A stretch of 64,000 nucleotides of DNA from a virus. The translations under genes were made by a program, and so were the position numbers. Position 1 is the stretch's first letter. Each line of letters starts with the position of its first letter. The notes under the pieces are model-generated. The model saw nothing but the letters and a program-made list of their open reading frames with translations. It was not told the DNA's origin and did not search any database. The stretch is taken from positions 62,001-126,000 of the IMG/VR virus record IMGVR_UViG_3300047157_000162; one strand, 5' to 3'. This document shows positions 1-64,000 of this stretch, one piece after another.

Positions 1-118
1 CTGTGATACCTGCATTTTCTAATATTGTAAAGTAAGGGGCTTTTATAGCTTTTAATAAAACTTCTTCACCTAATCCTTCACTTTTAATATATGTTGAAGC
101 ATTTAATAATGCAACGCC
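1..118. repeat. Terminal direct repeat, left copy (circular junction)
   Basis: These 118 bases recur at 63883-64000 with one difference: T here at 51, C at 63933. The difference changes one groEL codon from Lys to Arg. The simplest reading is a circular or permuted genome whose assembly overlaps itself, giving a unit of about 63,882 bp. The repeat may continue past the window end, so its true length is unknown. Confidence 0.9.
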
Positions 119-1360
119 TCCGCCTGGTACAATACCTTCTTTTACGGCTGCTTTTGTTGCACAGATAGCATCTTCAACTCTATCAGTTTTTTCTTTTAAC
201 TCTACTTCAGAGTTTGCACCAACTTTAACCACCGCAATTTTAGCGGTTAACATGGATAATCTTTTTTCAAGCTTTATAACCTCCCAGCTTTTTAGCGTGT
301 TATTTGTAAGCTTTTCTTTTATACTACGTATTACATCCTTTATTTTTTCGGATGCCTCAGAGACCGTTATAACAGTGTCCTCGTGTGAGGTAACACTTTT
401 TAAACAAGATCCTAAATACTCTACGTCAATTGAATCAAGGTCATCACCTAAATCTTCGTTGACTATTGTAGCGCCAGTTAGTAAAGAAAGATCTTCAAGT
501 ACTTCTCGTTTGCTAATACCATAAGTAGGAGCATTGATTACATTTACTTTTAGATTACCTTTCTTTTTATTGGTGGCCAGAGTTGATAAAACACCTTGTT
601 CTAAATCGCCTATAATAAGCAAAGGTTTATTGTTTTTTATTACGTACTCCAGCACTTTTTGTATATCTCTTATAGTATTAACTGGGGATTCCATAATTAA
701 TACTAGTGGATTTTCTAATTCCGCTGTTTTTGTTTGTTCGTTTGTAATGAAATGAGAGTTTGTTAAACCTTTGTCGTAAGGTACACCTTCAATTAATTCA
801 GAAACAGTTTTACCGTCACCGGCAGTTTCCATCATTACAATACCTGTGTTATCTACAGATCTAAACGCATCAGCTATAATAGAACCTAATTCATTGTCGT
901 TGTTAACGGATATAGAAGCTATATTATCTAGCATGTCTCCTTTCACGTCAACCGCTAGCTTTTCTAAATACTTAATTACTTTTTCAACTGCAGAATTTAT
1001 ACCATCTTTTATTTCTCTGGCATTTTTCTTTTCTGAAACAGCATAAGCTTCTTTTAATATAGCGTGAGCTAAAACAGTTGCGGTAGTTGTACCGTCACCT
1101 GCTTCTTGAACAGTTTTTCTAGCAGCTTCCTTTAACAATGTAGATCCCATGTTTTCAACTGGATCAAACAATATTATAGAATCAGCTACAGTAACACCGT
1201 CTTTTGTTATCACGGGTTTACCCGTACCGTCTTCTAGCATCACGCATTTACCGCCAGCTCCTAATGTAGAGCTGACAGCATTTGCTAACTTTTCTATTCC
1301 TTTAAATACTTGATCTCTAGCATCGTCACCAAAGTTCAAGTTTTTGACAATTCCGTTCAT
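1..1360 (-). CDS. groEL: Chaperonin GroEL (Hsp60), N-terminal and middle part
   Basis: The ATG is at 1358-1360 and the gene reads leftward through base 1 into 63882-63689, giving 517 residues in one open frame. GroEL forms double-ring ATP-driven folding chambers. Visible hallmarks are TKDGVTV with the nucleotide-pocket Asp at residue 54, GDGTTTA at 88-94 (E. coli Asp87 region), VEDAICATKAAV containing the equivalent of hydrolytic Asp398, and GGGVAL. The length is near the cellular 548, and the missing C-terminal part includes the Gly-Gly-Met tail. The gene lies downstream of the tail-fibre genes and immediately upstream of groES, so it was probably kept for folding large virion proteins. Identity is certain; a role in virion folding is inference. 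Confidence 0.95.
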   Translation of the reverse strand, partial: MNGIVKNLNFGDDARDQVFKGIEKLANAVSSTLGAGGKCVMLEDGTGKPVITKDGVTVADSIILFDPVENMGSTLLKEAARKTVQEAGDGTTTATVLAHAILKEAYAVSEKKNAREIKDGINSAVEKVIKYLEKLAVDVKGDMLDNIASISVNNDNELGSIIADAFRSVDNTGIVMMETAGDGKTVSELIEGVPYDKGLTNSHFITNEQTKTAELENPLVLIMESPVNTIRDIQKVLEYVIKNNKPLLIIGDLEQGVLSTLATNKKKGNLKVNVINAPTYGISKREVLEDLSLLTGATIVNEDLGDDLDSIDVEYLGSCLKSVTSHEDTVITVSEASEKIKDVIRSIKEKLTNNTLKSWEVIKLEKRLSMLTAKIAVVKVGANSEVELKEKTDRVEDAICATKAAVKEGIVPGGGVALLNASTYIKSEGLGEEVLLKAIKAPYFTILENAGIT

Positions 1361-1442
1361 ATTTAATTTAATTTGATTTGATTTAATTCACCTTTTTCAG
1401 GTATACGAGTATTATTACTCGTTTTCTTCGATTTTTACCTAA

Positions 1443-1840
1443 TTAATCTTCAGTCTCAGGCTCTTGCGGCTCTTCAACCTCAGGTGTTGGTGGTACAGGC
1501 TCTCCGATAGTTAGTGTAACACTTGTAGGTGTAATCAAACTATCTATTTGACTTTGTATGCTTGCTTCAATGCTAGCAACTTGTTCGTCACCCATTGCTC
1601 CTTTAGTCCAAGCAACTACTTCATCATTTGTTAATTGATCAAACGGTATGAATTCTGTTATCTGACTTGTGTCTAGAGTTTGTGTTCCAATGTTTGTAGC
1701 TGAGTAAGCTTTTCCTTCAGAATCTACCTCATCTGAGGTACACCTGTTACAATCCAGTGCACATTGTACACTACATCCGCTTCGTTGTTTTGTTCTGGGT
1801 AGCAATCTACTGTTTTGCAATTCCAATTGTAAGTTGTCAT
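1443..1840 (-). CDS. Small tail-module protein, frameshifted near 1736-1743
   Basis: Two frames join into one gene of about 130 residues. The ATG at 1838-1840 gives MTTYNWNCKTVDCYP and on to HWIVTGV, where this frame hits a stop. The other frame continues as TSDEVDSEGKAYSA and ends PEEVEE-like with a Pro/Glu-rich tail at 1443. A one-base loss in the GGTGTACC stretch explains the break. The middle (LTNDEVVAWTKGAMG) resembles a short helical domain often seen in small phage proteins next to tail fibres. It lies between the BspA-like gene and groEL. The function is unknown; a tail accessory role is inferred from position only. Confidence 0.7.
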
Positions 1841-1874
1841 AATTTTTGTTTTTAATTTTGGTTTATTTATTTAT

Positions 1875-2762
1875 TTATTTATTGAAAACTGTTGCACTGT
1901 TAAACATTTCAGACATATTAATCACATTACTCACATCCCAATTTCCTATAGCCGCATTGAAAGAGACTGCACTTTTAAACATACTGCTCATATAAACAAC
2001 GCTGCTAACATCCCATCCGGTAATATCGTTATTAAAAGAAGTGGAGTTCATAAACATTGATGACATATTAGTCACACTACTCACATCCCAGGAATCAATA
2101 TCTTGGTTAAAAGCTGATGTTCCACTATTAGGTAATCTAAACATACTACCCATATCTGTTACGCTACTCACGTCCCAGTCACTTAGCGGCTGATTAAAAG
2201 AGGTTGCACCATAAAACATTGATCTCATATATGTCACATTACTCACATCCCAGCTTTCAATATCTTGATTGAAAGAGGTTGCAACATAAAACATAAGACC
2301 AGTATTCCAAGCGTTACCTAAATCCCAAGAACCAATATTTTGATTGAAAGCAGACGCTCCCTTAAACATACCTTGAAACACCGTGCCGTTACCTGTATTC
2401 CAAGAACTAATATCAGCATTAAAAGTATTTTTATTTTCAAAGGCATAGCTAAAATCTGTTACTCTACTCACATCCCAATTTGGCATAGTGCCGAAAGGTG
2501 TTACGTTGTAAAGACCCGTAACAGGCTCTTGAGCTAAGCAAGTAGCTATAATTGAATTAAAATTAGCATCTGTTATATATAAAGTTCCTCCAGCATCATA
2601 GTTTCTAAATTGAAGTAAATTACTTTCATCACCTGGCCCGTAGTTAGAATCAAACTTGCCTAATATAGCGTCATCAAATGAATCAACTAAATCATCTGTT
2701 GTTGGATTGACAGTCGAGACAACATCTTGCAATGAAAAAGTAGTTGTATTTGGTACTGCCAT
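1875..2762 (-). CDS. BspA-like DUF285 repeat tail/adhesin protein
   Basis: The protein has 295 residues. The first 60 or so ([11 protein letters not shown]...) look like a phage anchoring head. From about residue 95 onward there are seven to eight repeats of about 24-27 residues of the type W-D-V-S-x-V-T-x-M-x-x-M-F-x-x-A-x-x-F-N. This is the BspA/DUF285 leucine-rich-like repeat of bacterial surface proteins. Repeats of this family mediate surface and protein binding in Bacteroidota and mollicutes. Its place directly after the S74 tail fibre, with start and stop codons touching at 2762, suggests a receptor-binding or fibre-tip accessory. There is no signal peptide, consistent with a virion protein. 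The repeat call is strong; the adhesin role is inferred. Confidence 0.85.
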
Positions 2763-4597
2763 TATTTTTCTAGTTTTTCTAATCTTGCCTCCAATTCTGC
2801 AATTTTAGCAATTAATAAATCTATATAAGCAACAGACTTAAATCCTTGGCTGTCTTCTCTTACAAACTCAGGGTTGGTTTTTTCTAGCTCTTGCGCTATA
2901 ACACCATATCTCTTCTGTCCTTTTTCTGTTTTTAATTCAAAAGTTTTCCAATCTGCTTCAACTTTATTATCACATACTTTTTCAACATTTTCTTTTAGTC
3001 TTTCATCAGATGATAGTATAAAGTTTGCAGCTGTCACAGTAGATGTAAATCTACCGTCACCAGTCACATCTAATTTGTATGATGGATTTGTTTGGCTTAT
3101 ACCAACACTGCCAGAATTAGGGTTTAGTATTATATCAGCACTGTTAGAACATGTTACTTTAAATGCACCTGTGCCTACTTGGTTTAATTCTGTACTAGCA
3201 TTTTGACCACTATAACGTATTATTCTAAACCCAAACTGACCAGCAGGCATTACTTCTCCATTAAAATCCATGTAAGATAAGCCATCCGCTGTTCTTCCTC
3301 TACCAAGTTGTATTGTATTTGCACCTGAAGAGTTATATCCTAAATATAAAACCGGTCCAGACGTTCCTGTATTAGTTATTATTTGCTTACCAAATACTTG
3401 GAAATTTTCAGTTCTACCTGAAATTCCAGCGCTGGAATTTATTATAACTTTTCCATCTCCTTGAACTAAAAACTTAGATACATCATCATTATTGGATACT
3501 AAAAAAGAATCATCACTTGAACCATTACCTGCTTTAATTTTAACACCGCTTCCTACTCCGCCGTCAACCTCTAATGGATACCCTGGACTAGTTGTCCCTA
3601 TACCTACGTTGCCAGAACTGTCTATTGACATTTTTACATCAGTACCGCCACTTCCTTTAATAATATCTAACCCATAAGAATTTGTTCCAGATGTAGGATT
3701 TGAAGCCAACCTCCAAGTCGCACCGCTCACAATATCAACATAAGAGACAGCGGTTCCTGCTGTATTAATGGCTTGTATATTACCTTCAACATCTAATTTT
3801 TCACTTGGTGTCTTTCCAATACCTACATCACCTGTAAAAGTTGCGTTACCATCAGCTCCTATAGTTAATCTTGTTGTAGGTGAAGAAGAACCATCAGAAG
3901 TAGTATTAAATAATAATTTTCCAGGCATGTCATTTGTCCCGGGAGTTCCGTCTACATAAGCGTCTATACTTGCAAGTCTTTTATAAGCAGCACCATCGTA
4001 ACCATAAAAGCCTAAGACTGCAATTCTTTCATTAGCTTGTACTACTGTAGGTGATGCTCCTGTACCGCTAGATTTTCCTAATCCTAAAAATGAAAAATTA
4101 CCAGCTGTATCATTATGTGTAAAGATTTGAGCAGAAGCAAAAAGATCATTTTCAACATTTAAATCTCCTGTTCCATAATTAGTATTATAAGAAGGAGTTG
4201 TAGTTCCAACATTAAGAGTTTCCCCAATATTAACATCTCCTGCAACTTGTAGCTTAGCTGTTGGGCTAGTAGTCCCGATCCCAACATTGCCGCCTGATAA
4301 AATACGCATTCTTTCACCTCCGTTAGTATTAAAAAGAATATTTTTACCAGCATCTTCAGTGTACAGTTTTAAATCACCATCTGTTTTAATTGTAGCGGTA
4401 CCTGTACCTACGTTTCTAAATAGTATTTCTTTTGAACCATTTGCAGCACTATCTAAACGGAAGCTATTTCCTGTTCCAAATACCTCCAACTTAGCTCCAG
4501 GATTAGTTGTACCAATACACCTAAGTTTATGATAAAATACTCCGTCACCGTTTGTTCTTAGCTCAAGTGCAGCATCCCCAAAATCATTATAGTTCAA
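2762..4597 (-). CDS. Tail fibre, C-terminal segment with S74 chaperone domain
   Basis: This is the 611-residue C-terminal part of a gene that probably ran 6907 to 2762. It carries NVGIGTTSP-type repeats and ends in a peptidase S74 intramolecular chaperone domain ([13 protein letters not shown], then [16 protein letters not shown]) with a C-terminal coiled coil ([16 protein letters not shown]). S74 domains fold beta-helical fibre trimers and then cleave themselves off at a Ser/Lys site. Coding clearly continues upstream of 4597 in the same frame (QTIHSAPQNIKF and YVDNDGTAAGAG) to about 4680, where a frame change joins it to the next fragment. It is probably the main receptor-binding fibre. Confidence 0.85.
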
Positions 4598-7500
4598 TCC
4601 TGCGCCAGCAGCAGTACCATCGTTATCTACATAGAATTTTATATTTTGAGGCGCTGAGTGTATTGTTTGGTTTCCAGGTTGCTTTAGATTGTAAAAATAT
4701 TAAAGAATTTTCAAAAGATGCTGTTCCTGATGTTACACCAGCTGCAGTCATCTGCAAGCCCAGCACCTATAGCTGATGCTGTATTTACAGCATCATTTTT
4801 TACTTGTATAAATACCCTTCCGTCTACACTGTTGCCATCGTTGCTTACCATTAAAGGTATAGCTGGTTGAGAAGTAAGACCTACTGCAGATGTCAATCCA
4901 ACTTCAAGCTCATGCGAAGGGCTTGCCGTCGCAATCCCGACGTTTCCTGCAAAATAGTTTTTACTATTAACATCTACTTGTGATATACCGTACTTATTGA
5001 GTATTGTACCGTTATTAGTTGGTGTTTTTAAGTATAAGCCATGATACTCTTTTAAGTGGCTTCCAGAATCTACCTCAGCTGTTCCGTAAAAAGAGTAAGC
5101 TCTATCATCAAGATTAACAGAATTAGATCCTTCCATTTCTATTCTACCCTCAACACCTATATATTGCATATCAGCGTTGTTGACAGTTACATTTCCTGAC
5201 AGCTTTCCAATTCCTTGAACTCCCCTTGCAACGTAACCATAATCACCTAGTTTGTCTGCAACACCAACAAGACCAGTTGCAAAACTATTAGCTCCTCCAC
5301 TTACGCGTTGTGTAAATAAACCAGCAACAGGGTATATATTGTTAGTAGAAACATTTCCATTGTGTAATACTTCAACTGTATTTGGATTTGTATTTGTTTT
5401 AGTGGATATATCATATATATCTAACTTAGCCCCTGGACTAGTCGTACCAATCCCTACGTTACCAGCAGAGGTAATACGCATTCTTTCTGTATTGGATGTT
5501 AAAGATATTATATCCGCTGTGTTGACCTTAAGTTTTATATCTTTATTTTGACCATTATCACCTAAATAAACAGCACTATCAAACCATCCAACTTTAGCTC
5601 TATCATTAAACTTTATGGAAGCAGTGTCACCAATAGCATTATTATTAGTATCTATGTAAACAACCACATCATCCGTGGAACCTTTCACGTGTAGTGGTCC
5701 ACTAGGGCTAGTTGTTCCAATTCCAACGTTACCTGAGGAGTCTATACGCATTTTTTCTACACCACTTGTTAAAAATCTATGATACCCGCCAGTGTTATAG
5801 CCCATATAACCATAAGTACCACCTCCAAAAATCTTATAATTAGCGTCAGCAGTCCCAAAGAATAAATTACCTTGGTTTGAGGCCGTTTTTAGATACAAAT
5901 CACCTGTCAAAGGATAACTTGCCCCAGCTGAAAGTGGTAAGTAAGGGCCACCGGGTAAAGTTTTTGTTGTAGTAACAATTTCAGCCCAGTCATTCCAAGT
6001 TCCGCTGTATCTACTTCTATAATACATACCTGTATTATTGGTAGAGTAAGGAATAGCAAACTGCGTCATATTACCATCATTATCATAGCTACCATATTCC
6101 CAAGAAAATGGGTGGTAATATTCATTGCCAGCAGGTCCGTTAGTTGCGTTACCTCTTAACAACGTGTGACCATTACCAGACCTAGCATTTGTGCTATCGT
6201 TCCAGTCTAGAGTTCCGCTAGTTGTTAGTGCTCCAAAACCTCCGTATATTTGCCCATTAATAAAAGCTTTTCCATCCACATGTAGTTTCTCTACAGGACT
6301 AGTCGTCCCAATCCCGACGTTACCGCCGTTGAAATATGAGTCTCCATTTGTATCTATTTTAACCTTTTGAACTTCATCTCCGTCATACATTCCAAGATTA
6401 GCTGCATTACCACTTTGTCCAACTTTAAAATTAAAACGCTGCTCTCCATTATCAGCTCTAAATCTAATGTGCTTATCAATATCACCATTTCCCGTAGCTG
6501 AGTTTGTTAAGATATCTAGTCTAGCTGTAGGACTATCAGTACCTATACCGACGTTGCCTGAGGATTGTACGTTAAACAAGTTGCCTGCAGTTCCACCAAA
6601 AGATGTTACATTAACAAGGTTTGCTGTTTGCCCATTTTTTGAAAGGATTGATAAAGGTATATGTGATGTGGCTGAAGGATTAATTTCTAAAACTCCAGTT
6701 CCATTAAACCCGTAGCTGCTATTAATTTGAAATCCGTTATCACTAATTGCTCCACCGCCTCCTGATATTACAAGTTTAGCCCCAGGAGCAGTCGTCCCGA
6801 TACCGACATTGCCGTTGTTTAGTATACGTATTCTATCACTACTACCTGTTTGAAAACTTAATTGTTGAGCTGATTGATTTGCTTGAATATGTTTTTCCTA
6901 ATCCCATTTAGTATGTATTTCTTACTATGTTAACCCATTCGTATGTTGAACTACCTGTTTGCATACACATGTCTGCGTAGCTTGCATCTTCTGCTGTTAC
7001 TTCTATTACTGATACGTTGTCTATTGAGCCGCTTCTATGTACTCTATGTATGTTCCATTAGCACTCCTTATACTGCCTACAGAAACATTCCCACTTCCTA
7101 GCTCTATCCTGACAGAACCACTAACGTAGTTTGATATAGTGTAAACCACCTCGTATATCTTACCTGACACCAATCCCGTATTTATTTGAAAAGCTGTTGA
7201 AGTTGTTGAGGAACCGTTAAGAGAACCTCCGCTAATTGTCCACCCTGCCCCTTTATTCCAATCACTATCAGTATCAAAACCACCATTAGTAATTAACTCT
7301 TCTCCATCAACCTCTACATATTCTGTATCAGTTCTATATCTCATTGTACCTACTTTATCTGCTGAAGCTGTATCTGTATCATCAGCCATTTGTATACTAC
7401 CAGCAACTGTTAAATTAGCTGTAGTAGTTGATGTGGATTTTAACTCCATTGTATATGTACTAGAAGCACCGCCATGATACAATTTACCCCATCTTAGTCG

Positions 7501-9605
7501 TGAATCTGTAGAGCCATTAAACACACAGTTTATTTGACCAACCATATGAGTAGCATCGGTACCATAGGCAAAAGTTATTGATTTGCTTTCACCAGCAGTC
7601 CAATTTCCATCTATATCAATTGCTCTAGTTTCTCCGCCGCTTGTAGAACCTATGTTTAATTGTGCTAGATTATTTGGAGGAGTAGTATTGTTAATTATTA
7701 CTTTTCCATCAACCACTAACTTTTCAGAAGGACTAGTCGTCCCGATACCTACGTTACCATTTGGTATTATAATATTATTGTAAGTAGCATTACCAATACT
7801 AAGAGTTCTATTAGTTATAGTCGTGCTTGGCGATTGTAACAATATTGTATTATTTCTATTGTCACGAATCATATATTGGGAATCGATACCTACTGAACCA
7901 CCAGATACTTGAAGCTTATTTAAAGGACTAGTAGTCCCGATACCTACGTTGCCGCCTAAAGGTTGTAATGATAAAGGTTTTAAATTATTACTTCCATCAT
8001 CCTGTATAGATTGTATGTAGCCGTAATTATAACCATTAGAGCCTATCCAATTTGAAATAGCACCTCCGTTATTTATTCTCGCAGCGGGTGTTGATGATGT
8101 AGAAATAGTAGATGTATCTACAGGTCCTTCTACAAATAATCTAGCAGTAATAGATGATGATCTACCAATCCCAACGTTGCCGTCTGAGTCTATAGTCATT
8201 TTACTATCTGATAAAGTAGCATCACTATCTCCAAGAGTGTTATTGTTCAAGAAATGCATTTTACCAATACCCCAGCTAGTTTCTCTTTCAAAAACTAAAC
8301 CTGCTTTTACAGCGGCGTTTGTTGCGATATATCCAGATAACCCAATACCTGTAAATTCTCCTACAGCATTTCCAGCACCTGCTACTATAGCAAATTCATC
8401 TCCACTCGAGTAACTTGCTAGCTTGTAATTAGGACTAGTCGTTCCAATACCGACGTTGCCTGCATTAAAAAGCGTTCTTCCTGTATCACCTTCAAATACA
8501 GCCATTTCAACACCGTCATTAGGCATTATTTTAAAATGACCTCCTACTGTTAGTAATCTAGTATACTTTGTATCGTCTTTTATTCTTATTTCAGATATTC
8601 CATCTGTAGACTCAAAAGTAGCTAAAATATTATCGCTTGAATAAACATGCAATGGATTACTAGGACTAGTCGTGCCAATCCCAACGTTACCGTTATTATC
8701 AATCAAAACATCTCTTTCTCCATTCGCACCACCTAAACCAAGAGGGCCAGTAGTGTTTCGAAGATAACCATAACTTGAGCCTTCTAAAAGAATAAGAGAG
8801 TCACCTGTGTCTGCTCTTTTTAGTCTTATCCCAGCACCTGATGAGGCGTTTTCAATATCTAAGTTATAGTTTGGGCTAGTCGTTCCAATTCCAACTTTGC
8901 CAGCTGAGTCAATACGCATTCTTTCAGAACTATTAGTATATAACCTCATTGCTGAAGTTGTATCTTGAAACAAAATTCCTTCATCAGCAGTTATTGTTCC
9001 ATTTCCTACCCAACCTGCATTATTATTAGTAGCTATAAGCAATCCATTATAAGTTGATTCACTTGTTTTAAAAGATGCTATTGTTTGATTTCCAGTTAGT
9101 AATGTTTCAACATCTAATTTAGCCCCAGGACTAGTTGTCCCGATCCCTACGTTGCCGGAATTATTTATGTACATGTCATAATTAGTAGCGCTTGAACCAC
9201 TAAGCATTACACCTCCATCACTATCTGTATTGTATATTTTTAGATCTCCATTTCTAATGTACTGTATAACACCTTGCTCTGCGGCTGATTTTTCAAATAC
9301 CAAGGTTGGATTTACACCGCCTGCTCCAGAAGTTAATTTTACAAAGTTCTTAGTTCCGTCTGTGGTAGATATTTCTAGTAAAGAGTCCGGACTAGTTGTA
9401 CCGATACCTACGTTACCTGTATTTATATAACTATTTGAACCAGCTCTACTATCAAATCTAATGTCGCCATTGTCCCCTAAAAGATTGAAATCAGTACCTG
9501 TACCTGTAGGGTTAAGGTACGCCTTTTCTACATTCGTGCCTTCACTCCATCCCTGTATTCCATCTACATCTAGTAACCTGCTAGGACTAGTCGTCCCGAT
9601 ACCCA
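3095..9605 (-). repeat. About 20 interspersed copies of the [10 protein letters not shown] coding repeat
   Basis: The plus strand shows recurring near-identical blocks around ggactagtcgtcccgat followed by cctacgttgcc. Each encodes (G)NVGIGTTSP plus a short Leu-containing sequence. Copies occur at about 3100, 3595, 3815, 4270, 4505, 4930, 5450, 5715, 6310, 6540, 6790, 7740, 7935, 8165, 8440, 8665, 8880, 9140, 9400 and 9595. Spacing is irregular and the sequence between copies differs, so this is a protein repeat with strong DNA conservation, not a CRISPR array. The DNA identity could allow recombination between or within the two fibre genes. Confidence 0.9.
4711..6579 (-). CDS. Tail fibre, N-terminal and middle segment, frameshifted at both ends
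   Basis: The 622-residue open frame is full of [10 protein letters not shown] repeats (about one per 80-150 residues). Coding extends upstream of 6579 without a stop to about 6890 (HIQANQSAQQLSFQTG..., then [14 protein letters not shown]). The likely true start is the ATG at 6905-6907, separated by a five-A run (6892-6896) that should be four. At the other end the frame breaks near 4755, where an extra base turns LQMTAAGVTSG into LADDCSW. A further shift lies near 4680-4700. Repaired, this joins the S74-bearing segment into a single fibre of about 1,380 residues. Confidence 0.8.
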   Translation of the reverse strand: MFNVQSSGNVGIGTDSPTARLDILTNSATGNGDIDKHIRFRADNGEQRFNFKVGQSGNAANLGMYDGDEVQKVKIDTNGDSYFNGGNVGIGTTSPVEKLHVDGKAFINGQIYGGFGALTTSGTLDWNDSTNARSGNGHTLLRGNATNGPAGNEYYHPFSWEYGSYDNDGNMTQFAIPYSTNNTGMYYRSRYSGTWNDWAEIVTTTKTLPGGPYLPLSAGASYPLTGDLYLKTASNQGNLFFGTADANYKIFGGGTYGYMGYNTGGYHRFLTSGVEKMRIDSSGNVGIGTTSPSGPLHVKGSTDDVVVYIDTNNNAIGDTASIKFNDRAKVGWFDSAVYLGDNGQNKDIKLKVNTADIISLTSNTERMRITSAGNVGIGTTSPGAKLDIYDISTKTNTNPNTVEVLHNGNVSTNNIYPVAGLFTQRVSGGANSFATGLVGVADKLGDYGYVARGVQGIGKLSGNVTVNNADMQYIGVEGRIEMEGSNSVNLDDRAYSFYGTAEVDSGSHLKEYHGLYLKTPTNNGTILNKYGISQVDVNSKNYFAGNVGIATASPSHELEVGLTSAVGLTSQPAIPLMVSNDGNSVDGRVFIQVKNDAVNTASAIGAGLADDCSWCNIRNSIF

Positions 9606-10257
9606 TACGTTCATTTGGCTCATCTATGTAAACTGTATCAGACACTATAGTATTTCCATCACCTACCCATATTCTACCTTCTGGTAAGTTAGGCACGTCG
9701 TTTGTACGCATTATAGCCGATACAACAAAATTACCGTCAGATGAAGTACTCACTCTGCCTACTTGACCAACGTTTTGTATTAAGTTTGTAGATCCAGTTG
9801 GCTTTGTTGTAGTTAGTGATGAACCTGAGCTACCACCTGCTTTAACATATATTGTGTCATTTTCAGTTGTAGTTTGACCGTCTATAGGTGTCGTAACTAG
9901 GTTTCTAAGCTTACCAGCTGTTACAGCAGTACCTTCACCGTTGTCTAGTAAATCTTGCTCTAGTAGACCAACGCAAGGCATTTTACTTGAGTCACTAGCA
10001 TCGCATAGACCAACTTCAAGCCTAGCGGAAGCACCAACTGAGCCTATTATGTACACAGGGTCTCCTTTAACCAAAGCGGTTCCTTCGCCGTTTTTAACAA
10101 GAATTGAAACCCTTTCAGCAGAACCAGAGACTAAAGTGCTTTGATCTACCCAAGCAGTACCCGTTACCGTCGAAGACAATAACTGATTAACTGTACCTGG
10201 TGAACCACTAGCGTCTTCTAGACCCGCCTGTACTTCTATATTACTTTTAAACTTCAT
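7021..10257 (-). CDS. Large tail fibre protein with [10 protein letters not shown] repeats
   Basis: The frame has 1,078 residues. The N-terminal 200 form a conserved head (MKFKSNIEVQAGLEDASG, then VSILVKNGEGTALVKGDPVYI), typical of the virion-attached end of fibres in marine Bacteroidota phages. About nine NVGIGTTSP beta-repeats follow. The last 130 residues look like a carbohydrate-binding-type beta domain (LITNGGFDTDSDW). The stop at 7021 is premature: the other frame continues as GSIDNVSVIEVTAEDASY and ends VNIVRNTY at about 6912, so a one-base shift lies near 7035-7045. It probably forms fibre trimers with, or in parallel to, the S74 fibre. Confidence 0.85.
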   Translation of the reverse strand: MKFKSNIEVQAGLEDASGSPGTVNQLLSSTVTGTAWVDQSTLVSGSAERVSILVKNGEGTALVKGDPVYIIGSVGASARLEVGLCDASDSSKMPCVGLLEQDLLDNGEGTAVTAGKLRNLVTTPIDGQTTTENDTIYVKAGGSSGSSLTTTKPTGSTNLIQNVGQVGRVSTSSDGNFVVSAIMRTNDVPNLPEGRIWVGDGNTIVSDTVYIDEPNERMGIGTTSPSRLLDVDGIQGWSEGTNVEKAYLNPTGTGTDFNLLGDNGDIRFDSRAGSNSYINTGNVGIGTTSPDSLLEISTTDGTKNFVKLTSGAGGVNPTLVFEKSAAEQGVIQYIRNGDLKIYNTDSDGGVMLSGSSATNYDMYINNSGNVGIGTTSPGAKLDVETLLTGNQTIASFKTSESTYNGLLIATNNNAGWVGNGTITADEGILFQDTTSAMRLYTNSSERMRIDSAGKVGIGTTSPNYNLDIENASSGAGIRLKRADTGDSLILLEGSSYGYLRNTTGPLGLGGANGERDVLIDNNGNVGIGTTSPSNPLHVYSSDNILATFESTDGISEIRIKDDTKYTRLLTVGGHFKIMPNDGVEMAVFEGDTGRTLFNAGNVGIGTTSPNYKLASYSSGDEFAIVAGAGNAVGEFTGIGLSGYIATNAAVKAGLVFERETSWGIGKMHFLNNNTLGDSDATLSDSKMTIDSDGNVGIGRSSSITARLFVEGPVDTSTISTSSTPAARINNGGAISNWIGSNGYNYGYIQSIQDDGSNNLKPLSLQPLGGNVGIGTTSPLNKLQVSGGSVGIDSQYMIRDNRNNTILLQSPSTTITNRTLSIGNATYNNIIIPNGNVGIGTTSPSEKLVVDGKVIINNTTPPNNLAQLNIGSTSGGETRAIDIDGNWTAGESKSITFAYGTDATHMVGQINCVFNGSTDSRLRWGKLYHGGASSTYTMELKSTSTTTANLTVAGSIQMADDTDTASADKVGTMRYRTDTEYVEVDGEELITNGGFDTDSDWNKGAGWTISGGSLNGSSTTSTAFQINTGLVSGKIYEVVYTISNYVSGSVRIELGSGNVSVGSIRSANGTYIEYIEAAQ

Positions 10258-10276
10258 GTACTAATTTTTATTATTA

Positions 10277-11632
10277 CTACCCTATCTTCTGTACCAAAAC
10301 TCTAACGCTATTAGTTGGTGTTGCGGCAAATGTAATTGTTGCTTCAGAGGTAGATCCTCTTTCAACATCTGCGTAAACAGTTTCATCGGTTGTTACATCA
10401 TAAAGCTGTATAATAACATCTTTAGTTCCTAAGCTATGAGTTATGGTTGCCGTATCTGTTATTGTTACCGCATATGTGTTTGAAGAATTTGTATCTGTGT
10501 TTGTTACAGTTGCCGTACCTGATGCATAAGCAACACTTATTCCAGTACCGGCATTTACATTACCAATACCTACCGTTGTAAGATCCGCAAGGTCAATGTT
10601 ATTTTGTACTGTTGTCCATTCTGCTAATGTGGTTGGTGCATTATTGTTAGCTATAAGCACATCACCTACCCTTACTTGCTCTGTGAAGAATAAACCATCT
10701 ACTGTAACCGTATATGTCCATCCAGTTTTAATAGCTGAACTCGGTGAAGAATCTAAGTCTGGTGTATTTGTTGCCGCATCATATCCACCTTGATAGCTTA
10801 ATGCTCCTGTTACTGCTTGATCAACATAGTGCTTTGAAGCCGCGTCTGTATCAGCTGACGGTACTTGTGGTATTGTTAACTGACCAGCAACACTTGATTG
10901 TCCGGTTCCAGACACTGTTAATTCGCCTGCTAGATCTATACTATCATCTAAATTTACTGTTACCGTATCGGTTGCACCTACAACTGTGGTTATATTAGTA
11001 CCTCCGGCTATGTCTAAAGTATTTCCGCTATCTATTGTTTGATCAGTTCCTGAATCAGCTGTTACACTAAATGTATAAGCTTCAGCGGAGGGCATTGTAA
11101 CTGTTTTAACATTTAAAGCAGTTACGTGACCTGTTGTATTTGTTGTTACAGAATCTACAACTGTAAATGTACCTGCGTAACCAGGAGAGCCTGTAGATGT
11201 TGTATCTGTTCTAGTTGTTAAATCATGATTAACAATAGGTACTGGCCCTGTTTGATCTGTTACATTTATATAAGTACCTCCTTGTACTTCAGTTACATCT
11301 CCAAAAGGAATTGTTGCCCATGTATTATCTTTAGTTAAAAACCTAGACGCTGAAGTTGAAGTGCCATCAACCGCTGATAAGTCTACAGTATACGCTCTTT
11401 TTATCGATGTTCCTCCATTAGTCAGACTTACAAATGTACCGTTTGCAAAATCAGTTTGAACTAAACTAACCCAAGTGTCGGTTGCATTGGAATAGTACTT
11501 AGCTATTGTATCGCTACTGTCAAAGTATATTTGAGCCGCTGCAGCTGTTGGTGCCGTACCGGTGATATGTAGCTTAGCGTTTTGTAATTGATTATCGCTA
11601 AGATTAATGTTATTTAAAAAAGGTATTGCCAT
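10277..11632 (-). CDS. Tail fibre/appendage protein
   Basis: The protein has 451 residues, beginning MAIPFLNNINLSDNQLQNAKLH, a short helical head typical of phage neck or fibre proteins. Ser/Thr/Asp-rich beta sequence follows, with a region like a trimeric fibre shaft (TQFVSLTNGGTSIKRAY, DKTNTWATIPFGDV) and collagen-free repeats. The C-terminal 70 residues (AVTITDTATITHSLGTKDVIIQLYDVTTDETVYADV) match the compact beta domain found at the tips of many Bacteroidota phage fibres. The same type of domain ends the neighbouring protein encoded at 11635-12493 (TWTVQHNLDKFPSVTMVL), suggesting duplication. It is probably a subunit or partner of the long fibres downstream. Confidence 0.75.
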   Translation of the reverse strand: MAIPFLNNINLSDNQLQNAKLHITGTAPTAAAAQIYFDSSDTIAKYYSNATDTWVSLVQTDFANGTFVSLTNGGTSIKRAYTVDLSAVDGTSTSASRFLTKDNTWATIPFGDVTEVQGGTYINVTDQTGPVPIVNHDLTTRTDTTSTGSPGYAGTFTVVDSVTTNTTGHVTALNVKTVTMPSAEAYTFSVTADSGTDQTIDSGNTLDIAGGTNITTVVGATDTVTVNLDDSIDLAGELTVSGTGQSSVAGQLTIPQVPSADTDAASKHYVDQAVTGALSYQGGYDAATNTPDLDSSPSSAIKTGWTYTVTVDGLFFTEQVRVGDVLIANNNAPTTLAEWTTVQNNIDLADLTTVGIGNVNAGTGISVAYASGTATVTNTDTNSSNTYAVTITDTATITHSLGTKDVIIQLYDVTTDETVYADVERGSTSEATITFAATPTNSVRVLVQKIG

Positions 11633-11634
11633 AA

Positions 11635-11994
11635 TTAGTTCATATATGCTTTGCCTGATTCAGCAGAAGCGAAGGTTATTGTTAAATTGTTTTCATCGAT
11701 GTATACTATATCTCCGTAACCTTTCTGCCCGGTGGACAAAACCATAGTTACAGAAGGAAACTTATCTAGGTTATGCTGAACAGTCCACGTTGCACTAGCA
11801 GATGCTTGTACAAATGTATATGTTTCGTTCGCTCTAGCCCAAACGTTATCTCCTCGTAGGAATTTAGTATTATCAGGCGTACCAGTAGCTGACAATGATG
11901 CTGTAATTTCTACGTTACCCGTTGTAGGCGTTGTAGGTGTCATATCTATAAACGTCAGTATCAGATGTATCAACACTGTCAACACCTGTAGCAC
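11635..11994 (-). CDS. C-terminal fragment of frameshifted fibre-tip protein
   Basis: Real coding in this frame starts at about 11945 with IDMTPTTPTTGNVEIT; the first 17 or so residues of the open frame (MLQVLTVLIHLIL) are shadow sequence. It continues the upstream gene (11915-12493), whose frame ends prematurely. Its C-terminal domain (TWTVQHNLDKFPSVTMVLSTG...YIDENNLTITF) matches the compact tip domain also seen at the end of the next gene. Together the two frames give about 284 residues. The break lies in GTTTATAGAT, where a TA seems to be missing. Confidence 0.7.
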   Translation of the reverse strand: MLQVLTVLIHLILTFIDMTPTTPTTGNVEITASLSATGTPDNTKFLRGDNVWARANETYTFVQASASATWTVQHNLDKFPSVTMVLSTGQKGYGDIVYIDENNLTITFASAESGKAYMN

Positions 11995-12493
11995 CGAGTT
12001 CTAAATAAAAGTTTACAAGAGTATAATAGTGATCCATATCTATAGATCCATTACCTCCTAAATATTCTAATGTTAATGTATAAAAGTTAGTTGTACCAAT
12101 TTGCGTGTACCCTCTCATTATATAATGCCCAAATGAACCCTTACCGGCTACATCTTGGAACATTACTTGCTCATCTATTAAATACTCTAAGAAAGGTGAA
12201 ACAATCTGACCAGATAGGTCCATGTTTGATATTACTATAGACGTAATGCTTGACCAAGGTGTGTCATCACCGCTTCCGGCTGCAAAAGCAAAAGTACCTG
12301 CTTTAAAAGAAGGGTCTTGTACAAACTGATAGTTCATCTGACCGGCAATTGCCACCTTACCGTTTATATTCAGGTAGTCCGCTACTGCTTTAGCCGTATA
12401 CTGCTTCGTTTGTCTATTGACGGAGTCAGTTCCTACCCAAGCATCTGTATCAGTTATAGTCTGATCGTAAGGATATGAATATATTATTGCCAT
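11915..12493 (-). CDS. Tail protein, N-terminal fragment (frameshift near 11950)
   Basis: The open frame has 192 residues and begins MAIIYSYPYDQTITDTDAWVG, a pattern seen at the start of baseplate or fibre-adaptor proteins in related phages. It reads well as far as VDSVDTSDTDVY near 11950, then drifts (RYDTYNAYNG) to a stop. The alternative frame picks up IDMTPTTPTTGNVEIT, so this and 11635-11994 are one gene interrupted by a short indel. It is the second gene of the leftward unit, three bases after the small basic gene. The precise role is unknown; virion location is inferred from its neighbours. Confidence 0.75.
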   Translation of the reverse strand: MAIIYSYPYDQTITDTDAWVGTDSVNRQTKQYTAKAVADYLNINGKVAIAGQMNYQFVQDPSFKAGTFAFAAGSGDDTPWSSITSIVISNMDLSGQIVSPFLEYLIDEQVMFQDVAGKGSFGHYIMRGYTQIGTTNFYTLTLEYLGGNGSIDMDHYYTLVNFYLELGATGVDSVDTSDTDVYRYDTYNAYNG

Positions 12494-12495
12494 GT

Positions 12496-12762
12496 TTATC
12501 TTTTATTTTGTTTTCTTTCGGCTTTAGTACCGTCTTTTTTACTCTTACTCTGCGTTCCACCTCTGTTATGAGACGATGTAACACATCTTTTAGTATTATG
12601 GTCATAATCGTGTCCTTTAGGACAATCCTTTCTTTGACTCTCAGCCTTAAATCTCCTTCTCCTGTCGGTCATAGCGTACTTCTTGTCCCTGATTGCTTTA
12701 GCCTTCGCTGCTGCTGGACTTAATTTTTGCTTCGGTCCGCCTTTTCTTCTTGGTTTTGCCAT
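12496..12762 (-). CDS. Small Lys/Arg-rich protein, first gene of the leftward unit
   Basis: The protein has 88 residues and is very basic (PRRKGGPKQKLSPAAAKAKAIRDKKYAMTDRRRR). A Cys/His cluster (DCPKGHDYDHNTKRC) could bind a metal. It is the promoter-proximal gene of the leftward late unit, 64 bp from inverted repeat A. Small basic proteins of this kind recur at the other end of the late region (31702-32108 and 61133-62281). Nucleic-acid binding or a packaged virion role is plausible from charge, but no family function is recognised. Confidence 0.75.
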   Translation of the reverse strand: MAKPRRKGGPKQKLSPAAAKAKAIRDKKYAMTDRRRRFKAESQRKDCPKGHDYDHNTKRCVTSSHNRGGTQSKSKKDGTKAERKQNKR

Positions 12763-12825
12763 AATATTGTTTTCGTATACATTATATACTTACATGTTAT
12801 ACCTAAATTTTACAATATCATAAAC

Positions 12826-12869
12826 GCGACGATAGCCTCTTATTAATATATATAACTAGCTAATGTCAC
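12826..12869. repeat. Inverted repeat A (GCGACGATAGC / GCTAATGTCAC)
   Basis: Two 11-bp arms that are imperfect reverse complements flank a 22-bp AT-only-like spacer containing TATTAATATATATAA. Matching elements lie at 14258-14302 and 20344-20387 with the same arms and spacing. This copy sits 64 bp upstream of the first leftward gene. It may be an operator or a symmetric promoter. Confidence 0.7.
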
Positions 12870-12969
12870 ACTTACTGAAATAAAAAAACGTTGCAAATAG
12901 AGAGTGATGGGGTTGCACCTTTACATTACCTCAACAATCCTATAAGAAAACGCGTTTCAAATTAGGGGC

Positions 12970-13142
12970 CCCCGGCCTTTTTTTCGGCTTTGGCGCACGG
13001 TTTCGGCTTTTCGGTGCGGTTTACGGTGCAGGTTCAGGCTTATGCTATCGGGTCTGGTACTGCGGTGCGGCTTACTGGCATCTGGATCCTGGATGTTCGG
13101 CTTACGGTTGCGGTTCGGCTACGGCTTACGGCTTGCCGTTTG
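12970..13142 (+). other. GC-rich low-complexity tract of TTCGGCTT/TACGGTTT-like units
   Basis: On the plus strand this stretch is almost free of A and is built from degenerate units such as TTCGGC, ACGGTT and GCTTACGG. It contrasts sharply with the AT-rich genome around it. It can be read as a Gly/Tyr/Cys-rich peptide but no start or partner supports that. It may be an origin-associated or structural RNA region; the function is unknown. Confidence 0.6.
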
Positions 13143-13165
13143 TATAGCATTTGTACAAGACGAAT

Positions 13166-13187
13166 ACGATGGAGATCCGATAATATA
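13166..13187 (+). promoter_or_regulatory. ACGA-N9-GATAATATA element 1
   Basis: This is the first of twelve copies of a two-box element: A(C/T)ACGA, then GATAATAT beginning exactly 13 nt after the ACGA. The copies sit in the gaps before the small rightward genes, usually 22-35 nt upstream of an ATG. The second box resembles a -10. The spacing is too short for a sigma-70 -35/-10 pair, and the Bacteroidota TTTG / TAnnTTTG consensus is absent. This copy precedes 13213. Confidence 0.75.
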
Positions 13188-13212
13188 AGTGAATCTAAAA
13201 TAAATATAAGAT

Positions 13213-13329
13213 ATGAAACCAAAGTAACCAGAATAGACAAAGATCTACGACAGATACCCAGGACAGGTTGACCAGATCAAAGCCTACATCGAGAATGAAA
13301 ACAGACTACGACCAGGATCAATTCCTTGA
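13213..13329 (+). pseudogene. Small ORF interrupted by two in-frame stops
   Basis: Downstream of element 1 an ATG gives MKPK, stop, PE, stop, then a gene-like stretch TKIYDRYPGQVDQIKAYIE ending at 13329. All of this is in one frame. The codon choice (CCA GGA CAG GAC CAG ATC) is less AT-rich than in neighbouring genes. It could be a decayed gene, a gene with sequencing errors, or one that starts inside. It overlaps the next small ORF by 35 bases. Confidence 0.35.
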
Positions 13330-13375
13330 AGAAGATATACTTGAAGACATACTAACTAAATTAGATATAATATAA
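13295..13375 (+). CDS. Small acidic peptide (26 aa)
   Basis: MKTDYDQDQFLEEDILEDIL and on to LDII: strongly acidic, probably helical. Its stop overlaps the ATG of the next gene (TAATG), the translational coupling pattern used across this region. No family is recognised. The short length keeps confidence moderate. Confidence 0.4.
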   Translation: MKTDYDQDQFLEEDILEDILTKLDII

Positions 13376-13512
13376 TGTACAGATCAGAAATCAGAACCAG
13401 ACCAGATGGAACCAGCTACGTGCAATGTATCTGGATCGGAGACCAGACCAAAGGATCAGACCAGGGAACAGCAACTGACCTCAGCCCAGCTCAAGGCTTG
13501 GAACACGACTGA
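13375..13512 (+). CDS. Small hypothetical protein (45 aa)
   Basis: It begins MYRSEIRTRPDGTSYVQCIW, with the ATG overlapping the previous stop (TAATG). It has a beta-hairpin-like, Arg-rich start and a Gly/Asp/Gln-rich end. Its codons are richer in C and G than those of nearby genes, like the interrupted ORF before it. The function is unknown. Confidence 0.45.
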   Translation: MYRSEIRTRPDGTSYVQCIWIGDQTKGSDQGTATDLSPAQGLEHD

Positions 13513-13593
13513 GTAATGCTCAGGACCGGAGGCGCAGCCGAAGGCTGTATAGCACGTATAGCATACTGCGTATAGCATTTTGACAGAGTGAAC

Positions 13594-13615
13594 ACGATCT
13601 CATTTCGATAATATA
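13594..13615 (+). promoter_or_regulatory. ACGA-N9-GATAATATA element 2
   Basis: AACACGATC is followed by GATAATATAAGTGAATAACA; the ACGA-to-GATAAT distance is 13. Copy 3 lies 84 bp downstream, and both are followed by the same GTGAATAACAAAT, so a local duplication formed one of them. Only a 6-codon ORF lies between. Confidence 0.7.
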
Positions 13616-13677
13616 AGTGAATAACAAATTAAGTAAAATGTTTGAAATTAGAAAATAATAAAAATAACAAACTAAAT

Positions 13678-13699
13678 ACGAAGACTATTCGATAATATA
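13678..13699 (+). promoter_or_regulatory. ACGA-N9-GATAATATA element 3
   Basis: AATACGAAG is followed by GATAATATAAGTGAATAACA, with the spacing of 13 kept. The gene at 13744 starts 53 nt after the second box, the longest leader in the set. Confidence 0.7.
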
Positions 13700-13743
13700 A
13701 GTGAATAACAAATAAAATAATAATAACTAAATAAATTTAAATT

Positions 13744-14082
13744 ATGTCAAATCAAGAATTAATTACAAACGCGATCGCAAACATGTCAAACGAAGAAAAA
13801 GCAACAATCTTCCCTCCGATCACAAGAGCCAACTTCGTAGTCCGTAAATCATGGCTCGGCCGAAATCAAATCATAACTTTCAACACGAAAGCGACCAAGA
13901 CAAAGCCAAGTGTCAAAGTAACGTACAATCACGATGAAGTACTGGAACTAATGTTGCCGAAACTAAACATCATGCCATGTTGGATCAAACGTGGATACTG
14001 GTCACAGTCGACAGACATGCCGGCTAACACGAGACATCTGTCAGATCGTGTAACAATTGAAACTGAGGCTACTGAAAAGTAG
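13744..14082 (+). CDS. Hypothetical protein (112 aa)
   Basis: The protein begins MSNQELITNAIANMSNEEKA, a helical start, followed by a beta-rich basic middle (NFVVRKSWLGRNQIITFNTK) and a Thr/Glu tail. It has no membrane segment or known motif. It is the first sizeable gene of the rightward unit, behind two tandem promoter-like elements, so strong early expression is likely. Position suggests an early host-takeover or regulatory protein, but nothing in the sequence proves it. Confidence 0.75.
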   Translation: MSNQELITNAIANMSNEEKATIFPPITRANFVVRKSWLGRNQIITFNTKATKTKPSVKVTYNHDEVLELMLPKLNIMPCWIKRGYWSQSTDMPANTRHLSDRVTIETEATEK

Positions 14083-14111
14083 TCTTAGGATCAACCCCTG
14101 ACAACACAAAC

Positions 14112-14133
14112 ACGAGTAACAAACGATAATATT
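14112..14133 (+). promoter_or_regulatory. ACGA-N9-GATAATATT element 4
   Basis: AACACGAGT is followed by GATAATATTAACA at the standard 13-nt spacing; only the last base of the second box deviates. The ATG of the 31-residue Cys-rich gene is 28 nt downstream. Confidence 0.65.
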
Positions 14134-14152
14134 AACAAATAAAACAAAAATT

Positions 14153-14248
14153 ATGTATTCAAATTGCTGCGGCTCAGAAGCGAGCTATCTATCAGACGAG
14201 TTATGTGGACAGTGCCTGGAATGGGCAGAGTTCGATGACGAAGAGTAA
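14153..14248 (+). CDS. Tiny Cys-rich zinc-ribbon-like peptide (31 aa)
   Basis: MYSNCCGSEASYLSDELCGQ, followed by a second Cys and an acidic tail. Two pairs, CC and C-x-x-C, about 12 residues apart can form one zinc knuckle. A second acidic mini zinc-binder lies at 23644-23751. It has its own promoter-like element. Similar mini-ribbons in phages bind host enzymes, but here that is only a possibility. Confidence 0.6.
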   Translation: MYSNCCGSEASYLSDELCGQCLEWAEFDDEE

Positions 14249-14257
14249 ACAAAAAAC

Positions 14258-14302
14258 GTGACAATAGCCTACTATTATATTAATATAACAAGCTAACGTC
14301 AC
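14258..14302. repeat. Inverted repeat B (GTGACAATAGC / GCTAACGTCAC)
   Basis: Same arms and spacer size (45 bp in all) as repeats A and C, with an AT spacer containing TATTATATTAATATAA. It begins 10 bp after the stop of the 31-residue gene and leads into 290 bp of noncoding DNA. Confidence 0.7.
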
Positions 14303-14590
14303 ACTTTTTAACCTTACCGCTTCGGAAGTTCCGTTGCGAGGCTTGGCCTGGGTATTTTGCTATACACCGGAAGAGTAGACTCCGCCCTACGCGACGTTTA
14401 AATGCTATACATCACCCAATATGCTACGATCTTAAGTGAAAATCACCTAAAAACCTCCACTTTGTAGGCAAATTAACTAAAAAACACTCTATTTGTAGTG
14501 AAATTACCTACTTTTACTCAATAAGAGAGGTAGTGTAATACTTTCTACTACTATTTTTACTCACTAATATTTTTACACCTTTACAAAACA
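14303..14590 (+). other. Noncoding stretch with short repeats
   Basis: No gene is seen. The first 100 bases are GC-richer (cttcggaag, cctgggtatt, tccgccctacgcg) and contain two inverted TATAGCA boxes. The rest is AT-rich with two imperfect direct copies of a cTTTGTAGgcAAATTA-like unit (about 14460-14510). It may be an RNA leader or regulatory DNA for the genes after 14638; nothing firmer can be said. Confidence 0.5.
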
Positions 14591-14593
14591 AAT

Positions 14594-14615
14594 ACGATCA
14601 CCTAACGATAATATA
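14594..14615 (+). promoter_or_regulatory. ACGA-N9-GATAATATA element 5
   Basis: AATACGATC is followed by GATAATATATGTGAAT with the standard 13-nt spacing; the ATG of 14638 is 31 nt after the second box. Confidence 0.75.
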
Positions 14616-14637
14616 TGTGAATTTAAAAATAATACTT

Positions 14638-14844
14638 ATGAAACCAAAAAATGTTGAATTTATTGAAGAATTTATAGAAATACTAGGTGGCGACAATTTT
14701 TTCCTATGCGACCTGATCGATCAAGATCAACTATTTACTATGCAAGGTGAGTTAGCCCAACTAATATGTGATCACGCTAACAACGGAACTTCAGTGGCAA
14801 GACATTTAGTACCATTATTACCTAACACATTTAAAGTAGAATAA
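14638..14844 (+). CDS. Hypothetical acidic protein (68 aa)
   Basis: The start MKPKNVEFIEEFIEIL is preferred over an upstream in-frame GTG at 14617 that overlaps the promoter-like element. The protein is acidic and helical with no known motif. It leads a run of four closely packed small genes, ending with 15171-15392. Confidence 0.65.
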   Translation: MKPKNVEFIEEFIEILGGDNFFLCDLIDQDQLFTMQGELAQLICDHANNGTSVARHLVPLLPNTFKVE

Positions 14845-14845
14845 T

Positions 14846-14962
14846 ATGAAAGAATATCACGGATTTAATAGCGAACAAGAGTATGAAGAGTATGCACAGT
14901 TAATGTGGTTAATAAATAATAATAAAGAACAAGATTGTAGGTATGAATTTCATGCAAGGTAA
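14846..14962 (+). CDS. Small hypothetical protein (38 aa)
   Basis: MKEYHGFNSEQEYEEYAQLM and a further 18 residues; acidic and helical. It starts one base after the previous stop and overlaps the next gene by 20 bases. Both the packing and the purine-rich leader support translation. No family is recognised. Confidence 0.5.
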   Translation: MKEYHGFNSEQEYEEYAQLMWLINNNKEQDCRYEFHAR

Positions 14963-15146
14963 CGACTACGAATACTTTAAAAAATTGTGGTGCGAAAACA
15001 ACGAACATTTACTACAATTTTATAGAGAAATGTTATATACTTTTCCAATAGAGTGTAATAGTGTGAATACAATAGAATTTATTAACAAGTGTATGTGGGC
15101 GTTTCATTCAACCTCAGTGTTATACGATGAATACGGAAGCAAATAA
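14943..15146 (+). CDS. Hypothetical protein (67 aa)
   Basis: It begins MNFMQGNDYEYFKKLWCENN. It is rich in aromatic residues and Asn, probably helical, with three Cys. It overlaps the previous ORF by 20 bases. No recognisable domain; it belongs to the early small-gene array. Confidence 0.6.
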   Translation: MNFMQGNDYEYFKKLWCENNEHLLQFYREMLYTFPIECNSVNTIEFINKCMWAFHSTSVLYDEYGSK

Positions 15147-15170
15147 GAACTAAAATAAAAAAGTAATACT

Positions 15171-15392
15171 ATGATGACAATGAAAGAAGTGTGTGCATAC
15201 GTCGCACAAAAGAGAAAAGCGGATGCTATACAACACCGCAAAACGGTAACCCAGGGTGAATATTGTTCAGGGTTGACAGCGAAAGAATACCGAAAAGTGA
15301 AAACTAAAGGTAAAGGATCGGGTAGTAAAGGTAGATCATTCTCCCACACTAAATTGTGGAATCACTACAACCAACCAGTGACTACAAACTAA
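15171..15392 (+). CDS. Hypothetical basic protein (73 aa)
   Basis: MMTMKEVCAYVAQKRKADAI begins a helical segment, followed by a Lys/Gly/Ser-rich C-terminal half (KTKGKGSGSKGRSFSHTKLW). The basic tail suggests nucleic-acid contact. The start may be the second or third Met. Promoter-like element 6 begins three bases after its stop. Confidence 0.6.
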   Translation: MMTMKEVCAYVAQKRKADAIQHRKTVTQGEYCSGLTAKEYRKVKTKGKGSGSKGRSFSHTKLWNHYNQPVTTN

Positions 15393-15394
15393 AT

Positions 15395-15416
15395 ACGATC
15401 ACCTATTGATAATATA
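15395..15416 (+). promoter_or_regulatory. ACGA-N9-GATAATATA element 6
   Basis: AATACGATC then GATAATATATACGAA at the standard 13-nt spacing. It directly follows the stop of the 73-residue gene; the ATG at 15438 is 30 nt downstream. Confidence 0.75.
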
Positions 15417-15437
15417 TACGAAATTAAAACAATAATA

Positions 15438-15536
15438 ATGAGAAATTTTAAACACAAAGTACTATTTGTACTAAAGCGAGCAAACAGAGTATTAACCGAT
15501 CTTGGCACCGCAGCGGCCTGGGCAATAAGAAATTAA
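15438..15536 (+). CDS. Small basic peptide (32 aa)
   Basis: MRNFKHKVLFVLKRANRVLT and then DLGTAAAWAIRN. It is an amphipathic, basic helix that could bind RNA, membrane or a host protein. It stands 30 nt after a promoter-like element and two bases before the next gene. Confidence 0.5.
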   Translation: MRNFKHKVLFVLKRANRVLTDLGTAAAWAIRN

Positions 15537-15538
15537 CT

Positions 15539-15793
15539 ATGGAATTATGTGAAAATATAACCGTGAACGGTTGGGATTTTGAACTAGTAGAAAACGATGT
15601 AGATGATATATTCTACCAATGTAGAGGCGAAGTAATGTACGACGACGAACACGATGAAATGCCAGAACCAAGTCTTTGGCGAGCAGCACAAAAATTAGTA
15701 GATATACTAGTGAATGACGGCTTAAGAGTATACGCTGGTCACTCTGAAAAGGGCTGGGTAGAAGTAACAATAAATGTAAATAATGGAGCATAG
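15539..15793 (+). CDS. Hypothetical acidic protein (84 aa)
   Basis: It begins MELCENITVNGWDFELVEND. Very acidic (DDEHDEMPEPS in the middle), with an alternating beta pattern at both ends. Acidic early phage proteins often mimic DNA, and a DNA-mimic role is possible but unproven. Ends overlapping the next gene by 11 bases. Confidence 0.65.
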   Translation: MELCENITVNGWDFELVENDVDDIFYQCRGEVMYDDEHDEMPEPSLWRAAQKLVDILVNDGLRVYAGHSEKGWVEVTINVNNGA

Positions 15794-16037
15794 AGGTTAT
15801 TCATATAAAGAAATTCAAGTAACAAATTGGCGAGATGTCACGTCAACAATGTACCAATGCAATGACGTTGATCTACTCAAACACACAGATGTAAGCGTGT
15901 TTACAAAGTTCACTGAAAAGCGAATGCAAGAAGCGATCGACTACTATATAGATAACGTAGAGTACCATAAAAACTTAAAAACATTAACCGAAAAAGCGGT
16001 AAAAGATTTTTACAAACTGAATACGATTAAAGATTGA
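15783..16037 (+). CDS. Hypothetical protein (84 aa)
   Basis: It begins MEHRGYSYKEIQVTNWRDVT and is mostly helical toward the C-terminus (MQEAIDYYIDNVEYHKNLKT). Its last five codons lie inside promoter-like element 7, so DNA there codes for protein and carries a regulatory box. No family is recognised. Confidence 0.65.
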   Translation: MEHRGYSYKEIQVTNWRDVTSTMYQCNDVDLLKHTDVSVFTKFTEKRMQEAIDYYIDNVEYHKNLKTLTEKAVKDFYKLNTIKD

Positions 16038-16044
16038 TAATATA
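16023..16044 (+). promoter_or_regulatory. ACGA-N9-GATAATATA element 7
   Basis: AATACGATT then GATAATATATACGAA at the standard 13-nt spacing. It overlaps the 3' end of the preceding gene, whose stop is the TGA inside TTGATAAT. The next ATG (16066) is 30 nt downstream. Confidence 0.75.
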
Positions 16045-16065
16045 TACGAATCTAAAACTAATATA

Positions 16066-16248
16066 ATGAAAAATACAATTAAATTTATCCACTCAAAACA
16101 AATAGTATTAAACGGTAAAGTATATAAACCATATCTTGTCGGTGAGTTACCATCAACGTTCGGTTTTATCTACAACGAAGATAAAGATCAAGAAGGTATA
16201 ACTGAGTGGTTCAACTACAAAGGATTAACTTACTTAAAAAAACAATAA
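16066..16248 (+). CDS. Hypothetical protein (60 aa)
   Basis: It begins MKNTIKFIHSKQIVLNGKVY. It looks like a small beta-rich fold (two hairpins with KPYLVGELPSTFGFIYN). The next ATG follows one base after its stop (TAATATG). Function unknown; it belongs to the early small-gene array. Confidence 0.6.
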   Translation: MKNTIKFIHSKQIVLNGKVYKPYLVGELPSTFGFIYNEDKDQEGITEWFNYKGLTYLKKQ

Positions 16249-16249
16249 T

Positions 16250-16369
16250 ATGAAGTTAGCAGCGGATCTACTACAAGAATTATCAATGTACATCAACCTC
16301 AACTATGAAGATGATTGGTACTTACAAGAAAAAGTAAATGAATTAAAAACTAGAATATATGAGCAATAA
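16250..16369 (+). CDS. Small helical protein (39 aa)
   Basis: MKLAADLLQELSMYINLNYE and a helical coiled tail (LQEKVNELKTRIYEQ). It begins just after the previous gene and overlaps the next by 11 bases. The heptad-like hydrophobic spacing suggests it pairs with another helix. No family is recognised. Confidence 0.5.
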   Translation: MKLAADLLQELSMYINLNYEDDWYLQEKVNELKTRIYEQ

Positions 16370-16550
16370 AAGAAACTTATACGAAATAGCGGAGAGCGTC
16401 GCTGACATAACTCTCGAACTAATGGAAGACAGTATTGACTGGCAACTAGGCGATTATCCCGCCGACGGTGACGACTACAATGCTATACACCAACAAGTAA
16501 TGCAACGTGCGATCGAAATAATGTACAAACAAAACACGATCACCCAATGA
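16359..16550 (+). CDS. Hypothetical acidic protein (63 aa)
   Basis: It begins MSNKRNLYEIAESVADITLE, helical and acidic. The last codons (NTITQ) and stop are encoded inside promoter-like element 8. It is the last protein gene before the RNA/tRNA locus. Confidence 0.6.
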   Translation: MSNKRNLYEIAESVADITLELMEDSIDWQLGDYPADGDDYNAIHQQVMQRAIEIMYKQNTITQ

Positions 16551-16557
16551 TAATATA
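16536..16557 (+). promoter_or_regulatory. ACGA-N9-GATAATATA element 8, upstream of RNA genes
   Basis: AACACGATC then GATAATATAAATG at the standard 13-nt spacing. What follows is not a protein gene but the GC-rich folded segment at 16568 and the tRNA at 16652. This supports a transcriptional rather than a translational role for the element. Confidence 0.75.
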
Positions 16558-16567
16558 AATGTAATAC

Positions 16568-16637
16568 GGAAGCAAACATCGGTGGACCGGCCGGTATATC
16601 TAATGATGAAAATGAGTTAGACGCCGATCACGCTTCC
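16568..16637 (+). ncRNA. Candidate structured RNA upstream of the tRNA
   Basis: A 6-bp outer stem (GGAAGC 16568-16573 with GCTTCC 16632-16637) and a 5-bp inner stem (ATCGG 16578-16582 with CCGAT 16624-16628) enclose a junction. In the junction are a palindrome ACCGGCCGGT (16586-16595) and a CTAA/TTAG hairpin (16600-16620). The GC-rich pairing stands out in this AT-rich genome. It starts 19 nt after the second box of element 8. It does not match a tRNA cloverleaf or the hammerhead core. The family is unknown. Confidence 0.5.
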
Positions 16638-16651
16638 TTATAAAACTAAAT

Positions 16652-16725
16652 GGCGCGGTGGAGAAGTTGGTTATCTCGCGAGTCTCATAAACTCGAGGTC
16701 GAAGGTTCGAATCCTTCCTGCGCAC
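16652..16725 (+). tRNA. tRNA-Met (anticodon CAT)
   Basis: A cloverleaf can be drawn: acceptor GGCGCGG with CTGCGCA (1-72 is a G-A mismatch), D stem GAGA/TCTC, anticodon stem CGAGT/ACTCG with loop CTCATAA, T stem GAAGG/CCTTC with loop TTCGAAT. CCA is not encoded. The anticodon stem lacks the GGG/CCC of initiators, so an elongator Met, or Ile2 if modified to lysidine, is more likely. It is the only tRNA found. Confidence 0.9.
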
Positions 16726-16745
16726 CTAATTTAAAATTAAATAAA

Positions 16746-16949
16746 ATGAGTAAAACAAAATTTAACGGATTTGAAAAGTATTTCATCCAAACAGCGTTGA
16801 GACACGCTATCGAAGAAGCAGAAACAGATGTACTAGCTACTGAATCTGAAGGTAAAAGATCATATATGCACCCGGTTATTTCACCTATGGTAGGTAATGA
16901 GATCATTGATAAAGTAAATAGTATGACACTTAAAAAATACCAAGATTAA
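16746..16949 (+). CDS. Hypothetical protein (67 aa)
   Basis: The start MSKTKFNGFEKYFIQTALRH, 21 bases after the tRNA, is chosen. A longer in-frame reading would translate the tRNA itself and is rejected. The protein is helical, with a middle resembling small bacterial anti-toxin-like or HEPN-like helices, but this is too weak to name. It is probably cotranscribed with the tRNA. Confidence 0.65.
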   Translation: MSKTKFNGFEKYFIQTALRHAIEEAETDVLATESEGKRSYMHPVISPMVGNEIIDKVNSMTLKKYQD

Positions 16950-16962
16950 TTACAAACTAAAC

Positions 16963-16984
16963 ACGACTACCGATCGATAATATA
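16963..16984 (+). promoter_or_regulatory. ACGA-N9-GATAATATA element 9
   Basis: AACACGACT then GATAATATATATGAA at the standard 13-nt spacing; ATG of 17008 is 32 nt downstream. Confidence 0.75.
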
Positions 16985-17007
16985 TATGAATTTAAAATAC
17001 AAATAAC

Positions 17008-17241
17008 ATGAGCAATTTACTACAATCAATTAAACCTAAGTACATTAAACTTATTAATCAAAGTGATTACAAGTTTACGTCAACAAGAATTATTGCTAAA
17101 CTAGAAAGCAGTAAGTTTTACGGTGAGCTAACTATAAGCGAGATCAGAGATATCTACGATATGTGTAATATAAATGCACTCAGAGTATCAGCGTGGGACT
17201 ACAGGTTTGGCGATAACATTTTAATAGATAGCGATGACTAA
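17008..17241 (+). CDS. Hypothetical protein (77 aa)
   Basis: It begins MSNLLQSIKPKYIKLINQSD, mixed helix/strand, with no recognised motif. It overlaps the next gene by eight bases. It leads a four-gene run (17008-18351) linked by overlaps of 8-11 bases, so the products are probably made together. Confidence 0.6.
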   Translation: MSNLLQSIKPKYIKLINQSDYKFTSTRIIAKLESSKFYGELTISEIRDIYDMCNINALRVSAWDYRFGDNILIDSDD

Positions 17242-17449
17242 ACAAGAACTACAACAACGAGCAAGCGACAAAGCTTTCGCTAAAATGTCTATGCTCTTGA
17301 TTACGATCGAGCAAAACAAAGAAGATATACGTACAGGTAACTACGGAGGTGTTACATCACACGAGATGGATATAGTATTAAACAGTAATAAAATAGAATT
17401 AAAGGTGTGGCAATACATCACTAAATTAATAGAAACAGATGAAGAATAA
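17234..17449 (+). CDS. Hypothetical helical protein (71 aa)
   Basis: It begins MTKQELQQRASDKAFAKMSM and is nearly all helical, with alternating charge. It overlaps both neighbours (8 and 11 bases). No known family. Confidence 0.6.
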   Translation: MTKQELQQRASDKAFAKMSMLLITIEQNKEDIRTGNYGGVTSHEMDIVLNSNKIELKVWQYITKLIETDEE

Positions 17450-18098
17450 ATATATAACCGATGAGTTAATAACTCAGAGAATGTCCGAGAAAGGTTGGAT
17501 CGAAGGATGCGACGACGAGCATGCTAGAAACCAAGTACTTGCACACTATGATTGTGAAATAACAGATCAATGGCAAAACCCTGACTTCAGTATATATGAA
17601 GAGTCAACCGCTGATGGTTACTCTGTATGGATAGCGACAGATGATGACAAGCATATAAACGTAAGTGAAGATGTTTATTATTACGAGAACGAGCTAACAG
17701 ATGTTGTTTATGATGCTATACATGACTACAATAATATATACTGTGATAACTATGACTTTATTGAAGATGCTATCACTAGGCACTACGAAGATCTATTATG
17801 TAAAATGGAAGACGAAATTATAGATGAGTTACTTAATGAAGGTTATAACCATAAAATAGTTAACCCTATAAACACGCTACAATATATAGAAATGATCTCT
17901 CAAGATTGTAGTTTTTTAGACGGTAGCTCAAGAGCTATAAATCTAACAGTAGATGAAGACTATAGGTACTTAAACTATGCTAGTCAAATAATTAAAGACA
18001 GAGCCAGGTATGAGATTGTAGCTAATCATTATGGTCTAACTATCGAAAGAGCTGTTAAAGGTGAAGTAATATTTAAAGAATTAAAAAATGAAAACTAA
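17439..18098 (+). CDS. Hypothetical acidic protein (219 aa)
   Basis: It begins MKNKYITDELITQRMSEKGW. It is strongly acidic in residues 60-140 (many Asp, Glu and Tyr) and helical, with no membrane segment. It is the largest unknown in the early array. The C-terminal part (ARYEIVANHYGLTIERAVKG) has a helix-turn-helix-like rhythm, but too weak to call. The acidic surface may mimic DNA or RNA. Overlaps both neighbours by 11 bases. Confidence 0.7.
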   Translation: MKNKYITDELITQRMSEKGWIEGCDDEHARNQVLAHYDCEITDQWQNPDFSIYEESTADGYSVWIATDDDKHINVSEDVYYYENELTDVVYDAIHDYNNIYCDNYDFIEDAITRHYEDLLCKMEDEIIDELLNEGYNHKIVNPINTLQYIEMISQDCSFLDGSSRAINLTVDEDYRYLNYASQIIKDRARYEIVANHYGLTIERAVKGEVIFKELKNEN

Positions 18099-18351
18099 AA
18101 AACAAACAGTACCTAAATGGTTTAAAGGAACCATATATGGTGAAGGTGAAACAGTAACCAATCCGTTCAGTGGCGAATGCTATACACTCAACGGCCTCGA
18201 GCTCTCAATGTACGATTATATTATGGGTAGCCAATATATATTTGAAGTAGCACCTAAAACAGTTACACCTAAACAAGTTAGCGAGTTTCAAAAAGCGTTG
18301 AACTGGTTTCGTAAAAATAATGTTGAAGCATATATGGTGTTGCTTGATTAA
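18088..18351 (+). CDS. Hypothetical protein (87 aa)
   Basis: It begins MKTKKQTVPKWFKGTIYGEG. The middle (GECYTLNGLELSMYDYIMG) and the basic N-terminus look like small proteins common in Bacteroidota phages next to GP88-type genes. Last of the overlapped run. Function unknown. Confidence 0.65.
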   Translation: MKTKKQTVPKWFKGTIYGEGETVTNPFSGECYTLNGLELSMYDYIMGSQYIFEVAPKTVTPKQVSEFQKALNWFRKNNVEAYMVLLD

Positions 18352-18363
18352 TACAAACTAAAC

Positions 18364-18385
18364 ACGATCGCTGATCGATAATATA
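18364..18385 (+). promoter_or_regulatory. ACGA-N9-GATAATATA element 10
   Basis: AACACGATC then GATAATATAATAAAC at the standard 13-nt spacing; the GP88-type gene starts 22 nt after the second box. Confidence 0.75.
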
Positions 18386-18398
18386 ATAAACAAAAACT

Positions 18399-19004
18399 AT
18401 GAACTTATTAACACAAAATACTAAACTTAAAAAAACATCAAAAGAACTCGGGCTCCGGGTCTTTAACTTCGGTATTCCTGCCTACAAATCTGCTAGCGGG
18501 AAACTGACGTGCCCAATGGCTGACAGTTGTGTTAAATTCTGTTATGCCAAGAAAGGAGCCTACATCTGGAGTAACGTAAAACCTGCGTTTGAAAAGCGTT
18601 ATCAACTCAGCAAGACTGACATGTTTGTTGATGCTATGAACGCTGAAATACGTAAGAAGAAACCTGATTACGTCAGAGTCCATGATAGCGGCGATTATTA
18701 TTCTCGCGCATATCTAAAAAAGTGGATCGACATTGCTAATAGCAATCCTAACGTACGGTTTTACAGTTACACCAATATGATTGATATGATGTTAAAAACC
18801 TCATTACCAAGTAATTACGATATAATATTCAGTGACTCTGGAAAACAAAAACATTTAATAGATGAGACAAAACATAGACACACTAAAATTTTCTCAAGCC
18901 ATGCTGATCTTGATAGGGCTTCGTATACTGATGCCAGCTCTATTGATTTAATGGCAACTAAGTGGTTCAATAAAACAAATAAAGTAGGATTAGTATTTCA
19001 TTAA
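18399..19004 (+). CDS. GP88-family protein
   Basis: The protein has 201 residues. It shows the Cys pattern of the phage gene-88 family: FGIPAYKSASGKLTCPMADS, then C-x-x-x-CYAKKGAY, followed by a conserved core (VRVHDSGDYYSRAYLKKW, FYSYTNM). The fold of the family is not established to my knowledge, though the Cys cluster suggests metal or cofactor binding. Its stop overlaps the ATG of the small membrane peptide. The family match is recognised by eye. Confidence 0.7.
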   Translation: MNLLTQNTKLKKTSKELGLRVFNFGIPAYKSASGKLTCPMADSCVKFCYAKKGAYIWSNVKPAFEKRYQLSKTDMFVDAMNAEIRKKKPDYVRVHDSGDYYSRAYLKKWIDIANSNPNVRFYSYTNMIDMMLKTSLPSNYDIIFSDSGKQKHLIDETKHRHTKIFSSHADLDRASYTDASSIDLMATKWFNKTNKVGLVFH

Positions 19005-19084
19005 TGATAGCAATAATAATATGGATAATAGCGTATCTTTTATGTTTAACAATACTATTATACATAGAAGATATTACAGACTGA
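19004..19084 (+). CDS. Small single-pass membrane peptide (26 aa)
   Basis: MIAIIIWIIAYLLCLTILLY is one hydrophobic helix followed by a short acidic end. Its ATG overlaps the stop of the GP88-type gene (TAATG). Single-helix peptides of this size in phages can modulate host membrane enzymes or immunity; that is only an analogy. Confidence 0.55.
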   Translation: MIAIIIWIIAYLLCLTILLYIEDITD

Positions 19085-19086
19085 AC

Positions 19087-19108
19087 ACGATCAAACAAAG
19101 ATAATATA
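19087..19108 (+). promoter_or_regulatory. ACGA-N9-GATAATATA element 11
   Basis: AACACGATC then GATAATATAATAAAC at the standard 13-nt spacing. It starts within 3 bases of the membrane-peptide stop; ATG of 19130 is 30 nt downstream. Confidence 0.75.
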
Positions 19109-19129
19109 ATAAACAAAAACAAAAAACTT

Positions 19130-19351
19130 ATGAACAATTTTGAAAAATTTAGATCTGACAATTCGTCAACAATTTCAACAGGTAGATATTATACCGAAAA
19201 CAAAACGCTTGTATTAATATACGAAAACGGTGGTGTATACGAGTACGAAGACGTACCATTATTTTATTGGCGTGGATTAATGAACGCTGAATCTAAAGGT
19301 AAATTTATTAACACTAACATTAAAAGATTATTTAAATTCACTAAAAGATAA
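19130..19351 (+). CDS. KTSC-domain protein (73 aa)
   Basis: The pattern S-x-x-x-x-x-x-Y, KTLVLIYENGGVYEYEDVPL, then A-E-S-K-G-K-F-I-N-T-N-I-K matches the KTSC domain, a small beta-barrel-like family found near RNA- and DNA-processing genes and in phages. Usual length is 60-70 residues, so this is a complete single domain. A role in nucleic-acid binding has been proposed for the family; specific function here is unknown. It leads the run that ends at 20342. Confidence 0.75.
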   Translation: MNNFEKFRSDNSSTISTGRYYTENKTLVLIYENGGVYEYEDVPLFYWRGLMNAESKGKFINTNIKRLFKFTKR

Positions 19352-19354
19352 TAA

Positions 19355-19639
19355 ATGACAGAGAAAGATATTACTAAAATAGCCGAGCTAACTGCTAAAA
19401 TTATTATAGATCATTTAGAAGCAAAGCAAGACGAATGGAATCAAGACTTCCAAGTATCAATGGAGAATATTAAACAAGACGGCTTTGGTAATATGCGTAT
19501 GATGTCTGAGCAAGAAATAATACACATGCAGATAGACGAACTACAGCAAGAGTTAGACAAAGCAGTTGAGGATGAAAACTTCACATTAGCTAGTAAAATA
19601 AATAATAAAATTATTAACCTAAATAAAAAATTAAAGTAA
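19355..19639 (+). CDS. Small UVR-motif protein (94 aa)
   Basis: The C-terminal 35 residues (IDELQQELDKAVEDENFTLA and then KINNKIINLNKKLK) follow the UvrB/UvrC (UVR) motif, a helical hairpin that mediates protein-protein contacts. The N-terminal 55 residues are helical and unassigned. Its stop overlaps the ATG of the pyrimidine-dimer glycosylase-like gene. Together they hint at a repair-related pair. Confidence 0.6.
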   Translation: MTEKDITKIAELTAKIIIDHLEAKQDEWNQDFQVSMENIKQDGFGNMRMMSEQEIIHMQIDELQQELDKAVEDENFTLASKINNKIINLNKKLK

Positions 19640-20133
19640 TGAATATATTTTATCTATCTCACGATCCTGTGCAAGCAGCTAAGTATCAATACAATAAACA
19701 CGTTGTAAAAATGATACTTGAAACCGCACAACTATTATGTACAGCTCATCACGAGTTAGGTACTAATATTGATATACCATATAAAGCTACGCATAAAAAC
19801 CATCCGTCAGCTATATGGGTTAGATCCTCTGCCGAAGCATATATGTGGGCATACGAACATATGTTAGCTCTTGGTAAAGAATATACAAAACGTTACGGTA
19901 AAGAACATCTTACAATCGCTAAATGCCGCGATGTGCTATACACTTTGCCTAACGGTATATCTGATAAAGCTTTCGAGCAGCCACCGCAATGTATGCCTGA
20001 CGAATATAAAGTCAACGGCAATAGCGTACTTGGCTACTGGAATTATTATGAAAACGAAAAACACACAGTAAAAAACAAAAATGAGCAGAAAATTATACGT
20101 CCACACAACATCAACGAATTATGCGAACATTAA
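19639..20133 (+). CDS. Phage pyrimidine dimer DNA glycosylase-like protein
   Basis: The protein has 164 residues. Its sequence (NIFYLSHDPVQAAKYQYNKH, VVKMILETAQLLCTAHH, YKATHKNHPSAIW, YTKRYGKEHLT) follows a widespread phage family usually annotated as pyrimidine dimer DNA glycosylase. T4 DenV is the best known enzyme of that activity. The activity of this family is mostly inferred, so a repair role should be treated as likely only. It overlaps both neighbours. The adjacent UVR-motif protein supports the repair context. Confidence 0.65.
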   Translation: MNIFYLSHDPVQAAKYQYNKHVVKMILETAQLLCTAHHELGTNIDIPYKATHKNHPSAIWVRSSAEAYMWAYEHMLALGKEYTKRYGKEHLTIAKCRDVLYTLPNGISDKAFEQPPQCMPDEYKVNGNSVLGYWNYYENEKHTVKNKNEQKIIRPHNINELCEH

Positions 20134-20342
20134 TACAAAAATTCAAAAAGAACAGAAGAAAAGCAAAACACGTGAAGTTTCTTCACTTAAAGATAGCAGA
20201 GCTACACGGTGAAATAATTGCTGAATCTTTTAAAGGTGAATTTCAATTTAATAAAGGTATAACTGTTATATACAGTAATGTAGAAAATAAAGCAAAGCTT
20301 TTAAAAAAGTATAACAGAAGATTAAAATTAATAGTGTACTAG
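20121..20342 (+). CDS. Hypothetical basic protein (73 aa)
   Basis: It begins MRTLIQKFKKNRRKAKHVKF and is rich in Lys and Arg, followed by a beta-type pattern. It overlaps the glycosylase-like gene by 13 bases, and inverted repeat C begins two bases after it. Nucleic-acid binding is possible from charge alone. Confidence 0.6.
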   Translation: MRTLIQKFKKNRRKAKHVKFLHLKIAELHGEIIAESFKGEFQFNKGITVIYSNVENKAKLLKKYNRRLKLIVY

Positions 20343-20343
20343 T

Positions 20344-20387
20344 GTGACGATAGCTAGTATATAATAATAGTAAGAGGCTAATGTCAC
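20344..20387. repeat. Inverted repeat C (GTGACGATAGC / GCTAATGTCAC)
   Basis: Third copy of the 44-45 bp imperfect inverted repeat, with an AT spacer. Its right arm contains the ATG of the next gene (GCTAATGTCAC), so a bound protein here would block that gene's start. It lies just upstream of the HTH protein and sigma factor. Confidence 0.7.
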
Positions 20388-21001
20388 AGTACGAAAGAAA
20401 TACAAGATATTTAGAGTTGCATCGTATAATATACAGACGTGATCCAGTAAATGATTTACCTACAGAAACTTTTGATTGGGGTAAGTTTTATGAAAATGGA
20501 ACGCATGAATGTTATACTTTGTTTAACTCTAAAGCTAAAATAAATACATATAAGAGCCTTAAGTGGCATATGTATGTATTATGGTACTTGAATCCACAAT
20601 TGGATCAAGACTCGTTTAGCGCATTGATTGAGTATATATGTGACAAAACTAAAGGCTTCGTAACATTTAATGTATCTGAGCAACTATTACAAACTATGTT
20701 ATACGATGTTTCACTTATGGATTTGGAAAAACCACCTCCTAATAAACTACGTAAGATAATATTTAAAGATAGTTCAGGTTTGGATATGCGACAAAAGCTT
20801 ACTATAGTAGGTCAAATGATAGGTAGAAACAAAATTTCATCAAGTGAAATATATGACGCTATGCTATTAATAAACCATGACAATCAAAAAATAACTATAA
20901 GTAAGTTAGCTGAGTCTTTAAATTGTTCTACAAGAACTATACACAGAAATATGAATAATGAACTTAAAAAAGAAAAATCACTTTTAAATAAAGAATTTTA
21001 A
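20381..21001 (+). CDS. Putative HTH DNA-binding regulator (206 aa)
   Basis: The C-terminal 40 residues (KITISKLAESLNCSTRTIHR and then NMNNELKKEK) form a helix-turn-helix of the type found in transcription or replication initiators. The N-terminal 160 residues are unassigned, rich in Tyr and Leu. The start codon lies inside inverted repeat C, suggesting feedback control. It precedes the sigma factor, so a regulator of the early-to-middle switch is plausible, as is a replication initiator. Function inferred. Confidence 0.65.
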   Translation: MSQYERNTRYLELHRIIYRRDPVNDLPTETFDWGKFYENGTHECYTLFNSKAKINTYKSLKWHMYVLWYLNPQLDQDSFSALIEYICDKTKGFVTFNVSEQLLQTMLYDVSLMDLEKPPPNKLRKIIFKDSSGLDMRQKLTIVGQMIGRNKISSSEIYDAMLLINHDNQKITISKLAESLNCSTRTIHRNMNNELKKEKSLLNKEF

Positions 21002-21016
21002 AATTACAGAACGGAC

Positions 21017-21038
21017 ACGATGAGTGCACGATAATATA
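21017..21038 (+). promoter_or_regulatory. ACGA-N9-GATAATATA element 12, at the sigma-factor gene
   Basis: GACACGATG then GATAATATATATG at the standard 13-nt spacing. The sigma-factor ATG (21045) is 15 nt after the second box, the shortest leader, consistent with autoregulation. It is the last copy: none was found in 21.1-31.5 kb. Confidence 0.75.
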
Positions 21039-21044
21039 TATGAT

Positions 21045-21803
21045 ATGAAAAAATACAATATACAAAACTATATAAGGTATAAAGAAGATCTAAAAAGATC
21101 TATGCCTGAAGGTTTGTTTTGGGATGAATATACAAGAGATCAACTTATAGTAAAGTTTATACCATTAGTTGAGAACTTAGCTAGAAAGTTTTCTACATCT
21201 GATCAAGCATCAGGTGTATTAAGCATCAACGATCTGATACAATGCGGTTGTGAAGGATTAGTTAAGGCTGTTGACCGATTAGACTGGACTGTTTTACACG
21301 AGTCTGAGGACGTTGAAAAAACATTGAAGTCATTCTTAAGCAAACGAATCAAAGGAGCTATTAGAAGACGTATAGATATATGTAGGGGTAACATTAGAAT
21401 ACCAGAACATAAGCTAAACGAAATACGTAAAAATCCTGATGATAAAAAAGCGGTTGCTTTGTTTTTCAATTCAGTGTTTTTAAGTATAGACACGGCTAGA
21501 AGCGATGAAGATGAAGGTGAATCTTGGAGTGAATCAATACCTGATAAGTCTGAACCTTATAACATTCACTTAATGAATGCTTACTTGAAAAGTCTAATGA
21601 AAAAACATTTAGACGCAAGAGAGTATGAAGTATTGAGGCTGTCTTATGGTTTAGATTGTGATAAGCACTCAGCAAAAGAGATTGCAGAGATATTAGATAT
21701 CAAAGGTAAGCGCTATTATGTGACTGTTTCAGAGTTAAAAAAGCAAGCAGTGCAAACGCTAATAGATAACGTAGATCACTCGCAAGTGCTTGATTACCTT
21801 TAA
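21045..21803 (+). CDS. Sigma-70 family RNA polymerase sigma factor
   Basis: The protein has 252 residues from the ATG at 21045; an earlier in-frame GTG at 21024 lies in the promoter-like element and is rejected. Region 2 is visible (LVENLARKF, SINDLIQCGCEGLVKAVDRL, FLSKRIKGAIRRRID), as is region 4 with a helix-turn-helix (LDAREYEVLRLSYGL, SAKEIAEILD). It would redirect host RNA polymerase, as no phage polymerase gene was seen. The best candidate targets are the twelve ACGA/GATAATAT elements, including its own. Confidence 0.85.
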   Translation: MKKYNIQNYIRYKEDLKRSMPEGLFWDEYTRDQLIVKFIPLVENLARKFSTSDQASGVLSINDLIQCGCEGLVKAVDRLDWTVLHESEDVEKTLKSFLSKRIKGAIRRRIDICRGNIRIPEHKLNEIRKNPDDKKAVALFFNSVFLSIDTARSDEDEGESWSESIPDKSEPYNIHLMNAYLKSLMKKHLDAREYEVLRLSYGLDCDKHSAKEIAEILDIKGKRYYVTVSELKKQAVQTLIDNVDHSQVLDYL

Positions 21804-21856
21804 TTTAAGTCAATAGAGTAAAGTAAAAAGAATACTAAATACGTAATTATATTAAT

Positions 21857-22408
21857 ATGGAAACACAAACATTAAACCAAAAACTAGCGTCAATTCAAAC
21901 GCGGTTTAAATCAAAAAAGAGTAGGTTCAATTCTTTTGGTAGATACAATTTCAGATCTGCTGAAGATATATTAGAAGCTACTAAACCTTTTTTATTAGAA
22001 TTAGGTGTATCAGTAACGGTTAATGAATCGTTAATAGCTACCGATCCTTTTCCAATAATGGAATCGAAAGCTACGATAACAGACGGAACTGATGCTATAC
22101 ATGCAACTGCTGTAGTCGGCGTTGACCTTGATCAAAAAGGTATGCAAATGCCTCAAAAATTCGGTAGCTCATCCAGTTATGGAAAAAAATACTCATTAGG
22201 TAATTTATTCTTAATTGATGATACAGCAGACAGCGATGCTACAAATGCACACGGTAAAGCACCAAAAGCAAAAAACACATTAACCTCAGAAAAAGATCCA
22301 GCTTATCCAAAAGCGGTTGAGTTTATTAAAAAAGGAGGTAAGTTAGATGCTATAAAAGCTAAATACAATATCTCTAAAGAGATAGAAACAAAATTAACAA
22401 CACTATAG
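21857..22408 (+). CDS. erf: ERF-family single-strand annealing protein
   Basis: The protein has 183 residues. The ERF pattern is clear: FNSFGRYNFRSAEDILEATK, PFLLELGVSVTV, and GSSSSYGKKYSLGNLFLIDD. ERF proteins form rings that anneal complementary single strands, and phage P22 Erf circularises the genome this way. The C-terminal part is a short Lys-rich and helical tail. The next gene is a PD-(D/E)XK nuclease, and an SSB-like protein follows, a standard phage recombination trio. The stop is one base from the next ATG. Confidence 0.85.
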   Translation: METQTLNQKLASIQTRFKSKKSRFNSFGRYNFRSAEDILEATKPFLLELGVSVTVNESLIATDPFPIMESKATITDGTDAIHATAVVGVDLDQKGMQMPQKFGSSSSYGKKYSLGNLFLIDDTADSDATNAHGKAPKAKNTLTSEKDPAYPKAVEFIKKGGKLDAIKAKYNISKEIETKLTTL

Positions 22409-22409
22409 T

Positions 22410-23150
22410 ATGGAAGATTTTAACAAGAGTGAGGTATTAGAAAGACTTAGAAGCGACGAAGATTACTACGGTGACTTTGGAAAACAGTTTAGAAGTAATT
22501 CAGATATCTCGACGTTGTTAACAAATCCTCTTGCGCTAGGCGCTCCACAAAAACCAAATATTAATTTCTTGATTGGTGGTTATTTTCATACAGCAATACT
22601 TGAGCCAGAAAAGCTTAAAAAGTATAGGATAATTGAATCAACAACTAGAAATACAAAAGCGTACAGAGAGATTTCAGGTGGAGAAATGTGTTTGTTACAA
22701 CATGAAGTAGACAACCTAGAATTATTAATCGATACTATGAACTCAAATGATGTTTGTAAAAGTTTAATAAACGGTGTCAATGTTGAATACGAACAACCTG
22801 GAATTAAAAAGATTGAAGGATTATGGTGGAAAGGTAAAGCAGATATTGTTAATCACGATGATCAATTAGTAATTGATTTGAAAACAACAGGTGATATAAC
22901 TAAATTCAGAAGCTCAGCTTTCCGTTACAATTACGACAGTCAAGCGTACATATATCGTAAGCTATTCGGTTATGACTTGGTATTTATTGCAATAGATAAA
23001 AAAACAAGACAGCTAGGTATCTTCGATTGTTCTGAATCTTTCTATGAAAGCGGTAAGGAAAAAGTACAACAAGCAGTAGAGCAATGGAAATTGTTTTACG
23101 AAAATCCGGATTTCGATCCAAAAAATTATTTTATTAATCAAACACTTTAA
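22410..23150 (+). CDS. PD-(D/E)XK exonuclease (recombination partner)
   Basis: The protein has 246 residues. Active-site signature: GKADIVNHDDQLVIDLKTTG (Asp, then D-x-K), followed by a conserved YNYDSQAYIY helix with Gln-x-x-x-Tyr. This is the pattern of the Cas4/RecB-type phage nucleases (VRR or DUF3799-like) that pair with annealing proteins. It would resect duplex ends to feed the ERF protein. It starts one base after erf, supporting joint action. The family is confident; the exact polarity of the nuclease is unknown. Confidence 0.8.
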   Translation: MEDFNKSEVLERLRSDEDYYGDFGKQFRSNSDISTLLTNPLALGAPQKPNINFLIGGYFHTAILEPEKLKKYRIIESTTRNTKAYREISGGEMCLLQHEVDNLELLIDTMNSNDVCKSLINGVNVEYEQPGIKKIEGLWWKGKADIVNHDDQLVIDLKTTGDITKFRSSAFRYNYDSQAYIYRKLFGYDLVFIAIDKKTRQLGIFDCSESFYESGKEKVQQAVEQWKLFYENPDFDPKNYFINQTL

Positions 23151-23154
23151 TCAA

Positions 23155-23322
23155 ATGGCAAGAAGTAAAAAAAGAGTATGCACAGTAACAGGTATGAGAA
23201 CAAATGAATCTAACTTTTACAGAAACCAAACACATGTAAAAGCAGTAGATAATCTACGGAGAACAACTGGTGCAAACAAAGAACAATTAACAAGAATGTT
23301 TAATCAATTAAATACATACTAA
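23155..23322 (+). CDS. Small basic protein (55 aa)
   Basis: MARSKKRVCTVTGMRTNESN and then FYRNQTHVKAVDNLRRTTG. Basic start, with a helical C-terminus. It sits between the exonuclease and SSB-like gene with four-base gaps, so it is in the replication operon. No family recognised. Confidence 0.6.
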   Translation: MARSKKRVCTVTGMRTNESNFYRNQTHVKAVDNLRRTTGANKEQLTRMFNQLNTY

Positions 23323-23326
23323 AATT

Positions 23327-23644
23327 ATGGCTAGCATTATCAAAGCAAATATTAATTTAAACGAGATCCCTAAGGATAAAATATACAAAGGGAAAAAAGG
23401 ATCTTATTTACCAATCACTATCACTATCAATGATGAAGTTGATCAGTTTGGTAATCAAGGCCCAGTAGTAGTAGAACAATCAAAAGAAGAGCGCGAAGCA
23501 AAAGTAGCTAAAGTTTATTTAGGTAATGTCAAAGTCGTATGGACTAATGGCGATAACGTTGCAGCAGCTCCTAGAACAGATCAACCTCAGCAAGCGGCAC
23601 CTGCTCAATCGTTTGCTCCTCAAGAAGATGATCTACCGTTTTAA
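23327..23644 (+). CDS. Single-stranded DNA-binding-like protein
   Basis: The protein has 105 residues. It has a beta-rich N-terminal part (SYLPITITINDEVDQFG, VYLGNVKVVW) and a low-complexity Pro/Gln/Ala linker. It ends in an acidic tip (EDDLPF), the signature tail by which SSBs bind partner enzymes. Its gene position between the recombination nuclease and the primase-helicase fits. The small OB-like core is shorter than E. coli SSB (178), so it is a compact phage type. Confidence 0.75.
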   Translation: MASIIKANINLNEIPKDKIYKGKKGSYLPITITINDEVDQFGNQGPVVVEQSKEEREAKVAKVYLGNVKVVWTNGDNVAAAPRTDQPQQAAPAQSFAPQEDDLPF

Positions 23645-23751
23645 TGTATAAGAATAACGGAGAAACAGCGTGTCAAATATGTCATGCTGGTATGACTATA
23701 GAGGATTTTGAATTTTGTGACATATGTCCTCATTGTAGAGACGAAGAATAA
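23644..23751 (+). CDS. Mini zinc-finger protein (35 aa)
   Basis: MYKNNGETACQICHAGMTIE continues with an acidic segment, C-x-x-C and a third Cys (CDICPHC). Two Cys pairs could hold one zinc. Its ATG overlaps the SSB-like stop (TAATG). Function unknown. Confidence 0.6.
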   Translation: MYKNNGETACQICHAGMTIEDFEFCDICPHCRDEE

Positions 23752-23772
23752 TTAAATTAAATTAAATAACCT

Positions 23773-25488
23773 ATGCAAATAGAGACTACAGAGATCAATG
23801 GATTTGCGATTGACACGTTCAATCAGCATGGTCTAGAGCAAGGGAAGAAGCAGGGTGTATGCCCTGTTTGTTCTCATACTAGAAAACCTGCGAATAAGAA
23901 AGCGAAGTGTGCTTCTTATGACTGGGAACGGGGTCTCGGTACTTGTCACAATTGTAATACATCATTTCAACTTCATACTTACAAGCGTAAGGGTAAAGCT
24001 GAAAAAGTGTATATTAAACCTGAACCTATTGTTGTTGAGCAACCAAGCACTAAGGTTGAAGAATGGTTTAAAACAAGAGGTATTTCACAACAGACTCTCA
24101 TTGATTTAAAAATTAGTGAGGGTCCTGAGTGGATGCCACAGACCGGTAAAACCGAGAATGTAATAAAGTTCAATTATTTTATGGGCGGCGAATTAACTAA
24201 TGTTAAATACCGTGATGGAAGAAAGAACTTTAAATTATATAAGGGTGCTGAGAAAGTATTTTATAATATAGATAGTATTGTAGGATATGAATATTGTGTT
24301 ATAGTAGAGGGTGAAATGGATGTGTTAGCATTGCATGAAGCAGGTATTACAAACGCTATATCAGTTCCCAATGGAGCAACACTTAACTCCAATAACTTAG
24401 ACTACTTAGATAGTTGTATTGATTACTTTGAAGATAAAGAAAAGATTATATTAGCTGTAGACTCTGACGAAGCTGGACAAGCATTACAAACAGAGTTAAT
24501 TAGAAGGCTAGGATCTGAAGTTTGTTTTCTATCAACATTTGAAGATTGTAAAGATGCAAATGAATACCTACAAAAATATGGAGCAGACAAACTCACAGCT
24601 AGAATTACAGGAGCAAAACCAGTACCGCTTGAAAATGTTACTACTTTCAGAGACATCGAAGATGAGATTACTGACTTTGTTAGGAATGGTTTCAAAAAAG
24701 GATTTCAAGTTGGTCTTCCAAACTTTGATGATATCTTTTCAACTTATACCGGTCAATTTATTACTGTCACTGGTATTCCTTCTTCCGGTAAAAGTGATTT
24801 TGTCGACCAAATGGTTGTCGGTTATAATGCAAACTATGGCTGGAAAACAGCTTTCGCTTCGCCTGAGAATGTACCTACCTATCTGCACGCTCACAAATTA
24901 ATGCGTAAGACTTGGCAAGGTATGCCAACAAGAGATGATATCGGCGGCGATAAGTGGAATCAAATAGCTGATCACTGTAATAGTAATTACTTTCATATAG
25001 ATATGGAACGCTACACATTAGAGTCTGTTTTAAAGAAAGCGGCTGAACTTGTTAAGCGTAAAGGTATTAAATGCTTAGTAATAGATCCTTTTAATAAGGT
25101 TAGAGATGTAGATTGTAAGACGGAAGATGTTAATAGATACACTATGGAATACTTAAGCAAGATAGAAATCTTTGCTAAAAAGTTTGATGTACTTGTATTT
25201 ATTGTAGCTCATCCTACTAAAATGTATAAAGACAAAGACGGCAAGATTGAAGAGCCTACTATGTATAACATTAAAGGAGGTGGTGAATGGTACGATGCTT
25301 CTTATCACGGGCTATTAGTTCATAGAGATTATGAAGCTAAGACTGTTAAGTGTAAAGTTCTTAAGGTTAAGTTTCAAAACTTAGGAGAGAATGGTGCTGA
25401 AGCACATTTTAAATGGGAACCAAAGTCAGGTTGCTTTATACCTCACGAGCCATTAGATATAGGTGGTGAAAAAATGCCCTGGGAATAA
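23773..25488 (+). CDS. Primase-helicase (T7 gp4/Twinkle type)
   Basis: The protein has 571 residues. Zinc ribbon: Cys30, Cys33, Cys58, Cys61. Toprim domain: VIVEGEMDVLAL (about 175-186) and AVDSDEAGQ (about 227-235). Helicase domain: Walker A GIPSSGKS (about 334-341), Walker B LVIDPFNKV (about 434-442) and AHPTKM. The fusion unwinds DNA and primes synthesis. Because no DNA polymerase is encoded here, it probably loads the host polymerase. It is preceded by the SSB-like and zinc-finger genes in the same operon. Confidence 0.9.
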   Translation: MQIETTEINGFAIDTFNQHGLEQGKKQGVCPVCSHTRKPANKKAKCASYDWERGLGTCHNCNTSFQLHTYKRKGKAEKVYIKPEPIVVEQPSTKVEEWFKTRGISQQTLIDLKISEGPEWMPQTGKTENVIKFNYFMGGELTNVKYRDGRKNFKLYKGAEKVFYNIDSIVGYEYCVIVEGEMDVLALHEAGITNAISVPNGATLNSNNLDYLDSCIDYFEDKEKIILAVDSDEAGQALQTELIRRLGSEVCFLSTFEDCKDANEYLQKYGADKLTARITGAKPVPLENVTTFRDIEDEITDFVRNGFKKGFQVGLPNFDDIFSTYTGQFITVTGIPSSGKSDFVDQMVVGYNANYGWKTAFASPENVPTYLHAHKLMRKTWQGMPTRDDIGGDKWNQIADHCNSNYFHIDMERYTLESVLKKAAELVKRKGIKCLVIDPFNKVRDVDCKTEDVNRYTMEYLSKIEIFAKKFDVLVFIVAHPTKMYKDKDGKIEEPTMYNIKGGGEWYDASYHGLLVHRDYEAKTVKCKVLKVKFQNLGENGAEAHFKWEPKSGCFIPHEPLDIGGEKMPWE

Positions 25489-25743
25489 ATGGGTAGTGGT
25501 AATAAAAAGAAAGCAGTTAATATGGGTAGCCCACCTCATAAAGAGGAACAGTGGGAAGCATATAGATGGTGCGTTAGAAATAATATATGTATATCAGCAA
25601 AAGCTAAAAACAATTCTGAATGGTATATAGATATAGTTAACAACGGTAACACCCATACAAGCCCTGAGACTTATGGTAAAAACGATATATGGACAAAAAT
25701 ATTTGAATACTCAAAATATTATTATGATAAACATAGAAAATGA
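25489..25743 (+). CDS. Hypothetical protein (84 aa)
   Basis: It begins MGSGNKKKAVNMGSPPHKEE. Basic start, then helical and aromatic (WEAYRWCVRNNICIS) with a beta hairpin. It starts immediately after the primase-helicase stop and overlaps the start of thyA by 20 bases. Such small proteins are common between primase and thyA in Bacteroidota phages. Function unknown. Confidence 0.65.
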   Translation: MGSGNKKKAVNMGSPPHKEEQWEAYRWCVRNNICISAKAKNNSEWYIDIVNNGNTHTSPETYGKNDIWTKIFEYSKYYYDKHRK

Positions 25744-25951
25744 ATACAAAGGATTATTATCAGAAATACTCGACAAAGGAGTGGATAAATCAGATCGAAC
25801 AGGGACTGGGACGAAGTCTGTCTTCGGAAGAACGATTAGACACGATATGTCACTGGGCTTCCCTATACTCACAGGAAAGAAGATAAGTTTTAATGCAGCA
25901 AAAACGGAATTGCTTTGGATATTAAAGGTAGAACTGATCTTAAGTATTTAG
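25724..25951 (+). CDS. thyA: Thymidylate synthase, N-terminal fragment (frameshift near 25925)
   Basis: The start MINIENEYKGLLSEILDKGV at 25724 overlaps the previous gene. DRTGTGTKSVFGRTIRHDMS is the folate/dUMP-binding start of ThyA. The frame reads to LLWILK and then hits VELILSI-stop. The other frame gives GRTDLKYLEDNG, the expected continuation. The AAAGG at 25923-25927 should be AAAAGG; one A is missing. Joined with the downstream fragment the protein is about 277 residues, close to the family's 264. It makes dTMP from dUMP. Confidence 0.85.
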   Translation: MINIENEYKGLLSEILDKGVDKSDRTGTGTKSVFGRTIRHDMSLGFPILTGKKISFNAAKTELLWILKVELILSI

Positions 25952-26556
25952 AAGATAACGGTGTTAAATACTGGAGACCGGATTATGAACGCTCAGGTAG
26001 AACAGATGAAACATTAGGTCCTGTATATGGAAAACAGTGGCGTGATTTTAACGGCGTAGATCAACTAAAAAATCTTGTGTATAGCATTATAACAAACCCT
26101 GACTCAAGACGTCTTATGGTTAGCGCATGGGCTCCACATGAGATGAATGATATGGTACTTCCTCCGTGTCATTATGCTTTTCAAGTTTATATTAACGACG
26201 GTGTTATGGATTTAATGTGGCAACAAAGATCCGCTGATGTGTTTTTAGGTTTACCTTACGATATTACAATGTATGGTTTATTATTGGAAATGTTAGCTAA
26301 AGGTGCTGGTTTAAAAGCCGGTCAACTTATTGGTCAACTCGGTGATTGTCATTTATACAATAACCATTTAGAGCAAGCAAGGGAGTATAGAAGAAGATCT
26401 AAGCGCAAGCTTCCTGAATTAGATCTTAACTCTGGTATAAAATTAATTGAGTTTAATGACTCCTCTGAGTTATTTATACCAAATAAAGACAATATAAATC
26501 TAAAAAACTACAATCCTTATCCTGCAATCAAGGCAGAGCTGAGTGTTGGTAAATAA
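25915..26556 (+). CDS. thyA: Thymidylate synthase, C-terminal fragment
   Basis: Real coding in this frame begins at about 25926 (GRTDLKYLED). It carries the catalytic block LPPCHYAFQVYINDGVMDLM with the nucleophile Cys, RSADVFLGLPYDITMYG, and GDCHLYNNHLEQ, all as in bacterial ThyA. The ORF's apparent start (TTG at 25915) is an artefact of the frameshift. A T4 td-like intron is excluded because the gene resumes after one base. Supplies thymidine for replication together with the reductase and MazG proteins. Confidence 0.85.
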   Translation: MDIKGRTDLKYLEDNGVKYWRPDYERSGRTDETLGPVYGKQWRDFNGVDQLKNLVYSIITNPDSRRLMVSAWAPHEMNDMVLPPCHYAFQVYINDGVMDLMWQQRSADVFLGLPYDITMYGLLLEMLAKGAGLKAGQLIGQLGDCHLYNNHLEQAREYRRRSKRKLPELDLNSGIKLIEFNDSSELFIPNKDNINLKNYNPYPAIKAELSVGK

Positions 26557-26563
26557 AAACAAT

Positions 26564-27361
26564 ATGACATATTATTTATACCATATTCCAGGTAAAAAAA
26601 TAGGAATAACACGTAATCTTAAAGATAGAGTTACGCGGCAACAAGGTTATACCGCAGACGAATACGAAGTTCTACTTACTAGCGATGATATAGATTATAT
26701 ATCTGACAAGGAAATAGAACTTCAAAAGTCTTATGGGTATAAAGTCGACAGACAAAAATATAATTTTTTAACTAAAAAATCAAATCGAATGAAATTAAAC
26801 CCTACAGACCAAACAACTACATTTCCAGTGCCTGTTTATAAATTAAGAGGTAACTTAATGGATAATATAGGCTTAAAGTGGGAGACACCTCAAGGTTATA
26901 AATTTGAAATAACTAAAGAAAATATAAATTGGATATTATTAAATGTTAAAACCTCTATGTATAACAACAATAGATGCTACATATATAATAAAGCTTTTAA
27001 TAGATATCTTAATGAATCTACAGATACAACAAATTCTACATATCCAGAAAAGTTATATTCTTATCAAGATCAATTTGAATTAATAAGAGAATGGGCTAGT
27101 GATAAAGGTATATATAGATCAGGCGATTCTAAAACTCAGTATATCAAACTAATGGAAGAAGCAGGAGAATTAGCTCAAGCTATATTAAAAAACGATGAAC
27201 CTGAAGTGATCGATGCTATTGGTGATATGGTTGTAGTATTAACTAATTTAGCTAAACTAAGAGGGCACAATATAGAAGACTGTATTAGCAGTGCTTACAA
27301 CGTTATAGCTAAACGGAAAGGCGAAATGATAAACGGAACATTTGTAAAACAAACCCTATGA
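26564..27361 (+). CDS. GIY-YIG-like / MazG pyrophosphohydrolase fusion
   Basis: The start MTYYLYHIPGKKIGITRNLK at 26564 is preferred to 26543. Residues 1-65 resemble a GIY-YIG nuclease core (YLYH, KIGITRNLKDR, and a later Glu in EIELQKSYG). Residues about 195-265 form a MazG NTP pyrophosphohydrolase: YIKLMEEAGELAQAI and EVIDAIGDMVVVLTNLA, with EExxE and ExxD metal motifs. Phage MazG proteins remodel nucleotide pools or ppGpp. A nuclease-hydrolase fusion is unusual; about 100 residues between the domains are unassigned. Confidence 0.75.
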   Translation: MTYYLYHIPGKKIGITRNLKDRVTRQQGYTADEYEVLLTSDDIDYISDKEIELQKSYGYKVDRQKYNFLTKKSNRMKLNPTDQTTTFPVPVYKLRGNLMDNIGLKWETPQGYKFEITKENINWILLNVKTSMYNNNRCYIYNKAFNRYLNESTDTTNSTYPEKLYSYQDQFELIREWASDKGIYRSGDSKTQYIKLMEEAGELAQAILKNDEPEVIDAIGDMVVVLTNLAKLRGHNIEDCISSAYNVIAKRKGEMINGTFVKQTL

Positions 27362-27474
27362 TAACAAAAACTGAAACAAGATTACAAAAAACTAAAGAAC
27401 GGATTAGTAAGAAACCTATTAACAAACATCTTAGCTGGAGAAACAAAAGAGTAACTGGCTTTGATAAAAACTAA
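27358..27474 (+). CDS. Small basic protein (38 aa)
   Basis: MITKTETRLQKTKERISKKP and then NKHLSWRNKRVTGF: highly basic. Its ATG overlaps the MazG fusion stop. Perhaps RNA- or DNA-binding; no family recognised. Confidence 0.5.
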   Translation: MITKTETRLQKTKERISKKPINKHLSWRNKRVTGFDKN

Positions 27475-27483
27475 AATGATTAT

Positions 27484-27747
27484 ATGAATAAGCAAGAAAT
27501 AGAATTTAGAGATCCAGTTGTTCAAAGAGTTGTACAAAAATTTGTATCAAGATCAGACATAGGCTTTGCTAAGTACGGTGTAACATTAGAACAAGATCCG
27601 TCTAAAATGTTTGAATGGTTAAATCATTTACAAGAAGAGCTTATGGATGCTGTGTTGTATTTACAAAAAGCTAAAGAAGTTTATACTACTAATCTTCAAG
27701 AAGACTTGCTAAGTGATTTAGATGTAGATTATGAAAAAATTATTTAA
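27484..27747 (+). CDS. MazG-like NTP pyrophosphohydrolase-family protein (87 aa)
   Basis: The sequence SDIGFAKYGVTLEQDPSKMF and EWLNHLQEELMDAVLYLQKA matches the small all-alpha NTP-PPase family found in many phages (YG-T-L, WL-x-HLQEEL-x-DA). Metal-binding acids are the EEL and D of EELMDA. It probably hydrolyses modified or unwanted dNTPs. It overlaps the endonuclease I-like gene by 17 bases. With the fusion upstream this makes two MazG-type proteins. Confidence 0.7.
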   Translation: MNKQEIEFRDPVVQRVVQKFVSRSDIGFAKYGVTLEQDPSKMFEWLNHLQEELMDAVLYLQKAKEVYTTNLQEDLLSDLDVDYEKII

Positions 27748-28189
27748 AAGAAAAAGCGGAAAGCGTGGACCAGTAAGAGCAAAGAAGGTGTCATATGATG
27801 GTATCAACTTTGCTTCGGGTCTTGAGAAATATATGTACATAGCTTTAAGAAAAGCAAAGATAAAAGCTAAGTACGAAGGAGAGACATTTGTTTTATTAAA
27901 TGGTTTTCATTTTGAAAATGAAGTTTATGAGAGACAAGCTAATGGTAAAGGTGATTATAAAAATAGAGGGTGCAAACGTATTTTACCTATTAAGTATACA
28001 CCTGATTTTATTGGCGAAGATTTTATAATTGAAACTAAAGGTAGAGCAAATGAATCATTTCCTATGAGATGGAAGTTGTTTAAGCAGCTTATAGTAAGGC
28101 AATTCCCAAATGTAACATTATACAAACCACAAAATCAAAAAGAATGCGACAAGACCGTAGAGTTAATCCTTTCGAAGCAAAGAGGATAG
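27731..28189 (+). CDS. Endonuclease I-like Holliday junction resolvase
   Basis: The protein has 152 residues. Active-site pattern of the T7 endonuclease I/PD-(D/E)XK group: SGLEKYMYIALRKAKI (Glu), then IKYTPDF, and FIIETKGR with D...E-x-K. It cuts branched DNA, resolving replication and recombination joints before packaging. A basic N-terminus (KKLFKRKSGKRGPVRAKK) suits DNA binding. It overlaps its neighbours and lies in the replication/nucleotide cluster. Assignment is by motif spacing. Confidence 0.75.
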   Translation: MKKLFKRKSGKRGPVRAKKVSYDGINFASGLEKYMYIALRKAKIKAKYEGETFVLLNGFHFENEVYERQANGKGDYKNRGCKRILPIKYTPDFIGEDFIIETKGRANESFPMRWKLFKQLIVRQFPNVTLYKPQNQKECDKTVELILSKQRG

Positions 28190-28314
28190 CAAGACAAAAA
28201 TACGCAGAGCGCCAGATTGACAAGTTTGTTAAATGGAGCTGGGAAGCTAAAGGCAAAGTAAGATCAATAGATATAGAACAATTACATAAAAGACATAATA
28301 TAATATGTACATGA
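28144..28314 (+). CDS. Small basic protein (56 aa)
   Basis: MRQDRRVNPFEAKRIARQKY, basic and helical. It overlaps the resolvase 3' end by 46 bases in another frame, and its stop overlaps the next ATG (ATGA). Consistent operon packing supports it. Confidence 0.5.
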   Translation: MRQDRRVNPFEAKRIARQKYAERQIDKFVKWSWEAKGKVRSIDIEQLHKRHNIICT

Positions 28315-28463
28315 AAGAAGACGAAAACGAAACAGCGTGGGTTATAGAAATAGGGTTTTATCCTGGAGTACTATTTGGATTTAGATCTTATATAGAAGAG
28401 GATATTGCTATACACGTTTTGTATCTACCATTTTTTGATATAGCTTTAAAAATATTCAAATAG
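28311..28463 (+). CDS. Small hypothetical protein (50 aa)
   Basis: MKEDENETAWVIEIGFYPGV followed by LLFGF-type hydrophobic sequence and an amphipathic end (IHVLYLPFFDIALKIFK). It may be membrane-associated. Coupled to both neighbours by 1-4 base overlaps. Confidence 0.5.
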   Translation: MKEDENETAWVIEIGFYPGVLFGFRSYIEEDIAIHVLYLPFFDIALKIFK

Positions 28464-28630
28464 TGGATGATAATTTAGAAAGCGTAGTGGCTGCAGTAGG
28501 CTTATTTATAGACAACGTATTGCATGATATGAAGAATGTATCTAAGTCTACAACAAAGCCTGTTATATTGGCTCATATAGATGCCTGGAAGAACGAATTA
28601 GAAACAATAAAACAATTTACAAAAACATAA
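28463..28630 (+). CDS. Small hypothetical protein (55 aa)
   Basis: A GTG start overlaps the previous TAG. The sequence (MDDNLESVVAAVGLFIDNVL and on to KNELETIKQFTKT) is helical. Its TAA overlaps the nrdB ATG (TAATG), so it is translated just before the reductase. No family recognised. Confidence 0.5.
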   Translation: MDDNLESVVAAVGLFIDNVLHDMKNVSKSTTKPVILAHIDAWKNELETIKQFTKT

Positions 28631-29535
28631 TGGGATTATTTGATAAAAGAATACCTTATAAGCCTTTTGAGTACCCTGAGTATTATACTGAGGGTTGGTT
28701 AAAACAAGCTCAAGCTTTTTGGTTGCATACAGAAATATCAATGCAAAGCGATGTTAAAGACTGGAAAGAAAAATTAAATGAAAAAGAAAAAAACTTAGTA
28801 GGTAATATACTATTAGGTTTTGCTCAAACCGAATGTGCAGTATCTGATTACTGGACGCAAAAAGTAGTTGGTTGGTTTCCTAAGCATGAGATACAACAAA
28901 TGGCAATGATGTTTGGATCGCAAGAAACTATACATGCAGTTGCTTATAGCTACTTAAATGAAACTTTAAAACTAGAAGATTATGAAGCGTTTTTACACGA
29001 GCCTGCTACAGCAGAAAGATTTGATAATCTTGTATCTTATAGTGGGACTAATTCAATTGGTATTGCTAAGTCTCTCGCTGTATTTTCTGCATTTGCCGAA
29101 GGAGTTTCTTTATATTCTGCCTTTGCAGTACTTTATTCTTTTCAGCTTAGAAATTTGCTTAAAGGTATTGGGCAACAAATGAAGTGGTCAGTAAGAGATG
29201 AATCATTGCACAGTAAAATGGGTTGTACTTTATTTCGTCATATGTGCGAAGAAGACAATCAATTACTGAGCTTATGTCGAGAAGATATAATAAAAGCTGC
29301 AGAAACAATGGTTAATCTTGAAGTTAAATATATTGACAAAATGTTTGAAATGGGTGATATAGAAGGTATATCATCTAATGATCTAAAACACTTTATAAAG
29401 AAAAGAACAAATGAAAAACTTGTGGAACTCGGTTACGTTGACCTTGGAAACTATTTCGCGTATGACGACAAAGCAGCGTCTAATCTTGATTGGTTTTACC
29501 ATCTTACCGGGGGCGTCACTCATACTCGCTATTAG
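28630..29535 (+). CDS. nrdB: Class I ribonucleotide reductase, beta subunit
   Basis: The protein has 301 residues. Metal ligands by alignment to E. coli R2: Glu68 (at the Asp84 position, TEC), Glu99, His102, Glu157, Glu191 (RDESLH), His194. The radical Tyr is Tyr106 (HAVAY, +4 from His102), so a Tyr-radical di-iron or di-metal enzyme is expected. An electron-transfer Trp is at Trp31. It is shorter than E. coli (376). Translationally coupled to the gene before it. Pairs with NrdA at 29795. Confidence 0.9.
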   Translation: MGLFDKRIPYKPFEYPEYYTEGWLKQAQAFWLHTEISMQSDVKDWKEKLNEKEKNLVGNILLGFAQTECAVSDYWTQKVVGWFPKHEIQQMAMMFGSQETIHAVAYSYLNETLKLEDYEAFLHEPATAERFDNLVSYSGTNSIGIAKSLAVFSAFAEGVSLYSAFAVLYSFQLRNLLKGIGQQMKWSVRDESLHSKMGCTLFRHMCEEDNQLLSLCREDIIKAAETMVNLEVKYIDKMFEMGDIEGISSNDLKHFIKKRTNEKLVELGYVDLGNYFAYDDKAASNLDWFYHLTGGVTHTRY

Positions 29536-29594
29536 GCCGACTGATTATTCAAAAGCGGGAGAAAATGAAGATATATGTGGTAATAATCTAATAA

Positions 29595-29798
29595 GCCAAA
29601 GAAATTTTAGAACTGAACGGACAGATTATTAGGCAAAAGGCTGCTTGGAAACGTTTAGCAACTAGAATAGGAATATGGGAGGATCGCTGCTATGACTATA
29701 GACATGTAGTAGTAATACGAGCTCTAAAAACAATGGAATCTAGTAGCTTTAAACAAATGGGCTATTGCCTGGATAATACACTCAATAACATAATGTGA
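29595..29798 (+). CDS. Possible small gene between nrdB and nrdA, no clear start
   Basis: After a TAA, one frame reads AKEILELNGQIIRQKAAWKR and continues (YDYRHVVVIRALKTMESSSF) to a TGA that overlaps the nrdA GTG. It looks like real helical protein but has no ATG/GTG/TTG at its head. A short ATG ORF (29564, MKIYVVII) stops just before it, so a further indel may join them. Low confidence. Confidence 0.35.
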   Translation, partial: AKEILELNGQIIRQKAAWKRLATRIGIWEDRCYDYRHVVVIRALKTMESSSFKQMGYCLDNTLNNIM

Positions 29799-31507
29799 AT
29801 AATTGGAAAAAAGGAGAAGATTACCCTGCGTGGGGTAATAACGACGTATACAAGAAGACAATATCCGGGGGATATTTATACGACGGAGAAACGCCTAGAG
29901 AGGCATACCAAAGAGTCGCTAAAACAGTTGCTCGTAGGTTATATAAACCAGAGATGGCTGAAACGTTTTTTAATTATATCTGGAATGGTTGGCTTTGCCT
30001 TGCTTCTCCAGTGCTTTCCAATACTGGTACAGATCGTGGTCTTCCTATTAGTTGCTTTGGTATCGATGTTGCTGACTCTATACAAGACATAGGAAGTAAA
30101 AATTTAGAGATGATGCTACTCGCTAAGCACGGCGGTGGAGTTGGTATCGGTGTAAATCAAATTAGACCCGCTGGCGCTAGAATAACAGGTAATGGAACAT
30201 CAGATGGAGTCGTACCTTTCTGCAAGATATATGACTCAACAATTCTTGCAACTAATCAAGGGAGTGTCCGTCGTGGAGCTGCCTCAGTTAATATCAACAT
30301 TGAACATGGCGACTTCGAGGACTGGCTTGAAATCAGGGAACCTAAAGGAGATGTTAACAGACAATCGCTTAACCTTCATCAGTGCGCAATTGTTGGTGAT
30401 AAGTTTATGCGAAAGCTTGAACAAGGAGATAAAGAAGCAAGATCTAGATGGGGTAAATTACTTAGAAAACGAAAAGGAACTGGAGAACCGTATATTATGT
30501 TTAAAGGAAATGTTAACAAAGCAAATCCAGAAGCATATAAAGAAAACGGATTAAAAGTACATATGACTAACATATGTTCAGAAATTACATTACACACAGA
30601 TGAAAACCATAGTTTTGTATGTTGTTTATCATCATTAAACTTAGCAAAATATGAAGAATGGAAAGACACTAATCTTATATATGACGCCACTTTCTTTCTT
30701 GATGGAGTTATGGAGGAATTTATTCAAAGAGCCAAGGGACTTCGCGGGTTTGAAAATGCTGTTCGGTCTGCGCAGAAAGGGAGAGCATTGGGACTTGGTG
30801 TACTCGGATGGCACACCTATCTCCAAGAAAATGGTATTCCTTTCGAAGGTTTACTATCTCAGTTTGAAACTAGGAAAATATTTTCGCAAATTAAAATTGA
30901 AAGTGAAAGAGCCTCAAGAGACTTGGCAGAAATTTACGGCGAGCCTTTATGGTGTGTTGGGACAGGTATGCGTAATACTCATCTCCGTGCTATTGCTCCT
31001 ACTGTTTCTAATAGCAAGCTTAGCGGTAATGTTTCTCCTGGTGTTGAGCCGTGGGCTGCGAATGTTTTTACAGAGCAGAGTGCAAAGGGGACTTTCATTA
31101 GGAAAAACCCGACGTTAGTTAAACTATTAAAGAAACATAAACTAAATACAAATGAAACGTGGAATAAAATACTGGCTGACGGAGGTAGCATACAGGATAT
31201 CGATGCTTTGGATAATATCACTATGGGCCATGACATTCCAGTTAAAGAAGTTTTTAAAACTTTTAAAGAGATTAATCAACTAGAATTAGTTAATCAAGCT
31301 GGTCTTAGACAACAATATGTAGATCAGTCAGTTAGTTTAAACTTAGCTTTTCCTTCTGAAGCTACACCTAAGTGGTTGAACAAAGTTCATTTTGAAGCTT
31401 GGAAGAAAGGTGTTAAAACCTTATATTATACTAGAACAGAATCTGTTTTACGTGGTGATATAGCTCAGCAAGCTATGAATGAAGATTGTTTAGCTTGTGA
31501 TGGCTAA
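29795..31507 (+). CDS. nrdA: Class I ribonucleotide reductase, alpha subunit
   Basis: GTG start at 29795. The protein has 570 residues. Catalytic features: Cys87 (LPISCFG) and Cys276 as the reducing pair, NICSE with Asn259, Cys261 (thiyl) and Glu263, the radical-relay pair Tyr544-Tyr545 (TLYYTRTES), and C-terminal CLACDG (565-570) for redox partners. It lacks the N-terminal ATP cone found in the 761-residue E. coli enzyme, so dATP feedback is likely absent. Converts NDPs to dNDPs with NrdB. Last gene of the rightward unit. Confidence 0.95.
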   Translation: MNNWKKGEDYPAWGNNDVYKKTISGGYLYDGETPREAYQRVAKTVARRLYKPEMAETFFNYIWNGWLCLASPVLSNTGTDRGLPISCFGIDVADSIQDIGSKNLEMMLLAKHGGGVGIGVNQIRPAGARITGNGTSDGVVPFCKIYDSTILATNQGSVRRGAASVNINIEHGDFEDWLEIREPKGDVNRQSLNLHQCAIVGDKFMRKLEQGDKEARSRWGKLLRKRKGTGEPYIMFKGNVNKANPEAYKENGLKVHMTNICSEITLHTDENHSFVCCLSSLNLAKYEEWKDTNLIYDATFFLDGVMEEFIQRAKGLRGFENAVRSAQKGRALGLGVLGWHTYLQENGIPFEGLLSQFETRKIFSQIKIESERASRDLAEIYGEPLWCVGTGMRNTHLRAIAPTVSNSKLSGNVSPGVEPWAANVFTEQSAKGTFIRKNPTLVKLLKKHKLNTNETWNKILADGGSIQDIDALDNITMGHDIPVKEVFKTFKEINQLELVNQAGLRQQYVDQSVSLNLAFPSEATPKWLNKVHFEAWKKGVKTLYYTRTESVLRGDIAQQAMNEDCLACDG

Positions 31508-31580
31508 AGGCTAAAAGTTATGACTTTTTTATACATATAATAATTAATATGTATAAATAATTAAATAATCTATACATATT

Positions 31581-31613
31581 AAAAAAGGGGCCTCATTATG
31601 AGACCCCTCTTTT
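31581..31613. terminator. Bidirectional hairpin terminator
   Basis: A stem of GGGG-c-CTCA, loop TTA, TGAG-a-CCCC (31587-31607) is flanked by A6 on the left and TCTTTT on the right, so either strand gives a hairpin followed by U's. It sits between the convergent ends of nrdA and the leftward late unit. Confidence 0.85.
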
Positions 31614-31687
31614 ATAGGAATTGTATGGTACGCCTGATAATCTTTTCTATTATAGGAATTGCAGGTATGGTACGCCTGATAATCTTT
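31613..31687 (+). repeat. Tandem imperfect direct repeat (about 32-37 bp, two copies)
   Basis: The blocks TATAGGAATTG plus TATGGTACGCCTGATAATC occur at 31613-31645 and 31651-31687. The second copy has four extra bases (CAGG) between the two blocks. They directly follow the terminator and lie before the stop of the leftward unit's last gene. They might be processing or protein-binding sites at the convergent end. Confidence 0.7.
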
Positions 31688-31701
31688 ACTCCTATTTACT
31701 T

Positions 31702-31971
31702 TTATTTATTTCTTTTTATATTGGATGCTCTTTTACCCATTCCAACTCTTTTCTTTTCAGCTACAGCTTTTTTCTTTTCAGCTGAAGACATTTCACTCCA
31801 AGTCTTAACAGTTTCACCGCTAATCCTTTTACTAGGTCTACACTTCTTAGTGTTTTTATTTTTAGTAGATCCACAAGGGTTACCTTTTTCGTCAGTCCAT
31901 TTTTCTTTAAACCAACGCTTAAGGTTTGCACCTTCTTTTGTTTTTCTAACAAACAACGGTGACTGTCTCAT
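31702..31971 (-). CDS. DUF5872-like small basic protein (89 aa)
   Basis: LKRWFKEKWTDEKGNPCGST, KKCRPSKRISGE and EKKKAVAEKKRVGMG follow the DUF5872 pattern (RWFKEKW, PCG, CRPS, then a Lys-rich end) known from large DNA viruses and marine phages. Function unknown; the basic composition suits packaged DNA. It is the last gene of the leftward unit. Its ATG overlaps the stop of the gene at 31971-32108. Confidence 0.7.
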   Translation of the reverse strand: MRQSPLFVRKTKEGANLKRWFKEKWTDEKGNPCGSTKNKNTKKCRPSKRISGETVKTWSEMSSAEKKKAVAEKKRVGMGKRASNIKRNK

Positions 31972-32108
31972 TATTTTTTACCTTTATTTTTTCTACACTT
32001 AGCTATTGCTCCACTTGCATACGCTGAAGGAAATACTTTGTATTGCTTCTTTACCTTATGGTAACATGCGTCTTTTAATTGGAATGGTGATCCTTTTGTT
32101 AGTTTCAT
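31971..32108 (-). CDS. Small basic Cys protein, PSAYASGA family-like (45 aa)
   Basis: MKLTKGSPFQLKDACYHKVK and VFPSAYASGAIAKCRKNKG. The CY-x-KVK...PSAYASGA-x-x-KCRK pattern is common in marine phage and virus genomes, often beside DUF5872-type genes as here. The stop overlaps the ATG of that gene (TAATG). Function unknown; probably a virion or DNA-associated peptide. Confidence 0.65.
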   Translation of the reverse strand: MKLTKGSPFQLKDACYHKVKKQYKVFPSAYASGAIAKCRKNKGKK

Positions 32109-32118
32109 AATTTTATTT

Positions 32119-32478
32119 TTAATAAGTCCATAATACGTTTTGTGCTTTATCTTTATCTATATCAGCGTGAATAAAAGTCTTAGCAATGCCAATTCTTTTA
32201 AATCCAACTTCTCTTAATATACCTTCTAATTTAAATCTGTCAGTAGAATTATTACATGCAATATCAACTGCTAAACCTTTTGTATGAGATGATTCAGGAG
32301 TGCCACCTACTTTAGCGTTATGTTTTACAGTTCTGTAACCTGAGTTAATAACAATAGATTTACCGTATTTTTTTCTAACAACATCAAGCATGTTAAGTAA
32401 TTCTTCATTCATTAATTGACCACTACCTTGAACATCTGGTGAATCAAACTCTTCGTATGTAAAGTATTTTAGTTTCAT
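32119..32478 (-). CDS. M15-type peptidoglycan peptidase (endolysin)
   Basis: The protein has 119 residues. Zn ligands of the peptidase M15 fold: His65 (TPESSHTKGLAVDI), Asp72, and His104 (FIHADID), with SGYRT before them. These L-alanyl-D-glutamate or D-Ala-D-Ala type enzymes cleave cell-wall cross-links for lysis. It is distant from the holin-like gene at 60061. It has no signal peptide, so a holin or similar would be needed for export. Confidence 0.85.
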   Translation of the reverse strand: MKLKYFTYEEFDSPDVQGSGQLMNEELLNMLDVVRKKYGKSIVINSGYRTVKHNAKVGGTPESSHTKGLAVDIACNNSTDRFKLEGILREVGFKRIGIAKTFIHADIDKDKAQNVLWTY

Positions 32479-32609
32479 TATTTAATGTTTTTTTCTTTAG
32501 CCATTTTTTCTAAATACTTCTTTTGTAAAGTAATAGTTTTATATCTAAAAAAGGTTTCTTTTTCTTTCTTATTTAAAGCATAGAAACTCTTTTCTAAAAA
32601 GCTTTCTTT
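32478..32609 (-). CDS. Possible small gene after the giant protein, no clear start
   Basis: Directly after the giant-protein stop the same frame reads KESFLEKSFYALNKKEKETF and on to MAKEKNIK, ending with a TAA overlapping the endolysin ATG. It is protein-like (amphipathic, 43 codons) but the only ATG is near its end. It may be a readthrough tail, a mis-sequenced gene or an MAKEKNIK leader peptide. Confidence 0.3.
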   Translation of the reverse strand, partial: KESFLEKSFYALNKKEKETFFRYKTITLQKKYLEKMAKEKNIK

Positions 32610-32804
32610 TTAGCTTTTTTTCTTAGCTCTAGTTGCTTTTGCTTTTTCTTTACCTTCTTCTTTTCTTCTAGCTTTAGCTTCTGTTTTTATAAGTTCGTGC
32701 TCTTCATTCTCTGCGCCAACATCCCAAGATCTCCAACCTAAAGCAAGAGCTACTCTTTGCCAAACGGTGTTTCTATAATCTAACGCTTCAGTTAAAGCAT
32801 TCAC
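32610..32804 (-). CDS. Giant polyvalent protein, C-terminal fragment
   Basis: MNALTEALDYRNTVWQRVAL continues the preceding gene. Between 32897 and 32804 the alternate frame gives DVIEKRGWDVTIDGKFNLSP and LDRAVTEVNALTEALDYRN without a break. So this is the C-terminal end (basic tail ending RAKKKS) of the 40280-32610 protein, cut off by a frameshift near 32925-32945 where a five-A run should be six. Confidence 0.7.
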   Translation of the reverse strand: MNALTEALDYRNTVWQRVALALGWRSWDVGAENEEHELIKTEAKARRKEEGKEKAKATRAKKKS

Positions 32805-32896
32805 TTCTGTAACAGCTCTGTCTAAAGGTAGGTTTGTAAGACCTTCAGTTACCGCGCCTAATACTTTATATGAAGGACTTAAATTAAATTTACCGT

Positions 32897-35800
32897 CTAT
32901 AGTAACATCCCATCCTCTTTTTTCAATAACATCTTTTTCAAATTTTTTGTTTGAATAGCGCTGTAAACTTTTCTACCTTTTGATCCAATAGAGGGAATTA
33001 TATTAAAAAAAGCTAGTATTGTATATGCATGATCAGCCATAAATCCCTTTTCTTCTTGCTTATTATACTCCATGGCAAGGTTTTTAATCATAGATATACC
33101 AGCACCGGGTAAACCAAATCCTCCTTTTAAAGTAGTATCTATCATACCATTTATTATTCTACCCTGCTTTGTGCTATACACTTTTCCATACTTCTCTAAT
33201 TGCTCTTCTTCAGTAAGCTCATCATCTTCTTCTTCAAATCCAGGTATTAAAGCAAATAAGGCGTTCTGCAATGCAGAGAATATAATGTTTTGAACAGTAC
33301 CATAATATATAATTTTACTAAAATTAGAAAAATTACTTTGGGCTAGCGTTAAGCCAGGAGTTCGTCTTCTGTTTTTTATATCTAAAGCAGCTTTCTTTAT
33401 AGACCTATTTAACTGTATAGGCGTATTTTGAAATGCTAAAAGCATTCTACCAACAATACTTGCTTGATCAGATGATATTAAAGCGGGATCACCAGACTGC
33501 TGAGTCTCTTCAGATATTTGACTAAAATCTTTAAAAGCCATTTCCTCTGCTTGCTCTTTAGTGTATAAAGCTTCACCGTCTTCATTTACTTTTTTCAGGT
33601 AAGATTTTATTCTATTTCTATAAAATGTAGCGCCACCTGCTGCAATAGCAAAACTATCTGCCATTTGCGTTGGGGTAAATCCAATTTTTAGCAAATAACT
33701 CAACGCGGCTGTTGCCTTATTCTTAGATCCTTTAACTGCTCTTGCAATCTCAGCTTCATTGACGTCGCTTTTTAAACCAGCTCTTCTTTGTTTAAGCTTA
33801 GACGAATTAAATAATGTTGCAAAATCAGACCAGTATTGTTTTTGATTAGCAAATGCTGCCGCTGCTTTCAAAGGGTTATTATCTGACCAATTAATAAAGT
33901 TTACTGTTGACAATGTTTGTAGTAATGCTGATCTCCTATTGAAAAACATTATCGCTCCAATAGAATTGTTAATCCAGGTATTCCACCTATTGGTATTATC
34001 AGTAGTAGAAGACGGTCTATTTGTGCCATTTTTCATTCTGTATAAAATGTCTTCTAAAGCATCTCTAGTAGCTTTACCGTAACCAGCCTGTACTTTATTA
34101 AGATTATCTTCGCTAAATATTATATCTGCATTTTCAATAAATTCTGATAAGAATTCTTTTCTACCTATTTTTTCAGTTAAATTATTTAAATCAGATAATA
34201 TAGTTTCTGCGTCCCAAAAATCCCCAGGCTTAGCCCATTTAGGTCTCTTTGATATTTGTTGTAGTTTTCTAGCATACTCACTCAAATCTGCATTGTCGTT
34301 TACATAATCAACTAATTTTTTTTGATCTATTTCAGATAAACCTGGTATTTCATATCCAGAAGCATTCCATAGAGCAACTCTTATAGCTTGATCGTGTGTA
34401 AATTCAGTTCCTGGCACAAGTTTACCAAGTTTCTTTATAACAGGTCTCATTTGTTTATTGAGTGCTTTAAAATCGTCCTTAAACGATTGTCTAGTTTCTT
34501 CAATAGCTCTTATGCCTTTAAAGTATGGATCTATCAAATTATCTTGAAAAAACTTTTGATCAGCTTCCCCTTGTTTACCTTTTCCAGCAAAAGTATAAGA
34601 AGTTAATCCTTTAAAATCATCAAGAGATGAAGGCATAAATACTTTAAATCTACCTTTCTTAATACCTTTCCTTCTAGCTATTACTCTACTAATAGTTTCA
34701 TCTGCTTTAATACCCGTGCCTCTTTCCAACATCCTATTAAAATCAGCTTTCATAGATAATTTAGTTTCAGCACTTTGACCTGTATTTACGTAATCTAATG
34801 AAGCTGCAGTTTTAATGCTTTTAGCTAAAAACATTATACCTTTAGCTGTATCTAATGAATTGCCTTTAGGGTTTTGTATTTGTTTAAAATTTGGGAAAAG
34901 CCTCATGTATACCGTGTTCGTAGATCTTACGGGTCTTAATACATTATTTGTAGTAGCCTCGAGCTTTTGATAAAATCCAGAAAGTTTACTTTGATTACCA
35001 ACTGCAAAAGTACCGTAATTTCCAATCTGCATTAAATCTATCCCTTTGTAAAAGTCTTCTACAATAGATTGATTTCCTTCATAGCTAACATACCCCGCTA
35101 TTTTACCAGGCATTTCATCCTTTATATTTTGCCAAAATTCTTTGTATGGTAATTTTAGATGACCGTTATTATTTATAGTTGCTTTTTCGTTTGATTTTGA
35201 ATTAGCTTTATTTATAGCATTAACTAAATTGTTTAAATACTTTTTATTTTTATTTAAAAAATCTACAAATTCCTCTTTGTTATTTTCACTTAATTTGTTG
35301 TTTATTTTTAAATTGTCAGAACTTATTAAAGATATTTTACCGTTCGTTGTTTTAAACAAGCCAGTCGATATACTACCTATCTGAGCTTTATCATTAAGTT
35401 TAACTTCTACTTTGTACTCCTTGCTATTTGCTTTAACTACAATATCACCTTTCTGAGACTTTATTAACTCAATTTTTATTTTACCGCTAGTGTAATCATT
35501 TAAAACTTTTTGTAAAGCTTTTTCATATTTAATTCCTTTATTAGCTGCAAGAATATCTTCCATTCTTTGCTTTATTCCCTCGTGTATAATTTTTTCTAAC
35601 GCCCCTTCTAATATATTAATAGGTATTTTATTTTTAACAGCTATCTCTTTAATTTTTTCAGAAGTAAGACCTTCTTTTATTGCAATTTTTTGTATATTTC
35701 TTATGTCTTCTTCTTTCATAGAATACTTTACAGTACCTCTATCTAAATCTCTTTGAAGCTCGTTAACAAAAGTATCACTTAACATTTCCCCTAAAGCTTC

Positions 35801-36571
35801 TTGATTGCCTTCAAAAGCTTTGCTTATATCTGAATTTTCATTTTGAATTTCTTTAGACAATATTTCAAAAGCTATTTCTTCAGCTATAGCTTTACCTAAA
35901 GATTCTCTTTTACCTCTAATAAGTTTACCTTTTTCATCAATAAACAAACCTACAAAGTCAGCGTCGGAAACTTTATCAGCAGGTACTCTTCTAACTATCT
36001 CATTACCAGCAGTTGCCCCTCTAACTAATGTTTTTTCACGATCAATCTTTTGACCAACCCAATTTGGATATGGTACAAAGTTTGGTATAAACTCTTCTTG
36101 AACTATTTCTTTACCACCAACATTTACAGTTACTTTTTTACCGGTAAACTTACCACCAACTGATTTTTCAATTGCTTGAGGAATACCTCCGCTAACTTTC
36201 TTACCGCTATCTTTACCCATTAAAAAAGTAGTAGTCATGTTCTCTATGATAGCTTTCTTATTTTTTATAAGATTCTTTTCATAAGTACCATCTTTTAGTT
36301 TACCTAGTCTTTGTATAACAAGTTTAGGTGCAGCATTAGGATCTCCTACAACTTTACCTATTTTCTTTTTTATTTCTGCAACTAATGGTGTTGTAGCAGA
36401 ATTGTCACCTCTTTTAGCTGTGATCTTACTTTCAAGACTAGCTAAAACTTGCGTTAACTTTTCTGTTATAGCCGTTATAGTAAAGTTAGGTACAATATTG
36501 CTTTTAGTAAGCGGGTACGTATTTTCTTTTTTCAGCTTCTTGAGGCGCAGCGTCTTCTCTTGCAATAACAT
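32897..36571 (-). CDS. Giant polyvalent protein, middle/C-terminal part
   Basis: Real coding in this frame starts at about 36535 (ENTYPLTKSNIVPNF); the first 15 or so residues are shadow. The 1,200 residues are helical and Lys-rich, with hydrophobic helices late in the sequence (IIFSALQNALFALIPGF). A block (SIVGRMLLAFQNTPIQLNRS) is like the large polyvalent-protein domains found at the end of phage ejection proteins. The frame ends at 32897 early because of a lost A. It is one protein with the upstream fragment. Confidence 0.75.
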   Translation of the reverse strand: MLLQEKTLRLKKLKKENTYPLTKSNIVPNFTITAITEKLTQVLASLESKITAKRGDNSATTPLVAEIKKKIGKVVGDPNAAPKLVIQRLGKLKDGTYEKNLIKNKKAIIENMTTTFLMGKDSGKKVSGGIPQAIEKSVGGKFTGKKVTVNVGGKEIVQEEFIPNFVPYPNWVGQKIDREKTLVRGATAGNEIVRRVPADKVSDADFVGLFIDEKGKLIRGKRESLGKAIAEEIAFEILSKEIQNENSDISKAFEGNQEALGEMLSDTFVNELQRDLDRGTVKYSMKEEDIRNIQKIAIKEGLTSEKIKEIAVKNKIPINILEGALEKIIHEGIKQRMEDILAANKGIKYEKALQKVLNDYTSGKIKIELIKSQKGDIVVKANSKEYKVEVKLNDKAQIGSISTGLFKTTNGKISLISSDNLKINNKLSENNKEEFVDFLNKNKKYLNNLVNAINKANSKSNEKATINNNGHLKLPYKEFWQNIKDEMPGKIAGYVSYEGNQSIVEDFYKGIDLMQIGNYGTFAVGNQSKLSGFYQKLEATTNNVLRPVRSTNTVYMRLFPNFKQIQNPKGNSLDTAKGIMFLAKSIKTAASLDYVNTGQSAETKLSMKADFNRMLERGTGIKADETISRVIARRKGIKKGRFKVFMPSSLDDFKGLTSYTFAGKGKQGEADQKFFQDNLIDPYFKGIRAIEETRQSFKDDFKALNKQMRPVIKKLGKLVPGTEFTHDQAIRVALWNASGYEIPGLSEIDQKKLVDYVNDNADLSEYARKLQQISKRPKWAKPGDFWDAETILSDLNNLTEKIGRKEFLSEFIENADIIFSEDNLNKVQAGYGKATRDALEDILYRMKNGTNRPSSTTDNTNRWNTWINNSIGAIMFFNRRSALLQTLSTVNFINWSDNNPLKAAAAFANQKQYWSDFATLFNSSKLKQRRAGLKSDVNEAEIARAVKGSKNKATAALSYLLKIGFTPTQMADSFAIAAGGATFYRNRIKSYLKKVNEDGEALYTKEQAEEMAFKDFSQISEETQQSGDPALISSDQASIVGRMLLAFQNTPIQLNRSIKKAALDIKNRRRTPGLTLAQSNFSNFSKIIYYGTVQNIIFSALQNALFALIPGFEEEDDELTEEEQLEKYGKVYSTKQGRIINGMIDTTLKGGFGLPGAGISMIKNLAMEYNKQEEKGFMADHAYTILAFFNIIPSIGSKGRKVYSAIQTKNLKKMLLKKEDGMLL

Positions 36572-39500
36572 TTTTAGCTACACTAACGTCTTCTTTAAAA
36601 CCACCTTCACCTTCTTTCTTGAATTTAGCTAAAGCTTCTTTTACTCTATTCCTTACACCGTACTGACTACCTATAATGTAACCACCTAAATCATCGTTTG
36701 ATTCAGGATTAAAGCTCATTATGTTTTTCTTTAATTGAACTCCGGCTACTTCTATAAAAAAGTCATCCCAGCTTTTACCGTATACATTGTCAGCTACAAC
36801 ACCATAACCAGCAGCGATCTTTTTAATTAAAGGATTAAGCATACCTCTATCAATGTTATCTATAACTTTGATTGCCACTTTTTCTTTAAATTCTTTATTA
36901 GTCGTGCCTGCGGGTACCATTTCTTTTAGCTGATCACCAATTCTTTTTTCATTCTTTTTGGTATCGCTTTTAACTTTTTCTTTAGCCTCGGATGGCTTAG
37001 ATAACTCTTTTTGTTTAGCTTTTTTAATTTTTAATTCTAAATTAGCCTTAGCATCAGCAAATGCGTATTCATCGTTATCAAAGTCACTTAGATCTAAGTC
37101 ATCTAATTGTTCTTGAAAAGTATTTATAGAAAGTGTTGTTTTAGTTTTTGGTTTAGCCTTACTAGTATCAATGGTTGGCTTTGCAACTCCTTTTGCTTTA
37201 CCCGACGCTCCAAATTCTTTTAACGCTCCTTTAAATTTACCTTTGCTGTAAGCTTTATTGTAGTCTATTATAAAGTTTTTAACTCCTTCTCCTGTTTCAA
37301 AATTAATGTTTTTTAATCCTAGATTTTGAAATAGTTGCCTAAAAATATCTGCTATTTTTTGTAAAGCATTAGTATTCAGTTCTATATCTTTATTAGTTAA
37401 AGCTTCAGAAAATAAAGGCAATCCTTCTTCGTAAAAGCTATCCATGGTATACGTTCCATCTTTTACTTTTTTGTTATATGCCATCCATCTTTTAGCCCAT
37501 TTAGTACCTAATACCGCTTCTTGACTTCCCACTATATTTGTAACTTCTTTAAGTAAAGACTCGGAAGCTTTCTTTATTAAGGTTGGATCATTATTTAATG
37601 CTTGCTTTAAAATTTTGTGCATAAATTCATGCTGCCCCGTAGTAACTACTGCGTCTTGCAAGGAAGAGTCTTTATTAACTACAAGAACATCTCTACCGTC
37701 TTTTGTAGTTACAAAAAGACCATAAGAATCTTTTGAAGCGTTAGCTTTTTCCTCAGTGTACCCCGCTTCATTCATTAAAAATTCCTTCTGCTTACTACCA
37801 GCGCTAGAGTTTTCTTCTCCTTCAAAAACTATAGTGTCATCAACTTTTAAACCTGAGGATTCTATAGACTTATTAAGAAGTTTAATATCTTTTTCAAAGT
37901 CTTTTGCAATGCCTTGTTGTATGGTTGACTGCTTTATTTCATCGTTAATATTGGATATTTTATTATCAATACTTTCATGAAAAGCACTATCTGTATTTTC
38001 TTTTTCTTTAAGCAATTTACTTTTTTCTACCAGCAATTCTATTTGCTCAGCTGTAACATTTTCTGGTGATTTTTTAATTGCTTTATGTATATCGCCCGCA
38101 AAATTTCTAGCAGTTTTTAATTCCTCTTTAATATCAGGATCAGTAACGGTTTCTTGCATTTTTTGAAGATACGCATCAGTAGATTCAATATTGCTAGAAA
38201 TTTGATTGTATATTAATTTTTTTTGATTACTAAAAGTTTTTACACCTCCAACAGTACCCATACCGCCGCTTAGCATAATAGTACCTGCTGCTAGTTCTAT
38301 TTGTGCATTTAAAAATTCAGATCCTTTCGGTAAAGCTAAACCAAAAGAAGTATCTGTCATTAAGTTAAGACCGTAAGTAATTTCCTCTTCAACAAATTCT
38401 TTACCTATGTTTGTAAAAAATTCTTTAGCTGCAGTACTAGCTGCTTTTTTATTTGCAACATTTTTTAAAGATCCTACGAAAGCATCTTTGATAGCTTTAC
38501 CTTGTGTACCTTTTAGAAAGTTAACATCAGGCATGATAGATTGAACGACTCCTTCGGTTAGACTAATTGTTGTTGCATAAGTGTTAGCTGCTACGCCGTC
38601 TAGCCCTTTATTTTTTGCTTCTTTAGCGTTGTCCAATATAGTAGCTCTAAAAGCTGCGTCTGCTAAAATTACTTCGTTTTTCAAGCTTTTACCTAATGGA
38701 GTTAAGATTTTTGCACTACCTTTTAAACCTTGTAAGTATTTTCCAACGCCTTGTTTAACACCTGATATGTTACCTTTTCTAGCTTCCATCATTAAATAAC
38801 CGGTAAAAGGAACCATTTGCATACCCAACTTTAATAAACTTCTCACGCTGACGTCATCTTTAAAACCTCCTTCTTCTTTCGTTATAGAAAATTTTTCATC
38901 TTCGGAGGCTGGTAATAGTGAATAATCCGTAAAATTAGTTATTAAATCTCTAAACCCATCAATTCTATTGTAAGAGTCTTGATCTGTAAAAGCGTCAAAG
39001 TAAGCTGTAGAAAAGAAAGTAACCCCACCTATTGTACCTTTTTTAATAGTAGAATAAAGACCACCTAATCCTTCCCCAATTACTGCGTCCCCTATAAAAT
39101 TCCAAAAACCATCACCTGAAAATTGTTCTCTGTATTTTTCTACTTGATTTGTTAACTCAAAATTATTATATATAACATTTTTAGAAAGATTAACATTGTA
39201 ATCTCCCTCTAATATTTCCTTTCTAATATTTATAGCTTTAAAATTGTCTTCAAATTTTTTACTAAGAGCAGGTTTTGAGTCTTCTAATTGTTTAAATTCA
39301 GCAGATAATTCATTATACTTGTCAACTTCTTCTTGTGTATAATTTTGATTTGGCCTGCGATTTTTAATAATACTTAATTCCTTATTTATTTCAATCTGAC
39401 GATTTTTTATTTCACCAAAAGAATTTTCAGCTTGTGCTTTTAAATCAAGCATTTCATCACTGAGGTCTTTTGTTTTCTTTTGTATTATTGGTAATTTATA

Positions 39501-40280
39501 TTCGTTTATTAAATTTTCTTTCTCCTGCAGAGTGTATACACCCATAGCTAGTTTTTGCAAATCTTTTTTAGGTAGAGAAGTAGCGATAGCGGTTTCTACA
39601 TCTTTGTTAATTTTTATAACTTCACTAGCTTCTTCAGTTCTTAAATCAATAACTCCAAAAGCTCTACCTATATATTTAAAATAATCTATGACGTCTTCTC
39701 CTCCTCCAAAGCCTCTCCCAGCTGCTTTGTTACTTCCTGTATCTTTTCTTAACTGTTCTAATGCTTTTTGCTGTAGTTCAAATTCTTTATTAGAAAATAT
39801 TAAATCTTTTTCTGTTTGATTATTTTTATCAAAATCATCTAAATTTTTCTTTATATAATCAGACGCTTGTTGTTCATCTTTTATTTCTGTTTTTGCAAAT
39901 TGAATAAGTTGATCCTTAAGCTTATTTCTTTTATCATCAATGATATTAAGCCTAGCTAGTCTTTTATTGTATTCTTCTTCGCTGGTATCTATTAAATCAA
40001 CACCTGGAGGTAAAATCTCAGCAGGCTTAGGATCTTGTGAATCCGAAGGAGTATCTACCGAGGGTGATTCCGTAAAACCTGCTTGTGATGCTGTCATTGG
40101 TTGCTGCACTGCATCCGCATCCTCTACAGTGCTTGTTGGAAAATCCTGTGGTTCGTCTTCTGATTGTAGTACATAACCTGCCATTTCAGCGTATTCAGAT
40201 ATATCCATTCCATTTCTGTCAGCAGCTGCTTGCATGGCTTCAGTAGATAACGTAGTACCTGTTTTTTTATTTTTATACAT
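36504..40280 (-). CDS. Giant polyvalent ejection-type protein, N-terminal part with HExxH
   Basis: MYKNKKTGTTLSTEAMQAAA starts a 1,258-residue frame; Pro/Asp-rich low complexity (30-110) precedes long coiled helices. A zincin motif TTGQHEFMHKIL sits at about residues 884-888 (H-E-F-M-H). The frame goes out at 36535 (six A's where five are expected) and coding continues to 32610, about 2,550 residues in all. In podoviruses such giant proteins are packed in the capsid and ejected with the DNA. The ejection role is inferred from position and size. Confidence 0.75.
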   Translation of the reverse strand: MYKNKKTGTTLSTEAMQAAADRNGMDISEYAEMAGYVLQSEDEPQDFPTSTVEDADAVQQPMTASQAGFTESPSVDTPSDSQDPKPAEILPPGVDLIDTSEEEYNKRLARLNIIDDKRNKLKDQLIQFAKTEIKDEQQASDYIKKNLDDFDKNNQTEKDLIFSNKEFELQQKALEQLRKDTGSNKAAGRGFGGGEDVIDYFKYIGRAFGVIDLRTEEASEVIKINKDVETAIATSLPKKDLQKLAMGVYTLQEKENLINEYKLPIIQKKTKDLSDEMLDLKAQAENSFGEIKNRQIEINKELSIIKNRRPNQNYTQEEVDKYNELSAEFKQLEDSKPALSKKFEDNFKAINIRKEILEGDYNVNLSKNVIYNNFELTNQVEKYREQFSGDGFWNFIGDAVIGEGLGGLYSTIKKGTIGGVTFFSTAYFDAFTDQDSYNRIDGFRDLITNFTDYSLLPASEDEKFSITKEEGGFKDDVSVRSLLKLGMQMVPFTGYLMMEARKGNISGVKQGVGKYLQGLKGSAKILTPLGKSLKNEVILADAAFRATILDNAKEAKNKGLDGVAANTYATTISLTEGVVQSIMPDVNFLKGTQGKAIKDAFVGSLKNVANKKAASTAAKEFFTNIGKEFVEEEITYGLNLMTDTSFGLALPKGSEFLNAQIELAAGTIMLSGGMGTVGGVKTFSNQKKLIYNQISSNIESTDAYLQKMQETVTDPDIKEELKTARNFAGDIHKAIKKSPENVTAEQIELLVEKSKLLKEKENTDSAFHESIDNKISNINDEIKQSTIQQGIAKDFEKDIKLLNKSIESSGLKVDDTIVFEGEENSSAGSKQKEFLMNEAGYTEEKANASKDSYGLFVTTKDGRDVLVVNKDSSLQDAVVTTGQHEFMHKILKQALNNDPTLIKKASESLLKEVTNIVGSQEAVLGTKWAKRWMAYNKKVKDGTYTMDSFYEEGLPLFSEALTNKDIELNTNALQKIADIFRQLFQNLGLKNINFETGEGVKNFIIDYNKAYSKGKFKGALKEFGASGKAKGVAKPTIDTSKAKPKTKTTLSINTFQEQLDDLDLSDFDNDEYAFADAKANLELKIKKAKQKELSKPSEAKEKVKSDTKKNEKRIGDQLKEMVPAGTTNKEFKEKVAIKVIDNIDRGMLNPLIKKIAAGYGVVADNVYGKSWDDFFIEVAGVQLKKNIMSFNPESNDDLGGYIIGSQYGVRNRVKEALAKFKKEGEGGFKEDVSVAKNVIAREDAAPQEAEKRKYVPAY

Positions 40281-40292
40281 ATGATTTAATTA

Positions 40293-41669
40293 TTATATCT
40301 TAGTTGCTTTTAATCCCATAGCCGCCCTTAATCCGGTGTAATTTATATTCTTGCCTTTAATGTAAGGCACAAATACAGCTTCAGGTAAATCTCCTGTAAC
40401 CGCACTAGCTGGTGGTTGGTATTCGTAACCTTCAACTCCGTCTTTCGTTTTAAACTTCCATACCATTGAATTAGGGCCTGTCCCCATTCTTATTATAGGA
40501 TCCTTTGCTTTCATTGATTGAGTAAACTCATACCTAAACTTTCCGCCTGTAGTTTGTGGTTTTACTTTCCCAAAATTAATTACTTCCTCGGCTAATCCTT
40601 CTTTTTCTACAACAAACCTAGCATAAGCGTTTTTTATCATCTCACGTCTAGGATCATTAACTTTACCGGTTTTATCAGTGCTCCATGTAGATACCTTAGG
40701 GTCTATAAAATTTAATTTAAACCCTTTACCTCCTGCAACGCTAAAATCGTCTTCGGAAACATAATCTCTAATAATGTTATTAAAAAACCTAGCAGCTTCA
40801 TTAGGGGTTAATGAGTCAATATAACTGTCAGTATCAAGATTTTTTCTAGCGTATTGAGCTAGTTTTTCAGGGTTTATTTTTTTACCATACTGAACGTTTC
40901 CTTCAGGATCCTTTTCTAGTTCAATTACTTCCATGTCATCAAAAAGAGAAGCCATAGGATTTCTAACTATCGGGTCTTTTTTAAACTTTGTACCTGAAGC
41001 TTGTACTTCTTTAGTAGCATTAGGCACCACAGGGTAGTCAGCTATATCAAAATCAGTATTTAAACTTCTACCTATTTCTTTTCCGCTACTATCTCTCATT
41101 ACAGTATAGGGTATAGGTCCTCCTGGTTTAGTCATATCAAAATCAATTTCACTACTACCAGCTGTTCTACCGGACCTAAATTGAATGTCAAATTTTTTGT
41201 ATACGTCAGGATCTGCATACAAATCTCCACCACCCATAGTTCCTAACGGTTTTTCTTTTACTTCACTTATTTGTTGAGCTAATGCAGAGTTTGACTCACC
41301 TTGCATTCTAATAGCGGTACCCATAGTTTTAACATTAGCCATAAAGGTCTTAACCTCAGGCGGCCATTTATAAGGCTCATTCCCATACTCTTTAAGTAAA
41401 GTTCCCATTTTTTCCAAATTGCCTTGTATCGCTTTAGATACATCTAAGCCAGGGTTAGCAAGAGCTACCTGATTAAGTTCGGTTTCTGCAGTAAATAATC
41501 TATCTGCTTGAGCCTTTCTATCAGCTAAGTTTTGTTCTCTTTTTTTATCTGCGTCTTTTTTTATTTGGTTTAATGCGCCAACTGTAGCACCGGATATCTG
41601 TTGTAACATGTTTCTAATATGCTGCCCCGACTGTGTATCTACTACTTGTTTTGGGTTTCTATAACTCAT
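40293..41669 (-). CDS. Putative internal virion/ejection protein (458 aa)
   Basis: MSYRNPKQVVDTQSGQHIRN leads a helical, Lys/Gln-rich region (about 20-130) with coiled-coil potential, followed by a mixed domain. No enzymatic motif is visible. It lies between the 244-residue Gly/Ala-helix protein and the giant protein, the typical place of podovirus ejection proteins (T7 gp14-16, P22 gp7/16/20). Function inferred from order. Confidence 0.65.
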   Translation of the reverse strand: MSYRNPKQVVDTQSGQHIRNMLQQISGATVGALNQIKKDADKKREQNLADRKAQADRLFTAETELNQVALANPGLDVSKAIQGNLEKMGTLLKEYGNEPYKWPPEVKTFMANVKTMGTAIRMQGESNSALAQQISEVKEKPLGTMGGGDLYADPDVYKKFDIQFRSGRTAGSSEIDFDMTKPGGPIPYTVMRDSSGKEIGRSLNTDFDIADYPVVPNATKEVQASGTKFKKDPIVRNPMASLFDDMEVIELEKDPEGNVQYGKKINPEKLAQYARKNLDTDSYIDSLTPNEAARFFNNIIRDYVSEDDFSVAGGKGFKLNFIDPKVSTWSTDKTGKVNDPRREMIKNAYARFVVEKEGLAEEVINFGKVKPQTTGGKFRYEFTQSMKAKDPIIRMGTGPNSMVWKFKTKDGVEGYEYQPPASAVTGDLPEAVFVPYIKGKNINYTGLRAAMGLKATKI

Positions 41670-41699
41670 GGATATACTTTTATTTTTTAAATTTTAAAG

Positions 41700-42434
41700 C
41701 TAAAAGCCAAACTTGCTATTACCTACTGCTGCTCCAGCTATTGAAGTAATACCTCCTAGCATACCTGTAAAAGCACCAGTCCTATCGGCCCCTGCTTGAG
41801 CTTGCCTAGCTTCAGCACCTGCTATTTGAGCAGAGACTCTGTCTAGCTGTTGCATTTCTCTATTTTCTTGTGTTTGAAAAGCAAATTGACTTCCTTGCAT
41901 TTTTAAACCTTGAACTCTACCACCTTCTTTAATTTGTAAACCTTGAACTCTTTGTTGTTCAGCCATTTTTAATTGTTGCATCTGCTGTTCACCCTGAGCC
42001 CTCAATTTTTCATTTTGAGCTTCTTGTTGCTCTATACTGGCTGACACGCCTTTTTTACTTTGTAAAGCCGCTTGAGCTAAAGCAGTTGCTCCACCGGCAC
42101 TTGCTCCTGTTGCTCTTATGGTATCTAACGTGTTAGCTAATGAAATATCAGCTTGCTCTACTTGCATTTCTGCAGCCTGTGTAGCTACACTTAAATTAGC
42201 CATAGGATTTGTTATTTGACCGCTTAAATCCTGAGCTAAACCGCTTAAGTTTGTAACTCCTGCTGATGGATCTATAATATCTTGCCTACTATTTTCTAAG
42301 TTAGTTAATTTTCTTTGTAATCTAGCTTTTTCTCTAGCCGCTTTTCTTTCTCTTTTTTTAGCTGCACCTGCACCAAACATTCCGCCAATTACACTTAGCG
42401 CTGCTCCGGCTATAGCTACTGTTGCTCCTGCCAT
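41700..42434 (-). CDS. Putative ejection protein with hydrophobic N-terminal helix (244 aa)
   Basis: It begins MAGATVAIAGAALSVIGGMF, a Gly/Ala membrane-active helix, then a basic segment and a long Gln/Ala-rich coiled coil, ending with a second Gly/Ala helix (FTGMLGGITSIAGAAVG). This architecture matches podovirus internal proteins of the T7 gp14 type that form the channel through the envelope. It overlaps the cupin gene by 19 bases. Assignment is by architecture only. Confidence 0.7.
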   Translation of the reverse strand: MAGATVAIAGAALSVIGGMFGAGAAKKRERKAAREKARLQRKLTNLENSRQDIIDPSAGVTNLSGLAQDLSGQITNPMANLSVATQAAEMQVEQADISLANTLDTIRATGASAGGATALAQAALQSKKGVSASIEQQEAQNEKLRAQGEQQMQQLKMAEQQRVQGLQIKEGGRVQGLKMQGSQFAFQTQENREMQQLDRVSAQIAGAEARQAQAGADRTGAFTGMLGGITSIAGAAVGNSKFGF

Positions 42435-42886
42435 AATTTTTCTTTTTTATTAAATTCGTCTATAGTAAAAGAATATAATTTATCTTCAACGAGACTCATG
42501 TCTTTTGTGTTTGTAGGGTTTTTATGTACATTTATAAATATACAATCCTCTATGCAATGTATTAATCTTTTTGCTCCCTTTATTGATAATTCATAACAAG
42601 GAGCTATGTGCTCCACTGTTTCTCCGTTTGTAGTAACTAATATTTTACCTGTCATTAAAAACCAAAAATGATCTGTATGATGAACAGCACTTACTACTAT
42701 AGAGCCAGCCGGCATACACATTTGACGCATATATAATTGATCAGAAAAATTATGAGTAATTGGTATTAATTCATTATTTACCAAAGATTTACCGTCCCCA
42801 TAAACACCTTCTATATCGTTATTAGCTATCATGGTATTTTGGAACTCTTCTAATCTTTTTGTAAAATTACTTAATTTATCTTCCAT
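42416..42886 (-). CDS. Cupin-like protein (156 aa)
   Basis: The central part (MPAGSIVVSAVHHTDHFWFL, then MTGKILVTTNGETVEHIAPC) has the two-strand-box pattern of a cupin: G-x(5)-H-x-H/D and a later Gly turn. Cupin barrels in phages occur as structural or sugar-related enzymes; which applies here is open. It overlaps the propeller-protein gene by 11 bases, so it is in the structural unit. Confidence 0.65.
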   Translation of the reverse strand: MEDKLSNFTKRLEEFQNTMIANNDIEGVYGDGKSLVNNELIPITHNFSDQLYMRQMCMPAGSIVVSAVHHTDHFWFLMTGKILVTTNGETVEHIAPCYELSIKGAKRLIHCIEDCIFINVHKNPTNTKDMSLVEDKLYSFTIDEFNKKEKLWQEQQ

Positions 42887-44288
42887 ATGTTGCGCCTACT
42901 GCAAATAGTTCTTTTAATCCACCTGGATCTGTTGTGGTATCTGTTTTCATAGTTACTGTGGCATAGTAAGCTTTTATACCTGTACTACTAGGCCCCATTA
43001 TTACTTGACCAGCTATAGGTGTAGGTGAATTGTTTAGTATTGCTGCTACGTATCTGTTTTGTTTTCTGTCGAATCCTGCTCTGTACTGAACATTACCATC
43101 CAAGTAAGCTCCTTCATCGTAGCTATATATTTTAGTATAAGTGTTAGGATTACCAACATCTACTGTTGCTTGATTAACATTGTTGGTCCAGCTGCTATTT
43201 AACTCGTCTGCACCTGTTTCATCAGAAACTAGGGATATAACTTCCCATCCATTGCTGCCTTCGTAATTAATCGTTTTGAAAGTCTTCATAGAGGTAGGCT
43301 CTGGATTTAAAACAAATTTTACAGAAGCAGCATTGTTTACTCCATAGAATCGACCTCTTGGCACAGGGTTATTACTATTATCAGTTAAAGAATAGTGTTT
43401 ATATACAGAATTTGAATTAGTTGTATAAAATTGCCCTTGAGAACCAAACATAAAACTAGGTTTGTAAGTATAGAAGCTATTCCATCCATTTATATTTTCA
43501 TTAAATGACAATGTTTTGTAGTTTCCATTTGATTGTTGTAAAGACAACGTGTAACTTTTATTATATATGTCATAACCACCTATTATCTTACCTGTTGATG
43601 AAACTAAACCAGCCTGATCTCTAAAGAAATCGACCATACCGTAATTTGATATTTCGGTTATTCCATCCATAGATAGTCTAAGTACAGCATTCCTGTTTCT
43701 ATCAGTAAAATACTTTTGATAACCATAAACAGCAAAAGACTCAGGGTTTGTAGATATACCAAATTCACCTGCATAAGCTATTATTTGTCCTATAACTAAT
43801 TTAGCGGATGTTGTTATTGCGCCGCCTTCAGCAGAGTATATAGCGTCTTTATCTATTAAAGCTCTATTTACTTTTCTTTCTTGGAATATAATTAAGTTAG
43901 TATCTTCAGCATAAAGCTTTTGTATACTACCATTAATAGGGTCTACACTTCTAGTTATTTCTTCTGCAACGCTAAACTCATTAGTCCTATTTATACCTGT
44001 CCTTGAATTTAATACACCTGAATATATTAATGAATTTGAAAGTCTTGATTGATCGTCATTGTCCTCAACTAGATAAGCCTTGACTCCATAGTCGGTAGAG
44101 GTATTGTTATAACCTCCTCTAATTCTAGATTCTTCAATATACCAATCTTGATCAGTATCTGCATCTGCGTCTGCTGCAACCCATGGTAATGAATTTATAT
44201 TACTGTCCACCAAATCTTGATAAGGTACATCAGATATCTTCTTAACAACATAAGAGTTAAAGTATGGTACTTCAAGTGTTATAGACAT
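42876..44288 (-). CDS. Tail beta-propeller-like structural protein (470 aa)
   Basis: It begins MSITLEVPYFNSYVVKKISD. Repeated beta blades are suggested by YAEDTNLIIFQERKVNRALI, YGYQKYFTDRNRNAVLRLSM and YDIYNKSYTLSLQQSNGNYK. This follows the crAss-like/podovirus tail-hub or needle-type proteins next to the large stabilisation protein. It is beta-rich with no signal peptide. It is probably part of the tail tube or its cap. Confidence 0.7.
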   Translation of the reverse strand: MSITLEVPYFNSYVVKKISDVPYQDLVDSNINSLPWVAADADADTDQDWYIEESRIRGGYNNTSTDYGVKAYLVEDNDDQSRLSNSLIYSGVLNSRTGINRTNEFSVAEEITRSVDPINGSIQKLYAEDTNLIIFQERKVNRALIDKDAIYSAEGGAITTSAKLVIGQIIAYAGEFGISTNPESFAVYGYQKYFTDRNRNAVLRLSMDGITEISNYGMVDFFRDQAGLVSSTGKIIGGYDIYNKSYTLSLQQSNGNYKTLSFNENINGWNSFYTYKPSFMFGSQGQFYTTNSNSVYKHYSLTDNSNNPVPRGRFYGVNNAASVKFVLNPEPTSMKTFKTINYEGSNGWEVISLVSDETGADELNSSWTNNVNQATVDVGNPNTYTKIYSYDEGAYLDGNVQYRAGFDRKQNRYVAAILNNSPTPIAGQVIMGPSSTGIKAYYATVTMKTDTTTDPGGLKELFAVGATYGR

Positions 44289-44339
44289 ATTATATTTATT
44301 ACTTGTTTTTTACTATTATTACTTAAGGCTTTTTTTATG

Positions 44340-47300
44340 TTAGGATGAACAACTACTTCCTGCACCTGTTCCATATACAGCATCGCCAAACTTAACGTGA
44401 AAAAGACCAGAATTAGAACCACTGCCGCAATTATCACCAGCCATTTTAGAAGCAATTACCCTATATTCTCCAGGCGTATCAAATTCCCAAGAATCCTCAA
44501 CGAAAGCAGGGCCCGTGTTATCAATTGATATTCTCTTATAACCAATAGGAGATCCAAAAGTATTGCCGTTAGCTAGCTGAGCAGTGCCCCAAGAAGAACT
44601 GCTTGTTGCTCTGTATTGAACTAAATAATCAACATATATATCATCGCTTAAAGTTGTTTCTCTTTGTAAGTGAGGTTTTATATACATCTTACCTTGCGTC
44701 AATGCACCCGTTGTTTTAGGAGTAAAAGTAGATCTGAATTTAGCATTGTATATTTTATTTGGAGGATACGCTGTATTAAACGGTGTTCCTGCATAAGTAC
44801 CGCTAACTTGCTGAACTCCGGAAGCAAGAAATTGATATTCTATATTTTCATTACATTCAGCATTGGTACCTCCTATTCTTCCCGCACATATAGTTTGCGG
44901 AACTGGATCTGTACCAACATTAAAATTGACTACGCAAGTGTTTGATAAACCAAAACCGTTAGCATCTGTAACTTTAACCTTTATGCTATACGTATTTTCG
45001 TTCACTAAAGTACCTGAATTTGCTGTTAAAACACCTGAAGAACTTATCCTAAATCCATCTAATATAGCTTGACTGTTGCTAGAATCTAGCTCAAAAATTA
45101 ATTGGCTATCTGAATTACCCCCTGATAAATTACTACCATTCTTACCTGTAAAACTGTAAATAGTAGATGTACCTAAAGTAATCCCAGTTAGTTGTAACGG
45201 ACATGAAGAAGGTGCTGTGAATGTTGGTTGAACATTTGTAAGCGCTGCGGTATATGTTGTATTATCGGTATATTCTTCTCCAGACGTTGGCTCATACACT
45301 GTTTGAAAAGTAAAATTGTAAACGTCATTTGAAGGATTGCTAGCTGAACTTTCGCTGTACCAAAAATATGCTCCTGATGCTGTTTTTAATTTGTATTCAG
45401 CATTGCTACCCCCTGAATGAACCAATTGAAATTTATTAGCTACATTGTTACTTTGTCCCACATCACTAGCTCTATAAACTGATAATATAGCGGGTGGTGA
45501 AGTGAATAAGGAATTGTTTGTTATATTATTTCCAGCTCCATCTTTCCATATTATATTACTACTGCCTATTTGACTTCCTGGAGCAATACTTTCCGAAAAA
45601 GAAGCAAAGTTATTTCCATCAATACCTATAATTCCAGCATATTGACTATTTATTATTTCATTCAAAACAGCAACTTTACCTTGAAGTGACGTTTCGTAAA
45701 ATAATTCTAGAACAGATTCAAATGGCTTTGTCTCAGCTATTGATAAAAATGGCTGCATGCTTACTATAAGCCCACTTCCGCTAGCTGTTGACCTATCTTT
45801 GTTTGTTGTATAAGCCCCTATAGGACCAGGGTAGGTGGGTCTTGGCTGCGGTTTTGGTGTTTTTCCGTTTTGTACAGTACTTATTTGCATTATAAAAGGA
45901 TTAGAATCCGAATCGTATAATGGCTGTAATTTAGGTGCTTGCCCCCACGGAATAGACCCAGTAGGCTCTGTAACCTCTATAACCTCTGTTACCACATTAG
46001 GGTTTGAGCCACCATAAACGTACTCGCTATTTGTATCTATAGATCCATATTCACCTTCAGGAGCATTTGCCACAAAAGGAATAGCTGAAATTTCTAAATC
46101 TCTAACTGTAGATATATTTGTTACTTCTTGGCTTAATAAATCCGGGTAATACTGTTTATTCCAAGGTGTAAATTTTTGAGGATATCCATAAGGCCTAGCT
46201 CCTGCTGATCCGTTTGTATTTATAGCTGGATTATTTACTCTTATAAAAAGAGTTTCACTACTACTGTATTCTCTATCATTGGGGCCTACTTCGTTTAAAT
46301 CTCTAGGTACTTTGTTTATATTGTCACTGAGCAATACAGAGAAAGATGTTTTATCTTTTTCCGATGAATTAACTATAGGATAGCCGTTCACAAAACCCGG
46401 TAGATACACATTATAGTATTCTTGCTCTTGTTGTTTAACGACTACTTTATATGAATACCAACCTAAAGGATTATAATTACTAGACGTAGGATCGCCATTA
46501 TATACCCCGGGTTGACCCCCTGTGTTTTCAGTACCTATAGCGGAATCTACTCTAACACTTAAAGCATCACCTAACCAATCTATAACTTTAGAGTTATTTT
46601 CTTGTTGAGCATAGGTCTTGTATGGCGCATATACAGTTGATCCACCTTCTTCATTTTCATTGTAGTCATGAGAAGATAATATAACATTTGACTGTCTACC
46701 GTATCTGTCAACTAATATAAAACCTACTTGGTAAGTTCTGTTTTGCTTTAAAGTATGAGCTGGGTATTCTACTGTATTCACACTATAAGCATCTCTGTCT
46801 TTTATTATAGCAGCATAAGGTATATTAGATGGGCTTGAATGTTTATCTATGTAATTACCATAAACAACTCTATTTCCTATAACTTCTTGTGACAATGCTT
46901 TTACAGGCACTTTGTCATATACCCTGGTAATGTCGTCGTTAGGAAGTGTTTTATAAGGCTTGCTAGAAGCATAGTTATAAGGATAATAGTAGGTGTTATT
47001 ATCTCCATGAACAGGATCATGCCAATCTATATAGCCTAAAGTGGCGGACTTATTAGGTAAGTCATCTATATCTACAGTGTTTAAAACCTTTACAGCTAAA
47101 GCATCAGACTCTTTGTAAAGTATATCTATATCTTTTATTAAAAGATTATCTATGTTTTGTTGTAAAGTACTATAAGGAAGAGGTATTTTTAATAATATAT
47201 TTTGAACATTGTTTTCAAACCAAGCTATTATAGTAGATTTGTAAGCATTATCCATATCTTCAGTTGAAGAATTATTCCCACCTCCGAAGCTACTAAATTG

Positions 47301-48578
47301 CTTAGGTATGAATATAGGCTGTGTAAAAGGAGCCATTAAAGAATGCTCGTTATCTTCAAATTTAAACCTGTAACTGAATCTAACAAATTTATCTTCTAAA
47401 AATTTAGAGTTAGAATCTTGCTGGGACCATAAAGGATCATAATCTGGATTTGCGCTAAGCGCCATAACAGCATTACCGGGCCATGGGGATGGTAAATTTA
47501 TAGGTGCATTAGATAACTTTACTTGCCAAGTCAAAAACTCTCCGTTTCCTGAAAAAGCTGTAGCTGTTGCGCTTACTATAGAGGTGTTATTTGGAAGATA
47601 ACTAGTAGTTCCAGCCACGTTTGTCATTAAAACTAAATCCCCTAATTTAGGTATAACAGAAGCCTCTTTGTTTAAAGCTGGAAGAGCAAATTGATAAACA
47701 GTGTCAACACCAGTTCCTGAGGGTATACTAATTCCTTGAACTTTAACGCCGTTAGGATTATACTCATTTGTTTTGTTCGTAGCTGTTGACCTTGTTATAG
47801 ATAACTTTTGATTAGCGCTAACTGTAACCTGTTTAGATAAAGTTATTTTGTTAGCTACTCCTCCTGGGTTTACTGCTACAACATAAACTCTATTGTCCCA
47901 TCCGCTAGGTACTGTTATTGTTTCTAATGGAAACACAGCGTCACCTGGATTTATATCAGCAGAGCTATTAATAGTTAAAACACTTATATTTGTACCAGCA
48001 GTGGTTACTGTCCGCACAATCCTATCTATAGTTATAATAGGCTCACAAGGAGCATACTTAGCTACCGATATTTGGTCTTCTTTACTATAATGAGTGGGAC
48101 TTGCTACATTTTCTGGATTAGCAAGTGTTACATTTATTTTACGAGGTTGATTTAAATTATCGGTAAAAAACAAAAGGTCTTCTACTAAATTAACACCAAT
48201 TATTGGAAATGATTGATTAAAATTTAAAAAAGCACCCTTCACTAATGTCTTTCTAGCGTAGTTACCGGATAAAGATAATTCGTATATGTAATTTTTTGAA
48301 GATTTATCATAAGTGCCACTTGCGTTATTGTGATCAGTTGCAAAGATAAACACTCTGTTCTTAGATTCATCTATATAAAATCCTATTATAATAGCTGAAT
48401 TTTCTGTCTGTGAAATTAATTTATTACCTAAAATATTCTCAAATTCACCAACAGTAGATCCTTCTGATCTGCTTAAACATAGGTTAATAGCTTCTCTATA
48501 TTCACCGTTAGGTAATATACGAGAGTCAAGATCTTGATTCATCTTGCCCTTAAGAAATGTATTTTTAATTTCAGCCAT
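44340..48578 (-). CDS. Large tail stabilisation/hub protein (1,412 aa)
   Basis: MAEIKNTFLKGKMNQDLDSR followed by LPNGEYREAINLCLSRSEGS and NILGNKLI is the conserved start of a crAss-like tail stabilisation or hub protein. Beta-propeller type sequence follows (RVFIFATDHNN, DLLFFTDNLNQPRKI). Near the C-terminus (about 1150-1260) is a cadherin/Ig-like domain (SSGVLTANSGTLVNENTYSI). It probably forms the tail barrel. Family by eye; partner proteins are the adjacent ring proteins. Confidence 0.75.
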   Translation of the reverse strand: MAEIKNTFLKGKMNQDLDSRILPNGEYREAINLCLSRSEGSTVGEFENILGNKLISQTENSAIIIGFYIDESKNRVFIFATDHNNASGTYDKSSKNYIYELSLSGNYARKTLVKGAFLNFNQSFPIIGVNLVEDLLFFTDNLNQPRKINVTLANPENVASPTHYSKEDQISVAKYAPCEPIITIDRIVRTVTTAGTNISVLTINSSADINPGDAVFPLETITVPSGWDNRVYVVAVNPGGVANKITLSKQVTVSANQKLSITRSTATNKTNEYNPNGVKVQGISIPSGTGVDTVYQFALPALNKEASVIPKLGDLVLMTNVAGTTSYLPNNTSIVSATATAFSGNGEFLTWQVKLSNAPINLPSPWPGNAVMALSANPDYDPLWSQQDSNSKFLEDKFVRFSYRFKFEDNEHSLMAPFTQPIFIPKQFSSFGGGNNSSTEDMDNAYKSTIIAWFENNVQNILLKIPLPYSTLQQNIDNLLIKDIDILYKESDALAVKVLNTVDIDDLPNKSATLGYIDWHDPVHGDNNTYYYPYNYASSKPYKTLPNDDITRVYDKVPVKALSQEVIGNRVVYGNYIDKHSSPSNIPYAAIIKDRDAYSVNTVEYPAHTLKQNRTYQVGFILVDRYGRQSNVILSSHDYNENEEGGSTVYAPYKTYAQQENNSKVIDWLGDALSVRVDSAIGTENTGGQPGVYNGDPTSSNYNPLGWYSYKVVVKQQEQEYYNVYLPGFVNGYPIVNSSEKDKTSFSVLLSDNINKVPRDLNEVGPNDREYSSSETLFIRVNNPAINTNGSAGARPYGYPQKFTPWNKQYYPDLLSQEVTNISTVRDLEISAIPFVANAPEGEYGSIDTNSEYVYGGSNPNVVTEVIEVTEPTGSIPWGQAPKLQPLYDSDSNPFIMQISTVQNGKTPKPQPRPTYPGPIGAYTTNKDRSTASGSGLIVSMQPFLSIAETKPFESVLELFYETSLQGKVAVLNEIINSQYAGIIGIDGNNFASFSESIAPGSQIGSSNIIWKDGAGNNITNNSLFTSPPAILSVYRASDVGQSNNVANKFQLVHSGGSNAEYKLKTASGAYFWYSESSASNPSNDVYNFTFQTVYEPTSGEEYTDNTTYTAALTNVQPTFTAPSSCPLQLTGITLGTSTIYSFTGKNGSNLSGGNSDSQLIFELDSSNSQAILDGFRISSSGVLTANSGTLVNENTYSIKVKVTDANGFGLSNTCVVNFNVGTDPVPQTICAGRIGGTNAECNENIEYQFLASGVQQVSGTYAGTPFNTAYPPNKIYNAKFRSTFTPKTTGALTQGKMYIKPHLQRETTLSDDIYVDYLVQYRATSSSSWGTAQLANGNTFGSPIGYKRISIDNTGPAFVEDSWEFDTPGEYRVIASKMAGDNCGSGSNSGLFHVKFGDAVYGTGAGSSCSS

Positions 48579-48583
48579 TTAGT

Positions 48584-49771
48584 TTAATGTTTTAACCATT
48601 TAGATTTACCTCTCATTACTTGAACTATTTCATCAAGTTTTATATTTGATAATCTTAATTTAGCGTTTCTTAATTTAGCGCTTCTCTCTTGCTTTAATCT
48701 TCTAACTATATATTCAGGTTGGTTTATTCTAGAAGCTACGATAGCGTGGCTTATATGAGCATATAGAGCCTCTTCTGCTAGCTTAGGAACTTGCGTGTCC
48801 ATATCGTAAGCTAATCCGTCTGATACGTATTCTAAAACTATTAATGCCTCTGCTAAATTACTTGAGAAAGACATTTTGCCTTCTCTTTGATTTATAGTAA
48901 ACCATCCGTTTATTTGAGCATGTTGAGGATCCAGCCCGTAATTTTGTCCTAATAACTGTTCTCCCCATCCCCAGTTGTCATATCCTTCTGTAGTATCCTG
49001 GTTTATTAAATCATCATTTGCTGTCCTCCATCTTTCCTCTGTTACCGATGTACCTTCTATATTGTCACCAAAACTGTCTTGTGTTGGAACACCTTTAGAA
49101 TCTTGTATAGGACTTTCAAATGGGTTTGTAGTTAAATTGTTTGCAGGATATATAGGTCTTTTAACACCTAGCTGATCTATCCAAGATACCTTTGTGTAGT
49201 TTACGTAATCTTGTGGTATCACAACGCTTAATTCAGGGGGTACATTTAATTCTTGTGACTTAATACTTTTTAATGTATCATAGCTAAATTCTTGCATCCC
49301 ACGTTTAGCGTGAAATATTATATCAGTTCTTTTACAACTAGGTATTAACTTACCTGTACCAACATAAGCTATTTGAAAGTTGTTTATTATATCCTCTAAA
49401 GATATATAACTGTAGCTACCATAGTTTTCTTCAACAGTATTACCGTAGGCATCCCTGTTTCCATATTCACCACCACTTAGTATTTTTAATTGAACAACCA
49501 CACTTGTGTTAGCTCCTAAATTGCCGGAAATAGTTATTTTATTATCAACAACAGTATATGTACTAGTATACTCTGTATATGTTGAAACCCCTGCGTTTGC
49601 GGTATATAACTTAAAGTTGTTTAAGGCATAATTTGCATTAGAGGGATTATAACTACCAAGCACTAAGTCTGTATCAAAGGTAGTCGTAAAGGCTTGATTT
49701 TCCCCAGCTGCAGATAAAAACTTTTGTACACCTGCGTAATATTGCTGATTATTTTCTGTGATTAAGCCCAT
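48584..49771 (-). CDS. Neck/ring-type structural protein (395 aa)
   Basis: It begins MGLITENNQQYYAGVQKFLS. The N-terminal 110 residues are beta-rich (a tip or Ig-like insertion). The core (IIFHAKRGMQEFSYDTLKSI and PQDYVNYTKVSWIDQLG) is the signature of the ring or tubular adaptor protein of crAss-like and P22-like podoviruses. A helical C-terminus follows (ALYAHISHAIVASRI). It probably joins portal and tail. Confidence 0.75.
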   Translation of the reverse strand: MGLITENNQQYYAGVQKFLSAAGENQAFTTTFDTDLVLGSYNPSNANYALNNFKLYTANAGVSTYTEYTSTYTVVDNKITISGNLGANTSVVVQLKILSGGEYGNRDAYGNTVEENYGSYSYISLEDIINNFQIAYVGTGKLIPSCKRTDIIFHAKRGMQEFSYDTLKSIKSQELNVPPELSVVIPQDYVNYTKVSWIDQLGVKRPIYPANNLTTNPFESPIQDSKGVPTQDSFGDNIEGTSVTEERWRTANDDLINQDTTEGYDNWGWGEQLLGQNYGLDPQHAQINGWFTINQREGKMSFSSNLAEALIVLEYVSDGLAYDMDTQVPKLAEEALYAHISHAIVASRINQPEYIVRRLKQERSAKLRNAKLRLSNIKLDEIVQVMRGKSKWLKH

Positions 49772-49777
49772 GAATTA

Positions 49778-50473
49778 TTAAGATTTTTCGTTTATGTCTT
49801 CTTGTTGTATTTTTTGAGATGCTACTTGTATTATAGTAGGGTCTTGTATTATAACTCCTGAATATAATAATATACCTGTAATAACATCAACTTGTTCAGA
49901 CGGATGTAATTCAAAGTTGACTGAAGAATCAGCATTATAAATGTATTGACCTAAGCTACCAACTGAATATCCCCAATTTATCATCGCAGGCTGCTTCAAG
50001 TAAGATACTTGAATATTAGAGGTTATACTTGTTGGGTATACACTTATCTTAGTGTCTTCGTATAAAAATACAGGTTGTTTTTTAGTTGGTGCAAGTAATG
50101 GTGATTTCTTTATTTTATACCATTCATTTCTTTGCACCATTTGAGCTTCAATGGTATCGTCATATATAACAGTGCCTAACCTATAGAAGTTCGGCAATGA
50201 AGCAGTTGTGAAGTGATTTGTTGAAAAAGTAGGTGTGGCTATTTTTTTAAATATATCTAGTTTTTCTTCTAGGTTTTTAACTCTGTTAGCATACTCGTTG
50301 TCATTTTCCGGTATACGAAGCTGTTGATTCAGGTCACTCATATATTTTTCAAATATACCCTGCTGAACTTGATTACCTACTTTATTAAACTCGTCCGGAG
50401 TTATATAACCTCTTTGTTGTTGGTTAAGTATTAATAAGACAGTTTTATAAACTAAATCTACATTTATAGCCAT
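49778..50473 (-). CDS. Ring/adaptor structural protein (231 aa)
   Basis: MAINVDLVYKTVLLILNQQQ and RGYITPDEFNKVGNQVQQGI form a helical head, followed by a coiled region and a beta domain (FYRLGTVIYDDT). The pattern is that of a neck ring in crAss-like podoviruses. Six bases separate it from the 395-residue gene. Identity as ring is inferred from order. Confidence 0.7.
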   Translation of the reverse strand: MAINVDLVYKTVLLILNQQQRGYITPDEFNKVGNQVQQGIFEKYMSDLNQQLRIPENDNEYANRVKNLEEKLDIFKKIATPTFSTNHFTTASLPNFYRLGTVIYDDTIEAQMVQRNEWYKIKKSPLLAPTKKQPVFLYEDTKISVYPTSITSNIQVSYLKQPAMINWGYSVGSLGQYIYNADSSVNFELHPSEQVDVITGILLYSGVIIQDPTIIQVASQKIQQEDINEKS

Positions 50474-50539
50474 TATTTATTTTTTTATTATAATACCAGC
50501 CGGCCACGGTAAGTAGCCAGCTAATATTAATATTACATG

Positions 50540-51370
50540 TTATTCTAAGTTTTTCTCTACTGACCTATAAACTTCTACACCTTCATCGGTTTTAAAGTAA
50601 GATGCCATAGCAGAGTATGGGTTTTCATCAAAAGGTACAGTCATTAATTTTCTACCGTTTGATCCCCATGTGAAAGTTCTTTGATCTTGGGATAATACAA
50701 CAATACCCATTTCTGTAGCTTTTATAGCTACATTCCTTAATTGTACGTTGTCGTCACTTGCTAGCTCCATAAATAAATCTGGATTCTTTTTAGCAAATAA
50801 CATAAGGTCCCTCTTAAGTTCTTTTGAACTCATTTCTGAAACCTTAGATCCTAGTTCAACCCTTAAAATTGCTTCAGCGTCATCTATATCCATAGACCTA
50901 GCTGCTACCATAGCTTCTATTTGAATTTCTAAATCGTCTAATTCATCTTCTGCTATTTCTATTGGTTTGTATTCATAATACAAAACATTTCTTTTAGGGT
51001 GATATAAAGAAAGAAGCTTTTGTAAATTTTGCCTTTGTTTTGGCACTGTTAAAACGCCTTCTTTAAAAACTATATGTCCTAAAGTTGACTCTCCTTTTTG
51101 CTCTTCTTTAAGCGGAGAGTTTTGATTTACAGCATATCTTAATTCTTTTTGAGTAGCTGTTTTATCATCAAACCATAATAAAGGGTATCTGTGTGTATGT
51201 CTTGAATTTAATGTAAAAGTTACAGGGCTTTTATTACCCTTCAAGAGATAAGTTCTATCTTTTATTTCCCAACTTGGTTTAGCTGGTTGTGCTTTTGCAG
51301 GGGCTTTTGCCACTACTTCTTGCTGAGGAGCAACCTCAACTTTCTTTGCTGGTGCTTTTTTTGCAGCCAT
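50540..51370 (-). CDS. Conserved structural-module protein (276 aa)
   Basis: It begins with a low-complexity Ala/Lys/Pro head (MAAKKAPAKKVEVAPQQE, about 35 residues). A beta segment follows (TYLLKGNKSPVTFTLNSR), then helices. It lies between the major capsid and ring proteins, a position that suits a capsid-vertex or head-completion role. The 16-nt AT element that also precedes the scaffold gene lies directly upstream. Confidence 0.65.
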   Translation of the reverse strand: MAAKKAPAKKVEVAPQQEVVAKAPAKAQPAKPSWEIKDRTYLLKGNKSPVTFTLNSRHTHRYPLLWFDDKTATQKELRYAVNQNSPLKEEQKGESTLGHIVFKEGVLTVPKQRQNLQKLLSLYHPKRNVLYYEYKPIEIAEDELDDLEIQIEAMVAARSMDIDDAEAILRVELGSKVSEMSSKELKRDLMLFAKKNPDLFMELASDDNVQLRNVAIKATEMGIVVLSQDQRTFTWGSNGRKLMTVPFDENPYSAMASYFKTDEGVEVYRSVEKNLE

Positions 51371-51444
51371 GATATAATATAATTAAATAGTTAAGAGTAA
51401 GGTCTACCCCTGTCAGTTCAACAAGGGTAATCCTTACAAAATTA

Positions 51445-52902
51445 TTATGCTCCTTTGAATAACACGAAGTTATTAGCAGCTTGAGTTACTAAACATCTTT
51501 CAGATAAGAAGTGAACCTGCATTGCATCTAAATCAGAGGTAGAAGCTCCACCAACAGATCCAGTGATCCAGTTTTTCATTCTTCTATCATCAGCTTGAGA
51601 AGCTCTATATCTTACGTGTAAGAAAGGTCTTCTGATGTTAGTTCCTAATATTTGATCGTAAACTGTAGAAGTTCCAGCAGGTACTAATACACCATCAATT
51701 CCAGAAGCAGCAACACCTCCACGAGTAGAAGCATCGTTTAAGTATTTCCAGTCAGTCTTGTAGAAGTCATAAGAACCTCTTCTGAATCCAGAGAAACCTA
51801 AGTTCAATGCCATCTCTTCAGAGTTTTCAAATAAACCATAAGCAGTTCCACCTTGTGCTCCAGCAGAAAGGCTAGCTAGCATATCATCAAAGTCTAAAGA
51901 AGTAGCTCTGTTTAAGAAAAGCATATTTTCTTCAATAGCACCTTGAGTATCTAAGTTCTTCAAAATATTGTCAAAAGTAGCTAACTGATCACCTGCGTTT
52001 GCAGCTGTGAAACCAGTAACGGTGTTACCTCTTTCATCAATAGCAGAGAAAAGCCCTTGAGTACCTTTTACAGTATTTCCTAAAGTTGATGTAGATGATT
52101 TTAACTCACCTTCAATAACAGACATTTCTAAGTAATCTTCAAAACGTAATCTTGTTTCAGATTCAGCTTTTAAGTACCATAAGAAACCTCCTTGACCAGA
52201 CTCAGTAGCTACTTCAACCCATCCAATCTGAGCAGTGTCAGATCCATTGATTTGGTAACGATCTCTAATAATAATTGGAGAATTTGAGTATTGTTTAAAT
52301 TGAGGAGATACTGATATAGGATCGTAACTTGCTCCATTTCCACTTCCTTTAGCGTACTCAGAACCGTATACAAATACTTTTAAGTTACTTTTTGCAGCTA
52401 AATCTGGCTCAGAACCGCTAGTACTATCTAAAGTTGCTTGAGTATAAGGTTTTATGGTTAAAGTAACAGTACCGCTAGCTCCTGAAGCTCCTGTTTGACT
52501 TACTACAAAACATTTAAGTTCATCCCCTGTAGCAGGATTCATAACTACGATAGTAGCATTATTGCTAATAACACACTGCTTATCAGCAGACTGAGCTATT
52601 GCTAAAGTTGTTCCTGCAGCATTTGAAACTACACTATCGTAAGAAATATGTAATCTGTTTTGCTCAGACCAAACGATCTGATCAGAAGACATTGGCATCT
52701 CAGCCCCTACCATTCTTAAGAATCCAGATAAAGTTCTGTTTCCGTAACGCTCTACTTCAGCCTCATAGATCTCTGGTAAGTACTGTTGTGAAAAGTTCTT
52801 TCCTGTTCCATCGGTAAAGTTTAAATAATTGTCCGCCAAAGTCTGTTGTTTTTGACTTGGGGTGATTGATCCAAATACTGGATCTACTGGTATTGCAGCC
52901 AT
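51445..52902 (-). CDS. Major capsid protein (485 aa)
   Basis: It is placed after the scaffold-like gene. The sequence begins MAAIPVDPVFGSITPSQKQQ and has a helix with YLPEIYEAEVERYGNRTLSG, RMVGAEMPMSSDQIVWSE, a beta-rich insertion (about 90-190), and a C-terminal region (RRPFLHVRYRASQADDRRMKN). The layout resembles HK97-fold capsids of crAss-like phages. Codon use is the most biased in the genome, as expected for a highly expressed gene. Confidence 0.8.
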   Translation of the reverse strand: MAAIPVDPVFGSITPSQKQQTLADNYLNFTDGTGKNFSQQYLPEIYEAEVERYGNRTLSGFLRMVGAEMPMSSDQIVWSEQNRLHISYDSVVSNAAGTTLAIAQSADKQCVISNNATIVVMNPATGDELKCFVVSQTGASGASGTVTLTIKPYTQATLDSTSGSEPDLAAKSNLKVFVYGSEYAKGSGNGASYDPISVSPQFKQYSNSPIIIRDRYQINGSDTAQIGWVEVATESGQGGFLWYLKAESETRLRFEDYLEMSVIEGELKSSTSTLGNTVKGTQGLFSAIDERGNTVTGFTAANAGDQLATFDNILKNLDTQGAIEENMLFLNRATSLDFDDMLASLSAGAQGGTAYGLFENSEEMALNLGFSGFRRGSYDFYKTDWKYLNDASTRGGVAASGIDGVLVPAGTSTVYDQILGTNIRRPFLHVRYRASQADDRRMKNWITGSVGGASTSDLDAMQVHFLSERCLVTQAANNFVLFKGA

Positions 52903-52917
52903 AATTTTTTAATTTTT

Positions 52918-54045
52918 TTAGTTAAATTTTTTTGTTTTAATTCTAAGTTTAGAAGAATCAGGACCGCTTAGTGATTTAACTTTTATTCCGTTTACAAACT
53001 CACCAGAGCTAGTTTGTCTTGGCTCTGTGCTAGGATTTTTAGAACTACTAACTATTTCTTTAGTAGCATCTGTTCTCCCTTGTTCATAAAAATGATTAAT
53101 AATCTTATCAGCATTTGAAGCGATGTAAATAGCTTTGTGATAACCTTTCGTGTCTTTTATATTACCGCTATCGTCAAGAAACTTTCCTACGAAATTGTTA
53201 ATACTTGATTGGTTCTCTGCAACTTTGTTAGGATCTTGTAAACCATATCTAAACTTCTTTTTACCTACATTGAAGTCAAAACCTTTGAATTCATTAGTAA
53301 AGTAATCATTTGTTTTTGATTTAAAGTCCGAATGCTGTTGCTCAGCTATCTTCTGATCTTCTTGATATCTGTTGAAAAACTCTGTTGCTTTTTGTTGTTC
53401 CTGAGTAACGCCGGGTCTCAACTTGATTTCGTCGTAATATTCACTCTTGGTTTTTTCCAAAAAGCTTTTAGCTTTTCCAACTTCTTCTTTAAACGCAATT
53501 TTCTTTTTGCGTATATCTCTTTCCTCATCTAAGTCTTCGTCATAATCGTAGTCTTCTAATAGTAGGCTAACGTCATCTGATTCTAGATAAGGTTTTGTTT
53601 GTTTGTAATATTCTCTTAATAGTGTTTTATCATCAACACTTGAGTAGTCTGCGTTTAATCTAACGTAGTCCTCCACTGATCCACCTGTCTCTTCCATAAA
53701 GGTAACAAGTTTATCTATGTTTTCCGGTAACACTCTTTGCTCAGCTACTGGTTGAGGTTGTTGTTCAATAACTTTTTCAGGCTCTTGAGTGGGTTCTTCA
53801 TCTACAATTTCTATAATACCATCTTGTGCAGTGTCGTCCGGTGTATCGTTAATTACAATAACAGGTTCTTCAGCTACATCTTCTTTAACTTCTGGTATTA
53901 CCACCTTAGCAACCTCTTCGGCTATTGGTTCTTTTATTTCATCTATATTAACCTTTACAGGTTCGCTAGATTGATTACCTAATTGCTTAGGATTTTTTTT
54001 CTTGGATTTAATTTTAAAATCCCCTTCTTTTTTTACTTCTGACAT
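52918..54045 (-). CDS. Putative scaffolding protein (375 aa)
   Basis: The N-terminal 110 residues are low-complexity and acidic (many Glu, Val, Pro). A long helical coiled region follows (IRKKKIAFKEEVGKAKSFLE) and the C-terminus is basic (SKLRIKTKKFN). Such helical, acidic proteins directly before the major capsid gene are scaffolds in most tailed phages. It is not directly identifiable by motif. Confidence 0.7.
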   Translation of the reverse strand: MSEVKKEGDFKIKSKKKNPKQLGNQSSEPVKVNIDEIKEPIAEEVAKVVIPEVKEDVAEEPVIVINDTPDDTAQDGIIEIVDEEPTQEPEKVIEQQPQPVAEQRVLPENIDKLVTFMEETGGSVEDYVRLNADYSSVDDKTLLREYYKQTKPYLESDDVSLLLEDYDYDEDLDEERDIRKKKIAFKEEVGKAKSFLEKTKSEYYDEIKLRPGVTQEQQKATEFFNRYQEDQKIAEQQHSDFKSKTNDYFTNEFKGFDFNVGKKKFRYGLQDPNKVAENQSSINNFVGKFLDDSGNIKDTKGYHKAIYIASNADKIINHFYEQGRTDATKEIVSSSKNPSTEPRQTSSGEFVNGIKVKSLSGPDSSKLRIKTKKFN

Positions 54046-54072
54046 AATATAATATAATTAAATAATTGTTTA

Positions 54073-56481
54073 TTAGCTAGGGCCGAATTCTTCTATCCCA
54101 AATCCACCTAACACATCGTTTCCTGATGATTCAAAGTTTTTAGGTAATCCCTCTGTTTGTCTTTGTTGTATCAACTCAGACTGCTGGGATCCCTGCATTT
54201 TTATTCTTTTATCTTTTCTATCTTCAATTTCTTTTTCCTTAGCTCCGTCTGCGTTTGCTCTTACTTGAGCTAACTGCATATTAAAGTTGAACTCTTCAGC
54301 CATTAACTCTCTTTTTATTTGAGCTTCAGTTTGCATTCTTTGTATTTCAAACTGCGACTTAGCTTGCTCTATACTTACTTTTTCCTGAGTAAGTGCTTGT
54401 TGTTTTTGCACCTCAGCCATTGCAGCTTTTTCAGCTGCTTCAGCGTTTGCTTGCGCTTGCGCTTGGATGTTAGCTTGTTGCTGTTCTTGTTCTCTTTTTA
54501 TTTTTTGTTTTTGTCTAAGCTTCAAGAATTGATTAGCTAACTTTATATTTTTTATTTGTCTAATATCAATTGCATCAGATAAAACAATCGCTTGTGTCTG
54601 CAGTGCCACTTGTATATTTTGCTCTAGCAAAGCTTTATCTTCCTCTTCAGGTTCTAGCTCTAAATAAATACCAAAGTCATGCAACTGTAAGTTCATTAAC
54701 TCCTCAAGAGTTTTAGTGTTAAATGTACTTATAGCGTTTGTTAAAGCATTTTCTGTTAAAGGATTTTCAATAACATCAGCTACCTTCAAACTTATATTTT
54801 CGCATGTTCTAACAGTTAAGTACAACAAAGAGTCTAGTACGTGTTTAGTTGCAATGTTAGAAGCGTTAGCTGCCATTTTTTGTAAACCTACAAGTGAATC
54901 TTTAGCTGGTGCACTACCGTCTCTTGCTTCATTTAACCCGGTTACATCTCTTATCATTTGTAAATAATACTGATATGTACCGATTAAGCTTTGTATTTTT
55001 GCTTGACCACTTGAAGATGATAATTCTTGTACAGGTACCTTACCTCTATTTAATTCGCCATCTTGAGTAAGTGATCTACCTACAACAGAACCTGTTTGAA
55101 AGTACATGTTTAACGCCTCGGCTGGATTGTATGTTGTACCATTACCTAAGTCAACTTCCGCTAAACCATCCATATCTAAGAATACACCATCTGGTACTAT
55201 TCTAGACATTACTTGTTGTAATTTAAGATGCGTTATTTGTATCATATCAGCAAAGCTAGTAATTTTACTAACTATAGATTCTATACGTCCTTTGTACATT
55301 CTCGGTGCCGATATACAGTAATTCATCATTACTTTTGTAGTATCAGCTGTAGGCCTTGTCATATTCTCCGCTAGCTTCCAGTCTAACATAATATTTGTAC
55401 CTAATACTTTTGCTCCAGTATATAAAACTTCTATTGTTCTAGATATCCTTTCAAAGTTATCATTAGCTGGCGGATTAAATGTGTCAGGTTTTTCTAATGT
55501 TTTTTCTAATCCTTGATCTGTTTTCTTTATTTTGAATACTTGATCTGAATATGTTTTGTATTCAAAGTATAAAACTTGAACGGTGTTAGCATCGTAATTA
55601 CCCCAGTTTGTTACATACTGTGAGTTACCAGGCATATTTTGTATTTTTTCTAGCTCTGACGCTGATAATGATGGAAATTGCTTTTTAAGTTCCGATAAAG
55701 ATATAGACTTTACCTCACCTACATAATATACATCTTCAAAGTTTGGATTCTCTGTATATGAATAAATCATATTAGCAGGATCAACATAATCAGTAACAAT
55801 TCCTTCTGCTTTGTTAAATGATGTTTTAACCGCTCCAATACCTATAGTGGTTAAATCATGAGCTAATCGTTTTTTTATTTGATCGTACTTGTTAAATGCC
55901 AATACGTTGTTTATAACTTCCTCTTCAGCAACTTCCACGTTTTGCTTAGCAGTCATTTGTAAATGCACATCCAATTCTTCTTTGCTCTCAGGTAGACTGT
56001 TTAAATTACCTGTTAAAGAAAAATCCATACCTAAATTTTCCTGAACGTTTATTAAAGCTTCTTTAGTATTCATGTCTCTCTCAACTGCAGAAGCATAATC
56101 AGTCCTACTTTTTACAGAAAATGGATCTTGAGCAAAAGCATTTATATCGTACGATTTGTTTGACATACCGTTCACAACAATGTCAACAAATTTTGATATA
56201 ACTGGTATCGGTTTCCAGTCTAAATTAAGATAAGATAAATCACCATTTATAGATAACTCATCTTTATATTTTTGTATTGGCTGCTCTCCTCTTGCATATA
56301 ATCGTAATGAATGAAAGCTATTCCAATTATTTAAATATCTATTACCATTACCTCTTCCTTGATTGAACCATTCCTGTTCAATAGCTCTAGAGACTTGTAA
56401 GCCGTAATCATAACTAGCTTTTACTTCGTCGCTAACAACCTGGTTAGGGAAAGAACTATCGGTATTTGTTTGTATTTTCAT
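54073..56481 (-). CDS. Portal protein (802 aa)
   Basis: Position after terminase and size fit a podovirus portal. Characteristic features: KPIPVISKFVDIVVNGMSNK near residue 90, GIGAVKTSFNKAEGIVTDYV and DPANMIYSYTENPNFEDVYY (portal wing and crown patterns of crAss-like phages), and a long Gln/Ala-rich coiled C-terminus (about 670-760) that probably forms the barrel. Start directly adjoins the terminase C-fragment stop. Confidence 0.8.
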   Translation of the reverse strand: MKIQTNTDSSFPNQVVSDEVKASYDYGLQVSRAIEQEWFNQGRGNGNRYLNNWNSFHSLRLYARGEQPIQKYKDELSINGDLSYLNLDWKPIPVISKFVDIVVNGMSNKSYDINAFAQDPFSVKSRTDYASAVERDMNTKEALINVQENLGMDFSLTGNLNSLPESKEELDVHLQMTAKQNVEVAEEEVINNVLAFNKYDQIKKRLAHDLTTIGIGAVKTSFNKAEGIVTDYVDPANMIYSYTENPNFEDVYYVGEVKSISLSELKKQFPSLSASELEKIQNMPGNSQYVTNWGNYDANTVQVLYFEYKTYSDQVFKIKKTDQGLEKTLEKPDTFNPPANDNFERISRTIEVLYTGAKVLGTNIMLDWKLAENMTRPTADTTKVMMNYCISAPRMYKGRIESIVSKITSFADMIQITHLKLQQVMSRIVPDGVFLDMDGLAEVDLGNGTTYNPAEALNMYFQTGSVVGRSLTQDGELNRGKVPVQELSSSSGQAKIQSLIGTYQYYLQMIRDVTGLNEARDGSAPAKDSLVGLQKMAANASNIATKHVLDSLLYLTVRTCENISLKVADVIENPLTENALTNAISTFNTKTLEELMNLQLHDFGIYLELEPEEEDKALLEQNIQVALQTQAIVLSDAIDIRQIKNIKLANQFLKLRQKQKIKREQEQQQANIQAQAQANAEAAEKAAMAEVQKQQALTQEKVSIEQAKSQFEIQRMQTEAQIKRELMAEEFNFNMQLAQVRANADGAKEKEIEDRKDKRIKMQGSQQSELIQQRQTEGLPKNFESSGNDVLGGFGIEEFGPS

Positions 56482-57264
56482 TTATCTTAATATTTTAGAC
56501 GTAGAACCTCTATTGTCATATCTTTTAATTCCTAAATCGTAAACCTTTTTTTGCACTGGACTAACCGGTGAATATAAGTTTTTGTTGCAAGCCATTATTG
56601 CTAATCCTGAGCTTATAGAAGCATCGTGCTTTGTTCTATTGTTTATATTGAATTTACCCCAGTCTTCTAATGTTCTTTGAAAGTACATATCTCCATAACC
56701 GGCTTCTGTTCGTCCAACACAAGTTTCTATATATGATTCTATAGCTGCAGCGTGTGCTTGCTTTATATCTTCACTAGAGTTTGGTATACCACCTATTTCT
56801 CTTTCAGTTACAGATAATTTGTTTAATCTTTTATCAGGTCTGTTCATTGAGAAGCCTCTATAACCTCTTCTTTTAAAATGATACAGTAATCTAGGTTTAT
56901 TATTTTCCGCAAGTATTGGCATACCGTAAAATATGCAAGCCATTAATACGTCTTCAAAAAATATCTCAGCAGTTTGTGGTCTAGCTATATATTCTAAAAA
57001 GAATCTGTTAGGTGGAACATCCTCCATACTAAACTTAGTTAAACCGTGCAAGGCTCCATTAGAACCTCTTTTATCAACTGTACCTGATATATCATAACTG
57101 TCACACCCAAAAGCGCCGCAGTGTTCGTTACCTGGATATTTTGTATTACCTTTTGTTATAACTCTGTTTTGCATTTGTACAGGTGGTACCCAACTAACGT
57201 TGAACCTACCGTTTTTATTTGGTACAAATATCACCTTAGTATCTTTAACACCGTTCTCCCACAT
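56482..57264 (-). CDS. terL: Terminase large subunit, nuclease part (frameshifted gene)
   Basis: Coding in this frame runs from about 57395 (RQFPRTEQHAFRDEAKQSLF, LTKIYEQIDYNEDLRNTSI) into the ATG at 57264 (MWENG). It carries the RNase H-like nuclease domain: FGCDSYDISGT with acidic residues and a later ERTEAGYGDMYFQRTL-like block. It cuts concatemers to headful or unit length. The break with the ATPase part lies near 57400, where CGCG seems to be CG. Repaired, the subunit is about 736 residues. Confidence 0.8.
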   Translation of the reverse strand: MWENGVKDTKVIFVPNKNGRFNVSWVPPVQMQNRVITKGNTKYPGNEHCGAFGCDSYDISGTVDKRGSNGALHGLTKFSMEDVPPNRFFLEYIARPQTAEIFFEDVLMACIFYGMPILAENNKPRLLYHFKRRGYRGFSMNRPDKRLNKLSVTEREIGGIPNSSEDIKQAHAAAIESYIETCVGRTEAGYGDMYFQRTLEDWGKFNINNRTKHDASISSGLAIMACNKNLYSPVSPVQKKVYDLGIKRYDNRGSTSKILR

Positions 57265-57335
57265 AAAACTTCCGGTGGTTATTATCGATGTATTCCTAAG
57301 GTCTTCGTTATAATCTATTTGTTCGTATATCTTTG

Positions 57336-58694
57336 TTAAGTTAAACAGCGACTGCTTTGCTTCATCTCTAAAAGCGTGTTGCTCTGTTCTTGGAAACTGA
57401 CGCGATAGTATTCGTTTAAACCATCTTGATCTCCTTTTAATCCTTCAACTTCATTGTTCCAGTATTCAATTACACCTTGTCTTATAGGTGATCCGTCAGG
57501 ACCTTCAGCTGGTTTTTTTGGCGTTTCAAATACAGGAAATCCATAAGAATCAATGTATCCCTCGTAGTTCCATTCCATAGGAATGAACAAGCTATAGAGT
57601 CCCGAACGAGTCTGTCCATTTGCATTTCTTTTTGTTGCGTCGGAGTCATAGTATAGTTTTTTAAAGTTCTCACCACCCTTGTCTAAAGCATTTGATGTAC
57701 TACCCATCATACACTTACCTATAATTTTTGAACCTAATCTCAAACAAGTTTTTGTAACCCTCCAGTTATTTAATATGTTTGTAGGTCTTTCCCATTTACC
57801 ACTTTCATCGTGGACTAATAGTTTTAATTTTTCCCCGTCGTACGAGTTGTCCCCGGTGTTCTTCCAGTCGATCGTGGTATCGAGACCGGTAATCTCTTGT
57901 AGCTTTTCATTGGTATCAAGCTTTTTTCTCGTAAATTTGGACGCGGGAACTCTGTACGCAAGTTCCGTCTTCGGCCTGTCCATACCGTCCTGGATTGGTT
58001 TGAAGAAGAAGGGATAATTAACTGAGATGGGTACAACTTTATCAGTAAACATCTTTTTCGCATCTGGACCAGACTTTGATAAAATTCCGAATCTGGAGTC
58101 TGTGGATATTGTAGCTTGATTAACCGTTTCGCCTGAGGCCATGAAAGAAAACCCTGACCGTCTGTTCTTAAGATAGCACATTCCGTAACAACGTACATCT
58201 GCTTTACAAGCTTCCCAGAATATAAAGAATAATCTGTTTGACTCCCTAAAGTCTGCTGCCCCAACATCAATTTTGGACCACTGCAAGTACATGTAGTGAG
58301 TACCAGTAATATAAGAAGGCTTGTCTTTGTTAAAAAACCAAAAACCTTCTTCACGCCTTTTAAATTCTGTATCAATATAGTCATACCACTTTTCTTTAAA
58401 CTGTGAAGGGTATTCGTCCCAATCAAATACCGATTTTATCTTTGAAAGCTCTTTTGGGTATTCCGTGTGTTTCCACTTGTCTCCTTCAAATTTAATAACA
58501 TCATCTTTCTTTGGCAATGCTATTTTTACTCCTTGTATTTCGTAAACCTCTCCTATCTGCCCGGTCTTACTGATTACAACTACGTCGTGTTCTTCGTTAT
58601 AACCGTACTCCCATTTCTTATACCTGTTTAACCTTTTTAATATCTTAGGTTTAATATAGTCTTTTAATACTGCTACTAAGGTTTGTTCGTACAT
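57336..58694 (-). CDS. terL: Terminase large subunit, ATPase part (frameshifted gene)
   Basis: Starts at 58694. ATPase motifs: Walker A-like region KNRRSGFSFMAS (about 170-180) and Walker B LKLLVHDESG (about 295). The sequence from NEYYR at about 57402 leaves frame: this frame gives VSFQEQSNTLLEMKQ and stops at 57336, while the proper frame gives RQFPRTEQHAFRDE. The enzyme drives DNA into the procapsid through the portal. Its ATG overlaps the stop of the 58694-58969 gene. Confidence 0.85.
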   Translation of the reverse strand: MYEQTLVAVLKDYIKPKILKRLNRYKKWEYGYNEEHDVVVISKTGQIGEVYEIQGVKIALPKKDDVIKFEGDKWKHTEYPKELSKIKSVFDWDEYPSQFKEKWYDYIDTEFKRREEGFWFFNKDKPSYITGTHYMYLQWSKIDVGAADFRESNRLFFIFWEACKADVRCYGMCYLKNRRSGFSFMASGETVNQATISTDSRFGILSKSGPDAKKMFTDKVVPISVNYPFFFKPIQDGMDRPKTELAYRVPASKFTRKKLDTNEKLQEITGLDTTIDWKNTGDNSYDGEKLKLLVHDESGKWERPTNILNNWRVTKTCLRLGSKIIGKCMMGSTSNALDKGGENFKKLYYDSDATKRNANGQTRSGLYSLFIPMEWNYEGYIDSYGFPVFETPKKPAEGPDGSPIRQGVIEYWNNEVEGLKGDQDGLNEYYRVSFQEQSNTLLEMKQSSRCLT

Positions 58695-58969
58695 TATCTA
58701 GATCTTCCTTCTGCAAAACCTCTAAAAGCTTTTTCTTCTTTAGCTTCTTTTGGGTTTTCATTTAATCTTTCATCCTCCTCTTCTATTCTAGCAAGTATTT
58801 CAAAAGCATCGAATATAGCTAATTTTTTAGTTGCGGCAGCATTTTTAAGTCTGTCAGCTGATAAATCATCTTCTGAGTCAACGATCTTTTCTTCTGCCAC
58901 TTTAATTAACTCCTTAACTGCTTTTTGCCCAGCTAGGATTATATTCTTCTTGGTTTCTTTTGTGTTCAT
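58694..58969 (-). CDS. Small acidic helical protein upstream of TerL (possible small terminase)
   Basis: The protein has 91 residues (MNTKETKKNIILAGQKAVKE, highly acidic and helical throughout, ending RGFAEGRSR). It overlaps the terL ATG by one base and the GroES-like gene by 56. Its position matches small terminase subunits, which recognise DNA, but no DNA-binding helix pair is evident. A conserved accessory protein is the alternative. Confidence 0.55.
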   Translation of the reverse strand: MNTKETKKNIILAGQKAVKELIKVAEEKIVDSEDDLSADRLKNAAATKKLAIFDAFEILARIEEEDERLNENPKEAKEEKAFRGFAEGRSR

Positions 58970-59519
58970 ACTTAATTACAATATCATTAGATTTCATACA
59001 ATAAACTCTTTGATCGTCTATTATAAAATCCCATTCACTGCCGGGTGTAAACCCTACTGTGTCCCCTGGATTGATATTAAGCGCTTTTAAAGAACTATTA
59101 CCTATTTTTAATATACCAATAAGGTCTTGCTCTTTTTGTGATCTTAAAGTGTCTTTGTTTTTTAAAGGCATTACAAAGCATCTGTCTCCAAATGATTTCC
59201 AATCCCCTGTATTTTTATACAAATATATTTGATCTGCTGAACAAAAGTGTAAGTCATCTTTAAAATGAGATCTACTTCTTTTCTTATTACCTCGGATATC
59301 ATAAAAAACTCTAAATACATTATGATGTATTACTATGATATCACCTTTTTTTATACTTGTTTTAAAAGCTTTTGGTGTTTCAACCACTATAGCTAAATTG
59401 TTTACAGACTTAAAGTCTTCAATTTTAGTGTTTAGTATTAATGTAACGTCGCCTAGCTTTATTTTGTTATCGTATCTATCGCCAATAGGTTTGACGATAA
59501 AATCGTATAGACTTCTCAT
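58914..59519 (-). CDS. Tandem GroES-like (Cpn10-fold) protein (201 aa)
   Basis: Two similar halves each read like a Cpn10 barrel. Residues about 10-95 contain KTSIKKGDIIVIHHNVFR and ADQIYLY. Residues about 110-190 contain CFVMPLKN, LNINPGDTVGFTPGSEWDF and SNDIVIKY (G-D-x-V then a C-terminal strand with acidic-Ile). T4 gp31 shows that phages encode GroES substitutes. A canonical groES is also present here. This one may be a specialised co-chaperonin or a structural protein using the fold; assignment is by pattern only. Confidence 0.5.
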   Translation of the reverse strand: MRSLYDFIVKPIGDRYDNKIKLGDVTLILNTKIEDFKSVNNLAIVVETPKAFKTSIKKGDIIVIHHNVFRVFYDIRGNKKRSRSHFKDDLHFCSADQIYLYKNTGDWKSFGDRCFVMPLKNKDTLRSQKEQDLIGILKIGNSSLKALNINPGDTVGFTPGSEWDFIIDDQRVYCMKSNDIVIKYEHKRNQEEYNPSWAKSS

Positions 59520-59747
59520 TTAATATTCTAAATCATACTCAACGGATATTGCCATGTTAGAATTAAACTTCTTCCATGGCATCACCTCATTTCCTTTCTT
59601 TATGTAAATACTGTAAGAATTAGATTGCGTGTCATGTATTATGCAATCTATAGTATGTCCACCATAAACGTTTTGCCCTACTGAATAGTGCATAGCGTCA
59701 TTCTTATAGTCAGAACCTATACTTATTTTTCTTACAACAGAATCCAT
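59520..59747 (-). CDS. Hypothetical protein (75 aa)
   Basis: It begins MDSVVRKISIGSDYKNDAMH and is beta-rich with aromatic residues (GGHTIDCIIHDTQSNSYSIY). It adjoins the GroES-like gene without a gap. Proteins of this type recur in flavobacterial phages near terminase. Function unknown. Confidence 0.6.
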   Translation of the reverse strand: MDSVVRKISIGSDYKNDAMHYSVGQNVYGGHTIDCIIHDTQSNSYSIYIKKGNEVMPWKKFNSNMAISVEYDLEY

Positions 59748-59759
59748 TATTCCGCTATC

Positions 59760-60005
59760 TCAAGAGTTTTTGTCTTCTTCTTGCTTAGCTTCTTCATAAG
59801 TACCATCAGCTAAGTTCACAGTGATGTCACCATACTCTTCTCTGATTTCAGCTTTGATACCATCTAATTCTTTTGCAGCTTCAAAATGTGCTGCTAGGTA
59901 TTCTGCTTTTTTTGCCTCTAAAAATCCTACTTCCGTAAGTATAGAGTTCATTTTTCCTGTTGCGTCTTTAATAGACTTTAATTGTTCATCTGTTAATTTT
60001 CCCAT
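59760..60005 (-). CDS. Small coiled-coil protein (81 aa)
   Basis: MGKLTDEQLKSIKDATGKMN with helical heptads (VGFLEAKKAEYLAAHFEAAK) and an acidic end. Coiled coil is likely; partner unknown. It lies in the chaperone-to-terminase stretch of the leftward unit. Confidence 0.6.
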   Translation of the reverse strand: MGKLTDEQLKSIKDATGKMNSILTEVGFLEAKKAEYLAAHFEAAKELDGIKAEIREEYGDITVNLADGTYEEAKQEEDKNS

Positions 60006-60060
60006 TTTATTTAATTTAATTGGTTACTGTTATTACTATTATTACTTGTTTTTAATCTTT

Positions 60061-60462
60061 TTACTTTTTAAATAAAGGTCCTAGCTTATCTACGATTTTT
60101 TCACCACTTCTACCTATTACATAACCTCCAATACCTATTTCTAATAAGCTCCAGAATTCTGGCTCTAAAACAGGTGTTACTAAGTATGTGGATAACTGCG
60201 ATATGAATTTTGTATATATAATTATAAAACCAAATGAAAGCATTAGTATTGGCCTCCAACTTCTTTGCAACCAGTTACCTTTAGCTTCAGCTACAATAAT
60301 TTCAGTTTGCATTTTCTGCAGCTCTAACTGAGCGTCTTGTAGTACTTTGAATATTTCATTTCTAGCATTTAATCTTTCTTCTTCGCTAGTAAATAGTTTA
60401 TCAACCACATCACCTACTTGTTTGAAAACTTTAGTACTAAAAAATTCTAATATTTTTTTCAC
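60061..60462 (-). CDS. Holin-like protein of the 3TM family (133 aa)
   Basis: A coiled helix (about 10-60) is followed by the WLQRSWRP motif and three hydrophobic segments (ILMLSFGFIIIYTKFI, LSTYLVTPVL, FWSLLEIGIGGYVIG). WLQRSWRP before the first helix marks the 3TM holin family of gene-transfer agents and phages. It would open the inner membrane to the endolysin at 32119. Its ATG overlaps the stop of the 60462-61121 gene. Confidence 0.75.
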   Translation of the reverse strand: MKKILEFFSTKVFKQVGDVVDKLFTSEEERLNARNEIFKVLQDAQLELQKMQTEIIVAEAKGNWLQRSWRPILMLSFGFIIIYTKFISQLSTYLVTPVLEPEFWSLLEIGIGGYVIGRSGEKIVDKLGPLFKK

Positions 60463-61121
60463 TATTTATTAATTTTATAAGACCAGTTACCCATAGAACC
60501 TGTTTTAGATCCTTTGCTGGACTTAGGAGCGTTACCATAACCAACTTTGTTATCTCTCATGAAAACTCTCATAGTAGTACTTTTATGGAAACCAGGTCCA
60601 TCTACCATTCTTCCTAGTTTTTCAATTTTAGGTAAACTCAATGAATCTCCAGCTTGAGAAGCTTTCGCTAGCCTACTGTTTCTTGATTTTTCATATCTTT
60701 TATAATTTGGCTTTTTATAAGGATTAGCGTATAGTTTGTCAGGAGTTTTATTTACCTTATAATCTCTTTCCCTAGTTACCTTTACGACTTTGTCTTTAGT
60801 CTGAGAAATCATTTTATTGTATTTACCTGGATTATTTTTAATCCAATCTTTTTGTTTTTTTAGCTCATTAGAGTCTTTACTAAAACTTTTCTTTTCTCTA
60901 GTGGCACTTATATTAACAGTAGCCTCACCTTTTATAGGGACTATTTTGTTATCAACAGTAGATGTTACTTTGGTATTTTTATACTTTAGTTTAGTTGGAT
61001 CTGGATCTTTTGGATCTTTTGGATCTTTTGGATCTTTTGGATCTACCAGTGCCAACGCACTTGATATACCTCTACCTGTTTTCGGCATGTTCATTCTACC
61101 CGGTGATTGTTTGTAAGCCAT
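60462..61121 (-). CDS. Lys-rich hypothetical protein with DPK repeats (219 aa)
   Basis: MAYKQSPGRMNMPKTGRGIS is a conserved-looking head. A run of five Asp-Pro-Lys units follows (about residues 26-40), coded by tandem GGATCTTTT on the plus strand (61003-61044). The rest is basic (NPYKKPNYKRYEKSRNSRLA). It may be a virion-associated or DNA-condensing protein; no family assigned. It sits between the small MAFK-type genes and the holin. Confidence 0.6.
   Translation of the reverse strand: MAYKQSPGRMNMPKTGRGISSALALVDPKDPKDPKDPKDPDPTKLKYKNTKVTSTVDNKIVPIKGEATVNISATREKKSFSKDSNELKKQKDWIKNNPGKYNKMISQTKDKVVKVTRERDYKVNKTPDKLYANPYKKPNYKRYEKSRNSRLAKASQAGDSLSLPKIEKLGRMVDGPGFHKSTTMRVFMRDNKVGYGNAPKSSKGSKTGSMGNWSYKINK
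61003..61044. repeat. Tandem 9-bp repeat (GGATCTTTT, about 4.7 units)
   Basis: Units at 61003, 61012, 61021, 61030 and a partial one at 61039 encode DPK repeats on the minus strand. Being a multiple of three, slippage would lengthen or shorten the protein without a frameshift. Confidence 0.85.
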
Positions 61122-61132
61122 AATTTATTTAT

Positions 61133-61573
61133 TTATTTATTATTTTTAGCCTTTCTAGCTTTTAGTTTATCAACTCTTCTTCTTTTTGCTAGCGCTTTTG
61201 AATCAATACCTTTTTTAGCGCCGTCTCCAGCTTCTTTACCTTTTCTAGTCTGTCTAGCTATTTTTTTATCTAACCTAGCGTTTCTTTTAGCTTTACGCTC
61301 GTTTTTACGATCCTCTCTTTTTACTTCGCGTTTGGATTTAGGCGCTTCTTTTTTAGTCGGTTTTGACTTATTTATTTTAGGTGTAGAGTCTGACTTAACT
61401 CCTTTAGAAGCACTTTCAGTTTTAACCGCTTTAGCTACTTTATTTTTACCTGTTTTTTCAAATTCTTTTCTTCTGTAATATTTTGCAGCATGCGCTTCCA
61501 TTACTGGATCTATAGGATCCTCATTAGAATTATTGTTTATTGGTGATATAAATCTTTTTATTTTAAATGCCAT
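61133..61573 (-). CDS. Highly basic MAFK-leader protein (146 aa)
   Basis: It starts MAFKIKRFISPINNNSNEDP. Residues 50-146 are nearly all Lys/Arg with helical heptads (KREVKREDRKNERKAKRNAR). It probably binds DNA or RNA in the virion. Shares its head with the 61884 gene (MAFKIQPF) and partly with 62281 (MAFTQPSSPF), suggesting a common targeting leader. Function unknown. Confidence 0.65.
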   Translation of the reverse strand: MAFKIKRFISPINNNSNEDPIDPVMEAHAAKYYRRKEFEKTGKNKVAKAVKTESASKGVKSDSTPKINKSKPTKKEAPKSKREVKREDRKNERKAKRNARLDKKIARQTRKGKEAGDGAKKGIDSKALAKRRRVDKLKARKAKNNK

Positions 61574-61575
61574 AA

Positions 61576-61884
61576 TTATTTTGCTTTTTTATATGCTTCT
61601 TTTTCCCAAGGTAGGTTTTTAGCCCCTTCTTTCATTTGAGCCCTTGAATATTTTTTACCTTTCCAGTACACATTATTATCGTCGTAATCTAAATCACCAC
61701 GCTTCATTTGATCTATATGTACTTTTTCGTGTGCTATTACACTTTTTAATTTAACTGGTGATAAATTATTATTTATAACAATAGTACCGTTATTATTAGC
61801 TCTACCTAAAACACCCTCTTCCATATCTACACTGTAAATAGGAGTATTGTCTATATTGTAAAATGGTTGGATTTTAAAAGCCAT
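61576..61884 (-). CDS. Zincin-like HExxH metallopeptidase (102 aa)
   Basis: The start MAFKIQPFYNIDNTPIYSVD at 61884 fits the MAFK leader pattern; the longer frame from 61956 is less likely. Residues about 49-53 read AHEKVHIDQ, a HExxH zinc motif followed by Asp, and a later LPWEKEAY provides a plausible third ligand. It looks like a small bacterial minimal metallopeptidase of the type found in mobile genes. Target unknown; cell-wall or virion-protein processing possible. Confidence 0.65.
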   Translation of the reverse strand: MAFKIQPFYNIDNTPIYSVDMEEGVLGRANNNGTIVINNNLSPVKLKSVIAHEKVHIDQMKRGDLDYDDNNVYWKGKKYSRAQMKEGAKNLPWEKEAYKKAK

Positions 61885-61891
61885 ATTTTTT

Positions 61892-62281
61892 TTAACAATT
61901 CCACTTTCTTCTAGCAGCTCTCCCTCTTTCAGAAGTCCAGCCTTTTGATCTAGCACAGAATGATTTTCTTCTTTTAGCAGCCTTGCTTCCTTTCTTTAAT
62001 TTAGAAGGAGGTGTTGTAACTGCTGTTTTTAATTTACTACCGGGGTTATCTTTTCTATATTTAGCTACTCCTTTACTTGTCATACCGCCACCTGCTGCGG
62101 CTCCAGTACCTCCACCTTTTTTTACTTTAGCATAGTTTCCTTCTGATTTTTTACGAGAGGGGGCTTTTCCTTTTTCAGCTTTTCTATTAGCGCGCCTTTC
62201 TTGGCGAAACTCTTTTCTTTCTGTCCTAGCAGCACTTTTTTTCTTTTTTAAAAAAGGACTTGATGGTTGTGTAAATGCCAT
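61892..62281 (-). CDS. Basic protein with KAAKRRKSFCAR-type tail (129 aa)
   Basis: MAFTQPSSPFLKKKKSAART begins a Lys/Arg-rich, Gly-rich chain. The C-terminal half (KGSKAAKRRKSFCARSKGWT and ARRKWNC) is a motif common to small marine phage proteins; paired Cys may form a disulfide or zinc site. It is probably packaged DNA-binding. Its leader and that of its two neighbours are similar. Confidence 0.65.
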   Translation of the reverse strand: MAFTQPSSPFLKKKKSAARTERKEFRQERRANRKAEKGKAPSRKKSEGNYAKVKKGGGTGAAAGGGMTSKGVAKYRKDNPGSKLKTAVTTPPSKLKKGSKAAKRRKSFCARSKGWTSERGRAARRKWNC

Positions 62282-62284
62282 ATC

Positions 62285-62431
62285 TTATTCTTTTAGTTTA
62301 ACCCATTTGGATAATGTATATCCTATTGTCACTAGCAATAAAAGTATTTTTAAATATACTTCTATATTAGTCATTGTCACTGCCATTGTAGCTAGATTTA
62401 TTGCGTATAATTTCACATCTTGAGTTATCAT
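62285..62431 (-). CDS. Small membrane protein (48 aa)
   Basis: MITQDVKLYAINLATMAVTM then a hydrophobic helix (IEVYLKILLLLVTIGYTLSK) and a basic end. Single-pass topology with Lys at the tail end suggests a holin helper or spanin-like accessory; only the membrane helix is certain. It starts four bases after the basic protein ends. Confidence 0.55.
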   Translation of the reverse strand: MITQDVKLYAINLATMAVTMTNIEVYLKILLLLVTIGYTLSKWVKLKE

Positions 62432-62435
62432 AACC

Positions 62436-62618
62436 TTACTGCTTAGCTCGCTGTGTGATCGGCCCTTTTATAGAGCTGCATCCGCAATGCGCTTTTGAAA
62501 TTTCCATTCCTTTGCAACCTGAACTAGACCCATAGCCTTTTGGTAACGCGTCTAAATCTAATGGTCCATCCCATATAGCGTTCTGACCTACGGATGCTTT
62601 GTTTTTATAATCTTTCAT
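62436..62618 (-). CDS. Hypothetical Cys/Gly-rich protein (60 aa)
   Basis: MKDYKNKASVGQNAIWDGPL and then GYGSSSGCKGMEISKAHCGC. Three or four Cys in a short Gly-rich stretch could bind metal. It lies 18 bases after the EF-hand protein in the leftward direction. No family recognised. Confidence 0.55.
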   Translation of the reverse strand: MKDYKNKASVGQNAIWDGPLDLDALPKGYGSSSGCKGMEISKAHCGCSSIKGPITQRAKQ

Positions 62619-62636
62619 ATCTATTTATTTATAAGT

Positions 62637-62999
62637 TTATTTTTTATAACCCTCTACTCTAGCTTTTATAACATCAGCACGCGTAATTTTACCGTCGCCA
62701 TTTTGATCTTTCATAGCTAAAGGTCCTTCAACATTTCCTCTAACAGGCATACTTCTTCTTCTTTGCTCTTGATCGCCAAACACATGATTCCCGCAGGTAT
62801 TTTCATTTGGTGAAAAAATAGATTTATTCCCATAACTAGCAGAATCAGTTCTTTGCGGCGGCTTAACTCTTTCTACCCCAGGTTTAAAAAAAGGATCTCC
62901 TACGCTAGCATTAGCTCTATATTCCTCCTGTTCTCGCTTTGCTAGCAGTTTTTGTGTTATACCTAAAATTCCTTTATATTGATTACCTGCTCCAAACAT
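62637..62999 (-). CDS. Small protein with a single EF-hand loop (120 aa)
   Basis: It begins MFGAGNQYKGILGITQKLLA, helical, with a Pro/Arg-rich middle. The C-terminal KDQNGDGKITRADVIKARVE contains a D-x-N-G-D-G-x-I-x-x-x-D loop, the classic EF-hand calcium site. Phages using single EF-hands are known, often for virion calcium binding. It is adjacent to the winged-helix gene. Confidence 0.65.
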   Translation of the reverse strand: MFGAGNQYKGILGITQKLLAKREQEEYRANASVGDPFFKPGVERVKPPQRTDSASYGNKSIFSPNENTCGNHVFGDQEQRRRSMPVRGNVEGPLAMKDQNGDGKITRADVIKARVEGYKK

Positions 63000-63001
63000 A
63001 A

Positions 63002-63442
63002 TTATCTGCTTTTATCGTTATTTACGTTTTTTATAGAAACACTTAGTACTTTATCAGTATAAGTATCTCCGTTCATTATTCTATTTCTACTACTCGTAGG
63101 TATATCATCCTGACCTAGCATTATCCTATAAATTCTATTTATAAGCTGCTTGCCTTTAAATGATACTTTATATATATGATACTTTTGAGTAGTTCTATTT
63201 CTTTTTCGCCAAACAGAAATCCAGTCTTCCTTCAATAACTTATTCCATCTTCTATTATCCCAACTGTATGAAAACGTACCTGTTTTAAAATCTTGCTTAG
63301 TAAACATGTCTAAACAATCTAAATAAATTAATAGTTCTAGATCAGCGTCGTTTAAGTCATTATTTCTACATGCCCATTTTCGTATGATTCTGTAGTGTTT
63401 CAACAACCCTAATTTTTTAACATCACTAGCATCTATTCTCAT
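63002..63442 (-). CDS. Winged-helix-like DNA-binding protein (146 aa)
   Basis: The sequence (LLKHYRIIRKWACRNNDLND, LIYLDCLDMFTKQDF, FKTGTFSYSWDNRRWNKLLK, VWRKRNRTTQKYHIYKVSFK) follows a MarR-like winged-helix pattern: helix pair, recognition helix, then beta wing. Similar small wHTH proteins sit near groEL in Bacteroidota phages. It could regulate late genes. It overlaps the groES stop by four bases (63439-63442). Confidence 0.6.
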   Translation of the reverse strand: MRIDASDVKKLGLLKHYRIIRKWACRNNDLNDADLELLIYLDCLDMFTKQDFKTGTFSYSWDNRRWNKLLKEDWISVWRKRNRTTQKYHIYKVSFKGKQLINRIYRIMLGQDDIPTSSRNRIMNGDTYTDKVLSVSIKNVNNDKSR

Positions 63443-63705
63443 AAAACTACAACTATATCTTGCATTTTTATAACTTGATACGGATCACCTTCTATTTCTA
63501 TTGTGTGACCAGCGTGTCTATCGTAGTAAATTAAATCACCTTCATTTAGACCTGCTTTGGTTGCTTCTTCTCCAGGAGATATTACAGATGCTTTAATGTA
63601 TCTTATATCTTCCCTTTGTTTTTCGGCAAGAAGTAAACCGCCTTTAGTTGCGGCTACTCCTTCTTTTTGTTTCTTTATTATTAAGTTTCTACCTATCGCC
63701 TTCAT
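63439..63705 (-). CDS. groES: Co-chaperonin GroES (Cpn10)
   Basis: The protein has 88 residues. MKAIGRNLIIKKQKEGVAAT opens the barrel. The mobile loop has the hydrophobic triplet LLL (TKGGLLLAEKQ, equivalent to Ile-Val-Leu). NEGDLIYYDRHAGHTI and YQVIKMQDIVVV complete the family pattern. It caps the GroEL ring. The ATG lies 17 bases inside the 3' end of groEL, so groEL is translated first, the reverse of bacterial groES-groEL order. Confidence 0.9.
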   Translation of the reverse strand: MKAIGRNLIIKKQKEGVAATKGGLLLAEKQREDIRYIKASVISPGEEATKAGLNEGDLIYYDRHAGHTIEIEGDPYQVIKMQDIVVVL

Positions 63706-64000
63706 TTGCTCTTAAATTATTAATTACACAATCAGTTGATAATATTGTAGTAGCTACAGACGCAGCATTTCTTAATGCACTTTTGGTTACCATTAACGGA
63801 TCAATTATACCGTGTTTAACCATATCTACAGGTTCTCCTGTTATTGCATTCAAACCAACACCTTTGTCTTGCGGTTCTGATGCTGTGATACCTGCATTTT
63901 CTAATATTGTAAAGTAAGGGGCTTTTATAGCTCTTAATAAAACTTCTTCACCTAATCCTTCACTTTTAATATATGTTGAAGCATTTAATAATGCAACGCC
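63689..64000 (-). CDS. groEL: Chaperonin GroEL, C-terminal part (continues from base 1)
   Basis: Continuation of the gene starting at 1360. The frame reads GITASEPQDKGVGLNAITGE, GIIDPLMVTKSALRNAASVA and ends CVINNLRANEGDR at 63689. The Asp of GIIDP corresponds to E. coli Asp495. The C-terminus lacks the GGM tail. The right terminal repeat (63883-64000) lies inside this part, and the one mismatch with the left copy changes Lys to Arg. Confidence 0.95.
   Translation of the reverse strand, partial: GVALLNASTYIKSEGLGEEVLLRAIKAPYFTILENAGITASEPQDKGVGLNAITGEPVDMVKHGIIDPLMVTKSALRNAASVATTILSTDCVINNLRANEGDR
63883..64000. repeat. Terminal direct repeat, right copy
   Basis: Second copy of bases 1-118, differing at 63933 (C versus T at 51). 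The window ends inside or at the end of the repeat, so its full length cannot be judged. Confidence 0.9.

What the first reader, a model, noticed from the sequence alone, without database searches (positions are those of the whole stretch)
26564..27361. GIY-YIG-like domain fused to MazG
A nuclease-like N-terminal domain with a MazG NTP-pyrophosphohydrolase at the C-terminus, next to ThyA and a second MazG-like protein. The combination suggests coupling of DNA cutting and nucleotide-pool control, or a degenerate GIY-YIG used for binding.
Basis: partly seen in the sequence, partly recalled or inferred. Interest (0 to 1): 0.6.

Follow-up and report, generated by a model that had tools for sequence, protein, structure and literature searches.

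The report
Phage nuclease–MazG fusion for cytosine exclusion
A marine bacterial virus makes one protein that joins a DNA-cutting domain to a nucleotide-destroying domain, always encoded next to an enzyme predicted to modify cytosine building blocks; it probably helps the virus remove ordinary cytosine and keep its own modified DNA distinct from the host's.

Summary
The fusion is real. Window 26564-27361 encodes 265 aa: a GIY-YIG-superfamily domain of the T5orf172/MUG113 type (res 1-75), an unassigned middle domain (76-152), and a MazG pyrophosphohydrolase (168-263). It is not an assembly error: 272 single-ORF copies (200 distinct proteins) occur in viral contigs, all domains under purifying selection, with Tyr6, Arg22 and Glu50 invariant. 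The neighbour is not an ordinary ThyA. It, and a second TS-family gene that replaces it in most relatives (including the sister genome in the same record), carry Asp at the Asn177 position that sets dUMP versus dCMP specificity (270 of 270 readable copies). In unrelated phages, D177 genes have a MazG of this subfamily within 1 kb in 30/45 dereplicated loci, against 3/59 for N177 ThyA (p = 8e-12). Best reading: a cytosine-exclusion protein, with MazG as dCTPase (like T4 gp56) feeding dCMP to the adjacent (hydroxy)methylase and the nuclease cutting unmodified DNA (like T4 EndoII/denA). The MazG–modifier link is well supported by genomics. Nuclease activity and target are inferred; nothing was assayed. 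The 'second MazG-like' gene is not supported. New variant of a known kind.

The parts
26564..27361 (+). GIY-YIG(T5orf172)-middle domain-MazG fusion gene, 265 aa
   Evidence: open frame; 200 distinct relatives; AlphaFold model mean pLDDT 89.4
26564..26788 (+). residues 1-75: GIY-YIG-superfamily domain of T5orf172/MUG113 type; Y6, K12, G14, R22, E50 invariant
   Evidence: relatives pass Pfam cut-offs; predicted-fold matches to viral GIY-YIG proteins; conservation
26789..27019 (+). residues 76-152: middle alpha/beta domain without a known family; conserved TxTF and YNKA motifs
   Evidence: no Pfam or PHROGs hit; pLDDT above 90; no credible PDB match
27065..27352 (+). residues 168-263: MazG domain, acidic residues E198, E199, E202, D217, D221, with two C-terminal strands as in S-2L MazZ
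   Evidence: Pfam MazG 28.7 bits; Foldseek 1VMG, DCTPP1, S-2L MazZ; invariance
25724..26556 (+). TS-family gene with Asp at the E. coli ThyA Asn177 position, predicted dCMP (hydroxy)methylase; frame change near 25925-25950 in this record, intact in L001-L003
   Evidence: alignment to solved ThyA; 67/67 readable long TS have Asp; frameshift
   Evidence: PHROGs unknown-function hits; no MazG support
27731..28189 (+). DUF1064 / Holliday-junction-resolvase-like nuclease, constant neighbour
   Evidence: Pfam DUF1064 35.6 bits; PHROG 190; conserved order
23773..25488 (+). TOPRIM primase / DnaB-like helicase, constant upstream neighbour
   Evidence: Pfam; conserved order
28630..31507 (+). ribonucleotide reductase genes NrdB and NrdA, constant downstream neighbours
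   Evidence: NrdA by Pfam; NrdB named by reading the sequence; conserved order

Best explanation
The gene encodes a two-activity 'cytosine-exclusion' protein of a phage that modifies cytosine. (1) The adjacent TS-family enzyme, with Asp at position 177, converts dCMP to 5-methyl- or 5-hydroxymethyl-dCMP (inferred from sequence). (2) The MazG domain hydrolyses dCTP to dCMP and pyrophosphate, which feeds that enzyme and keeps plain dCTP out of replication, the role of T4 gp56 (inferred from a strong gene association). (3) The T5orf172-type GIY-YIG domain cuts unmodified, cytosine-containing DNA (host or competing phage DNA) while the phage's own modified DNA is spared, the role of T4 endonuclease II/denA, and the cut DNA supplies nucleotides (inferred from catalytic residues and the T4 parallel). 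The middle domain probably binds DNA or positions the nuclease (guess). Shown here: the fusion, its conservation, its fixed position beside a D177 TS gene, and the wider association of this MazG subfamily with D177 TS genes.
For: Fusion conserved as a single ORF in 272 copies (200 distinct; Y6, R22, E50 and the MazG acidic residues 100%) with similar purifying selection in each domain (median dN/dS 0.21, 0.26, 0.22). Directly upstream TS gene has Asp177 in 270/270 readable cases, 203 of a short and 67 of a long type. The two TS types swap at least 18 times on the fusion's tree (shuffled mean 51), both always with Asp. The short type's best PDB relatives include MilA CMP hydroxymethylase and T4 dCMP hydroxymethylase. 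The long type is ThyA-like with N177 replaced by D, whereas two related phage ThyAs keep N. Asn177-to-Asp switches ThyA from dUMP to dCMP, and Asp177 marks cytosine-modified metagenomic contigs, where PRA-PH (MazG-fold) domains co-occur with TS (PMC8670742). In unrelated phages a same-subfamily MazG lies within 1 kb of D177 TS in 30/45 dereplicated loci versus 3/59 for N177 TS, Fisher p = 8e-12. Pairs outside the flavophage context: L342, L353, L450-L452. Nuclease: T5orf172 above cut-off in relatives; Odn, a T5orf172 nuclease, needs its Glu (E180A dead) and cuts in vitro (PMC8263062). T4 precedent for all three roles (PMC8056088, PMC1564403). A MazG-like enzyme feeding a base-modifying enzyme is proven for S-2L MazZ (PMC8342488).
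Against: No activity was measured for any of the proteins. Cytosine modification of this phage's DNA is not shown. MazG enzymes vary in substrate and dCTP specificity is not readable from the sequence; cultured flavophages without an annotated TS in the stretches examined also carry MazG-like genes. The canonical second Tyr of GIY-YIG is Lys here (as in Odn), the usual His/Tyr in the first helix is absent, and a counterpart of the canonical Asn was not identified. No significant PDB fold match for the nuclease domain. No glucosyltransferase, dCMP deaminase or dNMP kinase was recognised among the window proteins scanned.
Confidence: 0.55

Rival explanations
1. Only the MazG half works on the cytosine pathway (dCTPase); the GIY-YIG domain is a non-cutting DNA- or partner-binding module that places the enzyme at the replication fork or the modifying enzyme.
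For: Window copy scores weakly against GIY-YIG models; the second Tyr is Lys; many relatives have the MazG alone beside the TS.
Against: Tyr6, Arg22 and Glu50, the positions tied to catalysis, never vary in 200 proteins; Odn shares Lys for Tyr and still cuts.
Confidence: 0.2
2. The GIY-YIG domain is a homing-type endonuclease that captured MazG, acting mainly for its own spread or against competing phages at a specific site.
For: T5orf172 domains occur in putative homing endonucleases, and Odn is a domesticated anti-parasite nuclease (PMC8263062). TS genes are classic homing targets (general knowledge).
Against: Not patchy: all 68 loci found through the DUF1064 neighbour, with room upstream, hold the GIY domain at the same place (67 as one ORF, 1 split). 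All GIY domains found in the scans belonged to the fusion, apart from truncated or frame-split copies.
Confidence: 0.1
3. General nucleotide-pool housekeeping: MazG degrades several (d)NTPs or damaged nucleotides, and the neighbourhood reflects a generic nucleotide-metabolism cluster (TS, NrdA, NrdB).
For: Fixed synteny with NrdA/NrdB; MazG-like genes in related cultured flavophages where no TS is annotated nearby; broad substrates known for some MazG (PMC10014863, abstract).
Against: This MazG subfamily follows D177 TS, not N177 TS (30/45 vs 3/59), including in contexts without detected NrdA/NrdB.
Confidence: 0.15

Closest known systems
Phage T4 cytosine-exclusion set: gp42 dCMP hydroxymethylase, gp56 dCTPase, EndoII (denA, GIY-YIG)
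   Same: Same three roles proposed: dCMP modifier, dCTP removal, GIY-YIG cutter of C-containing DNA
   Different: In T4 these are separate genes; EndoII is a different GIY-YIG branch (general knowledge, not tested here); here nuclease and pyrophosphatase are one polypeptide with an extra middle domain
S-2L MazZ (MazG-HisE fold) of the PurZ/DatZ/MazZ cluster
   Same: MazG-type pyrophosphatase with two C-terminal strands beside a nucleotide-modifying enzyme; MazZ-1 is also reported with N-terminal fusions
   Different: MazZ is (d)GTP-specific and serves adenine replacement; the passages read do not describe its fusions as T5orf172
Odn (ICP1 gp88), T5orf172 nuclease
   Same: T5orf172 domain with K-V-G in place of Y-I-G, catalytic Arg and Glu, phage-encoded
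   Different: Fused to a RepA_N-like DNA-binding domain, targets a parasite origin; no MazG
Phage MazG-like proteins annotated 'DNA binding protein' (PHROG 1994, 14652)
   Same: MazG domain of the same kind at the C-terminus
   Different: No relative of this N-terminal domain found in cultured phages

Membership tests
MazG / all-alpha NTP pyrophosphohydrolase | Profile match above curated cut-off | tested here: met
   PF03819 28.7 bits, cut-off 22
MazG / all-alpha NTP pyrophosphohydrolase | Fold and metal-binding acidic residues | tested here: met
   Foldseek probability 1.00 to 1VMG, MazZ, DCTPP1 (E values 0.01-0.1); E198, E199, E202, D217, D221 invariant
MazG / all-alpha NTP pyrophosphohydrolase | Pyrophosphohydrolase activity and substrate | not testable with these tools
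   needs enzyme assay
GIY-YIG superfamily, T5orf172/MUG113 branch | Profile match above curated cut-off | tested here: met
   met by relatives L044 and L166 and supported in 19/41 members; the window copy alone is below cut-off
GIY-YIG superfamily, T5orf172/MUG113 branch | Tyr of first motif, Arg of helix 1, Glu of helix 2 | tested here: met
   Y6, R22, E50 100% in 200 proteins, positions consistent with the predicted secondary structure
GIY-YIG superfamily, classical | Second Tyr (Y-I-G) and helix-1 His/Tyr | tested here: not met
   Lys12 and no His/Tyr in helix 1; Odn also lacks both and is active
GIY-YIG superfamily, T5orf172/MUG113 branch | Significant fold match to a solved GIY-YIG structure | tested here: inconclusive
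   1zg2 only at E 1.3; predicted viral GIY-YIG proteins at probability about 1.0, E about 0.013
dCMP (hydroxy)methylase (neighbour gene) | TS fold family with Asp at position 177 | tested here: met
   Pfam TS; Asp in 270/270; alignment
dCMP (hydroxy)methylase (neighbour gene) | dCMP turnover to 5-methyl- or 5-hydroxymethyl-dCMP | not testable with these tools
   needs assay
Homing endonuclease | Patchy presence at a site among close relatives | tested here: not met
   present in 68/68 loci with room upstream, one of them split

The most novel reading that the evidence does not exclude
A single phage polypeptide carries out both destructive halves of cytosine exclusion, cutting cytosine-containing DNA and hydrolysing dCTP, physically coupling host-genome breakdown to dNTP-pool purging beside a dCMP-modifying enzyme. 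In one common marine phage group the gene is fixed, implying widespread modified-cytosine flavophage-like viruses.
Probability: 0.4. Interest if true: 0.75.

Novelty: new variant of a known kind. Interest (0 to 1): 0.62.

Why it matters
It predicts that a large group of uncultured marine phages replaces or heavily modifies cytosine, and it gives a one-gene assayable model for how such phages separate 'self' modified DNA from host DNA. It also suggests that a MazG subfamily widely annotated as housekeeping or 'DNA binding protein' is a dCTPase marker for cytosine modification, and that TS genes annotated thyA in viral genomes should be checked at position 177.

Tried and rejected
Assembly-error fusion: rejected. 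Homing endonuclease with patchy presence: not met. ppGpp or general stress MazG reading: not favoured given the D177 association. Second MazG gene at 27484: Pfam, phage families and profile comparison gave no support. PDB fold search of the N-terminal half: no credible hit; sequence profile against PDB: none. N-terminal domain in cultured phages: no match; in 84,980 species genomes only two contigs, both with the same flanking phage genes. Known defence families (PADLOC): none. Literature: no paper found describing a GIY-YIG-MazG fusion (MazG not mentioned in the superfamily survey). Profile match of the family to Odn itself was weak (1.6-2.8 bits), so the Glu equivalence to Odn E180 rests on reading the two sequences side by side, not on a significant alignment.

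Full report
What is there. Window 26564-27361 (+) is one open reading frame of 265 codons that starts a few bases after the upstream TS-family gene ends. It has three parts. Residues 168-263 are a MazG pyrophosphohydrolase (Pfam 28.7 bits against a cut-off of 22) with the MazG/HisE fold (1VMG, human DCTPP1, cyanophage S-2L MazZ; E values 0.01-0.1, probability 1.0). Residues 1-75 are a small beta-beta-alpha-beta-alpha domain. On its own the window copy is only suggestive of the GIY-YIG superfamily (T5orf172 and MUG113 below cut-off), but relatives pass the curated cut-offs (L044, L166) and 19 of 41 members match T5orf172. Residues 76-152 form a confident but unassigned alpha/beta domain. A comparison with predicted viral structures finds one full-length relative (E 1e-27, 48% identity) and GIY-YIG proteins of uncultured phages (E about 0.013, probability about 1.0).

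It is real and conserved. Scans of viral contigs gave 272 single-ORF copies, 200 distinct. Residues Y6, K12, G14, R22, E50, Q54, Y59, D62 and Y66 of the nuclease-like domain, and E198, E199, E202, D217 and D221 of MazG, do not vary. The three domains are under similar purifying selection (median dN/dS 0.21, 0.26, 0.22). Because those loci were chosen for holding the gene, I also collected loci through the neighbouring DUF1064 gene: all 68 with room upstream hold the fusion and a TS gene (in one the frame is split). This excludes an assembly artefact and argues against a patchy homing element. The gene order primase-helicase, TS, fusion, small protein, DUF1064 nuclease, NrdB, NrdA is constant in this group. 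The closest cultured primase-helicases include those of Cellulophaga, Tenacibaculum and Flavobacterium phages.

The neighbour is not an ordinary thymidylate synthase. In the window the TS gene is split by a frame change that close relatives lack. Aligned to solved ThyA enzymes it has Asp where they have Asn, the position that sets dUMP versus dCMP specificity (reviewed and tested in PMC8670742; PMC6400193; PMC5175136). Two related phage ThyAs keep Asn. In most relatives, and in the sister genome within the same record, a different, shorter TS-family gene sits at the same place; its PDB relatives include MilA CMP hydroxymethylase and T4 dCMP hydroxymethylase, and its closest cultured-phage relatives are annotated deoxycytidylate 5-hydroxymethyltransferase. 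Of 273 upstream TS genes, 270 could be read at the position and all have Asp; two copies of one contig read differently because of a local deletion and one is truncated. On the tree of the fusion the TS type changes at least 18 times (shuffled labels: mean 51), so the two enzyme types have replaced each other repeatedly while Asp was kept. The tree was a fast one, and recombination near the border could inflate the count.

MazG goes with cytosine modifiers beyond this group. Taking viral TS genes related to a Bacteroides phage dCMP hydroxymethylase and, as a control, to a canonical phage ThyA, a MazG gene of this subfamily lies within 1 kb in 30 of 45 dereplicated Asp177 loci and 3 of 59 Asn177 loci (odds ratio 37, Fisher p = 8e-12). 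Limits: the MazG search profile came from this group plus five phage seeds, the two sets differ in phage taxonomy, and a few Asp177 loci carry the fusion. Three Asp177 ThyA-like loci (L450-L452) and two short-TS loci (L342, L353) carry the full fusion without the other usual neighbours being detected. Most of the others carry MazG without the nuclease domain, so the nuclease part looks like an addition to an older TS-MazG pair (inference).

How it most likely works. Published T4 biology gives the template: gp42 makes hydroxymethyl-dCMP, gp56 removes dCTP and makes dCMP, and the GIY-YIG endonuclease II cuts unmodified DNA (PMC8056088; PMC1564403). Here the second and third roles would sit in one polypeptide beside the first. 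A MazG-type enzyme feeding a base-modifying enzyme is proven for S-2L MazZ (PMC8342488), whose two extra C-terminal strands the present model also shows. That a T5orf172 domain with Lys in the second motif and no helix-1 His/Tyr can cut DNA is proven for Odn, where changing its Glu abolishes cleavage (PMC8263062; Odn sequence). My alignment profile matched Odn only weakly, so the equivalence of E50 to Odn's catalytic Glu is by reading, not by a significant alignment.

What is shown and what is not. Shown: fusion, conservation, Asp177 neighbour, MazG-Asp177 association. Inferred: dCMP as TS substrate, dCTP as MazG substrate, DNA cutting, sparing of modified DNA. Guessed: role of the middle domain. 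I give 0.55 to the overall reading, more to the MazG half than to the nuclease half. Cultured flavophages with a MazG-like gene and no annotated TS in the stretches I read are a reminder that MazG proteins also have other uses.

Novelty. I found no description of a GIY-YIG-MazG fusion in the paper library. The parts are known; the combination and its context are new: a new variant of the cytosine-exclusion machinery.

Noticed in passing
G000:C1 (129,537 bases), window 1-118 and 63883-64000: The virus record appears to join two related genomes of about 62-64 kb (many stretches 75-97% identical); the window spans about one unit and begins and ends with the same 118-base repeat (99%).
   Followed up: partly
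window 25724-26556: TS-family gene split by a frame change that close relatives L001-L003 lack; sequencing error or a true mutation cannot be told apart.
   Followed up: partly
window 28630-29632: NrdB ends at 301 aa and its usual C-terminus continues in another frame (sister copy is 322 aa), a second frame change in this record.
   Followed up: no
window 25724-26556 versus L086:5469-6110: Two different dCMP-type TS genes occupy the same slot in the two genomes of one record; the swap recurs across the group.
   Followed up: yes
window 1875-2762 (-): Very strong match (E 5e-105) to DUF285, a repeat family described from Mycoplasma, next to a protein with a Peptidase_S74 chaperone domain; possibly a host-recognition protein.
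   Followed up: no
window 19639-20133 (+): Sub-threshold match to pyrimidine dimer DNA glycosylase (T4 DenV type), 19.2 bits against a cut-off of 23.
   Followed up: no
window 16652-16726 (+): Single tRNA-Met gene (anticodon cat) in the early region.
   Followed up: no
L083 and L084: Phage contigs carrying this module are binned into MAGs labelled Aliivibrio and Verrucomicrobiales; likely binning or contamination, so host labels are unreliable.
   Followed up: partly
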